Shown: piece by piece, positions 1-64,000 of the stretch
Layout: the number at the start of each line of letters is the position of its first letter
How positions within the stretch are numbered: the stretch's first letter is position 1
From: Rhea pennata
Taxonomy: Eukaryota > Chordata > Aves > Rheiformes > Rheidae
Length of the DNA stretch: 64,000 nucleotides
Direction: 5' to 3'
Assembly: GCF_028389875.1 (NCBI RefSeq)
Contig: NC_084672.1
Span: 496,001 to 560,000, forward strand
The notes under the pieces: model-generated
Told to the model about the DNA's origin: nothing
Seen by the model: only the letters and a program-made list of their open reading frames with translations
Database searches by the model: none
Translations under genes and position numbers: made by a program

Positions 1-63
1 GCCCCCGGCCCGGCCCCCCCGCCCGGCGGCCCCCCAAGCCCCCGGCCCGGCCCGGCCCCTCAC

Positions 64-74
64 CTCTTCCTCAT
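64..74 (-). CDS. PRC1: PRC1, first coding exon (partial gene at window edge)
   Basis: Only 11 coding bases are present. On the minus strand they read ATG AGG AAG AG, followed directly by a GTGAGG donor, so the protein begins M-R-K and the next codon is split. Human PRC1 begins MRRSE with the same early split. PRC1 bundles antiparallel microtubules at the spindle midzone and recruits KIF4 for cytokinesis. The call rests on three things: the tiny first coding exon, the cell-cycle-type promoter just upstream (CHR and CCAAT boxes), and the position downstream of VPS33B on the same strand, as in human. The rest of the gene lies off the left edge. The sequence at 1-63 is GC-rich intron 1. The exon alone would not identify the gene. 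Confidence 0.6.
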
Positions 75-112
75 CGCGGCCGCTCCTCGCGGCCCCGCTC
101 CGGCACTGCCGA

Positions 113-361
113 TTCAAACTCGCCTCCCAGAGACGCTAATTGGCTGCCAGGAGCGACTGCGTCACGGCTGGCCCCGCCTACAACCGCCACTGCGGCCCCG
201 CCCCAGCCGCGCCCCACGGGCGAGTTCTCCTTTCCTTCGGGCTGCTCTCCCAGCCGGCGTCCACGGCGGCCGGTCCCGCCCCAAGCGCAGCACCAGCCAA
301 TGGCAGCGGAATGTTCTACTCGCTTTCACCCAATCAGCAAGGCGGCGAGCCCTACCGGAAG
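113..361 (-). promoter_or_regulatory. PRC1: PRC1 promoter: CHR, CCAAT boxes, GC boxes, ETS site
   Basis: On the minus strand a CHR-type motif TTTGAA lies at 113-118, with an inverted CCAAT box (ATTGG on plus) at 139-143, about 20 bp away. More CCAAT boxes lie at 297-301 and 330-334, GC-box-like CCCCGCC runs lie between, and an ETS site CCGGAAG lies at 355-361. A CHR spaced closely from NF-Y CCAAT boxes is the known layout of G2/M genes controlled by DREAM and MYB-MuvB. Motif positions are read directly; binding is inferred. Confidence 0.65.
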
Positions 362-419
362 AAACGTAAGCGCGCCCTGACGCGAGGTGCTGGGCGCGCG
401 CTCAGAATTTGACAAGAAC

Positions 420-502
420 CACGTGACCTCGTGCCGGCGCGCGTGCGCACTGCAGCCTGCCCAGCCCGCAGCGGCGAGGCGGGGGCGACAGTGCGCATGC
501 GC
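420..502. promoter_or_regulatory. Palindromic CACGTG E-box and NRF1 site
   Basis: CACGTG at 420-425 sits in the context GTCACGTGG on the minus strand, which suits USF or MiT/TFE factors. A perfect NRF1-type palindrome TGCGCATGCGC lies at 492-502. Both sit 350-430 bp upstream of the PRC1 ATG, just before the minisatellite starts. They may be distal PRC1 promoter elements or the other side of a bidirectional CpG-island promoter. No plus-strand gene is visible. Confidence 0.5.
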
Positions 503-512
503 CGGGACACCC

Positions 513-2175
513 CCGCCCCCCACCCCGGGCAGCAACCCCCTGCCCCACACGGGGCGCGGGCAGGGAACCTCCGCCCCCCACCCCGGGCAGCAACCCCCTG
601 CCCCACACGGGGCGCGGGCAGGGAACCTCCGCCCCCCACCCCGGGCAGCAACCCCCTGCCCCACACGGGGCGCGGGCAGGGAACCTCCGCCCCCCACCCC
701 GGGGAGGAACCCCCTGCCCCACACGGGGCGCGGGCAGGGAACCTCCGCCCCCCACCCCGGGCAGCAACCCCCTGCCCCACACGGGGCGCGGGCAGGGAAC
801 CTCCGCCCCCCACCCCGGGCAGCAACCCCCTGCCCCACACGGGGCGCGGGCAGGGAACCTCCGCCCCCCACCCCGGGCAGCAACCCCCTGCCCCACACGG
901 GGCGCGGGCAGGGAACCTCCGCCCCCCACCCCGGGCAGCAACCCCCTGCCCCACACGGGGCGCGGGCAGGGAACCTCCGCCCCCCACCCCGGGCAGCAAC
1001 CCCCTGCCCCACACGGGGCGCGGGCAGGGAACCTCCGCCCCCCACCCCGGGCAGCAACCCCCTGCCCCACACGGGGCGCGGGCAGGGAACCTCCGCCCCC
1101 CACCCCGGGCAGCAACCCCCTGCCCCACACGGGGCGCGGGCAGGGAACCTCCGCCCCCCACCCCGGGCAGCAACCCCCTGCCCCACACGGGGCGCGGGCA
1201 GGGAACCTCCGCCCCCCACCCCGGGGAGGAACCCCCTGCCCCACACGGGGCGCGGGAAGGGAACCTCCGCCCCCCACCCCGGGCAGCAACCCCCTGCCCC
1301 ACACGGGGCGCGGGCAGGGAACCTCCGCCCCCCACCCCGGGCAGCAACCCCCTGCCCCACACGGGGCGCGGGCAGGGAACCTCCGCCCCCCACCCCGGGC
1401 AGCAACCCCCTGCCCCACACGGGGCGCGGGCAGGGAACCTCCGCCCCCCACCCCGGGGAGGAACCCCCTGCCCCACACGGGGCGCGGGAAGGGAACCTCC
1501 GCCCCCCACCCCGGGCAGCAACCCCCTGCCCCACACGGGGCGCGGGCAGGGAACCTCCGCCCCCCACCCCGGGGAGCAACCCCCTGCCCCACACGGGACG
1601 CGGGAAGGGAACCTCCGCCCCCCACCCCGGGCAGCAACCCCTGCCCCACACGGGGCGCGGGCAGGGAACCTCCGCCCCCCACCCCGGGGAGGAACCCCCT
1701 GCCCCACACGGGGCGCGGGAAGGGAACCTCCGCCCCCCACCCCGGGGAGGAACCCCCTGCCCCACACGGGGCGCGGGAAGGGAACCTCCGCCCCCCACCC
1801 CGGGCAGCAACCCCCTGCCCCACACGGGGCGCGGGCAGGGAACCTCCGCCCCCCACCCCGGGGAGGAACCCCCTGCCCCACACGGGGCGCGGGCAGGGAA
1901 CCTCCGCCCCCCACCCCGGGCAGCAACCCCCTGCCCCACACGGGGCGCGGGCAGGGAACCTCCGCCCCCCACCCCGGGGAGGAACCCCCTGCCCCACACG
2001 GGGCGCGGGAAGGGAACCTCCGCCCCCCACCCCGGGCAGCAACCCCCTGCCCCACACGGGGCGCGGGAAGGGAACCTCCGCCCCCCACCCCAGGCAGCAA
2101 CCCCCTGCCCCACACGGGACGCGGGAAGGGAACCTCCGCCCCCCACCCCGGGCAGCAACCCCCTGCCCCACACAG
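513..2175. repeat. 58-bp minisatellite, about 28.5 copies
   Basis: A tandem array with an exact 58-bp period, containing GGCAGCAACCCCCTGCCCCA and CACGGGGCGCGGGCAGGGAA. Two variant sites recur: GGCAGC or GGGAGG, and GCGGGCAGGG or GCGGGAAGGG. Eight consecutive copies (about 758-1164) look identical, while variants cluster right of 1220. One copy near 1628 is 1 bp shorter, and the last copies carry private changes. The array fills the gap between the VPS33B poly(A) site and the PRC1 promoter. Long open frames cross it on both strands only because the unit rarely contains a stop; it is not coding. Confidence 0.97.
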
Positions 2176-2337
2176 GGCATCGTGTCCCCCTCAGACAGGA
2201 CACCCCCTGCTTACAGACTGCCCCCCGGGCCTGGCCCCCTCCATCCTGCTGCCCTCAGGGCTGTGTCCTGGCTCGGCCCCCAAGCCCGGGGGCTCTGCCG
2301 CAGAGCCAAGCCACGCCGGAGTCCAGTGCACAAGTGG

Positions 2338-2343
2338 TTTATT
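2338..2343 (-). terminator. VPS33B: VPS33B poly(A) signal AATAAA
   Basis: TTTATT on plus reads AATAAA on the minus strand, about 175 nt after the VPS33B stop codon. Cleavage is expected near 2320, about 145 bp before the 58-bp array. Confidence 0.8.
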
Positions 2344-2518
2344 CAGTGCGCGGGCTGTGGCCAGCAGCCTCCCTCCACCCTCGGGGGGCAGCCAGCCCCC
2401 AGCGCTGCTCCACCCAGCCTGCAGGCCCCACGCTGCCCGGCCGGGGCCACGACACTGCCCAGCGCGCTCCTCTCGCCCCAAGCCTTCCCCCCTCATCCTC
2501 CAGTGAGCCAGCACAGCC

Positions 2519-5500
2519 TCAGGCTTTTGTCTCAATCATGGCCTCCATCATCCGCGCACTGTTCGTAATTGCTGTTGTCAAGAAGATGAACTTGCACCCT
2601 GAAAAGGGAGAAACCCTGCAAGGCTGCAGCCAGCACCCTGTGCTACAGCAGGCTGCAGCGGTTCCCAGCACGCAGGAGCTGGAAGTTGGAGCCGCAGCAC
2701 GGAGATGGCAGCTGGGCAGAGTGACTGCCTGCTTTCCTGATACTGCTCTCCATCTCTGGATTTACACCTGCCCTAGGGGATACCTGTTCCCATGACAGCA
2801 GGCTGGGAGATAGCCCACGATTTTAACCCACCCACTGTCTCCACCAGGAGTTAGGTCATAGGTTTAGGTCAAGAGAATAGGAGGGGTTTACGCTTTAACC
2901 ACTGCTGATTCAAAGTACCATAACTGCTCGGATTTATCCTGTGTGATCACAGCAAGTCTTTCTTACTGTGATCAGAAGCAGCACCTGCTCTTGCATGCTC
3001 CCTGCCCTGATGCAGGGCCCTGCTCCCAGCACTCCAGTGGCCCGTACCTTTCTCCTTCCCCAAAAAGCGAAGAGCAGCAATTTCAGAGAAGGTGCAGCCT
3101 CCTAAGAACACTACGAGGATGATGTGCTGAGACTCCCAGGCAGGATTATCCTCCACAGCACTCTCTGGAAGGAACAGAGTGTTGTTAACCTGACCAACTT
3201 GAGGCCTGCCCTCCCCAGAAGCCCCAAGTGCTGGCATTACCTGTAACAGAAAACTCATTGCCATTGAGCAGGCGCACAACTTCCTCCAGGCCCAACCAGC
3301 TTTTGCGCTCTAGCACCTAGGAGATGAACAGGGGAATGCAGGCTAGGGGACAGAAAAGACGTGCACAGCAAATACACCAGGCATATCTCAGGAGTAAGTC
3401 CCCAGGCCTGAAAGCAAGGCACCAATCAAGCAGATGAATACTGCCATGCCTCTATCTGGGAACCAAAACAGCACTTCCCAGCCCAGTCCTGAGTGGAGGA
3501 ACATCCTTCAGACCCTCTACAAAGATACCAGAGGCACTTGGCTAAGGCTCACGAGGGAGGCAGGATTTTCCTCAGAGAGGACTTGCAGCGCCTTTCTAAG
3601 GGCAGACTTACCTGTTCAATGATCTTGCAGCTCAGGGGAATGTAGGCCCCACTGAAAACATATGCCATATCCCGTGGCATTTTCAGATCATACTCTCCAT
3701 CCACCCGGGGAATCTACAGAGACACATATTACTCAGCGTTTGGAAGCAGTTTGCTCTGGGCTTCACCTACCACATCAGATGCATAGGTTGATGAGGAGAG
3801 ACAGACATTCAAAGCGAGTCTGTGTCTTCATCTCCTCTCCTTCCTCCCTGGCCACCAACGGCCCAAGATCAGGCAAATACATGGCACAGTGGGCTATGCA
3901 TCAGACCGAGTGCCAGAGACTGCAAACATCACCTCTCCACTGTGCCCCGGAGAGTGCTATTCCCACAACACCAGGCAGCTACATCCCACCCAACTCCTGC
4001 AAGCAGCCAGCCAGACACCCAACACTGCTCTTAGGGCAGATCAGGAGTATTCACAGGATGCAGTATGAGGCTATGGCAGTTAGAGTTATCCTTTAACTGG
4101 AGCACCTGGCATTTCACTACATAGGTGGAGCCAGAGACACAGCAGATCATAGAGTCTGCAGTCTCTCTTGTGTCAAGAGGAGAAGCAGCTCTGGTTGTCT
4201 TGTGAAGTGAGCATGTCCCCAGCTGCCAGGATCTTAGGGAGCCCAGAACTTTCACAGCCAGGCAGTCACAGACCAACCAGATCCCTCTGACAACAGTGGA
4301 TATGTGAACAGAGCAGCAGGCCAGCAGCCTAAGGACATACCAACCCCAGCTTCTTGCTTATGCCTCGAAAATTGCTCTTCCTGGCCAAAGAATTAAATGC
4401 ATCTGTGATTTTTCCTGGAAAACAAGGCAAGGAGAAATGGCTCAGAGCCTTGAGATTCATCACTAGGGGCAAGAGCTGGAGACTCCTAGACACAAGCAAG
4501 GTAGAGTGAGGAACGGTGCAGAGCACCTGGCTCCGGAAGAGAAGGGGCAGCAGTGCTTCCCAGTCCTGCCACCCCCAGAGGAAGAGTCAGTTGCCATGTT
4601 TGTAGCAGCCCTGGGCACAGCTGGGACACCACCTCTGGGGACGTGCTCCATGCCTGGGGCATCTGGGCTTGCCATGTGCTTCTGGGATGCAGATCAGGAA
4701 ACACCAAGTCTCCACAATTGTCTGCCCCCTCTGAGCTTCCCCACAGCTCAGTCTCCCAGGGCACTTGAGGGGCAGAAAGAAACCTAGCTCTCACCTGCAG
4801 CTCGGTCTGTCACCAGCTTGCTCACTTTGCTCTCCACAGCAGTCAGGGTCTCTCCAGGAGACTGTTCAGTGAGCAGCCCAATACGCTTGAGGTTGTGGAA
4901 AGTCAGCAAGTGCTCAGGCCCGTAGCTCTAGGAAAAAGGGCAGTGGGATCAGAGTCAGGCCCCAGTGGTGAGCAGGGATGTACAGCAGTCTAGGGAGACT
5001 GCTCAGAGAAACCCAGTAAGGAAAGAGCAGGAGAGGGCAGAGCACACGGCTTGTGCTGAGCTCAGGAAGACAGGGTTAACATTTCTGCTCCAGGCTGCCC
5101 TACAGAGGCACCCAGCCCACCCAGTGATTGCTCTGGCCCCCAGACACACTCACTTGCAGGTACTGGGTTTTCAGGGAACGGTAGTCCTTGGGGATGAGAC
5201 CTGTGGGGAGCATCACAGGGAGAACTCAGCACCAAGACCTAGAGGGTCTTCAGTGCTGCCCCTCCCTGACCAGCACCCCCAGACACCTCACCATTCTCCG
5301 TGATGGACAACAGGCACATCAAGCGCAGGCTCTCAATGGGGGATACCTGCATGGGAACAGGCACTGTAAGCAGCCTGCCCAAGTTCCCCCTTCCCCTGAC
5401 ACTGGGGCAGGGTGGCAAGAGCAGCCTGCCCCTCCAGCTCAGCACAGTCTCACCTGTCGGTCAATGTGCTCCTCTATGAAACTGGTGCTCTCACGGATGT

Positions 5501-8500
5501 CAAAACCCTCCAGCAGAGCTGTCAGGGAAAGAGGCAGAGTCACTTCATCCTAAGGGCCAGGCTGACCAACCCACAGGAAATGGCAATACTGCTCTGCACA
5601 GGGGCACAGAGAGCCCCAGATCCACAGCTCTCACAAGCCAAGCAAGGTAGGATCTGGGTGCAGCTCCCCTCCCTGAACCTCAGGGAAAGGTAAGGCCTTG
5701 TGATGTTTGGTCTTCTACCGCATTGTGCATTGGCCCTGTGACGATATGGCTTGACTCTACTTAGGGCTTCACAACTCCCCTCAGTACAAACAGTCTCAAA
5801 GGACTGCAGCCATGCAGCGGAGCACCTGGGGCAGCCCAGACCTGGGACTAGTGAGGCTGTGAGTCAGAATGGAGGGTATGGGAGTGAGGACTGGGACAGA
5901 GGGTAGCAGTAGATTTGGGACTCACAGTGTTCAGTCTTGATCATCTCCTGAAAGTCCTGTTTGGTCTTCTTTTTCATGATGGACTCACAGGCACCAATAT
6001 CTGCACAGCCAAGAGAGACCATCGCTTTGGAGGCATACAGCTTGGCCCTCCCCAGTACAGACAACCTCATGTACTGACAGCTTCTGCTAACCCTGCCCAT
6101 TGCTTAGGGCATCTGCTTCTCCAGGGGACTAGCCAGCCTTTGAGATACCCCTACTTTTCTCCCTGGAGCCCAGGTACCAGGTGCAGTAGTCCAAGGCCTC
6201 TCCCTCCCCACTGCCCCAGCTCTGGTTCCTACGCAGACTCAACAGGCGATGCTCTTGCTTTAGTCCCTTCAGCTCCTGGGAGACAAAGTTCTTCATCTGC
6301 TTGATGTCCATCCCACGACGCCGCTGTGGAAGAAAGAGTGTCTGGGGAAGTGCTTGGATACAGAGGGACAGCACTGCGGGAAGTCTTGCACGCTCAGGGG
6401 ATGAGCCAAGCAGGCCCAACACTCACGTCATACTGTGCCTGCAAGTTACGTGACTTTTGACTCAGGAAGCCAAACACACTGGAGAAATGCTCGTTCCGTA
6501 TCTGGCTGAAGACCTACACAGAGAATACTGCAGCAGTCACAGCGCAGCATGGGCCCTGCACTCGCTCACGCTGAGTGAAGGGTCCACCAGTCACAGCTCA
6601 GCCAAAGCACAACAGGACTCAAGAGCCTGCTCTTATCAGCACCCTGAACAACAGCAAGACAAGGTGGTATCCCTGCCAGGGTAGACAGAGTCCCTCACCC
6701 AGGCCCCAAAATACCAACTAGCAGGCACAAAACAGGAAGGCACAAAACACGCAGGGACTCTGGCAATTACACATGCTGAGCTGTCTGGGGACCATGTTTC
6801 TCCCGCCCCCATACCCATTCTTTCACAACCAGCCCCCCTTAGGCCCAGCAGCACCTGGTCTTTCCCTGCTCCCTGTTTAGGGTTTCCAGGAGTAGATAGC
6901 CCGAGTCAGCCTCCTCCCAGTGCCAAGTGGGCAGGGAGCACTGAGGGGACCCACCACAACTGAGGCATTTGAACAGGATTCACCTTGTCCTGGGAGTTGA
7001 GCAGCACCTTAATACTCTTGTCAGAAGAGGTGACCTCTGGCCCAAAATCCACGCTCCCTGCAGAGAATGATGAAGAGGTGCTTTGCCCCAGCACTACAAA
7101 CTCCCCTGCACATGTCTACTAGGTTGCAAAAGGCTCTGGGGAAGGGCGACAGCTGCTCAGCAGCTGTCAGACCAAGGGCTGTCCTTGCAGACAACTTCTG
7201 TCCCTATGGGGAAGAGCTCCTGCTGTAGCACACAGGCCTTTGGTCTGACACCACCAGGCAAAGACCCCAGACAGACCCTCACTACACACTGTGCAGGGCC
7301 CTTTGCTGCTCCATCGCCTCCTCCTGTGACCTACCACACTTGATACGGAAGGTGTCGTCCACCAGCCCCTCATACACCACCTGGGAGCACAGTGCTGTGA
7401 CGTAGTCTGTGTCTACAACGAGAACCGCAAGGCAAGGGCTCGTGTGTTCATGGTCTTCAACCAGCAAGCTGCTCTGCTGCTCCTCACACCTACTCCTACC
7501 CATCGTCTCTATCTCCCACAGCTGGCTGGCCCTGCATAGCTTCCACCACCACCTCCAGTTGCTCCAAGCCTCCTGATTACATCCAGAGCCAGCACGTCCT
7601 CTCCTTGCACCACGTAGCTGGGCATCCTTCTCCGATGGAGCTGCCAGCCACACTGCTCCCTCCTTGCCAGGCCCCAAACCTGCTGCCACTCCTCACTCCA
7701 GCTGACCATGCCAGGTCCCTACCTCTGTCCATGAGAAAGATGTTGCCAATCTCAGGCTTCCTGCCCTGACTGTCGCCCTCACTCTCCTCCTCCAGGTCCC
7801 GCCACAACTCATAGCTCATCTGTGAGGGGAACAATCATATCAAGGCCTTTGAAAGATCAGTCCCAGGTACCTACTAAGGGGCACAGTACACCCCAGCATT
7901 AGCCCTTCCATGCACTGATGTGGGCATGCCAGCCAGAACATGATCTAACACGGCCTCTAGAGAATAATAAATGCAGCAAGTCTCAAGATCATATACACCA
8001 AAAAACTGAGTGCAAATACTTCCTCCCAGCCAGGGCACACGGCATTCCTAGACACCTCAACAAGCAGCAGACACTGCCTCAGCTCTGCACAATCTGAGTA
8101 CATGCAGCACTGGCTGGGAGATGTGGGATGACATGGACCTCTCTTACAGATGTGCTGAACATCCCCAGCACCATCTGTGAAGAGGCACAAGAATATTGTG
8201 ATCTCTGGGGTTACACAAACACTAGATGGCTGATTGGTTTTGATCCCCTGCAAACTGTGCCCCATATGAGAACCAGAGAGAGGCCCTGCCCCCAAGCACA
8301 GGCAGAGCTCTGCAGCATGCGCAGTACCTTCGCACACCTGCCAATCCCATAAGCCTTGCTGAAAGGCCCATACAGGGAGTTCAGTAACTGCAGGGCTCGA
8401 GCAACAGAGTTGATCCAGCGGTGATCTCCTTCCTGCAGGGACCACAAAAACATTGGGGAGCAAGTCTGGCCGAGCTGGCTTGGAAACATCTGTGTATGTT

Positions 8501-11393
8501 AGGGAACTTTGCTGGGGCTGGATTGCAGATGGAGCAGGCCAAAGTCTTGTCTTCCAGGAAGGAAGTACACAGAAACATGCAGAAATTCCCTAAACCTTGC
8601 TCAGGAGTGACCAGAGGAGGGGCTAGCACAGGAGCCGGTGTGCAGGTGTGTGGAAAAGGAAAGACATCAAAACCCATCAGAGCAGCTGGCTGAGGGAATA
8701 GCCAGCTGGAAGAGCAGAGGAAGGCCTGCAGAAAGGGCTGAGAGGACCAAGCAAGACATGTCACGTATCAGCTCCCTGAGCAAAGCTCTTCTGTCCTGGG
8801 CCTAAGAAATGAATGAGGGAAAGGCTGTAATCCCACAGGGCAGTGTGTCCCAACAGGACTGTCCACTGACCAAAAAGTAGTCACGGAAGAACTCAGGCAG
8901 CTCCATGCTGATGATGTCATCATCCAGTGGGAGCAGGTAGAAGGACCATTCATCACAGGTCACATCTGAGTTTGGGACAGAAAAATGCAACATTTACCCA
9001 ATACTCAACAGAAACAGCCCCAAGAATTATGACAGCCCCTCAGACAGATGGGTCAGACAGCACAGGGATCAGGCCTTTCAAAGGGATTCCCTCCTTTGTA
9101 CTGAGACAGGGCAGGACTGTCTCTCCTCCCTGAAAGATGCTGATTGCTCACACACTCTGCCCCACAGGCAGGCACTCAGGCTCATGGGACCCTGCTGTTT
9201 TATGGCCATACTTGGGACCCAGCCAGTACACAGGATCCCACCACCGCAGTTCACCGATGTCAGAGCTACTGTGAGCCAGCCATCGGGGCAGGAGGAATGG
9301 AGGTCAGGCACCCCGGTCCCACTCACCACCAAAGACACCCTCTTCCTCCAGCACCATCTCACAAGCATAAAACTGCAAGACAAGAAGAAACCCTCAGCAC
9401 CCAGACAGGTTCCAGCACCACCTGCACAGAGTGCAGACCAAGGTCTCCTAGAAATGGATGTGACTATTTTATTCCCAGACATTGCAACATTTTGTTTCAG
9501 TTCAATGGCTAAGGGTGAGAAATTAAGAACTTTCAATTTTGGTAACAGCAGCAGAAAGTATGAAGACCGGACTCGGAATCTATGGTGGTAACTGGTAGGA
9601 AAGAGCAGCCAGACTGACCTTCTGGGGGCTGAAAATAATCTTGTACTTCCGGCTCCTCCCTGCTATTTTATCAGCATTCACAATATCTGCAGACAAAACA
9701 CTTGGGTTAACCAGACCTAAAGCTGTCCATCAACCTGAACTAGCACAATTCCTCTTGTACAACAAGATCTGGGGTCCCAGAATGTCACAGGCCTTGAAAT
9801 ACACCAGGCAGAAAGCGAAACCCTGTGTGTGGAGCCAGTTTCCAGAGGGTGCAGGCTCACTGAAAGCCCTTATCCGTCCTGCTTGGTACTGGCAATGCAG
9901 AGCACCAAGTCCCAGTCCTCAGAAGCACAGGATGCTCATTAGGCCCATACATCACTACTGACCTTCCCAGCACAGCCCACTAGGCAGCAATGTCCCAAAT
10001 CTCAGCACAGAGCTGAGGAACTACCCACTGACAACAGGTGACTGACAACTGCCCAGCAGGCCCCTTGCACTCACCAGCAATGTACTTCATGGTCTTGATC
10101 CGTGGGCGGACAAGGAAGCAGAACCTGTGCTCACACAGAGCAACAGAGCAGAGTGAGAAACAGGAAACCCTCTGAAACCCCTTGTGCCCAGCCCTGCCTT
10201 CCCAGGCCCCTTTTCTTCACCAGCATCCCTGCACTGAAATCCCTCTGGTCCAGGGGAAGCAAATCCAGAGCTGGAAGAGGCCCCTGCACCCAGACCCATC
10301 ACGTTTGTTTTATCCTGCCTGCTCTGCAAACTGCTCCAGTTTGCAGTCAGGCTTGGGACCAGCTGTCTGACAGCTGGCAAGGCTGCAGGCTCTGCAGGGC
10401 AGCACCCAGTACCCCCAGTGCTGGAGGACTCACTGGTCACTGGTGCTGGTGGTGGGCCTGTTCTCCACTTTGTACAGCTTGTCCACCTCGTGCTGCTGCA
10501 GGGAGAGCATGGGGCCGTCAGAGGGGCAGCGCCAGGGCACCGAGCCTGCCAGCCTGCGGCCCCTGCAGTACCTTGAGGATGGAGACGTTGGCGATGCGGT
10601 CCAGGGGGCTCATCAGGTCGGCCTCGATGAACAGGTCCTTCCTGCCGGGGAGCTGGGGGCGTGCAGGTGTGGGCGGGGGCCCAGCAGCTGCCCAGACTGC
10701 CCTGGGACCCCTTTACTGTCCCCGGCCGCCCCCCAGGAACCTCCTGCTGCCCCAACTGCTCCCCCTGGACCCCTCCACTGCCCCCAGTCCCCTCTATTGC
10801 CTCTGACCGTCCCCCGGGCCCATCCACCACCCCCCTCCAGGCCCATCTGCTGCCCGTGATTGCCCCCTAGATCCCTCTACCACCCCCGACTGCCCCCCAG
10901 GCCCATCTGCCGCACCTGACTGACCCTGGGCCCCTCTGCCGCCCTGACGGCCCCCGGCCCCTTCTGGTGCCCCCGACGGCCCCCCAGACCCTTCTGCCGC
11001 CCCCGACCGCCCCCTCGGACCCCTCTATCGCCCCTGACCGCCCCCCGGACCCACCTGCCGCCCCTGGACCCTCTCCGCTGCCCCCGACCACCCCCGGACC
11101 CTTCTGCCGCCCTCGACCGTCCCCCGGCCTCTCTCGGCCGCCCCCGACCGCCCCCCGGCCCATCCGCCGCCCCCGAGTCCATACCCTGCCCCCCCCCCGC
11201 CCCGCCGCGGAGCCGCTCCGGGGCCCATCGCTGCCTCCGCCGCCCGCCCGGGCCCGACTCCCCCGCCTGGGCCGGCCAGGGCCGCCGCCGCCCCGACCTG
11301 CTCCAGCAGGTAGATGAGCTGGTCCCTGGCCAGACGCTTGAGGATGGCGAAGTCGGGCGGCTCGGGCGCGTCGCGGCGGCCTGCGAAGGCCAT
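2519..11393 (-). CDS. VPS33B: VPS33B, Sec1/Munc18-family vesicle fusion protein (complete)
   Basis: Exons: 11298-11393, 10572-10652, 10434-10495, 10075-10124, 9619-9686, 9327-9372, 8871-8965, 8328-8432, 7723-7819, 7335-7412, 6984-7057, 6427-6513, 6233-6323, 5926-6000, 5454-5518, 5292-5346, 5154-5200, 4795-4927, 4341-4414, 3612-3713, 3241-3316, 3048-3164, 2519-2598. They sum to 1854 nt, or 617 aa, the human length. It starts [20 protein letters not shown]. Conserved blocks include [68 protein letters not shown] and [20 protein letters not shown]. The whole protein is a Sec1-like fold. In the known family, VPS33B pairs with VIPAS39 to direct late-endosome, lysosome and alpha-granule trafficking, and loss in humans causes ARC syndrome. 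The exon 1 donor (GTCGGG) is weak. No disabling change was seen. Confidence 0.97.
10700..11180. repeat. Degenerate ~30-bp GC-rich tandem repeat in VPS33B intron 1
   Basis: Units of about 30-31 bp built on CCCCCGACCGCCCCCCGGAC and a CCTTCTGCCG tail recur roughly 14 times with many substitutions. On the VPS33B sense strand it is strongly G-rich and could form G-quadruplexes in the pre-mRNA. It explains the long overlapping open frames here. Confidence 0.75.
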
Positions 11394-11478
11394 GGCGGGG
11401 GGCGGCGGCGCCACCCCGGAACGGCCCCGCGCGGCCGCGGGCCCCGCCGGACCGACCCGGAGCGCGAACGCCGCGCGC

Positions 11479-11520
11479 GCCGGAAGCGCCCGGCGCCATG
11501 GCAACCCTCGGCCGGAAGCG
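11479..11520. promoter_or_regulatory. VPS33B: VPS33B promoter: two ETS sites flanking an X-box-like site
   Basis: Two CCGGAAGCG ETS/GABP-type sites (about 11479-11488 and 11512-11520) flank GGCGCCATGGCAACC (about 11491-11505). Its second half ATGGCAAC matches the RFX X-box exactly, while the first half is imperfect. The cluster is about 90-130 bp upstream of the VPS33B ATG, inside the 198-bp gap after HDDC3. It has no TATA box. Factor binding is inferred. Confidence 0.5.
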
Positions 11521-11567
11521 GCGCGCCGCGCCCCGGACACAGGCAGGCGGCGGTGGCGACTCGCACG

Positions 11568-11573
11568 TTTATT
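11568..11573 (-). terminator. HDDC3: HDDC3 poly(A) signal AATAAA
   Basis: TTTATT on plus, AATAAA on the minus strand, starts about 18 nt after the HDDC3 TGA (11592-11594). The predicted 3'UTR is only about 35-45 nt, ending near 11550 and about 150 bp upstream of the VPS33B start codon. Confidence 0.8.
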
Positions 11574-11591
11574 GCCGGGGCCGCGGCCCGG

Positions 11592-14500
11592 TCACAGCGG
11601 CACCCCGCGCTCCTCGAAGAGCTGCCGCAGCGCCGCCTCCAGCGGCGGGCTCGTCCCACGCAGGCCGCCGACCACCCGCGCCGACCACTGGAAGTACTCG
11701 TGCACGCGCTGCGCCGACCAGCCTGCGGGGGCGCGCGTCAGGCTCCGGCACCGCCGGGGCCAGGGCCCCCCGCCCCGCCCCGGCACCGCCCCCCCCGGCA
11801 TCCCGGCACCCCCCGGGAGCGGGACCAGCACCCCCGCCCCGCCCTCCCCCCCCCCGGCATCCCGGGACCAGGACACCCCCCCCCCCCGGGACCTGGCATC
11901 AGACAGCAGCGCCCGCGGGGCCCACCCCGGGACGCCCCCGCAGGGCACCGGGCCCAGCGCAGGAGAGCCCCGAGCACTCTGCCGAGAGCAGCCTCCCCAC
12001 ACAGTCTGGAGGAGCCCAGGGAACCCAGGCGAGGACAGTTCCCCTGTGGGAACCCCAGGGACTTCTCTGCCGGAAAGAGATGGGGGACAGAGGGGATGCG
12101 ACTTCCGTAAAATCATCTGCAGACAGACCAGCTGGTCGCCCTCTCTTCCAGCAAAGCACAGGGCAACAAATAAAGAGTGGAGGAGGACAGGTTTGAAACA
12201 AGACAGAAGAGGAGGCTGTTCACAAAGGGGGTAATAGAGCTGCAGAACATCTTGCCAGGAGATGTGGGCACTAAAGGTTTTCATGGATTCATGTGAATTT
12301 GAAGGACCTTTGGCCAGATACGTGGCAGCTCAGTGCTGCTACGTTATCTTGTGGGCTCGGAAGGACACGCCACCTTGGGCTGGCTTGCAAACAAGGGCAC
12401 TAATGCGGCTAGCGCCAGGCAAAGGGAAGAGGCTCTCAGGGAGCCCCTGGAATTGCTGCGGTGAAGGACACGGTGCTGATGCTGGGGTCCGGCCTGTTCC
12501 CTTGCTCCTCACACAGCATGGTGCTGAGCTGCTGAATCTTTCCCAAACTCCATTCTAAAGAGCACTATCACAGCAGGGAGAGCTGTTTGCGAGCAGTGTG
12601 GGCAGAGGACACCGAGCACAAACCATCCACGTGCCCAGCATTGGCTGTGAGCTGCTCTGCTCCTTAAAACCTCCTCTGGGTACAGCTGAGTGCTCCCAGG
12701 CTCTGGTCGATCAGCCGACCGCTTGGCAGGCCACAGAGCCTGCACCTCTCGGAGAAATCGGTCTGTCCCCTCCCACTTCCCCTCTCTGGAGCTGAGGGAA
12801 AACGGTAACTTTTTTCCTGCTAACACCACTGCTTGCAGCCAGCTGTGGGGCTCAGGGCAACATGCAGCATTTTTGGTGAGGGCTGAGGGAACATCTGCCC
12901 CTCGGGGTCTTGCCAGGGGCTGGGGACCAGTCCAGTGGCCACAGAAAGCAGAGCAGCCCCTTGCCATCAGTCTCCATAGGAGCAATGATAACGGCGCTGT
13001 GAGCCAGCAGCTGCCCTGCTCCGCAAACGCGGCCTGCGGACACTGCAGAGGTGGCAACGTGGAGCTCTGCAGCATTGTGGCTGCTCTCAGGAGCGGAGCT
13101 GCTGTGGCTAAAGCCGGGCTCAGCATCCGCACGCGCCTGCAGCTGGGCTGCCGCCTGCCCGGGCCCGGGTGGGTCTCTACCTGCTGGGGTGCAGCGGTTT
13201 AGGTCGCGCAGGTTGTGCAGCTTGTCTGCCAGCTTCACCAGCTTGGCCCTCGGGCTGCAGTTGGGCGCGTGCTCTATCTGCAGGCGCTTTCGCTCCATCT
13301 TTGGCAGTGTCTTATCATCCGTCACCTCCTCCACAACACGCCTCACCTCTTCCCCAAAGCACTCTTCTATCTCTGAGAACGTGGTGTCCGTGTCCTCCAC
13401 CGTGTCGTGCAGGAGAGCAGCCTGGGGCGAGAGCAGGGACAGTCAGGGGCCCCAGACAGGCGGGGCGAGGGGGGGCGGTGGGAAGGGCATTACCTGCAGC
13501 ACAACAATGTCTGTCACACCAGCCTCATGGGTCAAAATCCTGGCTACACCTGTGACGCACAGAGCAGAGATGGGGAGGGGGCAGAGGGAGGTAGCCAGGC
13601 CCGGCACACGCATGGCACCAGCCCTGGGCCGGCAGAACGGCTCCTGAGGGGAGTGTTTGAGGGGAGGTCAGCCGGGGGCCCCGGGACCTGCCGTGGTGCT
13701 CTGGGGCAGCAGGGGCCGGTGGGCGCTTCCCACAGTGGAAGGTGGAGCAGGAGAAGCCTCGGGCCGGGCTGGGAGGGTCCAGCTGGGGGCAGCATCCCGG
13801 GCAGGGGGCCCTGCGGGTTCTGCCCTCAGGCGAGGGTGAGCCCAAGCCACCCGCTGCTCCAGCGCTGCTCCATTGCCACCGCGACACCAAACCCCAGGTT
13901 GGGGAGGGGCAGCTCCCATGGGTCCCATGTGGTCCCAGCGGTGCAAGGGGGACTCCCGGGCCAATGGAGGGCTGGCGAAGGGCAGAAGGGGTCCCAGGGG
14001 CTGCGCAGGCTGTCTCCTAGGTGGGCAATGCTTCAGGGGCTCTGCCCAACACCAGCCAGAGCTGCGGGACACGAGAGGTCCTGGGGGGCTCTCTCCAGAG
14101 GCAGGCAGTACTCCCAGAAGCCTCCCGGGACCTTCCAGTTGGCACTCTGGCACAGGATGGGGGTCCTGGGGGCTTCTCCCCAGGAGGGGGCAGCGCTCCA
14201 GGGCATGAGGGGGTCCTGGGGGCGGGCAGGTCTCTGGGGCATGAGGGGGTCCCGGGTGCTCTTTCCCGGGGGGCGGGCAGCACTCCGGGGCACGGTGGGG
14301 GCCCCGGGGGCGGGCACCGCTCCGGGGCACGGTGGGGGCCCCGGGGGCTCTTTCCCGGGGGCGGTCGGTGCTTCCGCGCGCGGGGATCCCGGTAGCACAG
14401 GGAGGTCCCGGGCGGAGGCTCCGGGACAAGCCCGGTGCCCGGGGCAGGAGGGTGCCGCGGGGGAGGGGGGGCAGGGAGCGGCGGCGCGCGGGGGGCGCGG

Positions 14501-14667
14501 GCCCCCCCGGGCGGGCAGCGCTCGGGGCAGGAGGGCTCCCGGCGGCGGCTCGCACCGATGGGGTGGTTGATGTAGGGGGTGCCCTCGGGGTCCTTCCGCC
14601 GCTGCGCCTTGTGCTTCCTGGCCGCGAAGTCCGCCGCCTCCAGCAGCCGCGCCGCCTCGGAGCCCAT
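11592..14667 (-). CDS. HDDC3: HDDC3 (MESH1), HD-domain NADPH/ppGpp hydrolase (complete)
   Basis: Exons 14556-14667, 13494-13549, 13181-13421 and 11592-11722 total 540 nt, or 179 aa, equal to human HDDC3. The start [20 protein letters not shown] matches the family. The Mn-binding HD-domain residues are in place: His35 in INHPIG, His61-Asp62 in LLHDTVEDT, and Asp122 in KLADKLHNL. The known enzyme is the metazoan SpoT-like MESH1; it hydrolyses ppGpp in vitro and acts as a cytosolic NADPH phosphatase. Intron 3 (11723-13180) holds an old LINE-like fragment. Its start codon lies 77 bp after the NGRN stop codon, so its promoter must overlap the NGRN terminal exon. Its end lies 198 bp before VPS33B. 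Confidence 0.96.
12120..12350 (+). mobile_element. Old CR1/L3-like LINE fragment (HDDC3 intron 3)
   Basis: The stretch resembles the conserved 3' portion of CR1/L3 LINEs, with phrases of the type 'GGGTAAT.GAGCTG.AGAAC', 'GCCAGGAGATGTGG' and a following 'GGATTC'. It has no clean 3' tail and is diverged, so it is an ancient 5'- and 3'-truncated copy. It was identified by eye. Confidence 0.45.
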
Positions 14668-14743
14668 GGCCGGCGCACGGGCCCGCGCGGCCCCACGGGT
14701 AACACGCAGACGCCGGCGGCGGGAGGCGGGTCGCGCCCGGCCG

Positions 14744-14749
14744 TTTATT
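14744..14749 (-). terminator. NGRN: NGRN poly(A) signal overlapping its stop codon
   Basis: Minus-strand sequence CAATAAACGG: the NGRN stop codon TAA (14745-14747) lies inside AATAAA (14744-14749). No other signal was seen before HDDC3, whose ATG is 77 bp away. If used, the 3'UTR would be about 15-25 nt. Confidence 0.7.
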
Positions 14750-15421
14750 GAGCGCCCGGCCCCGGCCCGCCCCGGCCCCGCGGCAGCCGGTACAGCAGGC
14801 TGCCGTCGGGCGCCAGCACCTCCCGGCCGCCGCGCCCCGCGCCCGCGCCCCGCGGCACCGGCTTCGGCACGGCCCCGGCCCCGGCGGCGGCGCCCAGCGC
14901 CCGGGCGTCCTGCCGCTGCCCGCGCCGCGGCGACGGGCTCCAGCCGCTCCGCAGCACCCTGCGCGCCTCGTCGGGGCTGACGCCGAAGCCCTCGGCCAGG
15001 CGCTCCAGCGGCCACTCCTCGGGCAGCTCCCGCCGCAGGTACCTGCGGGACACGCGCACAGTGAGCGGCGCCGGCGCCGGCCCCGGCCCGGCCCGGCCCG
15101 GCCCGGCCCGCTCACCGCATCTGCTCCATGGCCTGCCGGGTGAGGCTGCGCCCCGGCGCCGCGCCGCGCTCCGGCGCCAGCTCCCGCCGCAGCCGCCGCA
15201 GCCGCACCGCCGTCCGCCGCCGCCGCGCCCTGCGGGGCACAGCAGTGAGCGCGGCCCCGGCCCCGGCCCCGGCCCCGGCCCCGGCCCCGGCCCCACCTCT
15301 CCGCCTCCTCCAGCGCCGCGTCCGGCGGCTCCGGGCCCCCGGGCCGCGCCGCCGCCGCCCGCCGCGGGGCCCCGGCGAGGAGCGCGGCGGCGCGCAGCCC
15401 CCGCCGCAGCAGCGCCGCCAT
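14745..15421 (-). CDS. NGRN: NGRN (neugrin), mitochondrial rRNA-associated protein, short form
   Basis: Exons 15297-15421, 15116-15229 and 14745-15042 give 537 nt, or 178 aa. The N-terminus (MAALLRRGLRAAALLAGAPR) is Arg/Ala-rich and lacks acidic residues, like a mitochondrial presequence. The neugrin core is clear: LTRQAMEQMR joined to RYLRRELPEEWPLERLAEGF, then GVSPDEARRVLRS. The C-terminus REVLAPDGSLLYRL matches human REFFDSNGNFLYRI. Human NGRN is 291 aa, so the variable middle is about 100 residues shorter here. NGRN is known to work with RPUSD4, TRUB2, RCC1L and FASTKD2 on mitochondrial 16S rRNA. Intron 1 begins with a GGGGCC array. The gene is extremely GC-rich and would be easy to miss. 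Confidence 0.88.
15253..15294 (-). repeat. (GGGGCC)7 hexanucleotide array in NGRN intron 1
   Basis: Seven perfect GGCCCC units on plus (GGGGCC on the NGRN sense strand) start 2-3 nt inside the intron 1 donor (exon 1 ends at 15297). The motif is G-quadruplex forming. Confidence 0.95.
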
Positions 15422-16607
15422 GGCCGGGCCGGGGCGGAGCGGGGCCGCGCGGCTCCTCCCGCCGCTCCCTGTGCTGCGGCGCGGGACAGGAGGCCCCCGA
15501 AGCGGGGCGAAGCGCACCAGCCCCGGCCGCAGGCGGGTGCAGCGGGAAGGAGCCGCGGCGCCGGCACCTCCGCGGCGGGAGCTCCACTGCCCTCCCGGCA
15601 GAGGCACGGCTGGGCCCGGGGGAGCAGGGATGCGAATGCTGCTGACCGTGCTGGGTGTCCTGTGCTCACACAGAGCTGTCTGGCATCTCAGCACGGTTGT
15701 CCAGTGCTCTCTAAAGCCCGCAGTAGGATGCTTGGTCAGTCCTAGATTCAAGTCAGCGGGAGCAGACAACAGTGATCCGGGTCTGGCCAGACCAAGCATC
15801 CTACACCCACACCCACGGCTCTCTGATTAGCACACAGGAGTTCAGAAGCTTGATGCTCCTCATGATGCTGCTTGGCTCTGTGGTATGTGCTGACAGACAC
15901 CCTTTCTGCCTCTGCTCCTTTCTCTGCTTGTAAGACTGTGAAACAGCTGGGGAACCAGAACTAGCAAGCAGAGAGAAATCATTGGGGGAAGGGGGGCTGC
16001 CACGGCTTGGTGGGGGAGGTGTTGGTACTGGGAATACCGACGGAGCTTTGTGGGGAAGGGCTTCACACAGCCAACTGAAGGAGCCATCAGAAGCCTGGGA
16101 TCACCATGGCAGGAATGAGACTCCTCACATTTCCCAATTCCCATCAACCTTTGGCTTCTTGGAAACCACTCATTTTCTTCTCTGCCCCTGCAAATAGGAT
16201 GCTCCTGCTCTTGGGCAGAGACTTCCAGTGGTTACCAGTTCTCAGAGTGCAGCATTGCTGCTACAAGACTGAGCACTTCAGACTCAGAGCAGTATTTCTA
16301 ACCCCTGTGCTCCTCTCATCCCACAGAAGCCCAAGAGTACCCAGAACTTCCAGGTGTCTGCATGTGGCTCTGGCTCACTGGTTTTCTTGAGCTGCCAAGA
16401 TCCAGAAACTCAGAACCAAGGTAACATAGATCTTTGCTGGTCTGTTAAAATCAAACAGAAGGATACACATTTTAACAAACACACCAATGGGAGCAGAAGA
16501 GCTAAGCAGCCTACGAACCAGCTAATTTAAGTTCCTTCAAATGGTCCAGAGGGACACCTAGACAGAGGAGCACATTTAAAAAGATGGCAGGCTTTCAGAT
16601 TATATAC
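15422..16607. other. NGRN promoter and TTLL13 3'UTR/intergenic
   Basis: The GC-rich stretch 15422-15600 is the NGRN CpG-island promoter. From about 15650 the sequence becomes ordinary AT-balanced DNA and should hold the TTLL13 3'UTR. I found no minus-strand AATAAA or ATTAAA here, so the TTLL13 cleavage site could not be placed. No gene seen. Confidence 0.6.
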
Positions 16608-19600
16608 TCAGCCTTCAGTCTCTGTGGCACCAGAGAACTGCTGGCCCCTCACCTGCAGTAACTTGGTTTTGCTGCAGGGATTGGTAACCCCCGCAGTCTG
16701 TGCTGCCTGGCTCCGCAGCCAGCTCATGTTCTGCGGCTGCAGGCAATGCTGCATTTTGTAGTGTTCGTGGTAAGGAACGCTCTGGCCCTGGACTGAGAGG
16801 GAGCCCAAGGAGGTAGGATCAAAGCTCTGGCTGGCTGGCAGCTGGGCCTTGCTTGTAGATTTGCGTATGATGTGTTGTCCTGGAGCCTGGACTGTACCTC
16901 TCAGGAATGAGAGGGGGAGGAGCGTCATTAAACTGCAGGCCTCCTGTCCCCTGAACGTATGCTGAACAAATTGTGGCTAGAAGGAAAGAAAGCAGTCATG
17001 GCTTAGTTGTGGAAGCCCTGTCAAGAGACAGGGAAGAAAAGTGTTCTCTAATCAACTACAGGTATTCACTCGCATATCTCCCTGCATTTTCTCCCCCTAA
17101 ACATTCCACAATCACAGTCTTAGACTCAAGCCATCTGAAGCCAAAAGGCATCCCTGGATTTGCCCGCTTTATCTGCCTCCAACAGTGCTCAAGACTCCCA
17201 TGTTCTGCCCATCACATCTGTCTGAGCTGGAGCAGGGTTTGTGGAAAGGAATGCCAGATCTGTCTGGAAAGATTCTTAGGATGAAAAATCTGACTCATTC
17301 CCAGATAATTCTTCACTCTTGAAAAATTCATCCAAATTTTAGGCTGAGTTTGTGCTTTAAGGTTCCATTCTGTTTTGTCTGGTAGAGTAAAAGGCAGCTA
17401 CTATCAGTTCTTGCAGAACAATAAACCATATCTTAGACTTCTTTTTGTTAAATTAAATGGATTAATTTTAATTTCTAGTGGGCCACTAGAAGACTCCTAG
17501 GTCCCGAATAACACTAAGTTACTCTTGTGTCTGAGTTTCTCAGCATCCTTCTGAGGTGTTATCTTTCTAGCCAAGAGCAGAAGGCATTTCTGGAAGCAGT
17601 CAGTGCCAGCAGAAGAGGCATTGGCCCTTGCAGGTTTTTTTCATTATTTCCCCAACATATCAGGTTCAGCCTCAGTGCTCTGTAACAACCCTTAAAGCCT
17701 TATGGAGTCCTTGAGGATGGCTTCTTCATCTGGTTTTAGGCCAGTAACACCAGTAGCCCAATTCTGGAATTGAGTTGGTAGCCAAGATCCAGTCTGAGAC
17801 AATCAAACAGACCTCTTTAACTTTGGGTGCAATCCTTTGTAAAGACTAGTATTCTTCAGTTGTGCACCTTGTAAGAATCTAGGATATGGCAGCAGTATCT
17901 TTACCACAGCAAAACCAAAGGCTTACACTGTAATATGCTCTTGCAGAGTGATGATGACTCTGAAGGGGGAGCCCTACACCAAGGGCTGAGTCCTATGGCG
18001 CTTTAAGAGCATGCACTGACTTAGTGTTAGAAAACACGCAGTGGACTGATCACCCTCCCTATGAGGGGGGCCAATGTTACGTAAAAGGCAAGGAGTTTTG
18101 GGAGAGGCATCTTTACAGTTCAGAATTCACTGTAGGATCTTCTTTTTTTAGACCTCCCTATACTTCCCCCTCTTTATTTTGTGCTCCTTTACCATGCTCC
18201 TAGCATGTTAGTGCTCCTAGCTGCTACAGGCTTACCCAGGAATTAATTTTATTTAGCTAGAAGAATCACATTATTGCACTGAAGAAGCAGGCTACACTAA
18301 ACTGTACGCTGGAGAAAGCCATGTCCAAAAACAATATTGTCTTAGAAAAAAAAAAAGTGCTCCTCTAGTTTGTTCTTTGGAATGCCAGTGAGAAGGATTT
18401 TCCTGGGCAAAGGTGCTCAGAGGCTCTCATGCAGGCAACTGGCATGCCCCAGTGCGCCCATTTGCAATGAGAAAAAAAATTACTTAACCATACAAAAACC
18501 CAAGGACCCAGAGTCTACGCTAGATCTCATTTAACTCAGTCACCACTCAACCTAAGATGCTCAACGCCCACGATTCCTTCCTCTTGCCCCTCCTGTGAAT
18601 GTCTGTTTCCTATAAGTGGCCTTACAGGACAGATCTGAGCAATTTTCCGTTACCTGGTTCTTGGAGATAACAGTGCAGGAGCTGTGGTTGTTTGTCGATC
18701 TATGAATTGTGGGGATCAGCCAGGAAAGCTGATCTACAATGCCTAGACTTCGAATGAGGTTCTCACGCTGTAGAAGAGCCTTCACTCTTTTCTGCTCCTC
18801 CTTTTCCACAATATCCTGGGGTTGCATAGAGTCATACTGCATTTGTTGCATCTTAGGAAAGAAACACATGTGTTACAGCAAAGTTGAAGCCACAGGTAAT
18901 GCACAAGAGTGAAAAAGCTACAGACTGCATTAGAGAGGCCTAGAGAGAATTAGAGACATCAGGGTGGAGTGGGAAGAAGGTCCCAGTGGGAAGCGCAACA
19001 GAGAACGGGCAACACTGGTGACTGCAAGTGCCTCCCAACACAACCTATCCACTATTCAAACTTCATAAAGGGGAGTCCAACCTTGTAGTTCTCTCCTCAG
19101 GAGATACTTGTGGCCCAACACTGTTTTTGGAGACACATTATTGCTTTTGAGAGCTCCCATGCACTAGCACTGAGGATGAGAACAAGGTACCTTTCTGTCC
19201 CACATTCTGGTGCTTCTGTAGATGAGTTGTGTTGTAGGAGCTCTGGTTTTGTTATGCATCTGGGATTTGTCCCCAGCTGATTCTCCTTGCAGGGTTTCTT
19301 TTCTCTCCTTTTTCTTCTTCCCAGTAACAACTTCCCACTCTTCTTTCTTCAAGCGAATTTCCTCCAGCTGCTGCCTACCATGAAACAGTAGTCTTGGTCA
19401 TTGGCTCAATAAGAGGTGTAATACCAAAAGGCTGAAAAGAGTTCAGTTCAAGGACACTGTATTACAGTCAGAAGCTTTGTAGTGAATAGAGACCATAATG
19501 GAAGTGTGCCAAGAAATGAGCTGGAAGTGCTTTTAAAAGAGATTCTTACCTTTATCAGAACTATGTCCTTGAATTAGTTTATGCCTGCTACAAGGGTGGA

Positions 19601-22600
19601 GGAGACATGCAACAGAGTGCCTCCAGAATCCAAAAGTCTATGGAATATTGCATTTGCCTCCCAAAGAGGCATGCTAAAGGAAGTTCTTTTGCCATGGTCA
19701 CACAGCAGAAGACGACTCCCCCTTCTTCTAGCTCTCACCATCTTTCTTACAGCTCTTAAGCAACAGAAAGAGTAATTTCCAAGAAGGGATCAGAAGTGAG
19801 CAGTATTTATGCCATCCCTATAAGGCGTGGATATACCTGGCACACTGCTCTCGTGCTTTAGATGCTGCTGTTTCCTGGAAGAGGGAGCCACTATGCTTGA
19901 AAAATGGCTCATACTTGTCTGTTCCATGTGCTGGGTAAATGCGCCGGTAACCTCCCAGGTGGGAGTTTTCATACTTCTCTGCCTGAGCCAGCCAGGCAGC
20001 CTGGTTGCTCTCTAACTCCTCGCGTCTGTAAATTGAGAGTAAGCATAGGCAGAGGAGCTGTGACAGGAAATTCCAGGTGTTGTATTATCTGATAAATAAA
20101 GGGCCTAGCTAGCATTTTCCCCCTTTCCTTCCCCGTTTGGAAGCTTGTTGCACACAGGTTCATCGCAGGGAAACAACACACTCAACACGTCTTTATCCTC
20201 TACCTATGGAGATTCTGAAATCCTTTCCCTGCTGTACAGGCTCACATCCTGCCCATCAGCCTTTTCACCAAATTAAACCAGTTTTAAGAAAATTTCAGCT
20301 AAAAGCTGCCTGTAGAAGGAGCGTCTGCCACTCTGCAACTGGGACCTCTCCAGGCAAGCTTGGAGCAGCTGATGCTGCAGGGGCATGCAAAGCACAGGGC
20401 TATCATGCTCAGCTTCTCCAGCCTGTAGTTATTTCAGGCTTCTTAATGGAAATGGGAGCTGGAGGGAGTTCCTGCATTGTGCTGCATGTCAGAAAAAGCT
20501 CAGATAGCAGGCTCAACTAAAATGGCCTTAAGAGGTCACGTGGATTAATTAATCATGAAAGGATATGCAGACAAAGAAGGGTGGGAAAACCTGCAACCCT
20601 GGGAAAATGACTGTTTTGGAGGATGTCCAGGACCCCTCTGGCTGTGCTCGCTCCCCAAAGCAGTGCTACAATCTGTCCAGTGAGTGTCACTGTGAGCCCA
20701 GGAATGCTGGTGCAGTCTGTCAGCACTAGGTAACATGACAAGCTGCACAGCTCCATAGTGGAGGCAGCAAAGACTCTGTACAGCCCTAGGTCCAAGAGCT
20801 CTTGGAGTCTTAGATCTAACACCCAGAAACCAGTCCTGGTTCTTCCCATCTAGAATCTATGATTTGGATGACCTGAGCTATCTCTTCTCAGAAGCTATAT
20901 AGCACCATGGCCTCTGGGAGCTTCAATTTGAAGTGAAACAGCCTTTGGATTTATCCTGCTCCATTATGCCCCATCTTTTCTCACCAGGGGCTTGCAGCAC
21001 TAAGGGGAAGAGCAGTACCTGGATACACGGACAGTCTGATGGGCCTGAAGGAGTCGTTCCTTCACCCGCTGCTTGTCTTCCTCCAGCACCTTCCTTTTGT
21101 CACAGGCATGCACATTTATCAGGTTGATGGTATCACACAGAAGAGCATCCTTCACTTCACGATCCAGGCGCGAGTCTGTGGTAAAGCTGGGAGAGTGATT
21201 TACCTGCCGAAACAAGGGGCTAATCTAACCTGGTAACATCCAGCTCCCAGAACGTGCTGTCAGTGGCAAGCTCTCTGGCCTCAACCTGTTCTACCTTACA
21301 CTTTCCTTACGTTCTTCCCCGTAACAATCACAGAAAGCTAAATGCAGTGGCCGGTTCTACAAGGGCAGCTATCATAAATTCAGAATACTATCACAGATCA
21401 AGGAGTCCTAGGGCTCAGGAAACTCCCTGCTGTTACCGAAGGTGTACAGGGAACAAGTTCTTAGATCTGATGAGCTAAGGTTGCTTGGTCACTTGTCTTC
21501 ATAGCCTGTTTAATTCTGTGAACAAAGTGGATAATTTTAATCAACCTTAAGGAAGTTCTATTCATCCCACAACCCTTTGTTATGTGCTTCTCACATACAA
21601 GCAAGCTCTCGGCTATCTGCTGTTTCCAGAGCTGTTTCAGCACAGCAGGAGAATTCTTCCTCACCTCTAGCAGCCACGGTTTCAACTTTCTATCTAGCAA
21701 AATATCAAAACCTAGTATTTCAAAGCAGGCACAGCCAGTAGTGTGGTTAGGAAAGCAGCTTTGGTAATTGTGCTTCACAACAGGGTGAGCTGAAATAAGG
21801 GTCTTTATAACAATATCTTCAATGTCTTCCCAGAGTTTCTTTGTATTGTAGCTTTTATCCATCATCCAGGCATTCAGGGTGGACAGTTTCCTGTATGGAA
21901 GACAGAAGATGGTAAGAGCTGAGCTACGATACCACGTTTCCTCCAAGAAAGAAGGAAAGAAACCCGTGTCCCAAATGCAGCTTTCCTGCAGGATATGCAC
22001 AAGGGGTTGTGGCACCTAGACAAGACAATACCTCTTACTGCCCACTGTGTCATCCCGGACGAAGTTTTCGTTATGTTTATTGATAGCGTAATTGGTCAAA
22101 TGCATGCAGATATCATCCTGAGAGAGGAACCGCAAGAGACCTTAATTTATTCTTAACCTCAGAGTGCAAATAGGAACAACAGCCCCAGAGTCCCACTAGT
22201 ACTAATCTAGCCACTAACTTCACCTGGTTCTGACTCTTCTTTGTGACAGTGGCCAGCAGCAAGGAGTTAATTATGCTGGTGATTCTCTAGCCAGAAGAGA
22301 GCCCTAACAGAGCTCTAGCCCCTCTCCATATCTTCTGTCCTAACCTCTGAGGTGAACACACAGTAGTCAGCTCCACAAATGCCATTCTGGCTGTGGCCTC
22401 ACCAATTAACAAGGGAGTCCTCAAGACAGAAGCAGCAGCAAACTTCTGCAAATTCATCTTTCTCCTTTATTCACTGAAAGCAGAAGAGCTCTCTGAGACA
22501 TACACATATTGGAGTGAAAGAGGATTTATAAATAAGCAGCCCTGGGTAAGTGGGCAGAAGCAGAAGCCTAGAGTATCTTCTGCCAGATACCATAATGAGT

Positions 22601-25600
22601 GATCAGAATGCAGTGATCCAGCACTAGAGTCCATCTTTTGTTGGGACTTTATAGTGTAGAGACCCCTATTAGGAGAAGGACACAGGCATAGTCTGCACCT
22701 TTCTTTCCTAGTTTCCCTCCCTAGCTCTCCTAGGCTGTTCTACTACCATTAGGTAATCCCCCGTTCCCTCTTCTGCTTGAAGCAGGCAGGCAGGACAAGG
22801 AGTGACACAGACTCAGGAAAGCTCATAAAGGGGAAAAACAGTAGCAGTGTTGCCCAGAGACCCTGTGGAATCTTTGTCCTTGGAGGTTTTCAAAGACCCA
22901 ACTGGACAAAACCCTAAGCAACCTGATCTGAATAATTCATTGCTGACCCTATTTTGAACAGAGGGTTGGACTAGAGACCTTCCAAAGTTCTTTCCAGTCC
23001 AAACAACTCTATGATTCTGTGTCAATGACAGTAAACAGCCCAAATGTGGGACCTGAGAGTTTCTCTCCTTCAAATACTCCTGAAATACCTCCTGTTAGGA
23101 GAAGGTATATAGAGAGGGGAAAATAAAAAAGCAGCAGCTGGGAACCTACCAGCCCCTGATTTCCAGGGTCTGGAATGCTCCTAGGATAGAAGAGTGGCTA
23201 AAACTCATTAATACTATGCAAGTTTCATTGGAAACTTCCCTTTTTTACCAGGTTGCTGCTGCTGGGCTCGATGTACCTCATGGTAGCAAACCGGGCCAGA
23301 CCCTCCTTGTAGACAAAAATCTTCAGCGGGTCACAGGATGTGACCAGCACATAGATACGCATGTCAAATTTAAAGCCATCAATAAGGAAAGGCTGTGAGA
23401 CAAAAGGTAGAAGCAAGCATGAGATAAGGAAACATTGATAGGTGTGCTGCTGATTCTTTGAGGATGGCTACTCTATCTGTACATCTTGTGCCACTTCTTG
23501 GCAGCTCAGTGGTGAGGGGAAATGCAAGCTTTCACTATGGCTCTACTGTGTTACAGCCATACTGATACCCATGGCAAAGTCTGGAAGAAGTAGGGCAAAG
23601 GAGACAAGGAGGATAGAAGAGTTAGGAAGCTGGAGTCTTCCACCGACATTTCAAGACAGTCCCCATTACCTTAGAGATATACTGCTGACAAATCATATGC
23701 TCTCCATGCTTGATATCCTTCGGGTTACGTGTTATGAAGATACCTCTCCCTTGGCAGCCGCTGTCTGGCTTGCAGATGAATGTTCTGTTTTTCCTCACAC
23801 GACTATAGGCCTGGAAATCCCCATAGCTATACAATGAAAGAGTGTCTGTTAAAAGCTAAAACACCCAGCTCATGAACTCTCTCATAGCATTTAGATACTC
23901 AAACTATGGTGCTGTGGGCAAGTATAGACTAAACTTTTACAGCAGAGGAATAGTACAGCTATTCCTGACTTATGTCGGTTATAAATTGGTCCTTCTGCAA
24001 CCTGACAAAGACCTCCAGGTTCCAATGCTTAGTTGCATACATCTCTCTCTCTGCCAGGAGGTTCAGAGGAAATGGTCACCACTATTCATCTGGGAGCCAG
24101 TAAGATTTCAGCTCTGCTGCTGCAGAGAGATCAGGAGAAAATAAACAATCCCTAACTACAAAGGAGGAAGAAGTTGCAAGCTTTTAGACTGCTTTACTTC
24201 TGGCTTATCGGCAAATAGACAAGAGGCCACAGTCAGAACGTTCTAACCAGGGTGGAAAGGCTCACGGTTTAAGCATGCACATCACATTAGATGGCTGCTC
24301 CACTGAGTGGGGTGCTTTGAAGAGTCATACCCATATACCAGTTAATTATTTTGCTGTAGATGGAGGAGCACTGTCTCTGTCTTAGGCGTCATGTGTAGGG
24401 AAAGAGGTAGGCAAACAGGATAAATTCCAGAAAACAGTGCCAAGAGGAATCAAATTCCAGGAAATATAGCCTGGAAAGAAAGAAGTAGGTTTGTTTTCTC
24501 TAGAAATGAGAAGATTGAGAGGACACATGACAACAGCCTTCCAGTACACAACACATTATTAGCAAAACATAGCAAACCACTGTTCTATGAGGCCAGTGTA
24601 AATGGGAGAAGTACTATGGTGCTGATATTTCAGGTTATATATTAAGAAAGTCTTTCTAACCAAAAGGAGAGTTTAGCTGTAAAATAGATTATGAAAGCCC
24701 TTCTTGGGGGTTTTCAGGAAATAGTAAGAAAAAAAATCTATAGATAATGTCTAAAAATAGATATCATGCCTCCTTACAACCAGCTGAACTTAGAGTGCTC
24801 TTTTGTCTCTTCCAACTCTACATTGCTAACATTGTTTGTCTGTATATGATCAGAGAAGCCATATCTTCTGCCCAAAAGCTTGAATAACTTGGTGACAGCT
24901 TACATATAACTGTGTGTTTTGTTCAGTATAAAGGCCTGCACTGTCTCACTGTCCTCCACCATTACACCATATGCTCTATTGTAGTAGACAGCAGAAGTGC
25001 AAGGGGTTGGGAAAGACAACCATCATAGCTAATGGTGCAAAACTGCCTCAGATCCTTGTACTGTTCCCTTCCTGGGCAAGTAATAAGCATTCAACTTAGT
25101 CTATATGGGAAGAGAGTCTCATACAGTGTTCTGCAGTTACCTCTCCTGCTCACTACGGGTTGTAAAGAGACACTGCACAAAAGCACAGATATTACATTCC
25201 CATTTAGCCCATTGCCCTTTGGCTTTCAGGGTGGATCTGTCTCTCAAGATTTAGCCCAATTCAGCCTGCAATCAGTCAAGCAACAAGGCATATATTTGAC
25301 AGAGTAATTCAATGTAATAAGAATTAAGGATGTGCGAAGCTAGAAACTTGGTTAAAAACATCCCATTCAATTCTGAGGAAGGTTATGGAGGCCCAAGCCA
25401 AGATATGAAACCTCAGAGGGTTTCACCCCCGCCCAAGGCCTAGCTGTCAACTACAGTGGTTCCCACTTCCTAATTTCAACCCCCTGTTGTCTGCTGCATT
25501 AATGTGTATAACTCACTCTGCTGGCAGGCACCAAGTACGGGGAAAAATATTGTACTCCTTGGGGAAGAGTTTGAGCATGCGGTTAAGATTGCGAGCCAAC

Positions 25601-28600
25601 AAGTCCTTACGGCAGATCTCTGTCATGCCTGGAAAATGGTTGATTTTCTGAAACAGGTGCAGAAGAAAAACAAAATCAGCAAAGGAACAGTAGTGGCAAC
25701 CCTCAAGACCCAAGGAAAGCTAGTATATCTGGAAACAAGCAAGCAGAACAGGAACTTGGGCCTGTGGTTGCCTTGAATGTCTGCAGAGAAACAGATTATG
25801 CTAGAACTGCTTTATCTGAACTTCATCAGTACAATTTATCTGCTCATTCCATCTCAGCTCTGCAGCTCTCCCTTCCTAGAATATCACAGTTTCAAGAAGG
25901 GAGCAGTCTGTCAGCAAGAAACATTTATTTTATACTAAATTAAAGGGGTTGGCAGCTTTCCAGTTCACGCTACTAACTGCCAAACTCTGGCTGATGGTAC
26001 CATATGAGAAACATATGAAGTAAAGGCTTGTGAACCTAAGCACTCTGGAACTGATGCAGACAAGAAGGGAGGTGCTAATTTTGGACACTTGTTTCATTTT
26101 GCAGCAATATGTCCCATTAATGACCTGCTGTCTTGTCCTCCTATCCCGAGCTCTTTCTGCTGGGCACCCTTTCCATGGAGGGATATTTACCTGAAACCGT
26201 TTCATTTCCATGACACGCTCCAGAGAGACTGAATAATCAGTCCAATATATTGTCCAGTCCTCATTTTCTCCCACTTCTTTCAGCCCACAGCTTCGTGCAG
26301 CACGCCGTACTGTACCAAAAAAAAAAACAGGTAAGAAAGGGGACCTCTGGACCAAGCAGAGGGTATAAACCCCAGAGATTAGATCTCCAAAGTAAAAAGG
26401 GACAGGACTGTAGAATGAACCTCTCCAGAAATCCACTTCCACTCTCAAAAGATGACAAGATATTGGTGGGGACCCTTTAAAAATACAAGCTTTACCTGGC
26501 TAAACTCACTGCAACCTCTGACTGCAGGTATAATGAGATCTATCAGCCCTGTGAGTCCACTTGCCTAGGAGTCCAAGAGCACTTCTTGAATTAGAGCAGG
26601 CTTGAACCTGTATGGGCCTGACACCACATAGCCAGAAACAAATTTTTTTTGAAGATATTGGTTTCATCTTTAAAATCAAAAGCTATTTGGCAGCAGAACA
26701 CAAAAGCTTTTGGAGTAGGAGGCTCTTACTGGGCTGATTACTGTTAGTGCCAATCCTGAATTTGGCCTCTTACAGAGCTGGGGAAAGGATGAAGGAAACA
26801 CATATGCTATGAAATTGGAATACGTTAGCAAGAAAACACAAAAAGGGCAGCTTGAAGCCAGAAGCCTCCGTCTTCCTAGCCATTTACAAGCAGATGGCCA
26901 TACCTGAATAAATAATAGTTTGCTTTTTATTGATAGTATCTCAGCACATCTCCCGGTAACACAGTCTTGCTGCCATGCATTGGCAATAGTCTTGTTGCAC
27001 ATTCTCAATTGATCAGCGCAGACTTGTAGTTCTGGTAAGAGCAGGCCTGGGCACCAGAGCTTTGGAGGCATCAGTGAAATGGGCCGGGTCCCTACAGAGC
27101 TCACACTGCCATTCCATCTCCCCTTGTAGATCCTTACTCCTTTGCCACCACCAAACTGATTGAGCATGGCCCTGAGTGAAATATGTAGTACCGGCCACTC
27201 TGCATAAAACCAGCATTCTTTGCACAGCTGACAAGGCTGTGACCTTCAGTAAAGCAAATGTGGCTGTAATGCTAGAATAATTGTCATTAGCAAATTGACT
27301 AATAAAAGCTGTCAGATGCTATGAGCCTGTTCTCTTATGATACATCTCATGGCAGACAAAGAAGGCAAGATGGGAGAATGGAACAGCTACCTAGAGTATA
27401 TCACTGGAGAACAGCAAGAGAGGTTCAAGGTACCTACCCAGCCTGTTCCATGACCTGTTCTAAGTTAAACAAATGGACTGTTAAATGAACTTCTCAGTTC
27501 ATTTTCTCAACCTTGGTATAAGTCTTTCCTTGTAACTGTCCCTAACCAAGCCTTTCTCACCAATTTTAGAGGATGTTCTGGCTATGGCAAAAGAATAATG
27601 CTTCTAAATCCAGAAAGAAATCTCTTAATACTAGTGCAAGGTGTGAGTGAATGGGAGGAGGTTTGCAGTGCTGTTGTATATTCTGTACTTCTTTAAACAA
27701 GAGACCACCTCAGTCCAAAGTGTGGTCAATTGCTTACTTTTCAGTGGTCCAAGTCACTTACAAGCCATAAATACATAGAACAAAAGCCACTGTGCAGTGA
27801 AATTTCAATTATCAGCATCCCTCACTAGGTGAGCAGGCATTTCAAAGAGCTTACTGTAGGTGAGCCTGATCTGACAGGGTACTCTACAATACTGTGGACT
27901 TACCACTGTCATACTTGCAGCTGGTCAGATTGATGGATGCAATGCTGGAATTAAAAAGAGATGGTAAGACAGCTTCAGTGGGGCAATGAAGATCTCATCC
28001 TGGGAACAGGCAGTCAGAAAGGAGACAAACGTATACCTGCACACATGCACATAACTGACACTCCACAGAGTTACTCAGCAAACCCGATCTGGTCCCAAAA
28101 CAGGCTCAGCAAGCCATGGCAAACAGGTTCTGAATCTGAGTCCTACCATTGACACCTCATGCTTAGAATTATAGGGATAATTTAAGGGAAACAGTATTTC
28201 TTCTCGGATTCAGAAAGTCACCAAAAAAGCCTCAGTAGGGCTCGGGACTAGAGGGGCCCAGTTATGCATTACTCGCCTTAGTCAGATGCACTGGTTTCAG
28301 AGGACAGAATCGCGCTCCTGCTAGCAGGCAGCTGAGACAGAACACAGGGCTCAGCTGCATCTGCTTTCTGGCAAGAATAAATAAAACTAACACAATGTGG
28401 ATAATACATGCATATTTTATGAGAACACGCACAGCCCGGCCTTTCGTATCTGGGAGCAGCGCTGCCCCCTTTAAAAAAAGGGGAAGAAAACTTTCCCAAC
28501 GGTGTGTGCACGCACCGGACCGCGGCTCCGAGACCGGCAGCCCCTGAGGGCCCGCCCAGGCCAGGGCCCGCCCAGGCCAGGGCCCGCCCAGGCCAGGGCC

Positions 28601-28771
28601 CCCGCAGGGCCGCGGCCCCCGGGCCCGGCCGTGGCGCACTCGCCTGTGCTTCCTCTTCTTCCGCGGCTCCGGGCCGGCGGGGCCCGCGGGGGCAGCAGAA
28701 CGGCCCGGGGTGGCAGGGCCTGGTCCCGAGACCGCCGCCGCCGCCGCCGCCGCCGCCTCACCCGCCGCCAT
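16608..28771 (-). CDS. TTLL13: TTLL13, tubulin polyglutamylase (complete)
   Basis: Exons: 28644-28771, 27904-27944, 26191-26309, 25517-25647, 23670-23826, 23249-23392, 22032-22117, 21665-21890, 21019-21203, 19837-20025, 19191-19374, 18654-18851, 16608-16976. They sum to 2157 nt, or 718 aa (human about 815). The TTL domain shows the nucleotide-binding stretch [17 protein letters not shown] (from residue 158), [20 protein letters not shown], and the metal-site residues Asp331, Glu344 and Asn346 in FDILLD and LEVNHSPSF. The TTLL family adds glutamate chains to tubulin tails of axonemes and neurons; TTLL13 is reported to elongate chains on alpha-tubulin. A basic helical region follows ([30 protein letters not shown]). 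Exon 1 encodes an eight-Ala tract from a CCG run, and intron 1 uses a GC donor. The gene appears intact. Confidence 0.95.
22837..23023 (+). mobile_element. CR1 LINE 3' fragment (TTLL13 intron 6)
   Basis: Typical CR1 3' end: 'TTGGAGGTTTTCAAAGACCC', then CAACTGGACAAA, CCTAAGCAACCTGATCTG, GGTTGGACTAGAGACCTTCC and a terminal CTATGATTCTGTG. It is 5'-truncated, moderately diverged and antisense to TTLL13. CR1 is the dominant LINE of birds and other sauropsids. Confidence 0.85.
24365..24830 (+). mobile_element. Old CR1-like fragment (TTLL13 intron 4)
   Basis: Diverged order of CR1-type phrases: GAGAAGATTGAGAGGACACA, TTCAGGTTATATATTAAGAA then AGTCTTTCTAAC, GGGGTTTTCAGGAAATAG, and TCTTCCAACTCTACATTGCT. 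It was recognised by eye only, and its boundaries are approximate. Confidence 0.45.
28732..28756 (-). repeat. (CCG)n coding for poly-Ala in TTLL13 exon 1
   Basis: An uninterrupted CCG run encodes eight alanines (residues 6-13) right after MAAGE. The reading GAG (GCG)8 GTC is direct from the minus strand. Confidence 0.9.
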
Positions 28772-28833
28772 GGCGCCGGCTCCATGGCGACGGGCCCGCG
28801 CCGCGCCCCGCGACCATAGAGACGTGCCCGTGT

Positions 28834-28981
28834 CACGTGGCCCCGCCCCCAGCTCTGGCCTGTCATTGGCCGGTGGCGCCCCCGGCGGCGTCCCCCGGCG
28901 CCGCGGGCCCGCGCACGCGCAGCGCGCAGACGGCGGCGCGGTGGGGCCGGGCCGGGCCGGGCCGGGCCGGGCCGGGCCGGG
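28834..28981. promoter_or_regulatory. TTLL13 promoter: CACGTG, NRF1-like site and (GGGCC)8
   Basis: Only 226 bp separate the GDPGP1 stop from the TTLL13 ATG. They hold CACGTG at 28834-28839, an NRF1-like GCGCACGCGCAG near 28912, and about eight GGGCC pentamers at 28943-28981. No poly(A) signal for GDPGP1 was found in the gap. Confidence 0.5.
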
Positions 28982-28997
28982 CGCGATGGCGGCGGCG

Positions 28998-30119
28998 TCA
29001 CGGCGCGAGCAGCCGCGCCAGGTCCCCGCGCAGCTGCTCCAGCTGCGGCTCCGGCAGCAGGTGCTGGCGGATGGCGCCCAGGGCCTCGGCCTCGGTGAGG
29101 CCGCGGAAGGCGGGGGCAGCCGCCACGGGCAGGTGGCCGGCCAGCTCGCAGAGCGCCACGGGCAGCGCCGCCTGCGCCCCGGGGCCCAGCGCGGCCCGGC
29201 GCGCCCACAGCAGCACCCGCAGCCCCGCACGGGCCCCGCCGGCCCGCGGCGGCTCGCCCCGCGGCGGCTCGCCCCGCGTCACCAGCACGTTGTAGGCCAC
29301 CCCGCGGCGCAGCAGGTGGTCGGCGGCGCGGCAGACGTCGCGCGCCAGGGCGTCCAGGCCCGCGCCCTGGCTGTAGAAGAGGAAGCCCGGGGCCGGGACG
29401 CCGCGCAGGAAGAAGAGGCCCGGTGCTGGGCTGAGGGGCTCCGCGGGCGCGGACTCCACCAGCAGCGGCCAGCCCAGGTAGAAGCCGTGCAGGTGGAGGT
29501 GGTTGACCGAGGCGAAGGCCCCCAGGCTGTTGAAGCCCACACGGAAGCCGGGGTGGGCGCTGAGCAGCACCGCGTCCAGGCCGAAGCGGAGCAGCTCGGG
29601 GGTGAGGACCTGGGGCAGGTGCAGCGTGGGCTCCGGCAGGAGGAGCACGTGGCCCAGCTCCAAGGGGCTCACGTTGATTACCACCAGAACGTAGTCGAGC
29701 TGGGGGCAGCCCGCAGCTGGCGGGCAGGCAGGTGACCTGCGCATGCGGAACAAAACCTCGCCGGGGCGGATCTGGGTGAAGTTGAACTCCTGAGGGTTGA
29801 AGGGCTGCGTGACGCTGTGGATGGCCTGCGACTTCCTCTTCTCCGTGCCCCTCTGCACATTGAGCTGGGCCACCAGCTGCATGGGGCCAGGCAGGACGCG
29901 GGTCTCCAGCTCCCCCAGGTGATACCGAAACAAGCCCAGCTCCATCCGGTGCTTCCAGCCCTCCTGCAGAGCACGGTCAAAGCGGGACAGCATGTAGCCC
30001 GGTGGTGCAGGCTCGCTTCTCCAGCCAGCTCCATGCAGGATGAACTCATCCTCACTGTAGACAAAGTCTTCGGAGTGGGGGGCGCCTGGTGGCCCCGGCT
30101 GCTCCGCCTCAGCTGCCAT
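28998..30119 (-). CDS. GDPGP1: GDPGP1, GDP-D-glucose phosphorylase (complete, single coding exon)
   Basis: One uninterrupted 1122-nt frame encodes 373 aa (human 385). The start at 30119 (MAAEAEQPGPPGAPHSEDFV) was chosen because the family starts close before the ED.VYSEEDF-type motif. The frame stays open upstream, but a probable splice acceptor lies about 30 bp before the ATG (near 30148), so the upstream part is probably 5'UTR or intron. The HIT-superfamily active site is NHLHLHG, residues 206-212 (H-x-H-x-H, His207/209/211). The enzyme phosphorolyses GDP-D-glucose to GDP and glucose-1-phosphate, removing a wrongly made analogue of GDP-mannose in the cytosol. It is divergent from CIB1 (843 bp between start codons) and head-to-tail with TTLL13. 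Confidence 0.96.
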   Translation of the reverse strand: MAAEAEQPGPPGAPHSEDFVYSEDEFILHGAGWRSEPAPPGYMLSRFDRALQEGWKHRMELGLFRYHLGELETRVLPGPMQLVAQLNVQRGTEKRKSQAIHSVTQPFNPQEFNFTQIRPGEVLFRMRRSPACPPAAGCPQLDYVLVVINVSPLELGHVLLLPEPTLHLPQVLTPELLRFGLDAVLLSAHPGFRVGFNSLGAFASVNHLHLHGFYLGWPLLVESAPAEPLSPAPGLFFLRGVPAPGFLFYSQGAGLDALARDVCRAADHLLRRGVAYNVLVTRGEPPRGEPPRAGGARAGLRVLLWARRAALGPGAQAALPVALCELAGHLPVAAAPAFRGLTEAEALGAIRQHLLPEPQLEQLRGDLARLLAP

Positions 30120-30419
30120 GCCTGGTGCCCACACCAGGGCCGCGCCTCCTGCGGGCCGGTGAGCAGGGTGTGAGCGTGTGCCACGTGTGCTCTGAGCAAG
30201 CAGAGAGCCCTGCTGCGAGTCAGGTGGGCTGCCCCATCCCGGACCTGTCCCCTGCCCCATCCCGCCCCAGTCCCCGTGAACACTGGCACCGGCAGCAGGA
30301 GGAGATGCTCTGCAATGGAGCAGGCTGGGGGGGGGGCTGGAGGGGCCCGGTCAGTGCCGGGAGCCCTGTGCAGGAGGGGCAGAGCCTGGCTCAGAGCTGG
30401 GCGCGGGCAGGCAGGAGAG

Positions 30420-30815
30420 CCCCTGCCCCTGCCCCTGCTGTGCCTGTACCCCATAGCCCCTGCACCCCATGGCCTCCCTCATCACCCGGGCCCCACTGCC
30501 CCCTGCCCCCATGCCCCACCGTCCCCTGCCCCAAGGCCCTGCCCCACAGCCTCCCTCATCCTCCAGGATCCATTGCCTCCCTGCCCCACGGCTTCCCTAA
30601 TCCTCCGCCCTCCCCACCCCATGGCCTCTCCCCCTGCCCCGGCCCCACTTGCCCCCTGCCCCATGGCCTCACTCATCCCCCGCCCCTTCCCGCCCCATGG
30701 CCTCTCTCCCCTTCGGGCCCCACGGCCTCCCCCATCCCCCGCCCCTTCCCGCCCCATGGCCTCTCTCCCCTTCGGGCCCCACGGCCTCCCCCATCCCCCG
30801 GGCCCCCCCGCACCT
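30420..30815. repeat. Pyrimidine-rich degenerate repeat with a 59-bp direct duplication
   Basis: C/T-rich sequence built on CCCCATGGCCTC-type phrases lies between GDPGP1 and CIB1. The segment around 30680-30738 (GCCCCATGGCCTCTCTCCCC, CTTCGGGCCCCACGGCCTCC) is repeated almost exactly at 30739-30797. Confidence 0.7.
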
Positions 30816-30869
30816 GCGCCCCACGTGCGCGGACCGCGCGCCGGGCGGGCGGGGCTGCGGCGGCGCGGG

Positions 30870-30950
30870 CGGCGGGGGCGGGGCCAGGGCCGGCGGCGGG
30901 GGCGGGGCCAGGGCCGGCGGCGGGGGCGGGGCCACGTGAGGCGGAAGCGG
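30870..30950 (+). promoter_or_regulatory. CIB1: CIB1 promoter: triplicated GC-box unit plus CACGTG
   Basis: A 24-bp unit containing GGCGGGGGCGGGGCCAGGGC is repeated three times, starting at 30870, 30894 and 30918. Each copy carries an Sp/KLF GC box GGGGCGGGGC. The third copy runs into CACGTG (30933-30938), followed by GCGGAAGCG (ETS-like) and the CIB1 ATG at 30962. The region may be a bidirectional promoter shared with GDPGP1. Confidence 0.65.
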
Positions 30951-30961
30951 CGCGGGCCGCC

Positions 30962-33958
30962 ATGGGGGGCTCGGCCAGCGGGCTGCCGCGGGAGGCGCTC
31001 GGGGAGTACCAGGTGCGGGCGGCGGCGGCGGCGGCGGCGGGGCGGGCGGCACCGGGCCGGGGGGATGGGGGCTTGGGGGGCCGCAACGGGCCGCGGCGGG
31101 GCCAGGCCGGGAGCGGGACGAGGGCTGGAGGGGGCGGGGGGGGGGCGGGACTGGGCCGTGATGGGGGTTCGGGGGGGGCGGGACCGGACCGGGGACGCGA
31201 TGGGAGTGGGGGGGGGGGCGGGACCGGACCAGACCCGGGGGGGGTGAAATGGGCCGGGGCAGGACTGGGCCGTGATGGGGGCTCGGGAGGGGGGCAGGAC
31301 TGGACCAGGGATGAGATAGGGGTACAGGGTGGTAAGACTGGGTCGGGGGCAGGAGGGGGTCTGGGGGGGGGGGAAGCACTGGGCCAGGGGCGGGATGGGG
31401 GCCCTGGGGGGAAGCACCGAGGCTGCCCCGGGCCTGGGGGGTCTGCGTGTTGCCCCGGTGCCAGCGGGGGCCGGGCCGGGCTGACAGCCGCTCTCCCCAC
31501 AGGAGCTGACATTCCTGACCAAGCAGGAGATCCTGCTGTGAGTACCCCCTCGGGGCGCCCGGCTCTGCCCACAGCCACCTGCTCAGCCGCAGAGATGCTG
31601 TCCCTGGGCACGCGCCTGCCGGGGGCAGCCCCGCTGGGTGCTCCCCCTTCCCTTCCTGCCCCGCTCCCACCGGGCTTTGGGCTCCATCTCCACCACGGAG
31701 TCTGCTTCTGCAGTCCGGGTGGGCAACCCTCGGCTGTCCCTGGCTCACTGGCTTCTGTGGTCCTTTTCTTACATCAATGTTTGAAGCAAAGTAGGAGACA
31801 GGAAGCTGGAAGTCCTAGGCTGGGCCTTTCCCACTTGTGGGATTGGCAGGGTTTCAGGTTATGAAGGTGCCTGGGTGCAGCCTGCTAGCCCCGCTGGCAG
31901 TGGACACAGGCCTCACCTGGTCACCCAGGGGTCTGTGATGTGCTCAGGAGGCTGAGCGTAGGGCTGGCATCGAGCTGGTCCGGACACGTCTTGTGCAGAG
32001 GTGTCTGTTCGCTCCTTTGAAGTCTGCAGGCAGTGTGAGAATGGTTGCAGCCAGCTTTGCGGGCGGGCAGGCAGCAGGGCTGGCTCTTTCCTCCCTCCTG
32101 GTGCCGGATGCTGCAGTTCCAAGAGCTGGTGCAGAGGCAGCTGTCTTTTGCAAGCTGCAGGGGAAGCTGGCCCAACAGGCAGGACTGCCTGGGAGTGCGT
32201 GCTCCTACCCCTTGATCCGGCTAGTGTACAAGTATTATGCTTTTGTGCACAGCTGGCAGGGAGCTGTGGGAAACAGGGTGTCCCCCTGTCTGCACGGCTT
32301 CTGGGAAGGGCTGCCTGCGCTGCCTGTGCCCAGAGGGCTGCCTTCTGAGCCGCCTGCTCCACAGAGCGTCTCTTGTTCTTGCCTCTTCAAGTGCCTACAA
32401 GAGGTTCAGTGAACTGCTGCCAGAGGAGGAGAAGGAGAATGCCCGCTCAGTTCGGATTCCCAAGAGCAGGATCCTGACGTTGCCTGAACTGAGGGTATGG
32501 TATCTGGGAGACAGCAGCACCGAGCTACTGCTACCTTCCTCCTGGGCGTGTTCGGGCAGCTCCCTGTTTACTCTCCTAGGCCTTTGCAGTGCCAGCGCTC
32601 TCTTACTCAGCTCACTGCCCGTAACAGTTATTCAGGGAAGCTGTTCACTTATCACACGTCAGCTCCATATACAAACAACTTCCTTGTCCCTGCTGTGGCT
32701 GCGATTGCACAGCCGTACGATTGCAAGACAGCTGCAGTAATGCTATGAGGTACCTGCTGCCAGGGCAAGTAGCTGCCTGTGTGCGGAGTCAGTGCTCAGT
32801 ACGGGGTCAGCACAAGGCCAGAAAGGACTGCTGAAGTGCTAGCTTGCCAACCTGCAGCTGAGGAAGCAGGTCTGGCGCTGCCCAGCCTCGCCCTGAGCTG
32901 TTGCGGTGTGTTGGCAGGCAAACCCCTTCCGGCACCGCATCTGCCGGGTGTTCTCCACCTCAGAGAATGGGGATGACAGCATGTCCTTTGAAGACTTCCT
33001 TGATATGCTGAGTGTCTTCAGCGACTCTGCTACCTCAGAGATCAAATCCTACTATGCTTTCCGCATCTTTGGTAATGATTGCAGGGGGGTGAATACTGTG
33101 TCCTGGGATCCCGCTCCCTGTGGTGGGGGGACAGATCCTTGTTCGTGAGGGCTGGCCATGTCCTCGGAGTGCCCAGGGAGACGGTGGCTTTAGGTACTCC
33201 CTGGGGGGAACTGTAGCATGATGTGCACCAGCTCTCTAGCACTGATGGGTACAGTAGGGAGCCCACCATGCCCTCAGGTGGTCTATGTGGGTGCTGTGAT
33301 TCTCTGGGGCCACTGAGGCCCCGTGGGGCATAACTTTCCTCTGCCCAAAGACTTCGATGATGATGGGGCTCTGGACAAAAAGGACCTGGAGAAGTTGGTG
33401 AACTGTCTGACAGGAGAAGGTGAGGAGTCCAGGCTGAGCAATGCAGAGATGGAGCAGCTTATCGAGAATGTGAGTACTGTCAGCCTGGGCATGGCCTGCT
33501 GCATGGTCCTGGTCATAACTGCTCACGTTTCCTTCCCCTGCAGATCCTGGAGGAGTCTGACATCGACAAGGATGGCACCATCAATCTTGCAGAGTTCCAG
33601 CACGTCATCTCTCGCTCCCCTGACTTTGCCAGGTACTGCACTTCTGTCTGGGTACTGTGGTCTCCAGCTGTGTAGTTTGTCCTGAGGGCCGGTCTGGAGG
33701 GTTTGCCCATTCTGGTCTCTGCTTGCTTCATGGTAGAGCTCTTTTAGAGGCAGTAAGGCAAGGCTATGCTCTCCCCTTATGAGGTATCCCGTAACAGTGA
33801 AGGGAACTTTATCCTTGCTAGCTCTCCAGAGAGCCTCTTCTGCACAGGGTAGTGCTGCATCCCTGTAGCACTAGGCACTCACAAACCTTGCTTGCAACAC
33901 AGCGAGTAGGTGCAGAACCTCTTGTATCTCTTGCAGCTCCTTCAAGATTGTTCTGTGA
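30962..33958 (+). CDS. CIB1: CIB1, calcium- and integrin-binding protein 1 (complete)
   Basis: Exons 30962-31012, 31503-31537, 32392-32494, 32918-33071, 33351-33469, 33544-33632 and 33937-33958 total 573 nt, or 190 aa (human 191). The N-terminus MGGSASGLPREALGEYQ keeps Gly2 and Ser6, as expected for a Met-Gly N-myristoylation signal. Two active EF-hands are visible: loop DFDDDGALDKKD (from residue 115, position 12 Asp, as in mammals) and DIDKDGTINLAE (160-171). The C-terminus SFKIVL is the family end that competes with integrin alphaIIb. CIB1 acts at membranes with integrin tails, PAK1, SK1 and TMC6/8. Intron 1 starts with a GGC run and G-rich repeats. It is tail-to-tail with SEMA4B, as in human. 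Confidence 0.98.
31018..31430 (+). repeat. GGC run and G-rich degenerate repeat in CIB1 intron 1
   Basis: (GGC)n at about 31018-31040 begins a few bases after the donor. Degenerate G-rich units with GACTGGGCCGTGATGGGGG follow at about 31148 and 31265, with G runs of up to 10. Strong G-quadruplex potential on the sense strand. Confidence 0.7.
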
Positions 33959-34894
33959 CAGCCCCACAGCCCTTCAGCAGAATTGCTTCTCTAGCTACTC
34001 TTCACGGTCTCTAGACTGCAGCTCTTCTTGGTCTCCAGACACTTCCTCTTTTTGCAAGCAGAATGGCAGAGGCTCCTGCTCTGTACCAGCCTGAGAATGC
34101 CATACAGTGCCTTATGCAGGAGGCCCTCCTGCTCTGCACAGTGTCTCCTGCTCCCTTTTTGCACCCAGTAGGCAAGGTTGCAGGCATCTCCATAGTCCTG
34201 CAGCCTCCACCATCCTTGCTTGGCTCCGCAGGCTGCAGAGGTGCATATCCCAGGAAGCTGCCCTGCCTGGAGGCTGGGCCAAGTCTGCTGGACCAGGAGG
34301 GAGCTCTGCTGTCAGCTGATCCTAATTCCTTATGCAAAACAAGTGCAGCTCTGCATGGGGCGGAGGGAGGAATACAGAGGTGCTCCTGGCTGGAGCCCTA
34401 AGTACAGCCCCTTTAACCCCGTCAGCACCAATCTGTGCCTTCCACTAGCAGGCAGGGAGCTGTCTTCCTGGCCAGGGCCCTGCCTGGCTCTTCAGTCTTC
34501 CCCCAGGCCTCCCTGCAGCAAAGTGGATTTATTTCTCAAAGCAATAATGTAAGTGGCACTTCAGATGTCCCAGCCCAGCAGCACTTCTGTCCCTCTCGTG
34601 GCTGCACAGGACACTTTGCTGACCTTAGCAGGCACTGTACCTGTGTGCAGGGCAGAGGCCAAGCACCTCTCACCCCAGGGACAGTGAGAGCTGAGCCCCA
34701 AAGAGGCTGCAGCCCTGCTGTGCCTCTAACCCCGCCCAGGACCCGGGGTGTTTTCTTTTCTTTTTTTTTTTCCTTTTTCCCCTCCCCTCTTTTCTTTGCC
34801 CTCACCGCTTAAGCTCAGCGGTTGCTCTGGCTCTACTGGCCTAGAGCAAACAGGAGCCTGTGCCTGTTGCTCTCTATGTTCCTGACAAAGGACA

Positions 34895-34900
34895 AATAAA
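34895..34900 (+). terminator. CIB1: CIB1 poly(A) signal AATAAA
   Basis: AATAAA about 940 nt after the CIB1 stop; cleavage is expected near 34915. The 3'UTR contains a polypyrimidine tract at about 34748-34800. Confidence 0.75.
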
Positions 34901-34915
34901 GGGCTCGAATTTCAC

Positions 34916-36080
34916 CCTCAGCCAGGCCTTGCTGCGTGTGTGGATTTTGTTTCAGCTCTGCTGGGGGGGGGGTCCTGCTGCAGGTTTGGGGGTGGTGAGG
35001 GGATATGGGCTCCTGCCTGGCTCTTTGCCCCTGCCAGCTGCAGCTCCTGGGGCCCAGGTGCTAAGTCCTGCTTCAGGGCAGGCCTTTCCGAGAGCCGTCT
35101 TCCTCCTCTGTAAAGCCGGAGGCTGTTCCCAGTGTGCTCAGCTGCTGCACAAAGAGCTCAGCTCTCTCAAGCAAGAGGCACAAAGAAAAATCCAGGGCAG
35201 GCAGCAGCTACCTTTGCTTTGGGGCAGTGCTAGAGCCTTTTGTGTCTGTTCATCCAGCAGACTTTGCCCTGGCCAGCTGCCAGACTGCTTGAAACAGCTT
35301 TCCCTGTGCTGGAATTGCACTTTGCGGCAAGCCCAAGTCCAGCCTTGCCTCTCCAAGTAGCACTCCTACCATGTGCGCAGGTTCCTCCCGAGAACCGTGC
35401 CACAAGCTGCTGCCTGGGCTCCAGCAGCGGACGCTGCGTGGCCGGGTGCCAGCGCGGGTCCCTGCCGCCCTTCGCGGCTGGGGCGAGCTGGCGCTTGGCC
35501 GCCGCTGGTGCTCGCAGATCAGATAGCCGCCTCGCTCCCGGCTGTGCCAGTGCTCACGGATCGCCGCCTCGCTCCCGGCTGTGCTGGCCCTCCCAGGTCG
35601 GGTGCCCCGAGGTGCCGATCGTGCCCGCGCCCCTCCGGCCCCGCAGCTGTGTCTGCTGGCACGGCCCCGGCCACCACCTCCAGTGGCAGTTTTGATGTTC
35701 CAGAACAGGCTGCCGAGTGCGCTGGTCCCCAGAGGACGAGCTCGCGGCTCCTGGCAGCGCTGAGTTCACGCGCTGGCAGTGTTTCCCAGCGCGTTACTGC
35801 TCGGGGCAGGAGGCCGGCGAGCAGTGCCGCGCTGCGCGGCCGCGGTCACGGCCGACGCTGCAGCTCCCGCTGTGGCACCAACAACCGCGCTCGGGATGCC
35901 GCAGGCACGCGATGCCGGAGGTGCCGTGCGCGCGCGGCCAGCTGCCCCCTCCACGTCTGCTGCCCAGGATCCACCGGGCACAACTGCCGCCAGCCCGCAG
36001 CGGAGGCCGGCGCCGCTCCTGGGAGCGCGGCTGGCCGCGCTGGGCACAGGCACATACGCGCACAAAGGAGACACAGGGAC
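34916..36080. other. Convergent CIB1-SEMA4B intergenic DNA
   Basis: No gene seen. It contains a short local duplication around 35515-35590, where CCGCCTCGCTCCCGGCTGTG occurs twice. The rest becomes GC-rich toward SEMA4B. Confidence 0.6.
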
Positions 36081-36086
36081 TTTATA
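36081..36086 (-). terminator. SEMA4B: Possible SEMA4B poly(A) signal (TATAAA variant)
   Basis: TTTATA on plus reads TATAAA on minus, a known weaker poly(A) hexamer, about 440 nt after the SEMA4B stop. No canonical AATAAA was seen nearer. The 3'UTR includes an (ACGC)n run at about 36411-36447. Confidence 0.45.
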
Positions 36087-36524
36087 CAAAAACCACAGAC
36101 GTTTCCGCACGCACACACCTGGGGCGCACGGTCCGCGCGGGCACCGTCCCCCGGACACGATTCACATTGTCAACGTATGAAAAATGAACCAAGCACAGAC
36201 ACGCACAGCACGGGGCCCCGGGCGGCCGGGCGCGGGCGCCGCCGGGGCGCCGCCGCGGGGCGTCACAGTGAGTGGGGCGCGGGGGGCCGAGGCCGCCCCC
36301 TCCTGCCCGCTGCATAGACGGGGCCGGGCCGTGGCGCGGCGCCTGCCGGAGCCCCCACGCCGCGCCGCGCTTGCACCCGGGGTGCTGCCCGCGCGTGCCG
36401 CCAGCACGGCGCACGCACGCACAGGTGCACGCACGCACGCACGCACACCGCCAGCGCCGGTCCACAGCTCCGGCAGGCTCGGCAGAGCAGAGCCGTCGCG
36501 TCCGAGGGCTGCGTCTCACCCCCG

Positions 36525-39500
36525 TCACACCACCGAGTCCTGGATCTCGGAGCCCAGGCGCACCCGGGGCCGCTGGCAGGCCGGGGACACCTCCACAAAG
36601 CTGTCCCGGACGTGGAGGGGCCTCTTCTCCGACTCGGAGAAGGCGCGCGGGGGGCCGGGGGGCTCGTGCACGGGGGTGCCGGCCACGTAGTTGTCGCGCA
36701 GCGCCTGGTAGCCCTTGTGCTCGGGCGCCGCGCTGGGCAGCCCGCTGCCGTTGAGCGGCAGGCTCTCCGCCGGCTTGCGGGGCGGCTTGGGGAGCCGGCC
36801 GGCGTCGCCGGGCTCCAGCAGCGCCTTCACGCCGGCGCCGTGCCGGCGCAGCAGGAAGAGGGCCAGCACGACCACGGCGGCGGCGAAGAGCGCGCACATC
36901 ACCACGAACTCGGTCCAGTAGGTCTTGGCGTGGAGCCGGGCCGCGGCGCCGCTGGCCGCCGAGGTGCTCCGCGAGGTGCTCACCGTCTCCAGCGCGTCGC
37001 GGGCGGCTGGCGGCCCCGGGGCCGGCTCCTGCACGCCCACGCAGTAGCTGGCCATGAGCTGGCGGAAGCCCTCCTCCAGCGACCAGCACTCGTAGGTGCC
37101 GGCGCGCTCGGGGCTGCCCACCAGGATGAGGGCCCCGTCGGGCAGCACCAGGTAGGAGGCGTTGATGGGCGCCCCGTTGTGCGACCAGCGCCGCGTCGCC
37201 AGGTTGGAGAGCAGCTGGCAGGGCAGCGGCCGCACCGCATTGGGGGGCAGCCGCACCGCTTGGCACGGGCCCCCCGTGGCTGTGGGGGGAGGACAGGGCA
37301 CGTCGGGACGAGCCGCCTTCGCCGCCCCCCTGTCCCACCCCTCTCCTTGTCCCCATCTCATCCCAATCCCCAGCCCTGTCCCTGTCCACCCCCACCTCAT
37401 CTCCATTCCATCTCCATCCTGTTTCCTATCCCTGTCCCAGTCCCAATCCATCCCCACCCTTGCCCCCACCCCCATCCTGACCTCATTCCAAGCCCCATCT
37501 CTGTCTCCACCCATCCCCACCCCTGTCTCCATCCCCCTCTCCACCCGTCCCCATCCCTATTCCACCTCCCTCCCCATCCCTGTGTCCCCGTTCATCCCCA
37601 CCCCACTCCTATCCCCATTGCCATCCCCATCTTCACCCCTGTCCCCATCCCCATCCCCATCCACCCCCAGTCCCAGCCCGTGGGGGACACCACCTCACCC
37701 GGCGGCTGGAGGATGCGGGGACGGGGCTGGGACGTGTTGGCCAGCCGGCAGAGCCGCTCCGTGTCCGCCTCCTCCACGTCCTGCGCCCAGAGCCTGGGGG
37801 CAAGAGGGGTCAGGGAGGGCCGGGCGGGGGCCGGGCAGGGGGCTGGGGCGGCACTTACGGGGGGTGCGGGTGGGCGCCCGGGGCGGTGCGGCGGCAGGCG
37901 CCCCGGCTCCAGGCGCACAAGGGGTCCCGCGCCAGCACGCACTCGCCGCAGCTGCGGTACAGGCTGCAGTTGGCGAAGGGCACCTGGGCCACCGCGTCGT
38001 AGGAGGCCGCGTAGACCAGACCCTGCGGGCGGGAGGTGCAGCGGGGTCAGCGCCCGCCACGGCGCCGAGCCCGGCTCCCCACGCCCCCCGCCCGGCTCTT
38101 GCCTGGGCCTGGTCCAGCAGCAGCTGGAGCACGGGCTGCCCGGCGCGGAAGAGGCGGATCTCCTCGATGATGTGCACCTTGTGGCTCACGCGCACGGCCT
38201 TGTGCAGCCGCCCGTCGTCTGCAAACGCAAGGGCCGCGCTGAGCGGGGCCGGCGGGGCGCGCGGCTGCGTGCCGCCCCCGCGCCGTCCCCGCCAGCACCC
38301 ACCCGTGCCCAGGAAGAGGACGTCGTAGGTGCCGTGCAGGCCCTGCGCGCGGTGCACGCCGATCTGCGTGTAGCGCACGTGGCTCTGCAGCAGCAGCGGC
38401 TGGCTCCGCACCGCGCTGTCCATCAGGAAGTGGTCCTTGATGAAGTTCAGCACTCGGTCCGGCATCTGCAGCGATGAGTTGATCTTCATGTGCCGCGTGT
38501 GGCTGGTGATGCACTGGGGAGAGAGCGGGGCGCTGGGACGGGGCGGCGTGCCTGGCCGCGGCCCCGCGCCCCGCTGGGCGGACGAGCCACGTACCGTGCC
38601 CGGCCGGGGCTCCGGCACGGGGCTGGTGTCCGTGTACCACTGCTGCGTCTCGCGGTTCACCTCCTTGTAGAGCCCGGCGAAGGCTCTCTGCACGCTGCGC
38701 ATGGGGAAGGCGCACACGGCCGAGCTGCCCGGCCCGCCCTTGCTCCTGGGAGAGGCAGAGCCAGGCCCGCGTCAGCCCCCGACGGTGCCGAGCCCCGTGC
38801 CGGCGCGCGCCCGTCCCGTGCCCCTCACCACTGCGAGGTGAAGACCCCGTAGAAGAGCGTCTCCCTCCAGCGCGGCTCCCCCGGCGTGAGCACCGAGACG
38901 TGCTGCAGCACGTTGAAGGGGAAGCCGTCGTCGGGGTGCGAGCAGAGCAGCTGCGCCTTCAGGAAGGTCGTCCACCGCCGCTGCAGGACGCGCTCGCCCC
39001 CCAGGTCCCCCTGCGCGGCACGGCACAGCGCGGCGCGGTCAGCGCGCAGCAGCTCGGCATGGGCACGACGGGGCCACGGCTCGCGGCGCTGCCCCGCGGA
39101 TGCTGAGCCTTCCCCGGGAATCCGGGAGCCGGCGGGGCAGGGACATCCCGGGCACCACCCGTGCGCACACCCCGGGCCCTTGCACCCACCTTGCACACCC
39201 GGGCGATGCGCGACACTATCGTGTTCTCAAAGTAGTCAAACTCCTTGCCGGTCTCGCTGAAGAAGAAGTAGACCTTGTCGTCGTCGCCTTCGGGGTTGCC
39301 GGGCGGCAGGCTCTCCCGCAGGTAGGCTGAGCCCACGAAGACGGGGTCTGGGGGCACAGGCGCGCTGAGCATCGCATCGCGTGCCCGAGGCTTGCTCACG
39401 CACACGGCGCCCATCCTGCACTCGTGGTGCTCCCTTCCAGCCTTACTGATTCTATGATTCTATGGTGCCCGAGGCTTGTCCATGTGCACAGCACCCGTCC

Positions 39501-42500
39501 CACATGCACAGCGCCCGTCCCATGTGCATGGCACCCAAAGCTTGCCCATGTGCACAGCGCCCGTCCCGTGTGCACGGCACCCAAAGCTTGCCCATGTGCA
39601 CAGTGCACATCCTGTCTGCACGGCATCCGTCCTGCATGTACAGCATGCCCTGCAGGCAGGGCACCCAAGGCTTGCCCACGTGCACAGCGCCCATCCCATC
39701 TGCACGGCGCCCATCCCACCTGCACAGCACACATCCTGCGTGCACGGTGCCCACTCCACGTGCAGGGGTGGGTGCCCCAAGGCTTGCCCCGTCCATGGCA
39801 CCATCCTGCATGCGGCATGCGCCTCCCCACTGAGGGCAGATAGACACCCGGACTGCGCCAGCTCTCACCCTGCAGCCAGTTGAGGGAGTTCTCCGTCTTG
39901 AGGGAGATGCGGCTCTCCTGGCTCCGGTAGATGGTCGGCTCATTGCCCTGGAAGTTGCTGACAGTCCCGGCGTAGAGCTCGCCGTCTGCCAAAGAGAGCG
40001 GCTGCCGCTGGGACCCGGCGCACGCAGCCCGCCTGGCGGTGCAGGACCCAGCGCCCGCAGCAGCCCGGCCCGGCGCCGGGTGGCGTGCCTTACCGACCAT
40101 GACGGCCGTGGACTTGTACTCGGGGTCGAAGGGGCAGCGGCCCTTGCCGTCCTCCAGCAGCGGCTTCCCCGACGCCTCCCGCTCCAGGCTGAAGCGCTGC
40201 ACGTTCTGCAACGGGACCGGCGCTGAGCAGAGACACCCCAGGACCGCTGCCGGGCCGCCGCGGGAGCCGCGGTGGGGGAGAGCCCAGCCGCAGGCGCCTG
40301 CCCACGCTCACCACGTAGGCGCAGGCCGGGCTGAAGGCACAGGTCCCGCAGGTGTACAGGTGGGTGCTGTTCAGCTGCAGCAGCATCTTGATGTAGTTGT
40401 GGCAGTCCCGCTGCGGAGAGGCGGAGGAGCCTGCTCACCTGTCCTGCCCGCGCTGGCCCCAGCGCCGGCCCGCTCCGCTCCCGCCGCGGCGCTCACCTGG
40501 GGGTCCTTGCCCTTGAAGGCGCACTGCTTCTTCTTCTCCCCGTCCGCGCTCCAGGGCAGCTGCCGAGAACCGCAGTCACGGGGCGCCTGGGGCGGCTGCG
40601 CCCGCCGTGCGCCCCAACGCGCCCCCGGCATCGCCCCCGCGGCCCCATCCCAAGCCGGGCGGCTGCGGTGCGCTCAGCCGAGGGTGTGCGGGAAGGCGCC
40701 CGCGCTGCGCCGCCGCGGCCGCCCGCGCTCACCCTGCGGGCCGCCTGGAAGCGGCTGGTGTTGACGGCCAGGAGCTCCTCGCGCGCCCCCAGGTAGAGCG
40801 TGCCTCCGTCCGGGCTCAGCAGCAGGGCCGTGTAGTTGGACACGCCGGGCACCTCCAGCCGCTGCACCGCTCGCTCGGCGGAGTCTGTGGGGGAAAGCGG
40901 CAGCGTCGGCTGCGGGGCAGCGTCCCGCGGCACGCACGGCGCTGCAGCCGCGCCAGCCCCCCGGGAGGGTGGCAAGACCAGAGCGCGGCGCCGACCCCAC
41001 TGCCCGTGAGCAGGCTGAGCAGAGCTGCCCCACAGCGGCAGAGCAGCCCCGGGGCCGGGAGAGCTGCTGCAGCACCACATGGCCCTGGAGCGCTGCGGCT
41101 CGCACGGAGCAGGAGAGGGAGGCACGTGGAGAGCGGCACGCTCGCTGCCCCGCCGCGTGGGCCGGGAGCCGCGCCGCCCCGCGGGCCGGCTTCGGTGGTG
41201 CTCCCGGCACGGAGGCATGCTCGCGCTTCCCGTGCAGCAACCGCACGTGGCTGAGGCACCCTGGGCCCCAGCTGAGCTCCTGCTGCTCACGACCTCGAGG
41301 CTCTGCCCGTGGCCAGCCCCCAGGGCAGCTCCGCACGCCACTGCAGGCAGGTGCCAAATGCGGCTGGGGGCATTTGCCCTGGCAGGGCACAAAGCACAGC
41401 ACCCGCATCCCCGCCAGCCTGTGCAAAGGGCCAGCACGGGAGCCCGGCGGTGCGGGAAGTGCAGCGCAGACAGCCCAGGATGGCGCGGCCCGCGCAGCCT
41501 CCCTGATGCCTTTCTGCATGATGCAGGCCCATGGATGCAGAGACCTGCCAACGCCAGAGCTCTCAGAAACACCCCGGCATCAGGCTCAGCCTGCCTGTGC
41601 AGCAGCGGCACCCGCCTCCACTGCCCCTTTGCAGCCATGCTGCAAACCCATGGCTCCCTGCAGCACGTGAGCCCCACTGCTGTGCCTCGCGGTGCCCGCT
41701 GCCCCAGGCGCTGGCGCACCCCGGCACCCCGGCTCAGCCCGTGCAGCAGCTTGTGGCTGCCAGGCGACACACTGCAGAGCTCCGCGGAGCCCTCCACTCG
41801 GTGGACTTTGTGCCAGCCCTACACCACGCCACTGGTGCAGAGACAGACCCAACCCACGGGACCACGCACGTGGCAGGGGGCTGTGACCACCCAACCAGCC
41901 TCTCCCCCTGCACCACCCAAAACTCCTGCTCCAGCTGCAACACGGGGAATAAAGTGCATTTTGGAGAGGGGCCGGGCTGTCCGCACACCTCGCTGAGCGG
42001 AGTAGGGCCGGGCTGCCAGAGCCAGGCTGCGGGCTGGCACATGCCAGGGTCAGCACGCACGACTCCAGGCCCCCGCGAGCAGCGCACAGCCAAGGCCCCA
42101 TCACCGCCTGCAGCGGCATCAGTGCTGCTGCCTGCAAGCCCTGGCCCTGGGCACTGCTCCGGGAAGCACTCAGGGCACGCTGTGGCAGTCCACCCCGGCA
42201 CCAGGCAGTGACGCCCAGGGCTGCCCGTCCCGTGGGGAGAAACCCAGCTGCACCACCTCTGTGGTGAGTGCTCGTGCAGCTGCCCTTGCTGCCGGCACGG
42301 CGCTGCTCAGCCGGCTGGTGCCGGGCAGGAGGCCGGCGGGTGACTCAGGGCGAGCGCCGGGGCTCACCTGCGCCGGCGCGTGGGCGGCCGGGCCCCGGAA
42401 GCCCTTCCTCTCCTGCCAGCAGCCACTGAATCAGCCGGGCCAGCCGTGTCAGCGGGACGCGCCGGGCTGACTCACGCTGCCACCTCCCTCAACCTGGCCA

Positions 42501-44780
42501 CAGCTGCCCGGCAAGGGCCGGGCTCCCCCGGAGCACGGCTGCTCTGCCAGCACAGCTCGGGGCTCCCGCTCGGCATGGACAGGCCATCCCCGCCGGGGGC
42601 TTGGGCCACTCCTGCACGGGTGGTGCCCTGCAGCAGGCGGCTGGCAGGTGCCCTCGTGCCCCAGCGTTGGGGCGATGCCGCCTGCAGCGGGCACAGTAGG
42701 GCTAACAGAGGGGCAGCAGCCACCCCGGCAGCCTCACACCTCATGCTTAGCCCTTGTGCCCCACTGCAGCATCTTAGCCCATGCACAGCCCTCACGCTCT
42801 GTGCACAACCCTCACCCCCATTACAGAGCCCTCATGCCCCATGCAGCACCCTGCCCCATGCACAGCACTCGCACCCCATGAGGAGCCCTCATGCCCCATT
42901 GCAGAGCCCTTGTACCCCATTACAGCATCCAGCCTCGTGCACAGCCTTCACGTCCTATTTCAGAGCCTTTGCACTCCACTGCAGAGCCCTTACATCCCGT
43001 TTTAGCATCCTGCCTCATGCACAGCCGTCACAGCCCGTTGCAGAGCCCATGTGCGGCATCCTGCCCCACGCGCAGCCCTCATACCCCACTGCAGAGACCT
43101 TCCAGCCCCAGCAGCCTTCTACCCCATGCATGACCCTCCAGCTCCATGCACAGCCCTCCCAGCCCAGGGAGCAGCTCCTGGAGCCCATGCCCGCTGCCAG
43201 AGGGACCTGTCAGGACAGGACCTGCTTCTTCCAGACAAACCTGCTGGAGGCAAATCCAGCTGCTTCCAGGAGAGCAGCTTGCCCAGCTCCTCCCTCCCAG
43301 CCAACCGCAGGCCCCACGCGGCCGTGCTGCCCGGCTCCGCGCTGGACGCAGGCTGTTCCGGCAGAGGGGCCCTTGCCCAGCTCCCCACGGGAGCATGTGG
43401 GCAGCCGGCAGGGCCACGTCCCCACCGAGGAGCCGCAGCTCGCCACATCACAGAGCGCTCCCAGCGCCTACGCAGCCCTGCCAGGACAGCGCTGGCCCGA
43501 ACCCATCGCAGGCGCCCCAGCAAGCCGGCAGCCTAGCCGGCAGTTAGCCAGGGACAGGGACTGCTCCCCGGCACCAGCTGCATTTAGCCACCTCCCTTTG
43601 GGAGCACAGCGAGCCCGATAGCTGGGGGAAGGCCACGCCATGCCTGCAGCCACAGCGCCCACAGCCAGACCCGGCCCAAGATCCCGCAGCCACTGGGTGC
43701 TCCGGCCCCAGCTGCCCCCGGAGTGCGCCTTGCTGCCGGCCCAGCACCCCACAGCCAGCAGGAGGGGAGAGGCCCACAGACCCCTCTGCCTGCTGCAACC
43801 ACGTTCCACTAGCCAAGAGCAGAGCAGTCTGTGCCTGGCTGTGAAGCCTCCTCAGCGCAGCACAGGCTGCGGGACAGCTCAGAGCCCCTTGCAGGGCCCC
43901 GGGGCTCTGCAGCAGGGCCGGGGATGGTGCACAGCACGGGAAGGGCCCTACAGCACGCCAGGCCGCACAGTCGAGATGGAGAAGCCGGCAGCCCCTGAGC
44001 GCGGGGTGCCCGGTGCCGCCGCCGGGGAGAAGCTGGCAGCGGCAGGGCCGCAGAGCCCCCGCAGCCGGCCCAGCCCCGTCCCACGCTCCTGCAAGACGCA
44101 ACCGCGGCCACCTCGCGTGGCGCTGGGACACGAGCACCCACTGCCCGGGGAGCCACCCCGGCCCGGGAGCGCCCGGCTGCCTGCCGGCCCCACGCAGCCC
44201 AGGAGGCGAGCCCGGCCCCCACGGCGGCGGGACGGCGAGCCCCGGCTTGCCGGGCTGGCGGGGCCGGGGCGTTCTGCAGGCTCAGCACCTCGCAGGGCGG
44301 CACGAGGCGTTTCCACGCGGAGCTGCAGAGCCGCGTCCGCCCCAGCGCCGGGGCCGTGGCGGACTGGGCACAGCGCCTGGGGCCGGGGTCCTGCCCTGCC
44401 AGCGCGGGCGGCCGCGAGCGCTGCTTTCCGGCTCGCCACCGGCCAGAGAGCCCGGCACCCCGACGGTGCGGCTCCCGCCGGACGCATCCCGGGAGCTGCG
44501 GACGGGCCACCCGCCCAGCGAAGCCCCCCAGTCCCCGGGCAGCCCCCCGCGCCCCGGCCACACTCGTGGGCTGCCGGTTCCCGGTGTGGCGGAGCCACGC
44601 GGCCCGCGCACCCCGAAGCCCAGCGCAGCCCGCCCCGGTGCCGGTGCCGGAGGGTCCCGCAGCGCAGTACTCACCGTAGGGCAGGCTCACCCGCGGCACG
44701 GGCTCCTGGGCCGCCGAGAGCAGCAGCAGCGCCGCTAGCACCGAGTGCGCCAGGACGGGCAGCGCCGGCCGCGGCGCCAT
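36525..44780 (-). CDS. SEMA4B: SEMA4B, class 4 transmembrane semaphorin (complete coding region)
   Basis: Exons: 44675-44780, 40733-40884, 40497-40559, 40312-40410, 40094-40205, 39869-39985, 39190-39347, 38829-39010, 38595-38745, 38303-38513, 38103-38218, 37859-38022, 37699-37793, 36525-37279. They total 2481 nt, or 826 aa (human about 832-837). Signal peptide 1-24 (LAALLLLSAAQ). The sema domain follows (VSNYTALLLS, CAFKGKDPQ, DDDKVYFFFSETGKEF, DDGFPFNVLQ, KEVNRETQQWYT, RVLNFIKDHFLMD), then PSI (CSLYRSCGECVLARDPLCAW), an Ig-like region, TM about 699-719 (FVVMCALFAAAVVVLALFLL), and a tail ending DSVV, a class I PDZ ligand. SEMA4B is reported to bind PSD-95 and act at synapses. Intron 11 (38023-38102) uses a GC donor. 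The ATG is directly preceded by a GGCCC array. Confidence 0.96.
37320..37675. repeat. CCATCCC-type simple repeat in SEMA4B intron 13
   Basis: Degenerate CCCCATCC/TGTCCC units run for about 350 bp. On the SEMA4B sense strand the tract is G/A-rich (GGGATGGGG). It accounts for open frames with Ser/Pro/His-rich products. Confidence 0.85.
39386..39835. repeat. ~20-46-bp GTGCACAGC minisatellite in SEMA4B intron 6
   Basis: Units of TGTGCACAGCGCCCGTCCCA and GGCACCCAAAGCTTGCCCAT recur, with a 46-bp higher period (GCACCCAAAG at 39531 and 39577). One related unit (GTGCCCGAGGCTTG, 39390) lies left of a CR1 tail and the rest lie right of it. Confidence 0.85.
39425..39462 (+). mobile_element. CR1 LINE 3' tail inside the intron 6 minisatellite
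   Basis: CCCTTCCAGCCTTACTGATT followed by CTATGATTCTATG is the CR1 3' terminus, with its ATTCTATG repeats. Only about 38 bp remain. Repeat units flank it on both sides. Confidence 0.75.
42757..43170. repeat. Degenerate ~18-22-bp repeat in SEMA4B intron 1
   Basis: CCCCATGCACAGCCCTCA and CCCATTGCAGAGCCCTCATG variants recur about 20 times with poor register. Non-coding. Confidence 0.8.
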
Positions 44781-44782
44781 GG

Positions 44783-44820
44783 CGGGCCGGGCCGGGCCGG
44801 GCCGGGCCGGGCCGGGCCGG
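44783..44820 (-). repeat. (GGCCC)8 array in SEMA4B 5'UTR, abutting the start codon
   Basis: About eight GGGCC pentamers on plus end within 3 bp of the SEMA4B ATG. A probable splice acceptor for this exon lies at about 44879 (CTCCCCGCAG on minus), so the array would be in the translated exon's leader. Confidence 0.85.
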
Positions 44821-45072
44821 CGGCGCTGCCCCGCCGAGCCTCCGCCGCCTCCCGCGACGCCGCCCGGGCGCTGCCGACCTGCGGGGAGAGAGGGGCTCAG
44901 GCCGCCCGCCCCGACGGCGCCCGCCGCCCCGCGCCGCCGCCCGCCCCCCGCGGGACCCGCGCCGGGCAGCCCCGCCCCGCCCGCGGACCCCGCCCCCGCC
45001 CCGCCCCGGGGGGGCGGCCCGCACCGCCCCGCGCTGCTGCCCGCGGCCGCGGCACATCCCGGCCGCAGGGAG

Positions 45073-47095
45073 CCGGTGCCGCCGGCGTGCCCAGCGGTGC
45101 CCGGCCAGTGCGACCCACGGCTGCGAGCTTCCCCAGCAGTGCCCTGCCAGAGGGACCCAGTGCTGCCAGCGTGCCCAGCGGTGCCCGGCCAGTGCGACCC
45201 ACGGCTGCGAGCTTCCCCAGCAGTGCCCTGCCAGAGGGACCCAGTGCTGCCAGCGTGCCCAGCGGTGCCCCGCCAGTGCGACCCACGGCTGCGAGCTTCC
45301 CCAGCAGTGCCCTGCCAGAGGGACCCAGTGCTGCCAGCGTGCCCAGCGGTGCCCGGCCAGTGCGACCCACGGCTGCGAGCTTCCCCAGCAGTGCCCTGCC
45401 AGAGGGACCCAGTGCTGTCAGCGTGCCCAGCAGTGCCCGGCCAGTGCGACCCACGGCTGCGAGCTTCCCCAGCAGTGCCCTGCCAGAGGGACCCAGTGCT
45501 GTCAGCGTGCCGAGCGGTGCCCAGCCAGTGTGACCCACGGCTGCGAGCTTCCCCAGCAGTGCCCTGCCAGAGGGACCCAGTGCTGCCAGCGTGCCCAGCG
45601 GTGCCCCGCCAGTGCGACCCACGGCTGCGAGCTTCCCCAGCAGTGCCCTGCCAGAGGGACCCAGTGCTGCCAGCGTGCCGAGCGGTGCCCAGCCAGTGTG
45701 ACCCACGGCTGCGAGCTTCCCCAGCAGTGCCCTGCCAGAGGGACCCAGTGCTGCCAGCGTGCCCAGCGGTGCCCGGCCAGTGCGACCCACGGCTGCGAGC
45801 TTCCCCAGCAGTGCCCTGCCAGAGGGACCCAATGCTGTCAGCGTGCCGAGCGGTGCCCAGCCAGTGCGACCCATGGCTGCGAGCTTCCCCAGCAGTGCCC
45901 TGCCAGAGGGACCCAGTGCTGCCGGCGTGCCCAGCAGTGCCCGGCCAGTGCGACCCACAGCTGCGAGCTTCCCCAGCAGTGCCCTGCCAGAGGGACCTAG
46001 TGCTGCCAGCGTGCCCAGCGGCGCCCGGCCAGTGCGACCCACGGCTGCGAGCTTCCCCAGCAGTGCCCTGCCAGAGGGACCCAGTGCTGCCAGCGTGCCC
46101 AGCGGTGCCCCGCCAGTGCGACCCACGGCTGCGAGCTTCCCCAGCAGTGCCCTGCCAGAGGGACCCAGTGCTGCCAGCGTGCCGAGCGGTGCCCAGCCAG
46201 TGTGACCCACGGCTGCGAGCTTCCCCAGCAGTGCCCTGCCAGAGGGACCCAGTGCTGCCAGCGTGCCCAGCGGTGCCCGGCCAGTGCGACCCACGGCTGC
46301 GAGCTTCCCCAGCAGTGCCCTGCCAGAGGGACCCAATGCTGTCAGCGTGCCGAGCGGTGCCCAGCCAGTGCGACCCATGGCTGCGAGCTTCCCCAGCAGT
46401 GCCCTGCCAGAGGGACCCAGTGCTGCCGGCGTGCCCAGCAGTGCCCGGCCAGTGCGACCCACAGCTGCGAGCTTCCCCAGCAGTGCCCTGCCAGAGGGAC
46501 CTAGTGCTGCCAGCGTGCCCAGCGGCGCCCGGCCAGTGCGACCCACGGCTGCGAGCTTCCCCAGCAGTGCCCTGCCAGAGGGACCCAGTGCTGCCAGCGT
46601 GCCCAGCGGTGCCCAGCCAGTGTGACCCACGGCTGCGAGCTTCCCCAGCAGTGCCCTGCCAGAGGGACCCAGTGCTGCCAGCGTGCCCAGCGGTGCCCGG
46701 CCAGTGCGACCCATGGCTGTGAGCTTCCCCATCAGTGCCCTGCCAGAGGGACCCAATGCTGCCGGCGTGCCTAGTGGTGCCTGGCCAGTGCGACCCATGG
46801 CTGTGAGCTTCCCCAGCAGTGCCCTGCCAGAGGGACCCAGTGCTGCCAGCGTGCCCAGTGGTGCCCAGCCAGTGTGACCCATGGCTGCGAGCTTCCCCAG
46901 CAGTGCTAAGCCAGTGGGACCTAGCACTGCCAGCGTGCCCAACAGTGCTCAGCCCATGGGACCTAATGCTTCAAGATTCCCTGTCACTGCCCTGTCTGCA
47001 CAAGCTGGTGCTGTGAGCTTCCCTGGCAGTGTCCTTCCTGCAGGACCCAGTGCTGCGAGCTTGCCCAGCAGTGCCCTGCCCATGAAACCCAGGAG
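45073..47095. repeat. 84-bp minisatellite with 42-bp substructure and a 504-bp higher-order repeat
   Basis: About 22 copies of an exact 84-bp unit run to about 46960, followed by decayed 42-bp units to 47095. Each 84-bp unit is two related 42-bp halves: one begins CCAGTGCTGCCAGCGTGCCC, the other CCACGGCTGCGAGCTTCCCC. Variant markers show that units 45577-46080 are repeated in the same order at 46081-46584 (CCAATGCTGTC at 45829 and 46333; CTAGTGCTGCC at 45997 and 46501; an ACAGCTG variant in the units starting at 45913 and 46417). Because 84 is divisible by 3, long frames stay open on both strands; no gene is called. It lies about 290 bp upstream of the SEMA4B start, inside the presumed first intron. 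Confidence 0.95.
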
Positions 47096-49640
47096 TACCC
47101 AGCTCCTTTCCTTTCCCCTTCACTTTCAGTCCAGGTGGGCAGCAGTCAGTCATAGCCCGGAAGGGGAGTGTGCGTTATCCCATGAGCTAATTGCAGCCAT
47201 GGGCCTACCCAGCACCGGGCACCGTCTCCCCCACAGCAGGGAGGCCCAGCTGCCCCGGGAACAGCTCAGCCTCGAGCCCGCCAGCACAGGAACGCTGCTG
47301 TTCCCAGAGTCCCCTCAGCGCTGGGTTCCCTCGGCAGTGGCTCTGCCCCGGGCCGGCCATCCCTGCAGCACGGCTGGGGACTGCGGTGGCGCCTGGGCCC
47401 ATGCGCTCCCCGTGCAGAGCGGGTCGTGGTGTCCACTGTGCCTGGGCACCGCGGGCTCCTGCGAGTTCTGGTGCAGCCCAGCCGCAGGCCACCTCTGCCA
47501 GCCCGTGCTGAAGGGCAACGCTCAGGGGTGCCGGTGCCTGCGTGGGACCGGCCCCCAGGGCCCAGGGCAGAGCCCCGCTGCTGCCAGCTTTGCCCTGTCG
47601 TGGGGCTCTGGGCAAGCGTGGGGCGGCAGGGCTGCGGCACCGGCGGGCACGGGAACGCCGGCAGGCAGCACCCACAGGTGGGCTCTGCAGCCCGGCCCCG
47701 CCACACGCGGGGCTCTGCAGCGCTGCGGGTTCCGTCCCTCGCAGAAGCGTGTGCAGACCCCTGGAAAACCATCCTGCTTCTCCTGCCATTGCCATGGCAA
47801 CGCGTTATTAATGACAGCTGCTTATTTTGCCATGGCAACACCAGGAGAGGGTCTCTGCTGCGCAGCGGGCAAGCTCTCCCGGGGCTGGGCAGCACCCTGC
47901 GGCAGAGCCGCGGGACGAGGCCGGCCGCCCCCCGCCCCGGCACCTGGCCGTCACCATCCCGCCGCCCGGGCGTACCTGGCCCCGCGGGCTGCTGGCTCCG
48001 ACCCCTCCTCAGCCGGGCTCCCTTCCTGCTCCCGGCCCCGCTCGCAGCTCCGACGTCCCTTCCTGGGCCGGGGCAGCCCCGGCCGGGCTCCACCCCACCC
48101 GCCTTATCGGTACCCTTTGCCCAGGAAGTGTCACCGCGGGGACGGGACGGGCACGGGAGGGGGCTGCGCGTCACAGGGCCGGGCCGGCAGCGCCCTGAGT
48201 GCGCTGAGTGTGCAGGGACTCGGCCCCGCGGGGGGACTCCCTCCCCACGCGGGGCCCGGGGGCAGCGGGGCCGGCATCGCCCGCCGGCATCGCCGCTGCA
48301 CCGTGTCGCGCCGCGCCCCCGGCGCGCGGCAGCCGGCGGAGCCCGGCGGCCCCGGGCAGGCGGGACCTTTAACCGGCGGCAGGCCGGGCGCGGAGCGGCG
48401 CTGGCAGCCGGGGCTGTTTACGACAAGCTGCCATTTCTGCGCTCCGCCTGCCCGGCGGCCGCCAGCGCTGGGCCGCGCGGGGCGCCCTGCGGCAGCGGCC
48501 CCGCTCCCCTCCCGCCCCGGCCCCCGCGGGGCAGCGCTGCCATGTGCCCGCCTGCGCGCCCCGACGTGCCGGGCGCGGGTGTGCACGCACGCCGGCAGCG
48601 CTCTCGCACCCCCCGCGGCCGCAGCAGGTTGGGGATGGGGAAATTGCGGGGGGTGGCAGGGCCCGTGCGGCGTTAACACCTGTGGCCCGGGGTGACAAGC
48701 AGGCGCGGCGGTGGGCGCCACGCTGAATTCCCACGCCGAAGCCCTCAGCCCTCGCCCGGGGGTGGCGGTGCAGGGAAGATGGCTGCGGAGCTGCCTGCCG
48801 GCGCCGAGCGGCGTCCGGGCTGCGGCGGCCCCGCTGCCCCTCCCGCCTCTCCCGAGCCATGTCCCTCCACCCTCGAGCCTTCCCTCTGCAACCTGCCGGG
48901 CGCCGGCACGGCACGGCACGGCACGGCACGGCACACCCCGCCCGCCGGCGCGCCCCGCCTGCAGGCCCGCTCCCCCCGGGCGCCCCGCTCAGCCCCCTCC
49001 CGGCGCCGCCGGGCTCCCCGCCGCAGCCCTGCACGCGGCGAGCTCGCAGCCGGGCGCGCTCCCGCGCTCCTGCTGATTCACGCACAGATGCTCCCGGCCG
49101 CAGCTGCTCCGCGCCGGCGGCAGCAGCTCGGCGCCTCGCGCGCGTCCCGCCGGAGCCGGCTGCTCCGCCCGCCCGCAGCACCGGCAGGGCCCCGGCGCAG
49201 CCTCCGCGCCCCCGGCGCCCGGCCGGCCCCGCCGAGCCCCGCGCCCTCCGGCGGCCGCTCTGACCCGGCGCCGGGGCGCGGGAACTGGGGATCCTGGCTG
49301 CGGGATGTGACCTCCTCCCGGCCACCCGCAGCTCCAGAGCCCGCCCCAGAGCTGGGCTTCTCTCCCGGCCCTGCTCCCTTCGGCCCAGCTCCCCCCCTTG
49401 CTTCGGTGCTGGCTGAGGGGGGCCCAGACCCCTAAAGCAGCCACCGGCGAGCAGCAGGGAGCCCCCGCACCTGCGTGGCCCCGACTTTCCCTGCAGCCTC
49501 GAGCCCAAAAGCTGCTTCGGCGCCTAATGCCGTCAGGCACCTGGGGACTGGCAGCACTTGTGCAACCCTCAGGCACAGGACACGGTGCACACAAGCACCC
49601 ACGTGGGTCGTGCAGCACATGTGTGTCCCACACCTGATGC
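47096..49640. other. SEMA4B upstream intron with a GC-rich island
   Basis: Non-repetitive, increasingly GC-rich DNA with no supported exon. CpG density peaks at about 48200-49300, including GGAAGATGGCTGCGG (YY1-like, near 48776) and a short GGCAC array (48903-48932). This could be an alternative SEMA4B promoter, but I could not establish a transcript. Confidence 0.4.
47789..47839. promoter_or_regulatory. Paired RFX X-box element
   Basis: TTGCCATGGCAAC occurs at 47789-47801 and again at 47827-47839. Both are near-perfect palindromic X-boxes (GTTNCCATGGNAAC type). Between them lie TTATTAATGA (homeodomain/HNF1-like, 47806-47815) and CAGCTG (47815-47820). It is about 3.0 kb upstream of the SEMA4B start codon, in the presumed first intron. 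RFX dimer binding and enhancer function are inferred. Confidence 0.65.
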
Positions 49641-50215
49641 TGGGTACACACACACACAAACACACCAGCAGCCCGCAGACATGTCCAGAACACTGTATGC
49701 ACTTCCATTCCCTCAGACAAGTGCCCTGCTCACACGCACACCCCTGCACATGTAAACACATGCACTGTGACTTACTGTGCATACACATCCCGTACTGCAA
49801 ACACAGACGCCTGGGAACACCCCCCAGCACACAGCTCCACACCAAGACAGGCTCCATCCACAAACGTAGCCATGAACGCTCCTGCACTGCTCACACACAC
49901 ACGCACACACACCTACACCCACCCACCCACACAAGCACACCCACTCATGCATACACCGTTCACACAGGCCCTCTGCCTTCTCCACACACCCCATGCACAC
50001 CCTGAATGCACAACACTCCCCCTGTGCACGGTCCCCGTGCACACATACCCGTGCACATGCACACCACCCTGCACAGGCCCCGTGCACACACGACACACAA
50101 GTGCACACACATATACGCACACTGCACAGCCTCTCACACAGCTTCCTTGCACTCCGCCTGCTGTGTACAAGCGCACCCCGCCTTGCACGGCCCCGTGCAC
50201 GCTTGCACACACCCA
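49640..50215. repeat. CA-rich degenerate simple repeat
   Basis: Long ACAC/CACACGC/GTGCACAC-rich stretch with ACCC and CATGCAC interruptions. The alternating purine-pyrimidine sequence is prone to Z-DNA. It lies just inside the presumed SEMA4B intron 1, next to the candidate first exon. Confidence 0.85.
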
Positions 50216-50286
50216 CCTCTTCCGCGCCAAACGCAGCCCCCCGCCCGGTCCCGGTCCCGGTCCCGGAGCCGCGCCCGCTGCTTACC

Positions 50287-50460
50287 GGCTCGGCGGCAGG
50301 TCCCGCCCGCGGCGCGGCGCGGGGCGGCTCCGGGCGGCTCCCGCTCCCCCGCCCGCCGCTCGCAACAAAGGGCCGCTCCGCCCGCTCCGCCCGCCGGCAC
50401 CGGCACCGGCACCGGCGCCGCGGCCGCCTCCCCGCCCGCCGCGCTGCGGGCCCGCCCCCG
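50287..50460 (-). other. SEMA4B: Candidate non-coding first exon/promoter of SEMA4B
   Basis: A CpG island with a consensus donor on minus (CCGAGCCG then GTAAGC, donor at 50281-50286). The SEMA4B coding exon 1 has an acceptor at about 44879 and needs an upstream exon. This donor is the best match I see, and mammalian SEMA4B also has far-upstream non-coding exons. The start site is not defined. Confidence 0.4.
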
Positions 50461-50469
50461 CCGGGGCTG

Positions 50470-53400
50470 CTCGGCGGCGGGAGCCGCGGGCGGGCGGGCC
50501 CGGCACGGGGGCTCCTCCTCGCCCTGGGGGGCAGGAACGGGGGGGGTCCGGCCCAGGGGGGCAGGAGCCCGAGGGGGTCCGTCCCGGCTCTGGATGGACA
50601 GGAGCCCAGGAGAAGGGTCCAGGGTGCAGGACCCTGCTGGGCTGGGGCTGCTGAGCACCGGGGTGAGAATCACTCGCCCAGCTCCCGCCAGGGGAGCGCT
50701 GGCCCCGAGAGCCAAGGCAGCTCGAGCCTGGGGCTACGGCGCATCCAGGGTGATGCTGGCCCTGGGCAGTGCTGGCCCCGGCCCCGGGGTGATGCTGGCC
50801 CCAGCCACGGCCCAGTGCTGGTCCTGGGCAATGCCAGCTGCCTGCTACCTGGCCATGACGCCCCACGGGTGGCCAAGGGGTTTGGCAGTGCTGTGGGGCC
50901 AGCGGGTGGGCAGGGAACAGGGAGCCTGGCCTCGCGTGGGGCCCTTCGAGGAGGTGAGGGCCTGTGCCCCCTTGCTTGCGGGGCTGGGGCTGCCGTGGGG
51001 TGAGGGCAGCGTGTTGGCACTGCAGCATGGGTGCAAGGGCTCCTGTACACGTCCCAAAGTGCAGCCCCAGGCAGCTCTGCAAGGTCCTTGCGGTGACATG
51101 TGGCTCCAGGTGCTTTGGGGCGGCAGCTGCCTGCAGGCAGCTCCACAAGGTCTTTGTGGTGACACTCGGCTCTGGGGGTTTGGGGGTGACACATGGCTCC
51201 AGGTGTCCTGCAGTGATTCCTGGTCTGAGACTGCTGCTGGGTGTCAGTGCTGCATGGAGTTGCCGGAGTCCGCAGAGCCTGAGCGGGCACGGGGAGGGCA
51301 GGAGCGTCACCCGCCTGGACTAGAGGAGCCAGGGGCAGTATGGGGCCGCCCCACCGGGGCTGTGCTCCAGCCCAGGGTCTGGCTGGTCTACCCTCACCCC
51401 ACACAGCCCCCGAGCAGAGCTCCAGCTCCCGCTGCTCCCCAAGCGCGGGCACTGACCTGCTGCCAGCCCTGGGCCGGGTACGGGTCACTGGGTTGGCCAT
51501 CCCTGGCCCTGCAGCTCCTGTCTTGGCCTCCCTGTCCTGGCAACCTCACAGTCCAGCTTGCATTTTTGTGCCTTCAGCTGTGCCATGTCCCTGAGCTCTG
51601 CCATCTGCTCACCCATCCACCGAGCCACAGGCAGCCCAGCTGCGCTGTGTGATGCTGCACTGCATCCCCACGGTAGCCGTGACGTCCCCTGCCCAGCCGT
51701 GCCGCTGTCTAGTGCCCAGCCTGAGGGGTGCAGCTGGGATGCAGATGGGATGGGAATGGGATGGGTTTGGGGATGTGAATGGGAATGAGAACGGGATGGG
51801 GTTCCCACAACCACTTGCTGCGTGCCCCATGAGTTGGGGGCCGAGGGTTGAGGGGAGTGGAGCTGCGGGTGCAGGCTGAGCGCCAGCGTCGCTCCTGCAG
51901 CGGCCGGGGCCCTGAGGTTCCAGCACCCGCGGGTGCTCAGCAGTGCCTGGTGAGTGAGTGAGACTCATGAGGGTTGCGCTGCTTGCAGGCAGAAAAGTGG
52001 TGCGCTTCCTGGATGGTATGCAGCTCTCTGCAGCCTCGCTGGCTGCGTACCACTCATGGCACAGGACCTCAGGTGTGTGTGCAGCCAGAGGTGCAAGTGT
52101 GCACAGGGCTGTGTGGACACCCGCCACCCCCAGACCTCTGCTTTTCCTCTGACTCAGGCGTGATGGAGCTGAGGCCTCTCAGGACACGCTGCTTCCCAGA
52201 GCAGGGACAGCTGGAGCCCGTCCCATCCTCCCCCAGCCCTCCCACCCGCGCAGACCCTCCTGGGGCCCTGCGAGCTCTGGGGGAAGCTGGCTTGGCAGCA
52301 GCCGCGGGCGTGTGGATTGGGCTCCGGCCAGGGATGGACTCCTTTGTTTGAAACCAGGCCGTCCCTGGGTCGGTGCCACATGGCTGCTCTCGTCAGCGCG
52401 CGCTCGGGGAGCCGCCGCTCCCCAGGGGCCGAGCAGCCGCGCTGGCGTGACCTCGCCTGCGAGAGCTGCGGTCACGGGGCGGCTCTGACCGCAGCAGGGC
52501 CAGGCCAAGGGCAGCGGGAGCCCGGCGCTGCAGCACGGCATGGTGAGGCAGCCGCTGTGCTCCAGGGGCCAGCGCTGGGGTGCAGCGCTGCCGAGAGCCC
52601 CCTGCCACGCCACCAGCCATACTAATTTGCAGATTCCTGGAGCAAATCTGCAGATTCCCAGAGCAAACTTGCAGATTCCTAGAGCAAATGCGGAGATTGC
52701 TGGAGTAAATTTGCAGATTTTGGGCGTGTCGCGTGGCAGCTCCTGGCACCAGTCCTGCCCTGCTGCGATGCCTCCTGCGGGCTCCGGCAGGGCTGCTCCT
52801 GGCAGAGCTGGCTCCCGGCATGGGGTCCGTCCTGCTGCTGTAGGCCCCAGCTCCCCAGGCAGTGCGGGGAGCAGGCAGGGGAAGGCAGTATGCTGCAGGG
52901 CAGGGCTCGCACAGGACAGGGTGCTGGACAGGGTGGCAGGGGCCCGGCATCCCCTGGGGCACTGGCCCCCCCAGTTGCAGTGCTGGCTGGCTGTGGGCCT
53001 GCGCTCTGGTTAATGTTAAAGCCGGGCACACGTCAGCGTGGCCCTGCCTCCCCTGCAACCCGCCCCCCCCCCGGGCAGCAGCTCCAGCTGGGCTGTTTTC
53101 CTGCTCTCCTCCCTGCAGCAGGACCTGCCTGGCCCCTGCAGCTAAAAAAAGCTGGCAGCAGCTTGGCTGTGCAGCCAGTGGGACAGCAAGCCTCCGGGCA
53201 CAGTGGCCCCGTGGTGCCAGGGCTCCTGGGCCTGGGGCAGGGCAGCCCTGCAGACCGTGCAGCAAGGTCTGGCGGGGCAATGGGAATAGCTCTGGCTGCC
53301 CCAACCCCCTGCGAGCCCGGACCAGGGGACATGAGCCCCTGCCACCCGTGCTGCTCCGCTCCGTCCAGCCACCCTGAGTCACGCGCTGGCAACGTGCGAA

Positions 53401-53600
53401 TCACTTGTTTCTATGTAGGGAAGCATGAGCTGGCTCCAAGCGCTCGGCTGAGCTGGCAGCGTCCCCCCGGCACAGATGTGCAGGAGTCGCGTCCCCTGGG
53501 CCGAGCAGGGCAGGGGGGACCGGCGCACCCGGCCCTTCCCCAGTGCCGCCCCGTCGGGGCGCACCGGTCCCCTCCGGAGGAGCCTGCGGTCGGGGGACTC
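50470..53600. other. SEMA4B-IDH2 intergenic DNA
   Basis: No exon or gene supported. Open frames here are short and lack family similarity. A small 23-24-bp repeat (GCAGATTCC..GAGCAAA, about four units) lies at 52629-52720. Confidence 0.55.
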
Positions 53601-53604
53601 TGGC

Positions 53605-54140
53605 CTCAGGGGAATGCAGAGTCCCGGGAGACACAGAGCCCCGGGGGACACGGAGCCCTGGGGGCCGCAGAGCCCTGGGGGACGCAGAGCCCTGGGGGAT
53701 GCGGAACCCTGGGGGATGCGGAGCCCTGGGGGATGCGGAGCCCTGAGGGATGCGGAGCCCTGAGGGATGTGGAGCCCCGGGGGACACGGAGCCCCGGGGG
53801 ACACGGAGCCCTGGGGGACGCAGAGCCCTGAGGGATGCGGAGCCCTGAGGGATGCGGAGGCCCGGGGGTCGTGGAGCCCTGGGGGACGCGGAGCCCTGGG
53901 GGATGCAGAACCCTGGGGGATGCAGAACCCTGGGGGACGCGGAGCCCTGGGGGATGCGGAGCCCTGGGGGATGCCGACCCTCGAGGGACGCTGACCCCCA
54001 GGGGACGCAGAGCCCCGGGGGACGCAGAGCCCCGGGGGATGCAGGTGTCTCTGAGGCCACCAAGCCCCCGGGGACGTGGAGCCCCCGGGGGACGCGGACA
54101 TCCAGGGCCCGCAGACCCTTGAGGGACGCGGAGCCCCGGC
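53605..54140. repeat. 17-bp minisatellite upstream of IDH2, about 31 copies
   Basis: Units of GAGCCCTGGGGGATGCG (17 bp) with variants GAGCCCCGGGGGACACG and GAACCCTGGGGGATGCA. It ends about 180 bp before the IDH2 start codon. All frames are open because three units make 51 bp; non-coding. Confidence 0.95.
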
Positions 54141-54285
54141 GCAGGCGGAGCCCGCACGGCACCGACCCCCGGCGGAGGCGCAGCCCCCCGACGGCAGCGG
54201 CTCGGCAGGCGCGCGCGGCCGGCGGGGGCGGGGCGGGGGCGGGGCCCAGCGCGGCCCCGCCCCGGGGCGGAGCCTCCCGCCCCCC

Positions 54286-54318
<33 letters not shown>

Positions 54319-54323
54319 CCGCC
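54141..54323 (+). promoter_or_regulatory. IDH2: IDH2 core promoter/5'UTR with GC boxes and (CCG)n
   Basis: Repeated GGGGCGGGGC boxes lie at about 54218-54245 and GGGGCGGAGC near 54264. A (CCG)9-type run at about 54284-54311 ends just before the ATG at 54324. TATA-less CpG-island promoter. Confidence 0.65.
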
Positions 54324-58425
<4,102 letters not shown>

Positions 58426-58691
58426 AGAAGGCCCTTTCTCAGCAGGGAAGGAGGGGGTCTGTGTGCGTGGTGCCAGGCATTTACCTCATTTTTAACAAGA
58501 TAGGGAGCCGACGCCGCCTCTAGCTCACTGACTTGGCTCAGGAACATTTGAAATAATTTTTATAAGCAGTTTTCCTATGAGTGTTTTTAAAGTATTTCTA
58601 GCAGGGGTTTGTAGGAAACGGGCTGGGGAGGGCTGCCCTTCACCGTGCTGTAATTTATGTAACCTCTGAACCTCATGGTGCCAACGTAGCA

Positions 58692-58697
58692 ATTAAA
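58692..58697 (+). terminator. IDH2: IDH2 poly(A) signal ATTAAA
   Basis: ATTAAA about 267 nt after the IDH2 stop; cleavage is expected near 58715. Confidence 0.7.
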
Positions 58698-58885
58698 CAC
58701 TTCAGAGGCCCACTGTGTGCGTGGTGGACGGGCGTGGGCCTGGGCGCGTGGCAGGGCTACGCAGGGCACTGCTGCCCTCCCGTGGCAGCTCTGGTCCCGG
58801 GGCCGGCCTGGCAGGCACGGAGGGGTGGGCTTCCTGCTGGCCCTGCCCAGGCGCAGGAGGCAGCCAGCCAGCTAAAGAATATTCA

Positions 58886-58891
58886 TTTATT
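58886..58891 (-). terminator. Poly(A) signal of the right-end minus-strand gene
   Basis: TTTATT on plus reads AATAAA on minus in an AT-rich stretch. It would end a 3'UTR of about 2.85 kb running from 61742 to about 58870, and lies about 190 bp from the opposing IDH2 signal. Confidence 0.65.
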
Positions 58892-58897
58892 TAGAAT

Positions 58898-61742
58898 TAT
58901 TGCTAAACAACTCTTCAAACCAAGGAGATCAAAAAACACAGTAGGGTTTTGCACAAGAGACGGCTGAACCGCTCCGCATACACAACGCAGTAACGTAATG
59001 GGGTCTCAGGAGCTGCACAGCTTGCAGGCATCCTCTGTACAACCGCTGCTGCGGGCCACGGCCCCCGCCGCGAGAGGCACCGACCGCGTCTTCCAGCAGC
59101 GCCGTCTGCCGCGTCTGCGTGAGCGGCTGGGGCAAACCCTGGTGCTGAGCAGCCCCGCAGGCTGCGCCGCGGGCCCCCGAGCTCTGCCCAGCCGGCCCGG
59201 GGCACACAGCGAACGCTGCCGACCCCTTCCCAGCTCCCCTCACCTATCTGTTCCCGGGCATGGGCCTGGCTCTGGAGGGGGATGCTCCTCACAGCCACTG
59301 CCCGTGGTGCGAGTGGGTTTTTTTTTGTTGTTGGTTTTGGTTTTTAGGTAACCAGGGACAGAGGTAGTTTCTGGGGGATGCGTTGTGCTATCTTGCAGCA
59401 CAGAAGCCGATCAGGGAAGGGAGCTGTACTGCCACGCTCTGTGAAGGAGTCTAGGGTGGCTGAGCTCTCCGCTGCTTGGGGAGCTCAGTGCTTTCTCCCT
59501 CCTGCCCCAAGCCTGAAGGAAGTTACTCCCCTGGCAGGAGGAAGGCGAGAGCAAAGCTGGGGGCCCTAGGAACCAAGTACTGCTCTGCACCTTGCTGGGG
59601 GCACAGAGCCTGGAGCTGGCTGTTAGCCCTGCTGGGGGAAGTGCTGAGTTGCATCACCTGGTCTCAGAGCCACTGCTCTTTACCAGCATGATGTTTTTGG
59701 AGACAGCAGATGGCATCCTCCTTTGGATGTGCTGTCCCACTAACTGAGGGGTTTTTAGCTTCACTTTCACAGCAAGTAGGAAGAGAAACTCCCTTAACTA
59801 GGGAACAGGGACCTACAGCACTACTTGTCAGTACCCACAAGTCCCTTGAGCAAGGCAGGCAGCATGCACCGTGCCCCAGCAAAGAGCTGCCAGGCCAGGC
59901 ACAGAGCTGTGCTTGCAGTGAAAGCAGCATGCTTGCTCTGTCCTGAGAAGCATTGCTACTTCCTCATCATGTGAGCCTCCCAGCAGTATGCATGTAGACA
60001 GAGGGTTAGCTAAGGTTGTCTGGGACTGTGCAAATATTGCTACTTCCTCTTCTCCAGGAAGCTCCCCCTCTGGATGGTCTCTGGAACCATCATTTGCCCC
60101 TGGTCTTGGGCCTGCTGCAGCCTCTCTGGACTTGCTGGGGTCTGCCAGGGTTACACATGGCAAGAGAAATGTGCTGAGCATGAGCATGCATGCAGCTCCC
60201 TGCTCCCTCCTAGCAGCAGAGGGAATAGGAACAGCTGTTGCTACCTTTGCCTCACATTGCTTTTCTGGCACGTTTCTCCCTCCCTCCCTAGCATCTGAGA
60301 GGCTATTACACAGGCCAGCAGCCCAAGGGCTGCACTTCCAGAATGAAACTCTTCTCCTAAACTCTGAACACCTCTGTTCCTTGGTGGGATTGTTGAGGCT
60401 GGAAAAGCTCAAAGGGGTGAAGAGAGAGTGCCTATAGCATATACAGCAGCTTTGGTTCATTAGCTACAGGCCCTGCCTCCTTACTCAGTAGACCAACACG
60501 GCTGCTTTCCCGCAGCTAGCAGGACGTCCCTTTGGTCCTCAGCTCTCCTTCCGGAGCCCTGAGTTCCAATGCACCCTGCTCTGCTTGCAGCTTCACAGAT
60601 CACACACATTACACAGGTTTACAAAGAACATTGGTTGAAGGAAACTGAACTCAGTGAAAAGATAAATCCAACCACGTGGCACATCTGAAAAAAATAAATT
60701 ACTCTCAAAATACCATCATTTACTCAAGTTGAACAGGGTTTGCCTTCCTTTAAATACATTGCTCACTAAAGCTGCTCTGTTCAGAGCTACTGCTTCCACT
60801 GAGCTTTGTAATTAGTTTGTAAGAAAATATTCTGTTTTGTATGTGCCCTGTGGCCTTTCTTAGGTTGCCACAGTTTTGCCTGCATCAGCTTGCAGCTAAT
60901 GCCAAAACAATCAGAACTGTTCTCACCTGCTGAGAAGACAGTGAAAGAACAAGAAATGCAAAACAGCTTCCTTTCTGCTTGACTCTTGCAGGTAGAGAGG
61001 CTTCTGCCTGCTGGGTGTTCAAAAGGTGGGAGTAAAGGCCTGGTGGTTACAGGCTGATCTGCAACCCCAGCACAGCTGAGTAGGGAGGACCTAGGAGGTA
61101 GAATAATTAGTAATGCTCATCATCTTCTGGGATGTGCCTTCCCCTGCCTGCAGCTTCAAGTACGCTTTCTGGAGAGCTCCGGTGTACAAGCAAAGATGAA
61201 TGCCAGAGTGAAGTCGTGGCTTGCCACGGAAAGGAGCTCAGCCAGGGGCAGGCAGGCAGGAGTACAGAAGAGTGAAGGGAGTTCAACGCTGGGCAGGTGA
61301 GCTGCAAGCAGCAAGCACACAGCTCTGACGCTCCCTCTCGGGGTGAGTGGGGAAGAAGGGGCCCTGAGAGGGAATGACCCAAATGATGGTAAAAGCTCAG
61401 CCAAATCTCTGCAGCGCTCTCAAAACATCCTGGAGCCTTTAATGGCTCAGTACACCAGCTCTGAGTGCTCATAGCAGGTAGCTACCGCTGCCTTGTACCA
61501 TCTCCAGCCTCTGCTCCTTCCTTTGCCCCAGCAAAGGTTTTAGGACATCCCTGTTTCCTCCTTCACCCACTAAGCTTGAGCCTCCCCCTCTCACAGGTTA
61601 GCGGTGCAGGTCTGTTCCAGATGCTGCAGGGAGTGACGGCCTGTCAGCAGTGCAACAGGAGCTCCTCTTACCAAACAAAGTCCAAGCAGGTCACTGGCAG
61701 CCTTCTTCTAGTGTGCTCTGAGCCTGCCGCCTGGTTGCTCAG
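58898..61742 (-). other. ZNF710: Long 3'UTR of probable ZNF710
   Basis: No supported exon on either strand between the stop at 61743 and the signal at 58886. T-rich simple sequence lies at about 59318-59346. The region is non-repetitive, consistent with one long 3'UTR. Confidence 0.5.
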
Positions 61743-61915
61743 CTACAACATATTGTAGTAAGCCATCTCCTTCATAGCCTGCTCTGTCAGTGCATTCTCA
61801 TCTGAAGGGTTCCCCACCCCTCCGTAGTCATAAGAGTTCTCCTCTTCATAGTCTTCCATTTCCTGCTGGCCATCCAGCTCAGTGTGATCTGTCCCAGTCA
61901 GGTCCATCATGGGAT
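61743..61915 (-). CDS. ZNF710: C-terminal exon, probable ZNF710
   Basis: A 173-nt terminal exon with a clean acceptor (TGTCTTCTAG just before 61915) and TAG at 61743-61745. It encodes PMMDLTGTDHTELDGQQEME, then an acidic stretch (DYEEENSYDYGGVGNPSDEN) and ALTEQAMKEMAYYNML. No zinc finger lies in it; the C2H2 array would be in exons off the right edge. The call to ZNF710, a KRAB-less C2H2 zinc-finger protein, rests mainly on position: it is tail-to-tail with IDH2, as in human. It could be another gene if the order is changed here. Confidence 0.6.
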
Positions 61916-63985
61916 CTAGAAGACAGTGCATGAAAACACAGATGCTGTATCTGCCCCACATCTGCTGCCACAGAAAGGCAATGCTAGGTCTAGCTTTCAA
62001 ACAGAGGCCTCTGCTCAGACTATCTTTTGAGCTGCAAAAAGCTGTCAAAAAATCTAGTCTTAAAGAAGCAAAGCTAAGGGATTTAGGTGTCACTCAAGTA
62101 AGTGGAGACTGGGGCCTTCCCTGTTCAGTGAGAAGGGCTCAAGTCCCAGCTACATGCATCGGCAGGGACCAGTCACGGAAGAGAGCGCTGCAGGCCTGCA
62201 GAACTACTGCACAAAGTGTTGCTTTGCACATGCTCACCCTGCAGACACATGCCCTATTACTGGGTCTGCCAGAACCCATGCAGGATCCAAATAATAAAAG
62301 CTGGAGGAGGAGGCAAGGAGGGAGGGGAATACACAGGGAGGATTACAGACCTCAGAAAACCCTAGCTGCTGGTAAGCATTCTCTGAGTTTTTATCCACAT
62401 ACTTGTGCTCACTGCCTGTGCCTCAAAGCACTGCACCCACTTCTGCTGTTACTCAGGAGCAGGCTTTGGATATCGGCTGAATCTAGGCTGAAGCACAAGT
62501 TTTCTAAGGTCAGAGGGAAGAGAAAGGAGAGGAAAAAAGAAAAAAGTAGATACAGGGGGATCCAGTTGAATCTGTTGAGTACACACTCAAGCTGTATGTC
62601 AAGATGATGAGGAAGACTCTGGATGAAACAGGTAAAATGTATCTGCAGTTCTGTTCTTACAAAACAAGGGTGATTGTCATGCAAATTGTTGCCAGGAGCA
62701 CCTGTGCTCATGCCTGAAACTGGGTGCTGAGATATATGCCCAGCAGCGAGACCTCAGCCTAGCTGGGAGTTCTCAGCTCCCAGAAAGGAGAGCTGTACCG
62801 GGGGATATACGATACGTATTTATGTTCTTCTCCCCTTATATCCACCGCTGAGCAAAAGGAGAGGCAGCACTTCCAAACGCTCTATGAGCATCACTGCTGT
62901 CTGGGCCCTGAGGGCATTAATAGGCCTTAATGGTCCTGGGCCTCCCCCCACCCCAGTACATGGGCTCAGGAGCCCCATTTCAGCACAGCCCTGGACCTTC
63001 AGTCCCCACTGGGGCTGTGCCAGAGTGGTGCTGGTCCCCCAGCTCAGCTGCAGCCTGGCCCCTGTCTGGCCAGGGACCCTCTTGATCTAGACCCGCTGCA
63101 GACCGACCTCCCTGCCTGACCTCGGACCTGTCTCATCACCATGAACATGTCTGGTGAGCTCCATGCTTGGTGGAACCTGGCCAGGATCTCCAGGCCTGTC
63201 CTGCCTGGGTGCTGTGGTGCTCGGCCCCTGCCCTGCCAGCCACACTAGTGCGCTTAGCTCCTGGCTCCCTGTCCCATAGGGAGCAACTGGCCCCTGCTGT
63301 TCCCCGACAACAGAGGCAACAGGGTCCCTAGTGCATGCTAGTGGCATGCATGCACCCACCACACTACAGCCCACAGAGAACACTAATGGCTCCACTGCTC
63401 GTTAATGCAGCGGGAGCCTGACATGTGGATCTCCTCTTTGCTCCAGGATGTCTTTGGACAGGTTAAGAGAGGGCACCTAGGATGAGAACAGAAAGATTTA
63501 CTTCTCTTCCCTACAAACTCCATTTTGACCAAAAGTGGAAATCATAGTGTCACCAGAGGGCACTTGTCTTGTCCAGAGAAGCAAAAGCCTCAGTGGCTCC
63601 TTGAGCCATTCACGCTTCCCACTTCCCTTTGGTGCCTTTCCATGGCTGCCTGTGGGAGGATGGGTGCCACATGCACCACATCTGCAGGGCAGGATTTCAC
63701 AGTGAGAACGCAGGAGAGGGGAGAGGCTTGGGAGACCAGTCTGTCACCGTTTGTTCCTGGCAGGTTGAGCAAGCTAAGGGCAGCTCTTGGCATAACAGGA
63801 CCCGAGCTATCTGAAAAGCAATTGCCAAAGCAGCTGCCTCAAGTCCAGCTACCAAAGCAGACATCCTGCCAATACTGTGGCATTCCTGGGAGCCCCCAGG
63901 CAGCAGCCTAGGCAGACAAGATTGCTGTGCCCAGTTTAGTCAGTACCAGCTCCTGGCCATAGACTTGAGCACAGCCTGCACCTAC
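61916..63985 (-). other. Intron of probable ZNF710
   Basis: No C2H2 motif, exon or recognisable repeat seen in this 2.1 kb. Small open frames lack coding features. Confidence 0.5.
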
Positions 63986-64000
63986 CTTGGCTGTCCAGGC
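63986..64000 (-). CDS. ZNF710: Possible penultimate ZNF710 exon, cut by window edge
   Basis: Minus-strand CAGCCAAG is followed by a good donor GTAGGT (63980-63985). It leaves one base that joins the AT at the start of the terminal exon to give GAT (Asp), so codon phase fits and the join reads LDSQ-DPMMDL. Only 15 bases are visible. Confidence 0.4.

Follow-up and report, generated by a model that had tools for sequence, protein, structure and literature searches.

Close tandem spacing of NGRN, HDDC3 and VPS33B in Rhea pennata: probably three independently transcribed genes

Genes and features of the locus

The window analysed here is a stretch of 64,000 nucleotides from Rhea pennata, in which the unrelated genes NGRN, HDDC3 and VPS33B follow one another head to tail, in that order, on the minus strand (Table 1). 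The locus belongs to a GC-rich, compact and repeat-bearing region, some 0.5 Mb into a contig of 25.5 Mb. Only 77 bp (14744-14668) separate the NGRN stop from the HDDC3 ATG, and 198 bp (11591-11394) separate the HDDC3 stop from the VPS33B ATG. This one-strand packing had been described by an earlier, sequence-only reading of the same DNA, and its spacing proved exact on recount.

Table 1. Features of the NGRN-HDDC3-VPS33B locus, in coordinates of the window
Feature	Position	Strand	Details
NGRN coding span	14745..15421	minus	exons 15421-15297, 15229-15116, 15042-14745; GT-AG sites, open frame
NGRN poly(A) signal AATAAA	14744..14749	minus	TAA stop (14747-14745) lies within the hexamer
NGRN-HDDC3 gap	14668..14744	minus	86% G+C; no ATG, no AG
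HDDC3 (MESH1) coding span	11592..14667	minus	exons 14667-14556, 13549-13494, 13421-13181, 11722-11592
HDDC3 poly(A) signal AATAAA	11568..11573	minus	begins 19 nt downstream of the TGA stop
HDDC3-VPS33B gap	11394..11591	minus	84% G+C
VPS33B coding span	2519..11393	minus	ATG at 11393, stop ends at 2519; own AATAAA from 2343
CpG-rich block	14250..15750		observed/expected CpG 0.88-1.04 (500-bp windows); spans all NGRN exons and HDDC3 exon 1
CpG-rich block	11000..11999		observed/expected CpG 0.87-1.09; spans the last HDDC3 exon and VPS33B exon 1

NGRN, whose product has been described as a mitochondrial 16S rRNA factor, encodes 178 aa in a coding span of 677 bp with two introns of 67 and 73 bp, and both of its donors are of phase 2. 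Its translation matched the Pfam family Neugrin (PF06413, 1.3e-21), and the single match returned by the Neugrin genome search was this gene. HDDC3, also called MESH1 and described as cytosolic, encodes 179 aa in a coding span of 3,076 bp, with acceptors of phases 1, 0 and 1. Its translation matched structure 3nr1, 'HD domain-containing protein 3' (E 1.2e-91), and the HD_4 genome search likewise returned one match, HDDC3 itself. VPS33B is given as a span rather than a full model, based on its first exons and its C-terminal exons, the latter of which matched Sec1 (3.4e-18). The Sec1 family genome search returned 15 matches, none of them in the window; because the VPS33B exons are short, this search is neutral on the identification of the gene.

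The flanking genes are MAN2A2, UNC45A and RCCD1-like exons and PRC1 on the VPS33B side, and the GDPGP1-TTLL13-NGRN block on the other. Pfam gave no match for candidate translations of MAN2A2, GDPGP1 and SEMA4B (one stretch each), putative names based on their sequences and on human gene lists. One of the three UNC45A-like fragments carried TPR repeats and the other two showed no Pfam family above the cut-off, while the RCCD1-like exon matched RCC1 at 9.4e-4 and 20.2 bits, under the 21.7-bit cut-off.

As very GC-rich, repeat-bearing DNA is of a type prone to misassembly, the close join of the three genes could in principle be an assembly artefact, and a misassembled gap between them had been named as something that would undo the sequence-only reading. 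However, no N was found between the genes or anywhere else in the window, the frames and splice sites of NGRN and HDDC3 are intact, NGRN and HDDC3 each gave one match in the genome searches, and the PRC1-VPS33B and GDPGP1-TTLL13-NGRN flanks agree with human gene lists. An artefact is thus given a next to negligible probability.

End signals, start contexts and gap motifs

On the minus strand between 11000 and 15600, AATAAA occurs only twice, at the NGRN end and at the HDDC3 end, and eight variant hexamers tried over the same range gave no occurrence. Extended to 2300-15500, the count rises to four, of which those at 14749, 11573 and 2343 lie at gene ends and the one at 9473 lies within the VPS33B span. 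The placement of these signals at or near the upstream stops, as the sequence-only reading had it, is borne out, the NGRN stop being inside its hexamer and the HDDC3 hexamer following 19 nt past the stop. By chance, AATAAA would be expected in a 30-nt stretch with a probability of about 6e-4 at the NGRN end and about 7e-5 at the HDDC3 end, under a first-order Markov model trained on local sequence that includes the hexamer itself. The T-richness downstream of the NGRN signal is mildly distinctive, its value being reached at 3.5% of block positions, and that downstream of the HDDC3 signal is not distinctive (38% of block positions). All three start codons stand in a GCCATGG context.

The 198-bp gap carries CTTCCGG at 11518 and 11486, two sites which we take to be ETS-like, together with GTTGCCATGG at 11505 and an upstream ATG at 11499 that is out of frame with VPS33B. 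In the 77-bp gap, a T-rich element, TGCGTGTTACCCGT, begins at 14708, and CCCGCCTCCC at 14730 is presumably a KLF/Sp-like motif. GGGCGG was found in one copy, inside the NGRN exon. Motifs lend an HDDC3 promoter weak support, amounting to this one KLF/Sp-like gap site and this one GGGCGG.

Initiation of HDDC3 at the NGRN 3' end

Since the 77-bp gap contains no AG, it offers no splice acceptor, and no upstream exon can be joined into it; the closest AG upstream is at 14801, within NGRN exon 3. For this reason HDDC3 initiation inside or next to the NGRN 3' end is very likely, as judged from the sequence. So short a gap forces any local core promoter of HDDC3 to overlap the NGRN terminal exon or poly(A) region, and in this the sequence-only reading was right, the one exception being a non-coding first exon at a distance. 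Such an exon had been put forward as a possible refutation; the exception keeps its force only in a narrower form, with an acceptor needed at 14801 or further upstream.

HDDC3 might accordingly be driven by a distant shared promoter, for example that of NGRN, through a non-coding first exon spliced over part of NGRN, and the gap would then hold no HDDC3 promoter. The CpG-rich block runs unbroken from the NGRN start to HDDC3 exon 1 and the motif support within the gap is weak, both of which fit such an arrangement. However, such a first exon would need its acceptor within NGRN exon 3, at or beyond the position given above, and the local CpG content would suffice for a promoter of HDDC3's own. 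We consider a distant promoter very unlikely.

Three independent genes in close tandem

The reading that we favour, with a probability of about 0.8, is that RNA polymerase II transcribes NGRN, HDDC3 and VPS33B as three independent genes, tightly spaced in tandem, each with its own 3' end and its own promoter. Independence is supported by AATAAA at all three gene ends, GCCATGG at all three starts, CpG-rich blocks over both start regions, the two ETS-like sites in the 198-bp gap and the absence of AG from the 77-bp gap. From these features we infer the cleavage sites, start sites and transcriptional independence of the three genes. Each gene's own AATAAA, which closely follows or overlaps the stop codon, would direct cleavage and polyadenylation of its transcript, and the next gene would initiate at its own CpG-rich promoter, situated in the short gap and in the last part of the gene before it. 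One gene would therefore terminate, and the following one initiate, within one common stretch of 100-250 bp, as at known human short tandem intergenic regions.

If HDDC3 starts within tens of bases of the NGRN cleavage site, the locus would offer a small natural system for studying how a vertebrate polymerase can terminate on one gene and initiate on its neighbour with no interference between the two. As well, it calls for caution in annotation, because pipelines based on short reads may merge the three genes into spurious chimeras in such genomes.

Read-through and joint reading frames

The sequence-only reading had held that chimeric NGRN-HDDC3(-VPS33B) transcripts were likely. In an operon-like arrangement of this kind, NGRN transcription would often continue, and HDDC3, and perhaps VPS33B, would be expressed partly from joint or spliced chimeric RNAs. 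NGRN and HDDC3 are indeed on the same strand 77 bp apart, and polymerase normally passes the cleavage site: at human tandem pairs, 90% of reads over the upstream cleavage site extend 50 nt or more into the gap (PMC8972054), a distance that would here reach about the HDDC3 start. The same study describes joint RNAs at human tandem gene pairs as rare, which speaks against frequent read-through.

In a human renal carcinoma study, most read-through chimeras joined the second-last exon of one gene to the second exon of the next (PMC4744188). In Rhea pennata this join, NGRN exon 2 to HDDC3 exon 2, is out of frame and, seven foreign codons on, runs into a stop, and the phases of the NGRN donors and HDDC3 acceptors allow no in-frame pairing at all. 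Joining HDDC3 exon 3 to exon 2 of VPS33B also breaks the frame, whereas a non-canonical splice from HDDC3 exon 2 into that same VPS33B exon would preserve it and speaks for read-through; the joins into VPS33B were tested with its exon 2 acceptor. As the prevailing join fails at both junctions, simple fusion proteins arising from it are ruled out, and joint reading frames were rejected as support for an operon. Chance alone would put both joins out of frame in about 4 of 9 cases, and the double failure therefore carries no information on selection.

Separate AATAAA signals, out-of-frame canonical joins, the out-of-frame upstream ATG before VPS33B and the rarity of human joint RNAs all count against the chimera claim, and read-through as a source of HDDC3 expression is decidedly unlikely. 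The operon-like interpretation of the three genes is not supported.

Gene order relative to human

Gene order was compared with human: in a published human gene list (PMC5485587), eight genes lie between NGRN and HDDC3, and two between HDDC3 and VPS33B. The listed human order of MAN2A2, UNC45A and RCCD1-like exons, PRC1 and VPS33B is kept in Rhea pennata; unlike the listed order, HDDC3 lies between VPS33B and NGRN. Neither the 77-bp nor the 198-bp gap is therefore a human adjacency, and NGRN, HDDC3 and VPS33B are not, on gene order, a unit held in common with human. This also weighs against read-through, and the suggestion that NGRN and HDDC3 could be co-expressed by position finds no support in the human order, where the two are not neighbours.

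Tentatively, and measured against the human order, HDDC3 may have changed place on its own, intact and with its introns, into the slot between VPS33B and NGRN, exactly at the point where the row of MAN2A2, UNC45A and RCCD1-like exons, PRC1 and VPS33B likewise joins the NGRN block by its other end. HDDC3 would now initiate inside the NGRN terminator, with stop, poly(A) signal and next 5' region fused in about 80 bp, and NGRN 3'-end processing and HDDC3 initiation would be mechanically coupled in a natural minimal terminator-promoter. The move could have taken place in the bird or the mammal lineage alike, and the whole scenario is rather doubtful. That HDDC3 occupies different places in the human and bird gene orders poses a minor evolutionary question, which outgroup genomes could resolve.

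Comparison with known systems

Operons of bacteria or nematodes contain head-to-tail genes tens to hundreds of bases apart, and the present locus is similar in spacing. However, each gene here has its own AATAAA, rather than one end-processing signal after the last gene, together with a start region rich in CpG and a strong context around the ATG. Trans-spliced leaders are not known from vertebrates. Conjoined genes and transcription-induced chimeras (PMC2953495, PMC4744188) are also same-strand neighbours that read-through could in principle join, but the prevailing junction encodes no fusion protein for NGRN-HDDC3 or HDDC3-VPS33B. Beyond gene lists, the literature text available gave nothing on either of these pairs.

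Human short tandem intergenic regions (STIRs; PMC8972054) lie between same-strand neighbours less than 2 kb apart with separate products, and have a poly(A) signal immediately before a GC-rich start region. Both gaps fall well within that distance, and both upstream genes have their own signal, at 14749 and 11573, where cleavage is predicted. The G+C content of the gaps, counted from stop to ATG, is far above the human average of 58% in the HepG2 set of that study. STIRs are GC-rich and G-enriched, whereas the sense strand here carries no excess of G over C (40% versus 46% in the 77-bp gap, 41.9% versus 42.4% in the 198-bp gap). The NGRN and HDDC3 coding spans are also shorter than the >5 kb required of genes in that study, which is a filter of the study and not a biological feature.

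The human C2 - factor B pair, 421 bp apart with MAZ-dependent termination (cited in PMC8972054), is similar in that closeness demands efficient termination, and differs in that the gaps here are shorter. The G5AG5 (MAZ) element was absent from the sense strand between 10900 and 15600, and one copy lies within HDDC3 intron 1 on the other strand, at 14459. A gap of 77 bp may also perform less well than that of a typical human tandem pair, a point against the reading of independent genes. Short distances between genes go along with recombination rate in the chicken and zebra finch genomes (PMC3342960). The locus is most likely a further case of known close tandem spacing, an avian compaction around independent genes.

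Gene models and identities

In the Rhea pennata assembly (1.27 Gb, 180 contigs), in which contig NC_084672.1 (C10) spans 25.5 Mb and carries the window at 496001-560000, NGRN and HDDC3 were rebuilt on the minus strand with three exons (178 aa) and four exons (179 aa), respectively, all with GT-AG introns. The NGRN translation is matched by Pfam Neugrin (1.3e-21), while HDDC3 resembles, over nearly its full length, structure 3nr1 ("HD domain-containing protein 3"; 1.2e-91), which we take to be the human protein. NGRN encodes a very small protein, with introns of only 67 and 73 bp. As human NGRN is presumably much longer, the middle part seems to have been lost in the bird protein. The first exons of VPS33B resemble the Vps33 chains 8dit (3.5e-5) and 4jc8 (3.7e-5) and do not reach Pfam Sec1 (0.11), and its C-terminal exons match Sec1 (3.4e-18) and VPS33A (2.8e-16). 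VPS33B is the probable assignment rather than VPS33A, given the moderate VPS33A score and the neighbouring PRC1.

Features of the NGRN-HDDC3-VPS33B region and its flanks (window positions unless prefixed C10)
Feature	Position	Strand	Remark
RasGAP_C exons	C10: 87-90 kb		further sets on contigs C41 and C61
MAN2A2-like exon	within C10: ~466-487 kb	plus	name presumed; no Pfam match
UNC45A-like exons	within C10: ~466-487 kb	plus	name presumed; one with TPR repeats
RCC1-repeat exon (RCCD1-like)	within C10: ~466-487 kb	plus	below cut-off
PRC1 exons	C10: 492.5-494.8 kb	minus
Candidate PRC1 first ATG	74
CCAAT-type boxes, TTTGAA	1-400	minus	before candidate PRC1 ATG
Minisatellite, 58 bp	504-2178		28.9 copies, 97% match; between VPS33B poly(A) signal and candidate PRC1 first exon
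VPS33B AATAAA	from 2343	minus	176 nt beyond stop
VPS33B stop	2519	minus
CpG-rich block	11000-11999		last HDDC3 exon and VPS33B exon 1
VPS33B start	11393	minus
HDDC3-VPS33B gap	11591-11394	minus
Upstream ATG	11499		GCCATGG context
CpG-rich block	~14250-15750		whole NGRN and HDDC3 exon 1
NGRN-HDDC3 gap	14744-14668	minus
Closest AG upstream of NGRN-HDDC3 gap	14801		NGRN exon 3
NGRN	14745-15421	minus
Minisatellite, 84 bp	45067-46948		22.4 copies, 94% match; right of SEMA4B-like exons (name presumed)

Gene order and the position of HDDC3

Beyond PRC1, the order is VPS33B, HDDC3, NGRN, TTLL13, GDPGP1 and CIB1, the last three names being our assumption, and a TTL domain was found in the TTLL13 candidate. 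The motifs preceding the candidate PRC1 ATG, CCAAT-type boxes and a CHR-like element, are as expected for a cell-cycle gene. By position, the RasGAP_C set on C10 is taken as IQGAP1. An excerpt of a human 15q deletion table (PMC5485587), whose order was taken as the human map order, lists CIB1, GDPGP1, NGRN, ZNF774, IQGAP1, CRTC3, BLM, FURIN, FES, MAN2A2, UNC45A, HDDC3, RCCD1, PRC1 and VPS33B. Two differences from this excerpted list were found. The IQGAP1-to-VPS33B row joins the NGRN block at its VPS33B end here and at its IQGAP1 end in human, and HDDC3 lies between VPS33B and NGRN here and between UNC45A and RCCD1 in human, so that neither NGRN-HDDC3 nor HDDC3-VPS33B is adjacent in the excerpt. 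The other located members of the MAN2A2-UNC45A-RCCD1-PRC1-VPS33B row keep the listed order, HDDC3 alone being displaced.

HDDC3 would thus have moved in one lineage, either on the bird side or, in reverse, in the other. A genome search with HD_4 returned one match, and tblastn with HDDC3 against the window and the further stretches L010-L015 and L016-L021 (L010-L012 being C10:466001-496000) matched the window copy alone. The intact introns of HDDC3 speak against a retrocopy and would speak for a move at the DNA level.

Spacing, gene ends and gene starts

The sequence-only reading described the three genes as packed almost like an operon, and its measurements were accurate, as the recomputed stop-to-ATG gaps are exactly 77 bp (NGRN-HDDC3) and 198 bp (HDDC3-VPS33B). 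PMC3342960 reports that intergenic length in birds shrinks as recombination rate rises, with a Kendall tau of -0.32 for chicken and -0.15 for zebra finch, and that deletion bias increases with recombination rate. A GC-rich stretch 0.5 Mb from the contig end would fit such a high-recombination, short-intergenic region, and given both, we read the tight spacing as compaction rather than selection for co-transcription. The arrangement is an extreme but ordinary tandem, in which the position of HDDC3 is the one evolutionary question of interest.

On the minus strand between 11000 and 15600, AATAAA occurs just twice, and the eight variant hexamers that were tried are absent. As had been proposed for the upstream stops, one contains the NGRN stop and the other begins 19 nt past the HDDC3 stop; the chance of AATAAA in a given 30-nt stretch is ~6e-4 and ~7e-5 at these ends, respectively, under a Markov model trained on local sequence, hexamer included. 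With that of VPS33B, gene ends hold three of the four minus-strand AATAAA between 2300 and 15500. A downstream T-rich element is mildly distinctive at NGRN (3.5%) and not distinctive at HDDC3 (38%). The NGRN protein reads LLYRL and then continues for twelve residues, among which Gly, Pro and Arg are abundant, up to the stop in AATAAA; the hexamer is a likely stop location in a stop-poor 3' region of about 85% G+C. If human NGRN terminates at LLYRL, as we assume, an older stop may have been lost in the bird and reading extended to the hexamer.

All three ATGs have the context GCCATGG. The CpG-rich blocks are only permissive evidence for starts, because GC-rich exons owe part of their CpG content to base composition. 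The 77-bp gap contains no AG dinucleotide, so upstream exons cannot splice into it, and the predicted HDDC3 promoter very likely overlaps the NGRN 3' end, as previously suggested. The 198-bp gap contains CTTCCGG twice and GTTGCCATGG once. The upstream ATG lies within the latter and is out of frame with VPS33B; its unspliced open frame extends beyond the VPS33B ATG, and thus an unspliced HDDC3-VPS33B RNA would have a strong wrong start just before that of VPS33B.

Read-through and comparison with operons

According to an excerpt of PMC8067846, NGRN is part of a module required for mitochondrial 16S rRNA; shared NGRN-HDDC3 regulation is at best imaginable. At human tandem pairs, in a study excluding genes <5 kb (PMC8972054, in excerpt), polymerase usually continues beyond the cleavage site, so transcription would be expected to pass through the HDDC3 start, even with rare joint mRNAs. 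Chimeric transcripts had been regarded as likely. When NGRN exon 2 is joined to HDDC3 exon 2, a stop follows after seven foreign codons, and joining HDDC3 exon 3 to VPS33B exon 2 breaks the frame. Were HDDC3 exon 2 joined to VPS33B exon 2 instead, the frame would be kept, which gives this pair an in-frame join of a less common type. With no fusion frame in the first two joins, the operon-like inference is not supported: an operon has a single terminator, and here, the opposite, three genes carry three end signals.
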